The translations under genes and the position numbers were made by a program. Positions 1-10,293 of a stretch of DNA of 10,293 nucleotides are shown here, piece by piece. The stretch is from the NCBI GenBank assembly GCA_016931875.1, contig JAFGDX010000092.1, forward strand, positions 1 to 10,293. The letters run 5' to 3'. How positions within the stretch are numbered: position 1 is the stretch's first letter; every line of letters starts with the position of its first letter. Source of the stretch: Prolixibacteraceae bacterium (GTDB lineage Bacteria; Bacteroidota; Bacteroidia; Bacteroidales; Prolixibacteraceae). The notes under the pieces are model-generated. The model was not told the DNA's origin. It made no database searches and saw only the letters and a list, made by a program, of their open reading frames with translations.

Positions 1-64
1 GCCGGACAGGAACGAGCTCCGAAATCCGCAACGACAACTTACAAGTGACCGTTGGCAACAAGTG
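1..64 (+). repeat. 3' half of a palindromic, attC-like repeat (left copy)
   Basis: The window opens inside a repeat whose complete second copy lies near the right end (about 10079-10223). Aligned in the same orientation, both share GACAGGAA (5-12 here, 10165-10172 there), then an ATC-GC-ACG-like block, then ACA-x-GTGACCGTTG (41-54 here). The distance from GACAGG to the GTTG core is 46 nt here and 45 nt there. The bases after the shared core (GTTGGCAACAAGTG, 51-64) do not match the right copy in direct orientation beyond the core, but they are complementary to the right copy's 5' arm. The 5' arm of this copy is outside the window. Confidence 0.7.
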
Positions 65-129
65 TAAAAAAAAAGACAGAAAAGTGGGTAAAATAGATTA
101 TACAACTAAAATATTAACAACAGATAAGA

Positions 130-160
130 TTTGACTTTTTGATAGGACAGTGCAAATTTG
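130..160 (+). promoter_or_regulatory. Possible housekeeping (Bacteroidota -33/-7) promoter for the sigma operon
   Basis: TTTG at 130-133 is followed after 19 nt by CAAATTTG at 153-160, one base off the Bacteroidota -7 consensus TAnnTTTG with acceptable spacing. It would give a leader of roughly 180 nt before the sigma start at 345. In AT-rich DNA such matches occur by chance, so this is tentative. Confidence 0.3.
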
Positions 161-266
161 AGGGAATTTATTTTGTTTTTTTCTCCCACCCGCAAAAAGA
201 GAGAGAAACCCCGCACACATTGCACACATTGCCAAAGCCACACAAGCCAACCCTCAAACCAAAGCT

Positions 267-297
267 TTGTCAAAGAGTGCAATCTTGCCGACACACC
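267..297 (+). promoter_or_regulatory. Degenerate ECF-type promoter upstream of the sigma gene (candidate autoregulation)
   Basis: TTGTCAAA at 267-274, a 14-nt spacer, then CGACACACC from 289. This matches the TTGTCAGG-N15-CGACTATTC motif found before five downstream units in the first six bases and in CGAC, with a spacer one base shorter, as in the 5160 site. CGAC begins 56 nt before the sigma ATG, close to the 55 nt seen at the 4594 and 5160 sites. The GG of the -35 half and the TATTC extension are missing, so it may be weaker. Confidence 0.45.
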
Positions 298-344
298 GGC
301 AGGAAATTGAAGATTAAACTGTATTTTTGAGATTTTGACATTAA

Positions 345-899
345 ATGAATAAAAAAGATTTATCAACTTGGGTGGCAGAATTTACTGACGACCTGTACAG
401 ATGGGCTTATCATAAGACATCTTCAAATGATTTAGCCGCTGATTTGGTGCAGGATACTTTCCTTGCTGCCTCTGAAAAAATAGAAAGTTTCAAAGGTGAC
501 AGTTCGCCAAAAACATGGCTTTTCAGTATCCTGAACCACAAAATTATCGACCATTACAGGAAAAAAGTAAACCAAACTGTTAACATTGATGACCAATCTT
601 TTTCTGTATTTTTTGATTCCGGTGGAAGCTGGGAGGAAAGCCGTAAGCCAAAAGACTGGCACGAAAACGATGAAAAACATGTGCTCGACGACAACGAATT
701 TCAGAAGGTACTTGAAAAATGTATGGATGCCCTTCCCGAAAAATGGAATGCGTGTGTAAAATTAAAATACCTGGCTGAAAAAAATGGAGAAGAAATTTGT
801 CAGGAACTGGGAATTACCACGTCCAATTTTTGGCAGATTGTTCACAGGGCAAAACTTCAGTTGAGGGATTGCGTGGAGAAAAACTGGTTCAACAATTAA
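345..899 (+). CDS. ECF-type sigma-70 family RNA polymerase sigma factor
   Basis: A 184-residue sigma factor that would direct RNA polymerase to a dedicated promoter set. The sigma-2 region spans about residues 8-75, with the region 2.1/2.2-like DLVQDTFLAA and the promoter-melting PKTWLFSILNHKIIDHYRKK. A charged linker (about 78-115) follows, with the FFDSGGSW and KPKDWHENDEKH segments. Sigma-4 covers about 116-182, with LPEKW, the helix-turn-helix around EEICQELGITTSNFWQIVHRAKLQLRDC and a terminal EKNWF. The linker and this sigma-4 sequence resemble the TIGR02943-type ECF family, whose genes are often followed by a small zinc-finger anti-sigma gene (from memory). The next gene, 12 nt downstream, fits that. 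No region 1.1 or 3 is present, as is normal for ECF factors. It is the only transcription factor in the window and the natural reader of the repeated motif downstream. Confidence 0.93.
   Translation: MNKKDLSTWVAEFTDDLYRWAYHKTSSNDLAADLVQDTFLAASEKIESFKGDSSPKTWLFSILNHKIIDHYRKKVNQTVNIDDQSFSVFFDSGGSWEESRKPKDWHENDEKHVLDDNEFQKVLEKCMDALPEKWNACVKLKYLAEKNGEEICQELGITTSNFWQIVHRAKLQLRDCVEKNWFNN
797..828 (+). promoter_or_regulatory. Possible internal ECF-type promoter before the anti-sigma gene
   Basis: Inside the sigma coding region, TTGTCAGG (797-804) is followed after exactly 15 nt by CGTCCAATT (820-828). The -35 half is identical to the intergenic sites and the spacing is the same. The -10 half is CGTC, the commonest ECF -10 core, rather than CGAC. 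It lies 92 nt before the anti-sigma ATG, farther than the other sites, and could be a coding coincidence, since TTGTCAGG here encodes part of the conserved sigma-4 helix. Confidence 0.3.
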
Positions 900-911
900 T
901 TCAGAAGAATC

Positions 912-1181
912 ATGAAAAATAAAATAATGCACTTTTTCTTTCTATCGTGTTTAAAAGCTACCGAGTTGATTGAAAAAAAATTTCATTTCAAACTGTCGTT
1001 TACCGAAAAAGTTCAGCTTGAAATGCACAAAATGATGTGCGACGCGTGTAAAACCTACGAAAAACAGAGCGGGATTATTGAAAAAGGATTAACAGAACAT
1101 CATCACGAACACCAGCATGAAATGGATTTGGAAGATTTAAAAAAACAAATTCAATCAAAGTTGTCACAAAGTTCAAATTAG
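912..1181 (+). CDS. Small soluble zinc-finger (ZAS-type) anti-sigma protein
   Basis: An 89-residue protein starting 12 nt after the sigma gene. Residues 39-46 read HKMMCDAC, which is H-x3-C-x2-C, the core zinc/thiol signature of ZAS anti-sigma factors (RsrA/ChrR type; zf-HC2-like). A basic helical segment (EKVQLEMHK) precedes it and KTYEKQ follows, the layout of small anti-sigma proteins paired with this sigma type. A third cysteine is at residue 13. A histidine-rich patch, HHHEHQHE (63-70), precedes a C-terminal amphipathic helix. No convincing membrane segment is seen beyond a short hydrophobic N-terminus (HFFFLSCL), so it is probably cytoplasmic. Inference: it binds and silences the adjacent sigma factor and releases it when zinc is lost or cysteines are oxidised. 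The identification rests on motif, size and position. Confidence 0.75.
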   Translation: MKNKIMHFFFLSCLKATELIEKKFHFKLSFTEKVQLEMHKMMCDACKTYEKQSGIIEKGLTEHHHEHQHEMDLEDLKKQIQSKLSQSSN

Positions 1182-1445
1182 ATGAAAAATAAACACGAAA
1201 CACAAAGTTTTCTGAAACTTGCGTCACAAAAAGAATCACTGAATCGTGCGCTGCGAGTGGCAGTTCTGGTTGGAATAATCCTGAATCTAATTAACAATCC
1301 TTCCTTATTTCAGCTTAAAACGGAAGGAATCAATATTTACCGGGTATTACTCACATTTTTAGTCCCTTTTTGTGTATCGTTGTATTCATCCGTTTTAGCC
1401 CACCGAAAAAAATGCCCCGAGACAGTTGCCATTAAAACCGATTAA
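1182..1445 (+). CDS. nrtS: NrtS-like two-helix membrane protein (putative nitrate/nitrite transporter)
   Basis: An 87-residue protein whose ATG directly follows the anti-sigma stop (0-nt gap), implying translational coupling. Two hydrophobic helices are visible: about 24-39 (LRVAVLVGIILNLINN) and about 53-74 (YRVLLTFLVPFCVSLYSSVLAH), joined by a short polar loop. The pattern RALRVAVLVGxILNLIN followed by LLTFLVPxCVSxYSSV matches the small NrtS family as I recall it. That family was described in cyanobacteria as a nitrate/nitrite transporter. Both termini are polar, and a lysine-rich tail follows helix 2. Its role in a redox-type regulon is unclear; export or uptake of nitrogen oxyanions or reactive nitrogen species is speculation. 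Other small paired-helix proteins cannot be excluded. Confidence 0.65.
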   Translation: MKNKHETQSFLKLASQKESLNRALRVAVLVGIILNLINNPSLFQLKTEGINIYRVLLTFLVPFCVSLYSSVLAHRKKCPETVAIKTD

Positions 1446-1449
1446 AATA

Positions 1450-2010
1450 ATGAGCAGAATTAAAGTAATAGAACCCGAAAATGCAACTGGCAGGCTGCAA
1501 GAAATTTACAACGACATAATAAAAAAGCGGGGTAAACTAGCCGATGTCCATAAAATTCAAAGTCTCCGCCCCGAAAGCATTGTTGCCCACCTGGACTTGT
1601 ATTTGGAAATCATGTTCTCGAAATCGGAACTTTCAAGAGCAGAACGCGAAATGATGGCAGTGGTAGTTTCGGTAGCCAACGGTTGCGAATATTGCCAAAT
1701 GCATCATGCTCAAGCACTCAATCATTATTGGAAAAACGACGATAAAATCTCGCAGTTGCGCACTGATTTTAAAAATGCAAATCTAAGCAACCGCGAATTG
1801 GTCCTGTGTAATTTTGCCAACCTCTTAACAGCCAATCCGGAAGCATTTCGAAATGAAAAATATCTCACTCCCCTGAAAAAGATTGATGTCACCGACAGCG
1901 GAATCCTGAATGCGACGCTTGTAGTGGCTTATTTTAATTTTGTAAACCGCATTGTTTTATCTCTCGGATTGGAAGCTACTCAAAACGAAATGCAAGGATA
2001 TAAATACTAA
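1450..2010 (+). CDS. AhpD-like (carboxymuconolactone decarboxylase family) peroxidase-related protein
   Basis: From the ATG at 1450 this is a 186-residue protein. That start lies 4 nt after the previous stop and puts the family N-terminus SRIKVIEP first; an upstream in-frame ATG at 1426 overlaps the previous gene and adds only MPLKPIKI. Residues 67-86 carry the AhpD-type active site, E67 then NGCEYCQMHH, giving C79-x2-C82-x3-H86. The catalytic cysteines, histidine and upstream acidic residue of the CMD/AhpD domain are therefore all present. The layout fits the 'uncharacterized peroxidase-related enzyme' subfamily (TIGR01926 type): an all-helical domain with a long N-terminal lead-in and a C-terminal YFNFVNRIVLSLG segment. 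Likely role: thiol-dependent hydroperoxide reduction or disulfide reductase activity in the cytoplasm. The exact substrate is not known for this subfamily. Confidence 0.85.
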   Translation: MSRIKVIEPENATGRLQEIYNDIIKKRGKLADVHKIQSLRPESIVAHLDLYLEIMFSKSELSRAEREMMAVVVSVANGCEYCQMHHAQALNHYWKNDDKISQLRTDFKNANLSNRELVLCNFANLLTANPEAFRNEKYLTPLKKIDVTDSGILNATLVVAYFNFVNRIVLSLGLEATQNEMQGYKY

Positions 2011-2012
2011 AA

Positions 2013-2699
2013 ATGAGTTTCCCTGAAATAAACATTAACAAAATTGCCACACTCCCCATTGAAACCTTTCGGGAAATGGATTTTCTGGCTGTTCGGAATT
2101 ACAATCTTCCTATTGAATTGATGATGGAAAATGCCGGATTAAATCTTGCACGCCTCGCCGCTTCATTGCTTCCTGAAAAAGGTCAAATCCTTATTGGAGT
2201 TGGAACCGGGAACAACGGAGGCGGCGGATTGGTTGCCGCAAGAAGGCTTGCCGCGTGGGGATTCGAGGTTTTTCTTGATATTCCTGACCAAAATCTGAAA
2301 AAACTTCCAGCCAGCCAATTAAAAAAGGCGTTAACATTTGGTGCGAAAACTGAAAAACCGAAACACCCAAAGCTCTTTATCGATGCGTATTTTGGTTTTT
2401 CACAAAGGCTGCCTTTGCCTGCCATTTTTGAAAAGACACTGGAAACAGCCAATCAGTTTAGTTGCCCTAAAATATCGCTCGATTTACCTTCTGGCTTTAA
2501 TAAACATACATTCGAAAGCCTTTTTAAGCCAGATGCTATTCTAACACTGGCAGCGATGAAAACCGAGTTGGTTGCGCTTCTTGAAACGGTTCAAATTTTT
2601 GTTGCCGACCTTGGAATTCCCTCTTTTGTTTATAAGGAATTTAAAACCGAAATCCCTGATTCTTTTAAAACTACTGGTATTTTGCAAATAAAACCTTAG
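2013..2699 (+). CDS. nnrE: Stand-alone NAD(P)H-hydrate epimerase (YjeF N-terminal domain)
   Basis: A 228-residue protein starting 2 nt after the previous stop. The YjeF-N family epimerises R- and S-NAD(P)HX, the damaged hydrated cofactors, so that the dehydratase can repair them. Visible signatures are MMENAG (37-42), the Rossmann-like loop GVGTGNNGGGGLVAARRL (62-79), IDAYFGFS (123-130), LDLPSGF (156-162) and VADLGIP (197-203). The usual GNNGGDG loop reads GNNGGGG, so the aspartate at position 71 is glycine, and the usual Asp after PSG-W/F is asparagine (N163). The bifunctional E. coli type has a C-terminal dehydratase domain of about 280 residues; it is absent here, so the partner (NnrD) must be elsewhere. 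Last gene of the sigma unit. Function is likely, but the active-site changes leave room for a related activity. Confidence 0.8.
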   Translation: MSFPEININKIATLPIETFREMDFLAVRNYNLPIELMMENAGLNLARLAASLLPEKGQILIGVGTGNNGGGGLVAARRLAAWGFEVFLDIPDQNLKKLPASQLKKALTFGAKTEKPKHPKLFIDAYFGFSQRLPLPAIFEKTLETANQFSCPKISLDLPSGFNKHTFESLFKPDAILTLAAMKTELVALLETVQIFVADLGIPSFVYKEFKTEIPDSFKTTGILQIKP

Positions 2700-2808
2700 T
2701 TACTTCTAACCATACAACTTTATTACTTCCGCTCATTTCTTCTCAATTTCCTTGTCAGGAAACACAAAGGCATTCGACTATTCCCGTGAAAATTAAATTT
2801 CACGAGAA
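2700..2808 (+). promoter_or_regulatory. ECF-type promoter 1 with 5' inverted repeat, before the DUF4833 gene
   Basis: TTGTCAGG at 2752-2759, a 15-nt spacer, then CGACTATTC at 2775-2783, ending 25 nt before the ATG at 2809. A 7-bp inverted repeat follows directly: CGTGAAA (2785-2791) and TTTCACG (2798-2804) with a 6-nt loop. It would fall at the extreme 5' end of the transcript, next to the start codon. Confidence 0.7.
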
Positions 2809-3336
2809 ATGAATCAGGTAATAAAAGTCATTATTTTTTCAGCAGTTTTCTTCGTATTTGAACTTGTTTCCACTGCGTCGGACTCGGAAAATTCAAACAG
2901 TAATTCACTGTTCAAAATTGGCCGCAGCAAAGATGCCAACGAAATTTTTTATGAAGTAAGAACAACCCCGGATGGTAATTTAAATTTAGATGAACCTATC
3001 AAAATTTACTGGATAAAATACGCCGAAAACAGCGCAGTTGAGCCATTAACGAAAGTTCAGCAGCTTTTTGCCTACGGATTAAAATTTTTGGAAGTTACGC
3101 CTGAAAAAGCCGATTTTCAGTTTGTTTCCTATGCTAAACGAACCTTGTCGCTTTCAAAAAACGATGTCGGGAAATATGTAGTTTCGACCGAAGTCGACGG
3201 TAAGAACGTGGAACTCGAACGGGTTTTTTTACAAATTGACGGCGGCACCTTCTGGTTTCCAAAAATATCACGAGTTGAGATTTATGCAAAAAAAGCGGAA
3301 GCAGGAGAGCCTGTTGTCGAAATTATAATTCCCTGA
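2809..3336 (+). CDS. DUF4833 family exported protein
   Basis: A 175-residue protein with an N-terminal hydrophobic signal (about 5-20, VIKVIIFSAVFFVFELV) and probable cleavage near residues 22-24. The mature part opens with LFKIGRSKDANEIFYEV, continues with GNLNLDEPIKIYWIKYAE and ends in a beta-rich region with an aromatic GGTFWFPKISRVEIYAKK. I recognise this combination as the DUF4833 family, common in Bacteroidota, of unknown function. No catalytic cysteine, serine triad or metal-ligand cluster stands out, so a binding or structural periplasmic role is more likely than an enzyme. It has its own ECF-type promoter and is followed after 40 nt by the rhodanese-thioredoxin gene, which has no such promoter and is probably co-transcribed. 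Both products are exported. Confidence 0.75.
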   Translation: MNQVIKVIIFSAVFFVFELVSTASDSENSNSNSLFKIGRSKDANEIFYEVRTTPDGNLNLDEPIKIYWIKYAENSAVEPLTKVQQLFAYGLKFLEVTPEKADFQFVSYAKRTLSLSKNDVGKYVVSTEVDGKNVELERVFLQIDGGTFWFPKISRVEIYAKKAEAGEPVVEIIIP

Positions 3337-3376
3337 TTTAAATAGCGAAAACTATCAAAAACAAATACTTCAAAAA

Positions 3377-4105
3377 ATGAAACGATTAATCAATCCTGCA
3401 ATATTATTACTCCTGCAATTTTGCACATTTGCACAACCCACAAAAATAAACCAGGTGAACCCTGCCCAGTTTAACCAACTTATTAAAAAACCGGGCGGAG
3501 TTTTACTTGATGTTCGTACTCAAAATGAATATAAAAACGGGCATATTGCCAATGCAGGGCAATTAAATTATTACGCTCTCGACTTTAGAAAACGCGTATT
3601 ACTACTACCTAAAGACGAGCCCATTTATTTGTATTGCAACACTGGTTGGCGTAGTGAAAAAGCCGCACAAATTTTAGAAGAAAACGGCTACAAAAATGTG
3701 TATAGCCTGGAACACGGAATCATGGACTGGGAACTGCAAAACCTCCCGGTAGTGGTTGACCCTGACGCCAAACCCGACACCGAAAATAAAATGGAATATG
3801 AAGAACTGGCACGGTTTATCGAATCTGGGAAACCCGTGTTTATTGACTTTTACGCGCCGTGGTGTGGCCCGTGTCGTACGATGATGCCAATTGTTGACGA
3901 GTTGAAAACAAAATACCAAGGAAAAGTGAATGTGATAAAGGTGAATGTTGATGCCAGCAAAAAACTGGTGAAAGAAATGAAAATTCAGGGTGTGCCGTAT
4001 TTCAAGTTATACAAAAACGGCTCGTTAATTTATTTAAAAAATGGGTTGGCAACGCGTGACGAGCTTTTATCCGCTTTTGAAAAAAGCGAGAAAATCAAAA
4101 AATGA
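3377..4105 (+). CDS. Exported rhodanese-thioredoxin fusion protein
   Basis: A 242-residue protein. Residues 1-20 are a signal peptide ending F-A-Q, a typical Bacteroidota cleavage context. A rhodanese domain spans about 25-127: VLLDVRTQNEY (42-52), GHI-NA (55-60) and the active-site loop CNTGWR with C87, followed by the LEHGIMDWE motif. A thioredoxin domain spans about 137-238: FIDFYAPWCGPC with C163 and C166, and the cis-proline in GVPYF (P207). Both active sites look intact. The rhodanese could carry sulfane sulfur on C87, and the thioredoxin domain in the same chain could reduce the persulfide or partner disulfides. This is inference from domain order. Location is the periplasm. A TTATTTTAG/CTAAAATAA inverted repeat lies just downstream. 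Confidence 0.9.
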   Translation: MKRLINPAILLLLQFCTFAQPTKINQVNPAQFNQLIKKPGGVLLDVRTQNEYKNGHIANAGQLNYYALDFRKRVLLLPKDEPIYLYCNTGWRSEKAAQILEENGYKNVYSLEHGIMDWELQNLPVVVDPDAKPDTENKMEYEELARFIESGKPVFIDFYAPWCGPCRTMMPIVDELKTKYQGKVNVIKVNVDASKKLVKEMKIQGVPYFKLYKNGSLIYLKNGLATRDELLSAFEKSEKIKK

Positions 4106-4113
4106 ATATCGCC

Positions 4114-4138
4114 TTATTTTAGGCCGTGACTAAAATAA
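4114..4138 (+). terminator. AT-rich inverted repeat, possible weak terminator
   Basis: Perfect 9-bp arms, TTATTTTAG (4114-4122) and CTAAAATAA (4130-4138), flank a 7-nt loop, starting 8 nt after the rhodanese-thioredoxin stop. The stem is AT-rich and no U-tract follows, so termination would be weak. It sits between one transcription unit and the next ECF-type promoter. Confidence 0.35.
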
Positions 4139-4147
4139 TATCGGATT

Positions 4148-4179
4148 TTGTCAGGATTGAAGAAATCTTCCGACTATCA
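4148..4179 (+). promoter_or_regulatory. ECF-type promoter 2, before the DsrE-like gene
   Basis: TTGTCAGG at 4148-4155, a 15-nt spacer, and CGACTATCA at 4171-4179; CGAC begins 49 nt before the ATG. It shares the extended block ATTTTGTCAGGATT with the site at 6946. Confidence 0.7.
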
Positions 4180-4219
4180 CTCAAAATTAAAATAGTTAAA
4201 CAATTTAAAATTAAAAAAG

Positions 4220-4576
4220 ATGGCAAAAATAGCAATCGTAGTTTTTTCAGATACAAATACCATTGAAGCCATGGGAAAAGTGTCGAATGCATTTATGTTG
4301 GCTTTAGAAGCAGTTGAAAATGGCGACGACCTGAAAATTATTTTTGAAGGGGCAGGCACAAAATGGATTGGGGAGTTAGAAAAAGAAGACCACAAATTGC
4401 ACGGTTTGTACAAAGTATTAAAAGACAAAATTACCGGTGCATGTAGTTTCTGTGCTCAGGCTTTTGGAGTAAAAAACCAGGTGGAAAGCGCCGGAATCAA
4501 TTTAATTTCAGAATACAAGCAACATCCAAGTTTGCGGAATCTGATTACTGAAGGGTACAGTGTAATTAATTTCTGA
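4220..4576 (+). CDS. DsrE family cytoplasmic sulfur-relay-like protein
   Basis: A 118-residue protein with no signal peptide. The fold pattern is that of DsrE/DsrF-like proteins: an opening beta strand AKIAIVVFSD, a helix (EAMGKVSNAFMLALEAVENG), a strand with a small-residue loop (LKIIFEGAGT), and a cysteine-bearing GACSFCAQAFG (73-83, with C75 and C78) preceding a helix. Related proteins (DsrE, TusD, YchN) pass sulfane sulfur on a conserved cysteine, and C78 or C75 would be the acceptor. Which one is equivalent cannot be settled by eye. It forms a single-gene unit with its own ECF-type promoter, directly after the rhodanese fusion. That suggests sulfane-sulfur handling in both compartments, which is inference. 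Confidence 0.85.
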   Translation: MAKIAIVVFSDTNTIEAMGKVSNAFMLALEAVENGDDLKIIFEGAGTKWIGELEKEDHKLHGLYKVLKDKITGACSFCAQAFGVKNQVESAGINLISEYKQHPSLRNLITEGYSVINF

Positions 4577-4593
4577 AAAAAATTGAATATGGT

Positions 4594-4625
4594 TTGTCAG
4601 GAAATTATTTGTGTGCCGACAAATC
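4594..4625 (+). promoter_or_regulatory. ECF-type promoter 3, before the thioredoxin-like gene
   Basis: TTGTCAGG at 4594-4601, a 15-nt spacer, CGACAAATC from 4617; CGAC begins 55 nt before the ATG at 4672. The -10 extension differs from TATTC. An ATTTGT/ACAAAT inverted repeat (4607-4612, 4619-4624) overlaps the -10 half. Confidence 0.6.
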
Positions 4626-4671
4626 AGTCGTAAACTAAAATTATCAGTAAAAAATTTAAAATTCAAAAATT

Positions 4672-5079
4672 ATGAAAACAGTTAAGACGATTTTCGCAAG
4701 TGTAGCACTTGTAGTGGTGATTTCAGTTTCTGCTTTTGCAGGAACAGGTTCAAAAGTAGTGGCAGTCATTAACCATGCAAAATGGTGCCCGGCTTGCCAA
4801 AACAACGGCGAACGCGCCATGGCCTGCTTTAAGGAAAACAACAAGGATATGGCTATCCAGTTTGTGGCCAACGATGTAACCGACGATGCAAGCAAAGCTA
4901 AATCAGCCGAAGAGTTGAAAAAAGTTGGCCTCGATAAAGCGATGGCTGATTACAAAACAACGGGCGTGGCTTATTTTTTCGACGCCGAATCGAAAAAACT
5001 GATTACACAGGTGAGTGTTGCAAAAAGCAACGAAGAATTAGCGGAAACAATGAAACTCGCATTAAACGAGGTGAAGTAA
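4672..5079 (+). CDS. Exported thioredoxin-like protein with WCPAC site
   Basis: A 135-residue protein with a clear signal peptide (1-23, ending A-F-A before GTG). The mature domain begins VVAVINHAKWCPACQNNGE, giving a redox-active C39-P-A-C42 pair at the start of a helix, as in thioredoxin-fold proteins. A third cysteine, C52, lies one helix later. Later strands read MAIQFVANDVTD and GVAYFFDAESKKLITQV. The position that normally holds the cis-proline (GVP in thioredoxin) appears to be GVA (A100), so substrate binding may differ from classical thioredoxin. Likely a periplasmic thiol-disulfide protein, of unknown partner. It is a single-gene unit with its own ECF-type promoter, closed by the strongest terminator in the window. 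Confidence 0.82.
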   Translation: MKTVKTIFASVALVVVISVSAFAGTGSKVVAVINHAKWCPACQNNGERAMACFKENNKDMAIQFVANDVTDDASKAKSAEELKKVGLDKAMADYKTTGVAYFFDAESKKLITQVSVAKSNEELAETMKLALNEVK

Positions 5080-5097
5080 AGAAGGGAGGATTTGAGT

Positions 5098-5128
5098 AAA
5101 AAAGCGGGGCATCAGTCCCGCTTTTTTT
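5098..5128 (+). terminator. Rho-independent terminator
   Basis: Stem of six A plus GCGGG (5098-5108), loop GCATCAGT (5109-5116), CCCGC (5117-5121) and a run of seven T (5122-5128). It starts 18 nt after the thioredoxin-like stop. The A and T tracts extend the stem, so it may work on both strands. Confidence 0.9.
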
Positions 5129-5159
5129 ATGCATTTTTTTGAAAAAATATTGCTTCCAG

Positions 5160-5190
5160 TTGTCAGGTTTTGAATTATTTACGACTGTTC
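5160..5190 (+). promoter_or_regulatory. ECF-type promoter 4, before the OB-fold/YceI/peroxiredoxin unit
   Basis: TTGTCAGG at 5160-5167, a 14-nt spacer (one shorter than the other strong sites), CGACTGTTC at 5182-5190; CGAC begins 55 nt before the ATG at 5237. It follows the terminator by about 30 nt, so it starts an independent unit. Confidence 0.65.
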
Positions 5191-5236
5191 AGGCATAAAA
5201 CAAAAATTGAAATTTTAAAAATCAAAAATTGAAAAA

Positions 5237-5713
5237 ATGAAAAGGAAAAAAATCATCAGAATTGGATTGATAGCGGCAGTAGCCGGGATAGTAATTGCAG
5301 GAGCAGTTGGGCTTTACATGTTTAATATGCCGCACCGCGACGTACAGTCGGCAAAAGCTGACTTTAGTTTAACCGGCCAGCAATTAGTAAGCGAATACCT
5401 GGCTGATGCTACTTCAGCCAATGAAAAATACCTTGCTGCCGACGGCGATTCAAAAATCCTTGAAGTTTCAGGAACAGTGAGTAAAATCTCGGAAGATTTC
5501 GACGGGCAAAAAGTTGTCCTGCTAAAAAACGATGGCGACAAAGCCGGGGTGAGCGCAACTTTCACTCCTGAAACAAATGCAAACGCAGCTAATCTCGAAG
5601 TCGGGCAAAATGTGACCGTCAAAGGCGTAATCCGCTCTGGCGCAGCTTATGATTCAGACCTTGAACTTTACGAAAATGTAATCCTCGAAAAAAGCGATGT
5701 TGTATCAAAATAA
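5237..5713 (+). CDS. Membrane-anchored OB-fold protein (tRNA_anti-like)
   Basis: A 158-residue protein with a basic N-terminus and one hydrophobic helix (about 8-29). A conserved-looking juxtamembrane FNMPHRDVQSAKADFSLT follows, then GQQLVSEYLADATSANEKYL and a beta-rich OB-fold: KILEVSGTVSKISEDFDGQKVVLL, VSATFTPE, LEVGQNVTVKGVIRSG, DLELYENVILEK. The pattern matches Bacteroidota OB-fold proteins of the tRNA_anti-like Pfam family (PF12869). No lipobox cysteine is seen, so it is probably anchored by an uncleaved helix with the OB domain in the periplasm. Function is unknown; despite the family name, nucleic-acid binding outside the cytoplasm is unlikely. It begins an apparent three-gene unit with YceI (32-nt gap) and a peroxiredoxin. 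Confidence 0.8.
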   Translation: MKRKKIIRIGLIAAVAGIVIAGAVGLYMFNMPHRDVQSAKADFSLTGQQLVSEYLADATSANEKYLAADGDSKILEVSGTVSKISEDFDGQKVVLLKNDGDKAGVSATFTPETNANAANLEVGQNVTVKGVIRSGAAYDSDLELYENVILEKSDVVSK

Positions 5714-5745
5714 AAATCATTTATAAACAAAAAAAGTAAGAAATC

Positions 5746-6306
5746 ATGAAAAAGTTAGTGTTATTAATTGTAGCAGTAGTATTATTTGCAGGCTTTTCAG
5801 CCAGTGGCCAGTCAAAACTGGTGAGTTCAAAATCGCACATCAAATTCTTTTCTTCCACACCGGCCGAGGATATTCAGGCCAACAACACCACCTCGGTTAG
5901 TACCATTAATCCGGCAACCGGCGAAATCGTTTTCTCGGTGCCCATGCAGGGTTTTGAATTTGAAAAAGCGTTGATGCAGAAACATTTTAACGGCGAAGAT
6001 TTCCTGAATACAAAAGATTTTCCAAAAGCAAAACTTACAGGTAAAATCACCAACCTCGACAAAGTAAATTTTAGCGCCAATGGCACTTACGATGCGCATG
6101 TTGAAGGCGAACTTACTATTAAAGGGGTAACCAAACCGGTTCACGAAATGGGGAAAATTACCGTGAAAGACGGAAAAGTGGAAGCCGACAGTAAATTCAA
6201 TGTTACGCTGGCCGATTACGGGATAACTTTTGTAAAAGGCAAACCGTCAACCAACATTTCCAAAACCGTTGAAGTTACCGTTCAGGCTGAATACGAAGTA
6301 CAATAA
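5746..6306 (+). CDS. Exported YceI family lipocalin-like protein
   Basis: A 186-residue protein with a signal peptide (about 1-21). The mature part is an almost purely beta YceI domain (about 24-184). Family landmarks are an early SKSHIKFFSSTPAEDIQANN, the INPATGEIVFSVPMQGFEFEKALMQKHFNG segment with the typical 'MxxHFNxxxFLxTxxFPKA' pattern (77-95), GELTIKGVTKPV (121-132) and a C-terminal NVTLADYGITFVKGKPS. YceI proteins form a barrel that binds polyisoprenoid or other long amphiphilic molecules in the periplasm and are often linked to acid, oxidative or respiratory stress. The last links here to a peroxiredoxin fit a stress role. The ligand cannot be read from sequence. Confidence 0.92.
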   Translation: MKKLVLLIVAVVLFAGFSASGQSKLVSSKSHIKFFSSTPAEDIQANNTTSVSTINPATGEIVFSVPMQGFEFEKALMQKHFNGEDFLNTKDFPKAKLTGKITNLDKVNFSANGTYDAHVEGELTIKGVTKPVHEMGKITVKDGKVEADSKFNVTLADYGITFVKGKPSTNISKTVEVTVQAEYEVQ

Positions 6307-6365
6307 ATAATATGAATAAAAACCGGGAGTGGCAGGTTTCCCTGTTACTCCCTAATCTTAAAAAA

Positions 6366-6926
6366 ATGGAAGCAACAAGTTATAAAAAGGTGAAAGAAGC
6401 AAAAGGCCTGCAAGTTGGGGAAGTTGCCCCGAATTTTTCGGCTGTTGATTTGCACGATAATGTTTTCAACCTGGGAGAAGCCTTAAAGAATGGGCCGGTT
6501 GTGGTAATCTTTTATCGCGGCCAATGGTGCCCGTTTTGTAACAAGCATCTGAAAACGCTGGAACAAAGCCTCGATAAAATTTATGAAAAAGGTGCAAGTG
6601 TGGTGGCGGTTTCGCCAGAAAAATCGGAGTTTTTAAAACGTACTGCCGACAAAACAAAGGCTTCTTTTTCGCTGTTGTTCGACGAAGATTATAAAATTTC
6701 CGAAGCTTTTAATGTGGTATTCAGACCAACAAAACTGGAACGGACTATTTACAACAAAATTCTGAAAGCCGATTTAACGAATGCCCACTCTGACGAGAGC
6801 CAGCAATTGCCCATCCCGGCAACATTCATTATTGGCAAAGACGGAAAAATTGCCTGGCGGCATTTTGACCCGGACTACAAAAAGCGGTCAACAGTCGACG
6901 ATATTGTTAAGAACATCCCGAATTAA
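6366..6926 (+). CDS. Cytoplasmic peroxiredoxin-like protein (AhpC/TSA family)
   Basis: From the ATG at 6366 this is a 186-residue protein starting MEATSYKKVK. That start has a poly-A leader and puts VGEVAPNFSAVDLHD at the usual distance from the N-terminus. An in-frame ATG at 6312, 5 nt after YceI, would add 18 residues without family resemblance but cannot be excluded. The active site is FYRGQWCPFCNKHLKTL, with C55 and C58 in a CxxC arrangement like the PRX-like2/PrxQ-type branch of AhpC/TSA, where the first cysteine attacks the peroxide. PATFIIGKDGKIAWRHFDPDYKKRS (151-175) is the typical C-terminal strand pair. No signal peptide is present. Likely reduces hydroperoxides with thioredoxin-type reductant. 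Last gene of the OB-fold/YceI unit. Confidence 0.9.
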   Translation: MEATSYKKVKEAKGLQVGEVAPNFSAVDLHDNVFNLGEALKNGPVVVIFYRGQWCPFCNKHLKTLEQSLDKIYEKGASVVAVSPEKSEFLKRTADKTKASFSLLFDEDYKISEAFNVVFRPTKLERTIYNKILKADLTNAHSDESQQLPIPATFIIGKDGKIAWRHFDPDYKKRSTVDDIVKNIPN

Positions 6927-6945
6927 GTATTTCTGAGTACTGATT

Positions 6946-6977
6946 TTGTCAGGATTCGATGAAAAATTCGACTATTC
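6946..6977 (+). promoter_or_regulatory. ECF-type promoter 5, before the DinB/NRDE/DUF6695/CoaB unit
   Basis: TTGTCAGG at 6946-6953, a 15-nt spacer, CGACTATTC at 6969-6977; CGAC begins 42 nt before the ATG at 7011. It is identical in both halves and spacing to the site at 2752 and shares ATTTTGTCAGGATT with the site at 4148. Confidence 0.7.
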
Positions 6978-7010
6978 AAAAAAAATTAAAAATCACGTTA
7001 AAAAGAATCA

Positions 7011-7517
7011 ATGAAGACAGTAGCAAAAGAAAATCTGATGCAGTTAAAAGAATTGCTTCAGAAAATAAACAATGAAGACTACCAAAAGAAGAACGAAGTT
7101 CTCTCCGGTTCTGCTGTCGGACAACACATCCGGCATATTCTGGAGTTCTACCTTCTGTTGGTTTCCGGCTCGTTTTCAGGCACCATCAGTTACGATAAAC
7201 GCCAGCGCGACAAACAAATTGAGGTAAGTGCAGAATTTGCCATCGAAACCATTGACCGCTTAATAAAAGGATTTGACACGCTGGACTTAAACCAAACTGT
7301 AAAATTCGAGGGCGATTTTACCACCGACGGTTCGCAGGATAATTTTACTGAAAGTTCGGTGGGTCGTGAACTTGCCTATTGCATTGAACACAGCATCCAT
7401 CACCAGGCGATTATCAAAGCTGGTCTTATCGACATGGGCCTGCAGGCTTTAATCGGAGAAAATTTTGGAGTGGCTTATTCGACTATCCGTTACCGCGAAA
7501 ACCAATGTGCACAGTAA
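7011..7517 (+). CDS. DinB-like four-helix protein
   Basis: A 168-residue, mostly helical protein without a signal peptide. The DinB/YfiT pattern is visible: an N-terminal helix (ENLMQLKELLQKI), a histidine-bearing helix (SAVGQHIRHILEFYLLL, H39 and H42) and a late helix (GRELAYCIEHSIHHQAIIKAG, with H127, H130 and H131). Histidines from those two helices form the metal site in DinB-like proteins (H42, H127 and H131 are likely; inference). A conserved-looking tail, FGVAYSTIRYREN, ends the protein. Some DinB-superfamily members are metal-dependent thiol transferases, such as bacillithiol-S-transferases, but no specific signature assigns this one. The gene starts the last ECF-type unit, and its end overlaps the NRDE gene by 13 nt. 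Confidence 0.82.
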   Translation: MKTVAKENLMQLKELLQKINNEDYQKKNEVLSGSAVGQHIRHILEFYLLLVSGSFSGTISYDKRQRDKQIEVSAEFAIETIDRLIKGFDTLDLNQTVKFEGDFTTDGSQDNFTESSVGRELAYCIEHSIHHQAIIKAGLIDMGLQALIGENFGVAYSTIRYRENQCAQ

Positions 7518-8230
7518 GTTATATACCAAATAAAAAGACAGGTGGTTTTGTGCTTACATCGAACCGCGATGAGAAAGCGTACCGGCCAACTGTTCCGCCT
7601 AAAATTTATAAGGTGGGTGAAACAAATATTGGTTTTCCCAAAGACGAAAAAGCGGGTGGTTCGTGGATTGCAGCAAATAACCGGGGACGGCTGTGTTGCC
7701 TTTTGAATGGCGCTTTTGAAGCACACGTAAAAAAATCAGTTTATGCGCAAAGCCGGGGAAATATTTTGGTTGAGGCGGCTTTGTCGCCTAAAAATCCTGA
7801 ACAGTATTTTGCAGAAAAGAACCTTGAGGATGTTGAGCCTTTTACAATCATAACGGTTGAAGAAAACGCGGATATAGTAACCCATTTCAGTGAATTTGTT
7901 TGGGACGGTACGCATAAATACTACCGGCAACTGAATCCTGATGAAAACTACATCTGGTCGTCGGCGACACTTTACAGCAAAGAGCACCGAACTTTGCGCC
8001 GCCAGTGGTTCAATAAGTTTATTTCTGAAATGAATGGAAGTATTTCGCCGGAATCGATACTTGGCTTTCATGCAGGAAAACATACGGAGGACCATTCCAT
8101 AAATCTGGTTATGGAACGAGATGGAGGACTCGAAACGGTAAGTATCACACAGGTACTTCCGGTTAATGGAAAATTAGAAATGCAATACTTCGATTTGAAC
8201 AATCAGCAAAATACGAAACTTGAAATATGA
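7505..8230 (+). CDS. NRDE family (TANGO2-like) protein
   Basis: A 241-residue protein beginning MCTVSYIPN, with a cysteine at position 2 as in the Ntn-hydrolase-like NRDE family. The name-giving SNRDE motif is at 19-23, and the next block, PKDEKAGGSWIAANNRGRLCCLLNGA (45-70), matches the second family signature. A C-terminal beta region contains HTEDHSINLVMERDG and SITQV. NRDE/TANGO2 proteins occur from bacteria to humans; a link to heme trafficking or mitochondrial metabolism has been proposed for the eukaryotic ones, but the bacterial role is unsettled. If C2 becomes N-terminal after methionine removal it could be a nucleophile. The gene overlaps DinB by 13 nt and shares an ATGA with the next gene, so the three are translationally coupled. 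Confidence 0.9.
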   Translation: MCTVSYIPNKKTGGFVLTSNRDEKAYRPTVPPKIYKVGETNIGFPKDEKAGGSWIAANNRGRLCCLLNGAFEAHVKKSVYAQSRGNILVEAALSPKNPEQYFAEKNLEDVEPFTIITVEENADIVTHFSEFVWDGTHKYYRQLNPDENYIWSSATLYSKEHRTLRRQWFNKFISEMNGSISPESILGFHAGKHTEDHSINLVMERDGGLETVSITQVLPVNGKLEMQYFDLNNQQNTKLEI

Positions 8231-9186
8231 GCCTTCAGAAAAAACATACCGGATTTGCGATTGCCATAGCCTGGCCCGAAACCTGGTGCAAACAATCGGG
8301 CGCGTGGTACGACGGGTTTATCAACCGCCTTGAAATAAGTAAACACCACTATTACAAAGTGGGGCATGCCGCCTTGGTTTTGATTGATGATGAAACAGGC
8401 CGCTGCCACTATTTCGATTTCGGACGTTACCATACGCCGTTCCAGCATGGCCGTGCCCGTAGCGAAAAAACCGACGATGGCCTGAAAATGAAATCACGCG
8501 CAAAAATCTCAGCCGATAAAAAACAGATTCTGAATTACGAAGATATTTTAACCGAATTACAAAACAATGCTGAATGCCATGGCGAAGGTGCAATACATGC
8601 ATCGTACGGGCGGATTAATTTTGAAAAAGCCTTGGCAAAAGCAGAAGAAATGCAACAGCAAAGCCCCATCCGTTACGGTCCGTTCCGATACAAAGGGAGT
8701 AATTGTTCGCGGTTTGTAAACACTGTTCTCCGTGCAGGAAATCCCGACTGGAAATCAGCTTTTAAACTGAATTTTTTGGTGCCGCTCACGCCAACACCTA
8801 TGAACAATGTAAATTCATTCGGGAATAAAACTACCCTGCCTAAATTATTGCCGCTCACTTTTACACCTTCGCCAGTTGCCGATAAAAGCAAATTAAAAGG
8901 TGTGTTGCCAGAACCCAAACGTCCGGGAAACGTAACTGAAAACGCACAGTGGCTGGCCGGTGAAGGAGCCGGCTCATGGTTTGCATTCGAAATCGAAAAT
9001 CACTTATTGAAAGTTATTAGATATTCTGTAAATGGAGTAATTGAATGTGTGGGTTTGTTCGAAAATAAAGATGCAATCAAGTTTTTAAAAAACGATAAAT
9101 CATATAAAGTGGCTTATCCCAGCAATTGCAAAACGGTTTCGCTTCATGTAAATGGCTCCGAAATAAGGTTTAACCGTGCAAATTAA
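8227..9186 (+). CDS. DUF6695-like protein, possible papain-fold (NlpC/P60-like) enzyme
   Basis: A 319-residue protein without a signal peptide, starting in a 4-nt ATGA overlap. The N-terminal part has GFAIAIAWPETWCKQSGAWYD (9-29), then KVGHAALVLIDDETGRCHYFDFGRY (44-68). A second block, FRYKGSNCSRFVNTVLRAG (153-171), holds C160 at the start of a hydrophobic helix. A GHAA histidine (H47) on a strand with an NCSRFV cysteine on a later helix is the order of circularly permuted NlpC/P60 or YiiX-like papain folds, so H47/C160 could be a catalytic pair. The C-terminal quarter (238-318) looks like a separate beta-rich domain, WLAGEGAGSWFAFEIEN and beyond. I believe this corresponds to DUF6695 of Bacteroidota. 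The substrate is unknown. Confidence 0.65.
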   Translation: MSLQKKHTGFAIAIAWPETWCKQSGAWYDGFINRLEISKHHYYKVGHAALVLIDDETGRCHYFDFGRYHTPFQHGRARSEKTDDGLKMKSRAKISADKKQILNYEDILTELQNNAECHGEGAIHASYGRINFEKALAKAEEMQQQSPIRYGPFRYKGSNCSRFVNTVLRAGNPDWKSAFKLNFLVPLTPTPMNNVNSFGNKTTLPKLLPLTFTPSPVADKSKLKGVLPEPKRPGNVTENAQWLAGEGAGSWFAFEIENHLLKVIRYSVNGVIECVGLFENKDAIKFLKNDKSYKVAYPSNCKTVSLHVNGSEIRFNRAN

Positions 9187-9197
9187 ACACACTAAAA

Positions 9198-9848
9198 ATG
9201 CTTAAAGGGAAAAAGATTTTACTAACCGTAGGACCGACAAGGGAATTTTTAGACCCTGTACGGTTTATTACCAACGAATCGAGCGGTAAAATGGGTTTTG
9301 CCATTGCAGAGGAACTGCAAAAAGAAAATGTCGAACTGGTAATTATTTCCGGCCCGGTTAACATACATCTGAAAGTTCCTGAGGAAAATATAAAAAAAGT
9401 AAGCACGGCGTTAGAAATGTACGAAGCATGTCAAAAACATTTCAGTAAGGTTGATATTGCCATTTTTACCGCAGCCGTTGCCGATTACAGGCCAAAACAT
9501 CAGGCCACTTCCAAAATTAAAAAGGACGGAGATATTGCTATGGTTGAATTTGTTAAGAATCCTGATATCGCAGCAGAATTTGGCAAGATTAAATTGCCAC
9601 ATCAAATATCTGTTGGTTTTGCCCTTGAAACAGACAATGTAATTGAAAACGCACAAAAAAAGCTAACAAAAAAAGGATTTGATATGATAGTAATTAACAG
9701 CCCAAACCCAGGTGAAGGATTCGGATACGATACCAATAAAGTTTTAATTCATATAAAAGGGCAAAATATTCAGGATTATCCTTTAAAACCGAAAAGTGAA
9801 GTTGCCAGAGATATTGTGGATAAAATCAAACTTCTAATTGATAAATAG
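9198..9848 (+). CDS. coaB: Stand-alone phosphopantothenate-cysteine ligase (CoaB) domain protein
   Basis: A 216-residue protein 11 nt after the previous gene. It covers only the CoaB half of the usual bifunctional CoaBC (about 400 residues). Signatures: LLTVGPTREFLDPVRF (8-23), ITNESSGKMG (24-33, with the conserved Asn26), TAAVADYRP (91-99), the KIKK lysine segment (106-109), GFALET (140-145), FDMIVIN (161-167) and GFGYDTNKVLI (174-184). CoaB joins cysteine to 4'-phosphopantothenate using CTP. The decarboxylase half CoaC is absent, so the product would need CoaC from elsewhere. Most likely this is an additional CoaB paralogue alongside a housekeeping CoaBC (inference). All recognisable binding motifs are kept, so activity is plausible. 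As the last gene of a redox-type regulon it might support CoA, the cell's cysteine-derived thiol, under stress. Confidence 0.88.
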   Translation: MLKGKKILLTVGPTREFLDPVRFITNESSGKMGFAIAEELQKENVELVIISGPVNIHLKVPEENIKKVSTALEMYEACQKHFSKVDIAIFTAAVADYRPKHQATSKIKKDGDIAMVEFVKNPDIAAEFGKIKLPHQISVGFALETDNVIENAQKKLTKKGFDMIVINSPNPGEGFGYDTNKVLIHIKGQNIQDYPLKPKSEVARDIVDKIKLLIDK

Positions 9849-10078
9849 CCATCGCACAGTCGTAAGCACATTTGTAATACCCCACAAGCCGTCGCACAGA
9901 CCAAAGTTTTACAAAAGAGCTTCCGCCTTTCCTCCCCTGTAACCACCTTTCAGGTCGGTTTAAGTGTTGCCCGCGCTCAAAAAACAAAATAAATTTGTAC
10001 TTTGTGGAGAGGTTATTTCAGTTTAAAATGACGAAAAAATTTTAACTAAATAATTGCTAAACTGACAGAAAAAATCAA
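9849..10078 (+). other. Gene-free 3' region of the cluster
   Basis: No coding region is supported here. A direct repeat is visible: GCCATCGCACAG (9848-9859) and GCCGTCGCACAG (9888-9899), 11 of 12 identical and 40 nt apart. No terminator follows the CoaB stop. Lower down, an 8-bp inverted repeat TCAGTTTA (10018-10025) and TAAACTGA (10058-10065) brackets an AT-rich stretch. A strong promoter-like sequence at 9967-9997 is listed separately. Confidence 0.6.
9967..9997 (+). promoter_or_regulatory. Bacteroidota housekeeping-type promoter reading into the right repeat
   Basis: TTG at 9967-9969, a 20-nt spacer, and TAAATTTG at 9990-9997, a full match to the Bacteroidota -7 consensus TAnnTTTG. Transcription would begin near 10004. 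No ORF of note follows until the ATG at 10286, so the transcript would run through the whole palindromic repeat, either as a long leader for the next gene or as a non-coding RNA. Confidence 0.55.
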
Positions 10079-10223
10079 CACCAGTTGCCAACAATCTGTA
10101 TATGTCATAGCCGGTTTTATGGTTAATTGCAGGTTCACCACCCGCATCCACTTCGTCTCGGTTTGACAGGAAAGTAGCCCGCAATCGGCTACGCCACATA
10201 CAGGTGACCGTTGAACGAAAGCG
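10079..10223 (+). repeat. Complete palindromic, attC-like repeat (right copy)
   Basis: An imperfect palindrome. The left arm CTGTATATGTCATAGCC (10096-10112) pairs with GGCTACGCCACATACAG (10187-10203) at 14 of 17 positions. Outer CAAC (10089-10092) pairs with GTTG (10210-10213) across an asymmetric bulge of 3 against 6 nt. An inner ATTGC (10126-10130) pairs with GCAAT (10181-10185). From CAAC to GTTG it is 125 nt, within the usual attC size range. The 3' core GTTGAAC fits GTTRRRY; the 5' core TGCCAAC fits RYYYAAC only partly. It shares its 3' half with positions 1-54. It is more GC-rich than its surroundings. Confidence 0.65.
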
Positions 10224-10234
10224 CCCGGGGCGCT
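10220..10234 (+). repeat. GC-rich perfect palindrome
   Basis: AGCGCCC-G-GGGCGCT has 7-bp perfect arms, right after the attC-like core and ahead of the next gene. It stands out in a surrounding AT-rich leader. It could form a short stable hairpin in the next gene's leader. No T-run follows, so it is not a classical terminator. Confidence 0.6.
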
Positions 10235-10285
10235 AACCAAATCTAACCTTTCATTGTTACCTTTTTAACACTAAAATTAAGTACA

Positions 10286-10293
10286 ATGAAAAA
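10286..10293 (+). CDS. Start of the next gene (partial)
   Basis: An ATG at 10286 follows an A-rich leader and is followed by lysine-coding AAA before the window ends. The Met-Lys start and A-rich leader resemble the exported genes upstream, but the product cannot be identified. No TTGTCAGG/CGAC motif precedes it outside the repeat, so it probably lies outside the sigma-controlled cluster. Confidence 0.4.

Follow-up and report, generated by a model that had tools for sequence, protein, structure and literature searches.

What does a two-block motif that recurs ahead of gene after gene in a cluster headed by an ECF sigma factor gene do, and why does a further copy lie inside the sigma gene itself? 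The window analysed here, the whole 10,293-nucleotide stretch of contig JAFGDX010000092.1 from a Prolixibacteraceae bacterium (GCA_016931875.1), contains five exact matches to TTGTCAGG-N13..16-CGAC, beginning at 2752, 4148, 4594, 5160 and 6946. Each lies between genes and reads along the + strand. Their spacers are, in order, N15, N15, N15, N14 and N15, and the next start codon follows CGAC after 34, 49, 55, 55 and 42 nt. No match arose in 200 dinucleotide shuffles of the window, which bears out the first-pass annotation's description of exact two-block sites 34-55 nt before start codons. Its count of five copies of TTGTCAGG is right for the intergenic sites but not as a total, the window holding six, with the sixth at 797 in the sigma ORF. 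TATTC, which it had placed in brackets after CGAC, varies: sites 1-5 read CGACTATTC, CGACTATCA, CGACAAATC, CGACTGTTC and CGACTATTC. The features are as follows.

267..292, +: degenerate, non-conserved site TTGTCAAA-N14-CGAC, 5' of the sigma gene
345..899, +: ECF sigma factor gene, 184 aa, sigma-70 regions 2 and 4_2 (Pfam PF04542, E 2.4e-16; PF08281, E 2e-7)
797..826, +: putative embedded promoter in the sigma gene, -35 TTGTCAGG at 797-804, N15, -10 CGTCCAA at 820-826
912..1181, +: small anti-sigma factor gene, 89 aa, ZAS-type, C-x25-H-x3-C-x2-C as read from the sequence (NF052368 antisigmaE, E 1e-12)
1182..1445, +: small membrane protein, NrtS-like (NF038050, 26.6 bits, cut-off 25)
1450..2010, +: peroxidase-related carboxymuconolactone decarboxylase family protein (PF02627; TIGR01926, 142.6 bits)
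2013..2699, +: NAD(P)H-hydrate epimerase-like protein, YjeF_N (PF03853, 100.1 bits)
2752..2778, +: putative promoter site 1, TTGTCAGG-N15-CGAC, exact match
2809..3336, +: DUF4833 protein (PF16117, 123.4 bits)
3377..4105, +: rhodanese-thioredoxin fusion, 3' of site 1 (PF00581, PF00085)
4148..4174, +: putative promoter site 2, TTGTCAGG-N15-CGAC, exact match
4220..4576, +: DsrE-family protein (PF02635; C75 orthologue with its own motif site)
4594..4620, +: putative promoter site 3, TTGTCAGG-N15-CGAC, exact match
4672..5079, +: thioredoxin-like exported protein, CPAC motif (from the sequence; weak Redoxin match below cut-off; C75 orthologue with its own site)
5160..5185, +: putative promoter site 4, TTGTCAGG-N14-CGAC, exact match, kept before orthologues in G001, G012, G027 and G050
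5237..5713, +: tRNA_anti-like (OB-fold) protein (PF12869, 61.2 bits)
5746..6306, +: YceI-family protein, 3' of site 4 (PF04264, 71.2 bits)
6312..6926, +: AhpC/TSA peroxiredoxin, 3' of site 4 (PF00578, 95.8 bits)
6946..6972, +: putative promoter site 5, TTGTCAGG-N15-CGAC, exact match
7011..7517, +: DinB-superfamily protein (PF12867/PF05163)

The sigma factor consists of regions 2 and 4 only, joined by a short linker, as in ECF (group IV sigma-70) proteins, and aligns with the solved ECF sigma factors SigH, SigW and SigE. PF04542 and PF08281 score above their cut-offs and two other Pfam matches below theirs; TIGR02937 reaches 94.2 bits (cut-off 42.9). In the NCBIfam profile search, NF009184 (PRK12532; 151.7 bits, cut-off 276) and the second-best named family, TIGR02943 (151.3 bits, range 150.9-151.3, residues 10-183, cut-off 162.2), remain below cut-off. 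TIGR02943 bears no functional name in NCBIfam, and in the literature searched its accession turned up in one paper, listed as dealing with phages of freshwater Actinobacteriota. The adjacent anti-sigma product scores 47.6 bits against NF052368, just short of the cut-off of 50, and its gene probably shares a transcription unit with 1182..1445. The DinB gene probably leads a unit that runs on through 7505-8230 (TANGO2), 8227-9186 (TseH-like) and 9198-9848 (DFP). We consider it likely that the motif copies are sigma-dependent promoters, one of them embedded and driving an anti-sigma brake, and that a single ECF sigma factor controls the cluster as a redox-stress regulon. What the sequence itself shows is the motif, its association with the sigma clade and a constraint on synonymous codons where the embedded copy lies.

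Within the same genome, all exact motif copies (8/8) fall on just two contigs, one with this sigma gene and one with a paralogue 68% identical to it, as do 12/17 matches to the relaxed pattern, all on the + strand and including both embedded copies. The paralogue (142.3 bits for TIGR02943, also under the cut-off) lies on contig C75, which has six further copies: three are exact, and of the three relaxed ones one falls within that sigma gene. The window is thus not the self-contained regulon first proposed. The degenerate site at 267..292 has no counterpart before the C75 paralogue or in near relatives and was rejected as a conserved autoregulatory promoter on that ground; it is possibly a weak autoregulatory promoter, or chance.

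Among relatives, TGTCAGG-N14/15-CG occurs on the sigma strand at 15/22 loci whose sigma factor is at least 47% identical, versus 3/58 more distant loci, both counts including embedded copies; seven of the 22 near loci have no copy. De novo dyad searches of the relatives' upstream regions, with the window left aside and a dinucleotide-shuffle control, recovered GTCA-N17-CGAC in 11/22 near loci (0.08 expected) and TAAG-N16-CGAC in 20/58 distant loci (0.25 expected), and were repeated with mononucleotide shuffles for two distant subsets (34 and 21 of the 58 loci). A reversed-sequence control was dropped because TCAG/GACT reversed is itself, so that real sites turned up in the control. The motif is retained before orthologous OB-fold, DsrE, DinB and rhodanese-thioredoxin genes in several relatives, the DinB relatives being preceded by sites in L057 (286 nt away), L098 and L101. 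Loss of the motif from clusters that keep the genes had been named as the outcome that would speak against it; where this could be followed, orthologues in several relatives keep their sites. A scan of related genomes had also been suggested, and it succeeds next to the sigma gene only: across 60 whole genomes the bare pattern does not rise above background (64 matches versus 67 in the reversed control), hence the motif is meaningful only beside the sigma gene.

A promoter of this kind has been described for Neisseria sigma-E (NMB2144), which, according to the accessible portions of PMC2893595 and PMC3240639, is paired with a small ZAS anti-sigma factor, MseR (NMB2145), has the redox-linked target msrA/msrB and recognizes GTMAGBWTT...CGTCTAAH with a 12-13 nt spacer. 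To judge from the sequence, the window likewise has a small ZAS-type anti-sigma gene (912-1181) directly 3' of the sigma gene, and its intergenic TGTCAGG-N14/15-CGAC and embedded TGTCAGG-N15-CGTCCAA resemble GT(A/C)AG...CGTCTAA as given there, although the M position is always C in the window motif and the intergenic -10, CGAC, has A for T. The relationship is distant: the gonococcal protein shares 39.5% identity with the window sigma factor over 84% of its length, and its gene, unlike that of the window, has no embedded site. Haemophilus influenzae RpoE2/HrsE, as far as the available part of PMC7907618 goes, also has a small ZAS-type anti-sigma factor, cytoplasmic in that case, beside the sigma gene; such factors are tied there to ECF group 13. 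It responds to oxidants (HOCl, H2O2), and its named targets, msrAB and a transporter, differ: no methionine sulfoxide reductase (msrAB) was found among the 16 window proteins scanned with profiles. An embedded promoter is absent from the accessible portion of that account. Sigma-clade linkage, de novo recovery in relatives and the Neisseria sigma-E likeness together support the ECF promoter reading advanced in the first-pass annotation.

The sixth copy covers the region-4.2 helix-turn-helix codons 152-161 of the sigma gene, lies 92 nt 5' of the anti-sigma ATG and reads CGTC at the -10 where the window's intergenic copies read CGAC. It scores 21.6, within the range of the intergenic sites (20.2-28.7), and is the best site in its gene (synonymous recoding p 0.0075; L133, L206 and L182 were dropped from this recoding and scoring set, leaving 141 genes). 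In a census of 144 genes, reduced from 148, the embedded -35 is absent altogether from 48, and 27 of the 47 judgeable ones also have no upstream site; the -10 is off consensus in 14 of the 96 genes with an embedded -35. L133 and L206 were mis-anchored in this census; on reading, L133 has no embedded -35 and the L206 helix is ICLEL. No embedded site was found in the Neisseria, Acinetobacter portensis or Burkholderia glumae relatives. We found no description of an embedded site in this sigma family in open-licence PMC papers, and print beyond these may differ.

Could the intergenic motifs be sigma-dependent promoters and the embedded copy an inactive by-product, left by codon bias and a conserved protein? 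The helix-turn-helix residues C-Q/K-E and P/S-S are conserved, so that the protein dictates part of the spelling, and some of these genomes often place CAG ahead of G. The distant-clade embedded copy also has hardly any intergenic echo: in 18 distant-clade genomes, which were picked for carrying it, the strict pattern gave 14 matches in 13 genomes (reversed control 5), 12 of them the embedded copy, hence an intergenic regulon is hardly visible there. Codon choice argues against a by-product. The codon columns for residues 159, 153 and 152 rank 1, 2 and 4 for excess synonymous identity in the near set and 1, 9 and 4 in the distant set, among 155 and 177 scored columns (85/87 genes; L097, the same gene as G038, which was itself absent from that set, and L132, which has an in-frame stop, were left out). 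In a hold-out of 51 non-duplicate genes (54 examined, 3 duplicates dropped; L175, nearly the same as L174, was kept), the rare codons NCG (38/44, 8.3 expected) and AAG (17/18, 4.6 expected) coincide with the exact -10 and -35 bases much more often than locus usage predicts, alongside TGT (38/44, 23.6 expected) and serine TCN (32/33, 20.5 expected). The same genes use NCG in 82/89 cases at the site versus 370/3486 elsewhere; region anchoring failed for L098, L131, L139, L148 and L159 in one codon-context pass. Moreover, genes that have lost the -35 residue show a smaller hold-out NCG excess (3/7, 1.2 expected) than those that keep it (35/37, 7.1 expected). In the relatives, synonymous codons keep to the promoter spelling. 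The anti-sigma gene points the same way, being present behind 94/94 judgeable genes with an embedded -35 (91 by script, 3 by eye). Script scoring was negative for 10/142 judged genes; three of these (L144, L216 and L201) keep the embedded -35 and, by eye, have a homologue with R replacing H. For the other seven (L099, L105, L203, L143, L208, L206 and L182), reading by eye over the 420 nt 3' of the stop revealed no anti-sigma ORF, and all 7 have no embedded -35, again against a by-product. The sequences of L107 and L218 end too soon to judge. We therefore regard a by-product as improbable.

It is very unlikely that TTGTCAGG-N14/15-CGAC is not a sigma-bound promoter but an operator to which some activator or repressor binds. 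Two half-sites at fixed spacing would suit such a protein, and GTC and GAC are mutually inverted, over three bases only, but the distant-clade form TGTAAGG-CGAC has no such inversion, the motif tracks the sigma clade both in its sequence and in where it occurs, and its copies stand at promoter distance from start codons. They also resemble the Neisseria sigma-E consensus, for which the available part of PMC2893595 reports a mapped transcription start at one target, and a Pfam scan recognised no other regulator family among the window proteins. That coincidence or a recent duplication of one upstream region accounts for the five sites, as a likeness of ~70% over 30 nt among three copies (repeat family D4) might suggest, has a negligible chance of being true, given that this similarity lies mostly within the motif itself, that the genes 3' of the sites belong to different families, and that the motif was recovered de novo beside related sigma genes and is conserved before orthologous genes.

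Under the sigma-dependent promoter reading, an ECF sigma factor related to the Neisseria sigma-E/Haemophilus RpoE2 type would govern the redox-stress regulon. RNA polymerase with this sigma factor would read -35 TTGTCAGG and -10 CG(A/T)C, 14-15 nt apart, the five intergenic copies starting transcription of thiol/peroxide-handling genes. The embedded copy would start a transcript for the anti-sigma factor, probably together with the three genes behind it, and not for the sigma factor, giving negative feedback without positive feedback: active sigma factor would raise its own inhibitor without raising itself. Initiation at the embedded site, binding of sigma by the anti-sigma factor and the stress signal are all inferred. 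The Neisseria sigma operon, by comparison, is reported in the accessible portions of PMC2893595 and PMC3240639 to receive positive feedback from its own upstream promoter. By analogy, the embedded wiring has a single-species precedent in Corynebacterium glutamicum, where the available text of PMC3489674 describes PrshA, a SigH-dependent promoter within sigH that drives rshA only, is proposed to allow fast shut-down and is reported as differing from Streptomyces coelicolor and Mycobacterium tuberculosis. The site at 797-826 is similarly a putative consensus promoter in the sigma ORF, on the same strand and ahead of the anti-sigma gene. SigH, however, is another ECF sigma factor with another motif (TGGAAGA / TGTTAAA), and conservation, codon constraint and a position in helix-turn-helix codons are not among the features reported for PrshA in that portion of the text. 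ECF target prediction leans on autoregulated sigma factors, according to the available part of a review (PMC8103513), hence genes with embedded-promoter wiring could be missed.

In this family, sigma genes over much of Bacteroidota probably carry a conserved promoter in the codons of the helix-turn-helix that reads the -35, so that the gene would encode the reader and contain its own binding site. The promoter would dictate synonymous codons and possibly the residue (K AAG versus Q CAG at position 153), and clades would choose between driving the inhibitor only and an upstream site driving sigma factor and inhibitor, a feedback-sign switch in one operon. One clade without the embedded site comprises 21 rows, 19 with an ECF site upstream of the sigma gene, and L164 is likewise. 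Embedded loss with upstream gain is essentially one clade, so the Fisher value overstates independence; with phylogenetic control there are 10 independent pairs, the second trait being unchanged in nearly all. The paired test for anti-sigma loss has 2 supported pairs, with every embedded -35 gene coded anti-sigma-positive, a coding that favours the embedded-promoter reading, and we place no weight on it. For an uncharacterised stress sigma factor of Bacteroidota, the locus offers a recognition motif that can be read directly. It also makes a clear example of a promoter that seems to have been selected within protein-coding DNA over much of a phylum and shows up in codons alone. Feedback wiring (brake only versus accelerator and brake) is legible in the sequence and testable in cultured Flavobacterium and Pedobacter. 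A rule that the embedded -35 letter always equals the intergenic one was rejected, G026 and L093 having embedded A and intergenic C; the two letters agree in most clade-1 loci with both, and also in L096 and L109.

Contig C1, which constitutes the window, comprises 10,293 bases of a fragmented parent assembly (3.23 Mb in 583 contigs, about 71% complete). The 16 genes scanned in it all lie on one strand and mostly encode redox and sulfur-handling proteins after a sigma/anti-sigma pair; the nearest named relatives of the sigma gene are found in Bacteroidales and Bacteroidetes MAGs.

345-899, sigma strand: ECF sigma factor
912-1181, same strand: small zinc-type anti-sigma factor of 89 aa
Behind the anti-sigma gene, same strand: carboxymuconolactone-decarboxylase-like peroxidase; YjeF epimerase; DUF4833 protein; rhodanese-thioredoxin fusion
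Behind the rhodanese-thioredoxin gene, same strand: DsrE; thioredoxin-like; OB-fold; YceI; peroxiredoxin; DinB
Behind the DinB gene, same strand: TANGO2; TseH-like (8227-9186); DFP

Five sites, which the first-pass annotation had described as a shared bipartite ECF promoter motif, were recovered at 2752, 4148, 4594, 5160 and 6946. The pattern TTGTCAGG-N13..16-CGAC has five exact matches in the window and none in 200 dinucleotide shuffles, and all five are located between genes, with start codons 34-55 nt further on. The whole assembly holds eight exact copies, the other three being on contig C75, which carries another sigma gene at 68% identity with the one in the window. The relaxed pattern TGTCAGG-N14/15-CGNC gives 17 matches in the assembly (6 in the reversed control); 12 of these, all on the sigma strand, fall on the window contig and C75, which together make up about 1% of the assembly. 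The window sigma factor and its paralogue probably have these promoters in common. A degenerate TTGTCAAA-N14-CGAC at 267-292, 5' of the window sigma gene, is not conserved.

The proposed promoter identity has also held up, as judged from sequence. TGTCAGG-N14/15-CGACTA most plausibly represents a variant form of an established promoter type, given its resemblance to the Neisseria sigma-E consensus and the kinship of the sigma factors: the gonococcal protein matches the window sigma at 39.5% identity across 84% of its length. According to Hopman et al. 2010 (PMC2893595), Neisseria sigma-E is partnered with a small ZAS anti-sigma factor and recognizes a -35 element GTMAGBWTT and a -10 element CGTCTAAH separated by 12-13 nt, with a conserved A six bases past the -10 that falls on a mapped start in gonococci; an article on Haemophilus RpoE2 (PMC7907618) links anti-sigma factors of this kind to ECF group 13. 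The intergenic -10 elements of the window carry an A (CGAC) in place of the T of the Neisseria sigma-E consensus (CGTC).

A sixth TTGTCAGG is found at 797, within the sigma ORF, and is followed at the identical N15 spacing by CGTCCAA, 92 nt ahead of the ATG of the anti-sigma gene. The codons that spell this embedded copy are those of residues 152-161 (C-Q-E-L-G-I-T-T-S-N); in alignment with solved ECF factors, these residues fall on the region 4 helix-turn-helix. In relatives, the same codons read TGT-CAG-GA or TGT-AAG-GA, also TGT-AAT-GA, and 22 bases from TGT mostly comes an NCG-type codon, then TCN. Coincidence was dropped as an explanation, since this spelling is shared even though AAG is the minority codon at nearly all loci examined and NCG accounts for about one in ten P/S/T/A codons in these sigma genes. 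The embedded copy is absent from the Neisseria, Acinetobacter and Burkholderia relatives.

Excess synonymous identity was scored at every scorable codon column, with codon use taken per locus. Residues 159, 153 and 152 take ranks 1, 2 and 4 among the 155 columns of the near set, which comprises 28 genes; among the 177 columns of the distant set, with 57 genes, they come 1st, 9th and 4th. The scan favoured no column and reused the genes in which the pattern was first noticed. Other columns also rank high, for instance 175 and 53 (near) or 184 and 98 (distant), all four outside the embedded copy. A hold-out of 54 sigma genes from genomes searched later (51 once duplicates were removed, and not fully independent of each other) gave the same spelling: Lys 153 is AAG in 17/18 genes (4.6 expected), P/S/T/A at 159 is NCG in 38/44 (8.3), Cys is TGT in 38/44 (23.6), Gln is CAG in 10/10 (6.2), Asn is AAT in 10/10 (6.4), Ser 160 is TCN in 32/33 (20.5) and Ser in place of Cys is AGT in 5/5 (0.6). 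NCG at 159 occurs in 35 of 37 hold-out genes that keep the -35 residue (7.1 expected), versus 3 of 7 that have lost it (1.2 expected). Across all 144 genes, Lys 153 is AAG in 48/53, and the 96 genes with an embedded -35 have NCG at 82/89 codons at the site versus 370/3486 of their other P/S/T/A codons. With a score matrix built solely from 63 intergenic sites of relatives, the window embedded copy scores 21.6, within the 5th-95th percentile range of those sites (20.2-28.7). In 400 draws of synonymous recoding, a score as high as the one observed has p 0.0075 in the window gene and 0.0025 in its paralogue.

C75 (loci L055 and L056) carries its own embedded copy and four intergenic copies, which precede rhodanese-thioredoxin-like, DsrE, thioredoxin-like and weakly cytochrome-P460-like genes; one further copy, at 9935, lies within a predicted ORF.

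Conservation of the motif in related genomes was found beside sigma genes and not in a bare scan, where the strict pattern gave 64 matches in 60 relatives versus 67 in the reversed control, that is, background. Four contigs with a sigma gene 59-69% identical to that of the window (G019:C50, G026:C37, G027:C52 and G050:C43) have one exact match each, on the sigma strand and no further than roughly 3 kb behind that gene; none was present behind the sigma gene at G019:C103, where the contig stops about 400 nt past the gene, or at G038:C3 (49%). Among 80 relative loci from named genomes, retrieved by a search seeded with eight aligned, closely related sigma proteins, TGTCAGG-N14/15-CG occurs on the sigma strand, embedded copies included, at 15 of 22 loci with at least 47% sigma identity versus 3 of the 58 with lower identity. 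With copies inside the sigma gene set aside, TGTCA-N16/17-CGAC was counted 20 times on the sigma strand of near loci, spread over 13 of them (4 on the opposite strand, 7 in two reversed controls summed), and TGTAA-N16/17-CGAC 29 times on the sigma strand of distant loci (18 on the opposite strand, 17 in controls). A de novo dyad count in upstream regions of relatives, the window left out, ranked GTCA-N17-CGAC and TGTC-N19-GACT top in the near set (11/22 loci, 0.08 expected) and TAAG-N16-CGAC in the distant set (20/58, 0.25 expected). Motif sites also precede orthologues of the OB-fold (G001, G012, G027, G050), DsrE (C75, L086) and rhodanese-thioredoxin genes (L061, L086), and DinB relatives (L057, 286 nt away; L098; L101). 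Because the bare scan equals background and the sites cluster at sigma loci and orthologues, the motif goes with the sigma gene and not with the lineage at large.

The embedded -35 is kept in 96 of 144 different sigma genes, and 82 of these also have CGTC or CGAC as the -10; cultured relatives such as Flavobacterium frigoris (L102) and Lutibacter sp. HS1-25 (L119) carry the embedded site. Behind 91 of the 96, an anti-sigma gene was detected by script, and behind 3 more by eye, and the two remaining contigs end too early; the seven sigma genes with no following anti-sigma ORF, by script and eye, all lack the embedded -35. The converse fails, since an anti-sigma gene also lies behind the 41 other genes that lack the embedded -35. 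Among the genes that lack it, 47 have upstream sequence long enough to judge, and TGTAAGG-type ECF sites precede the sigma gene in 20 of them; among the 96 genes that keep it, 1 has a site of the searched form. In the tree, 19 of these 20 sit in one 21-row clade including Pedobacter, Mucilaginibacter and Chitinophaga (the other is L164), and therefore embedded loss with an upstream site represents about one evolutionary switch, not many. The pattern fits decay of the embedded copy where the sigma gene has its own promoter, able to carry the anti-sigma gene along. In the near clade, two sigma genes that lack an anti-sigma partner gene (L099, L105) have a motif copy directly behind them. At L099 this copy precedes a small ORF that weakly matches sigma region 2, and at L105 a gene for a membrane protein similar to the DUF6789 protein of locus L093.

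In the most likely mechanism, the 89-aa zinc-type protein would hold the sigma factor at rest, and an oxidant would free it. Freed sigma would then switch on the five units with intergenic sites and also the anti-sigma unit, whose proposed promoter lies within the sigma gene. Inhibitor levels would climb without any rise in sigma, and the response would thus be shut off quickly. Holding and release would proceed as in the Neisseria and Haemophilus systems, and the shut-down role is the one proposed for the internal rshA promoter of C. glutamicum (PMC3489674). There, a SigH-dependent promoter within sigH transcribes rshA alone, a precedent for anti-sigma-only wiring from inside a sigma gene. 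Beyond C. glutamicum, and against the open-licence literature that was searched, two features appear new from sequence comparison: the wiring seems kept across much of a phylum via codon choice, and the promoter-like copy lies in codons of the recognition domain.

In the distant clade, the embedded element possibly serves something else. Local intergenic copies are scarce there: 367 regions from 34 loci yield 4 sites, against 0.1 expected. Among 18 distant-clade genomes, picked for carrying the embedded copy, TGTAAKG-N14/15-CGWCTAA has 14 matches in 13 genomes, 12 of them the embedded copy (reversed control, 5). In 13 of the 18, the embedded site is almost the sole perfect strict-motif copy genome-wide. 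On an Acinetobacter portensis plasmid (L237, 924-5537), a distant sigma relative lies beside genes resembling those of the window, namely carboxymuconolactone decarboxylase, thioredoxin, peroxiredoxin-like and a YiiX/N1pC-P60 hydrolase comparable to the TseH-like product of 8227-9186.
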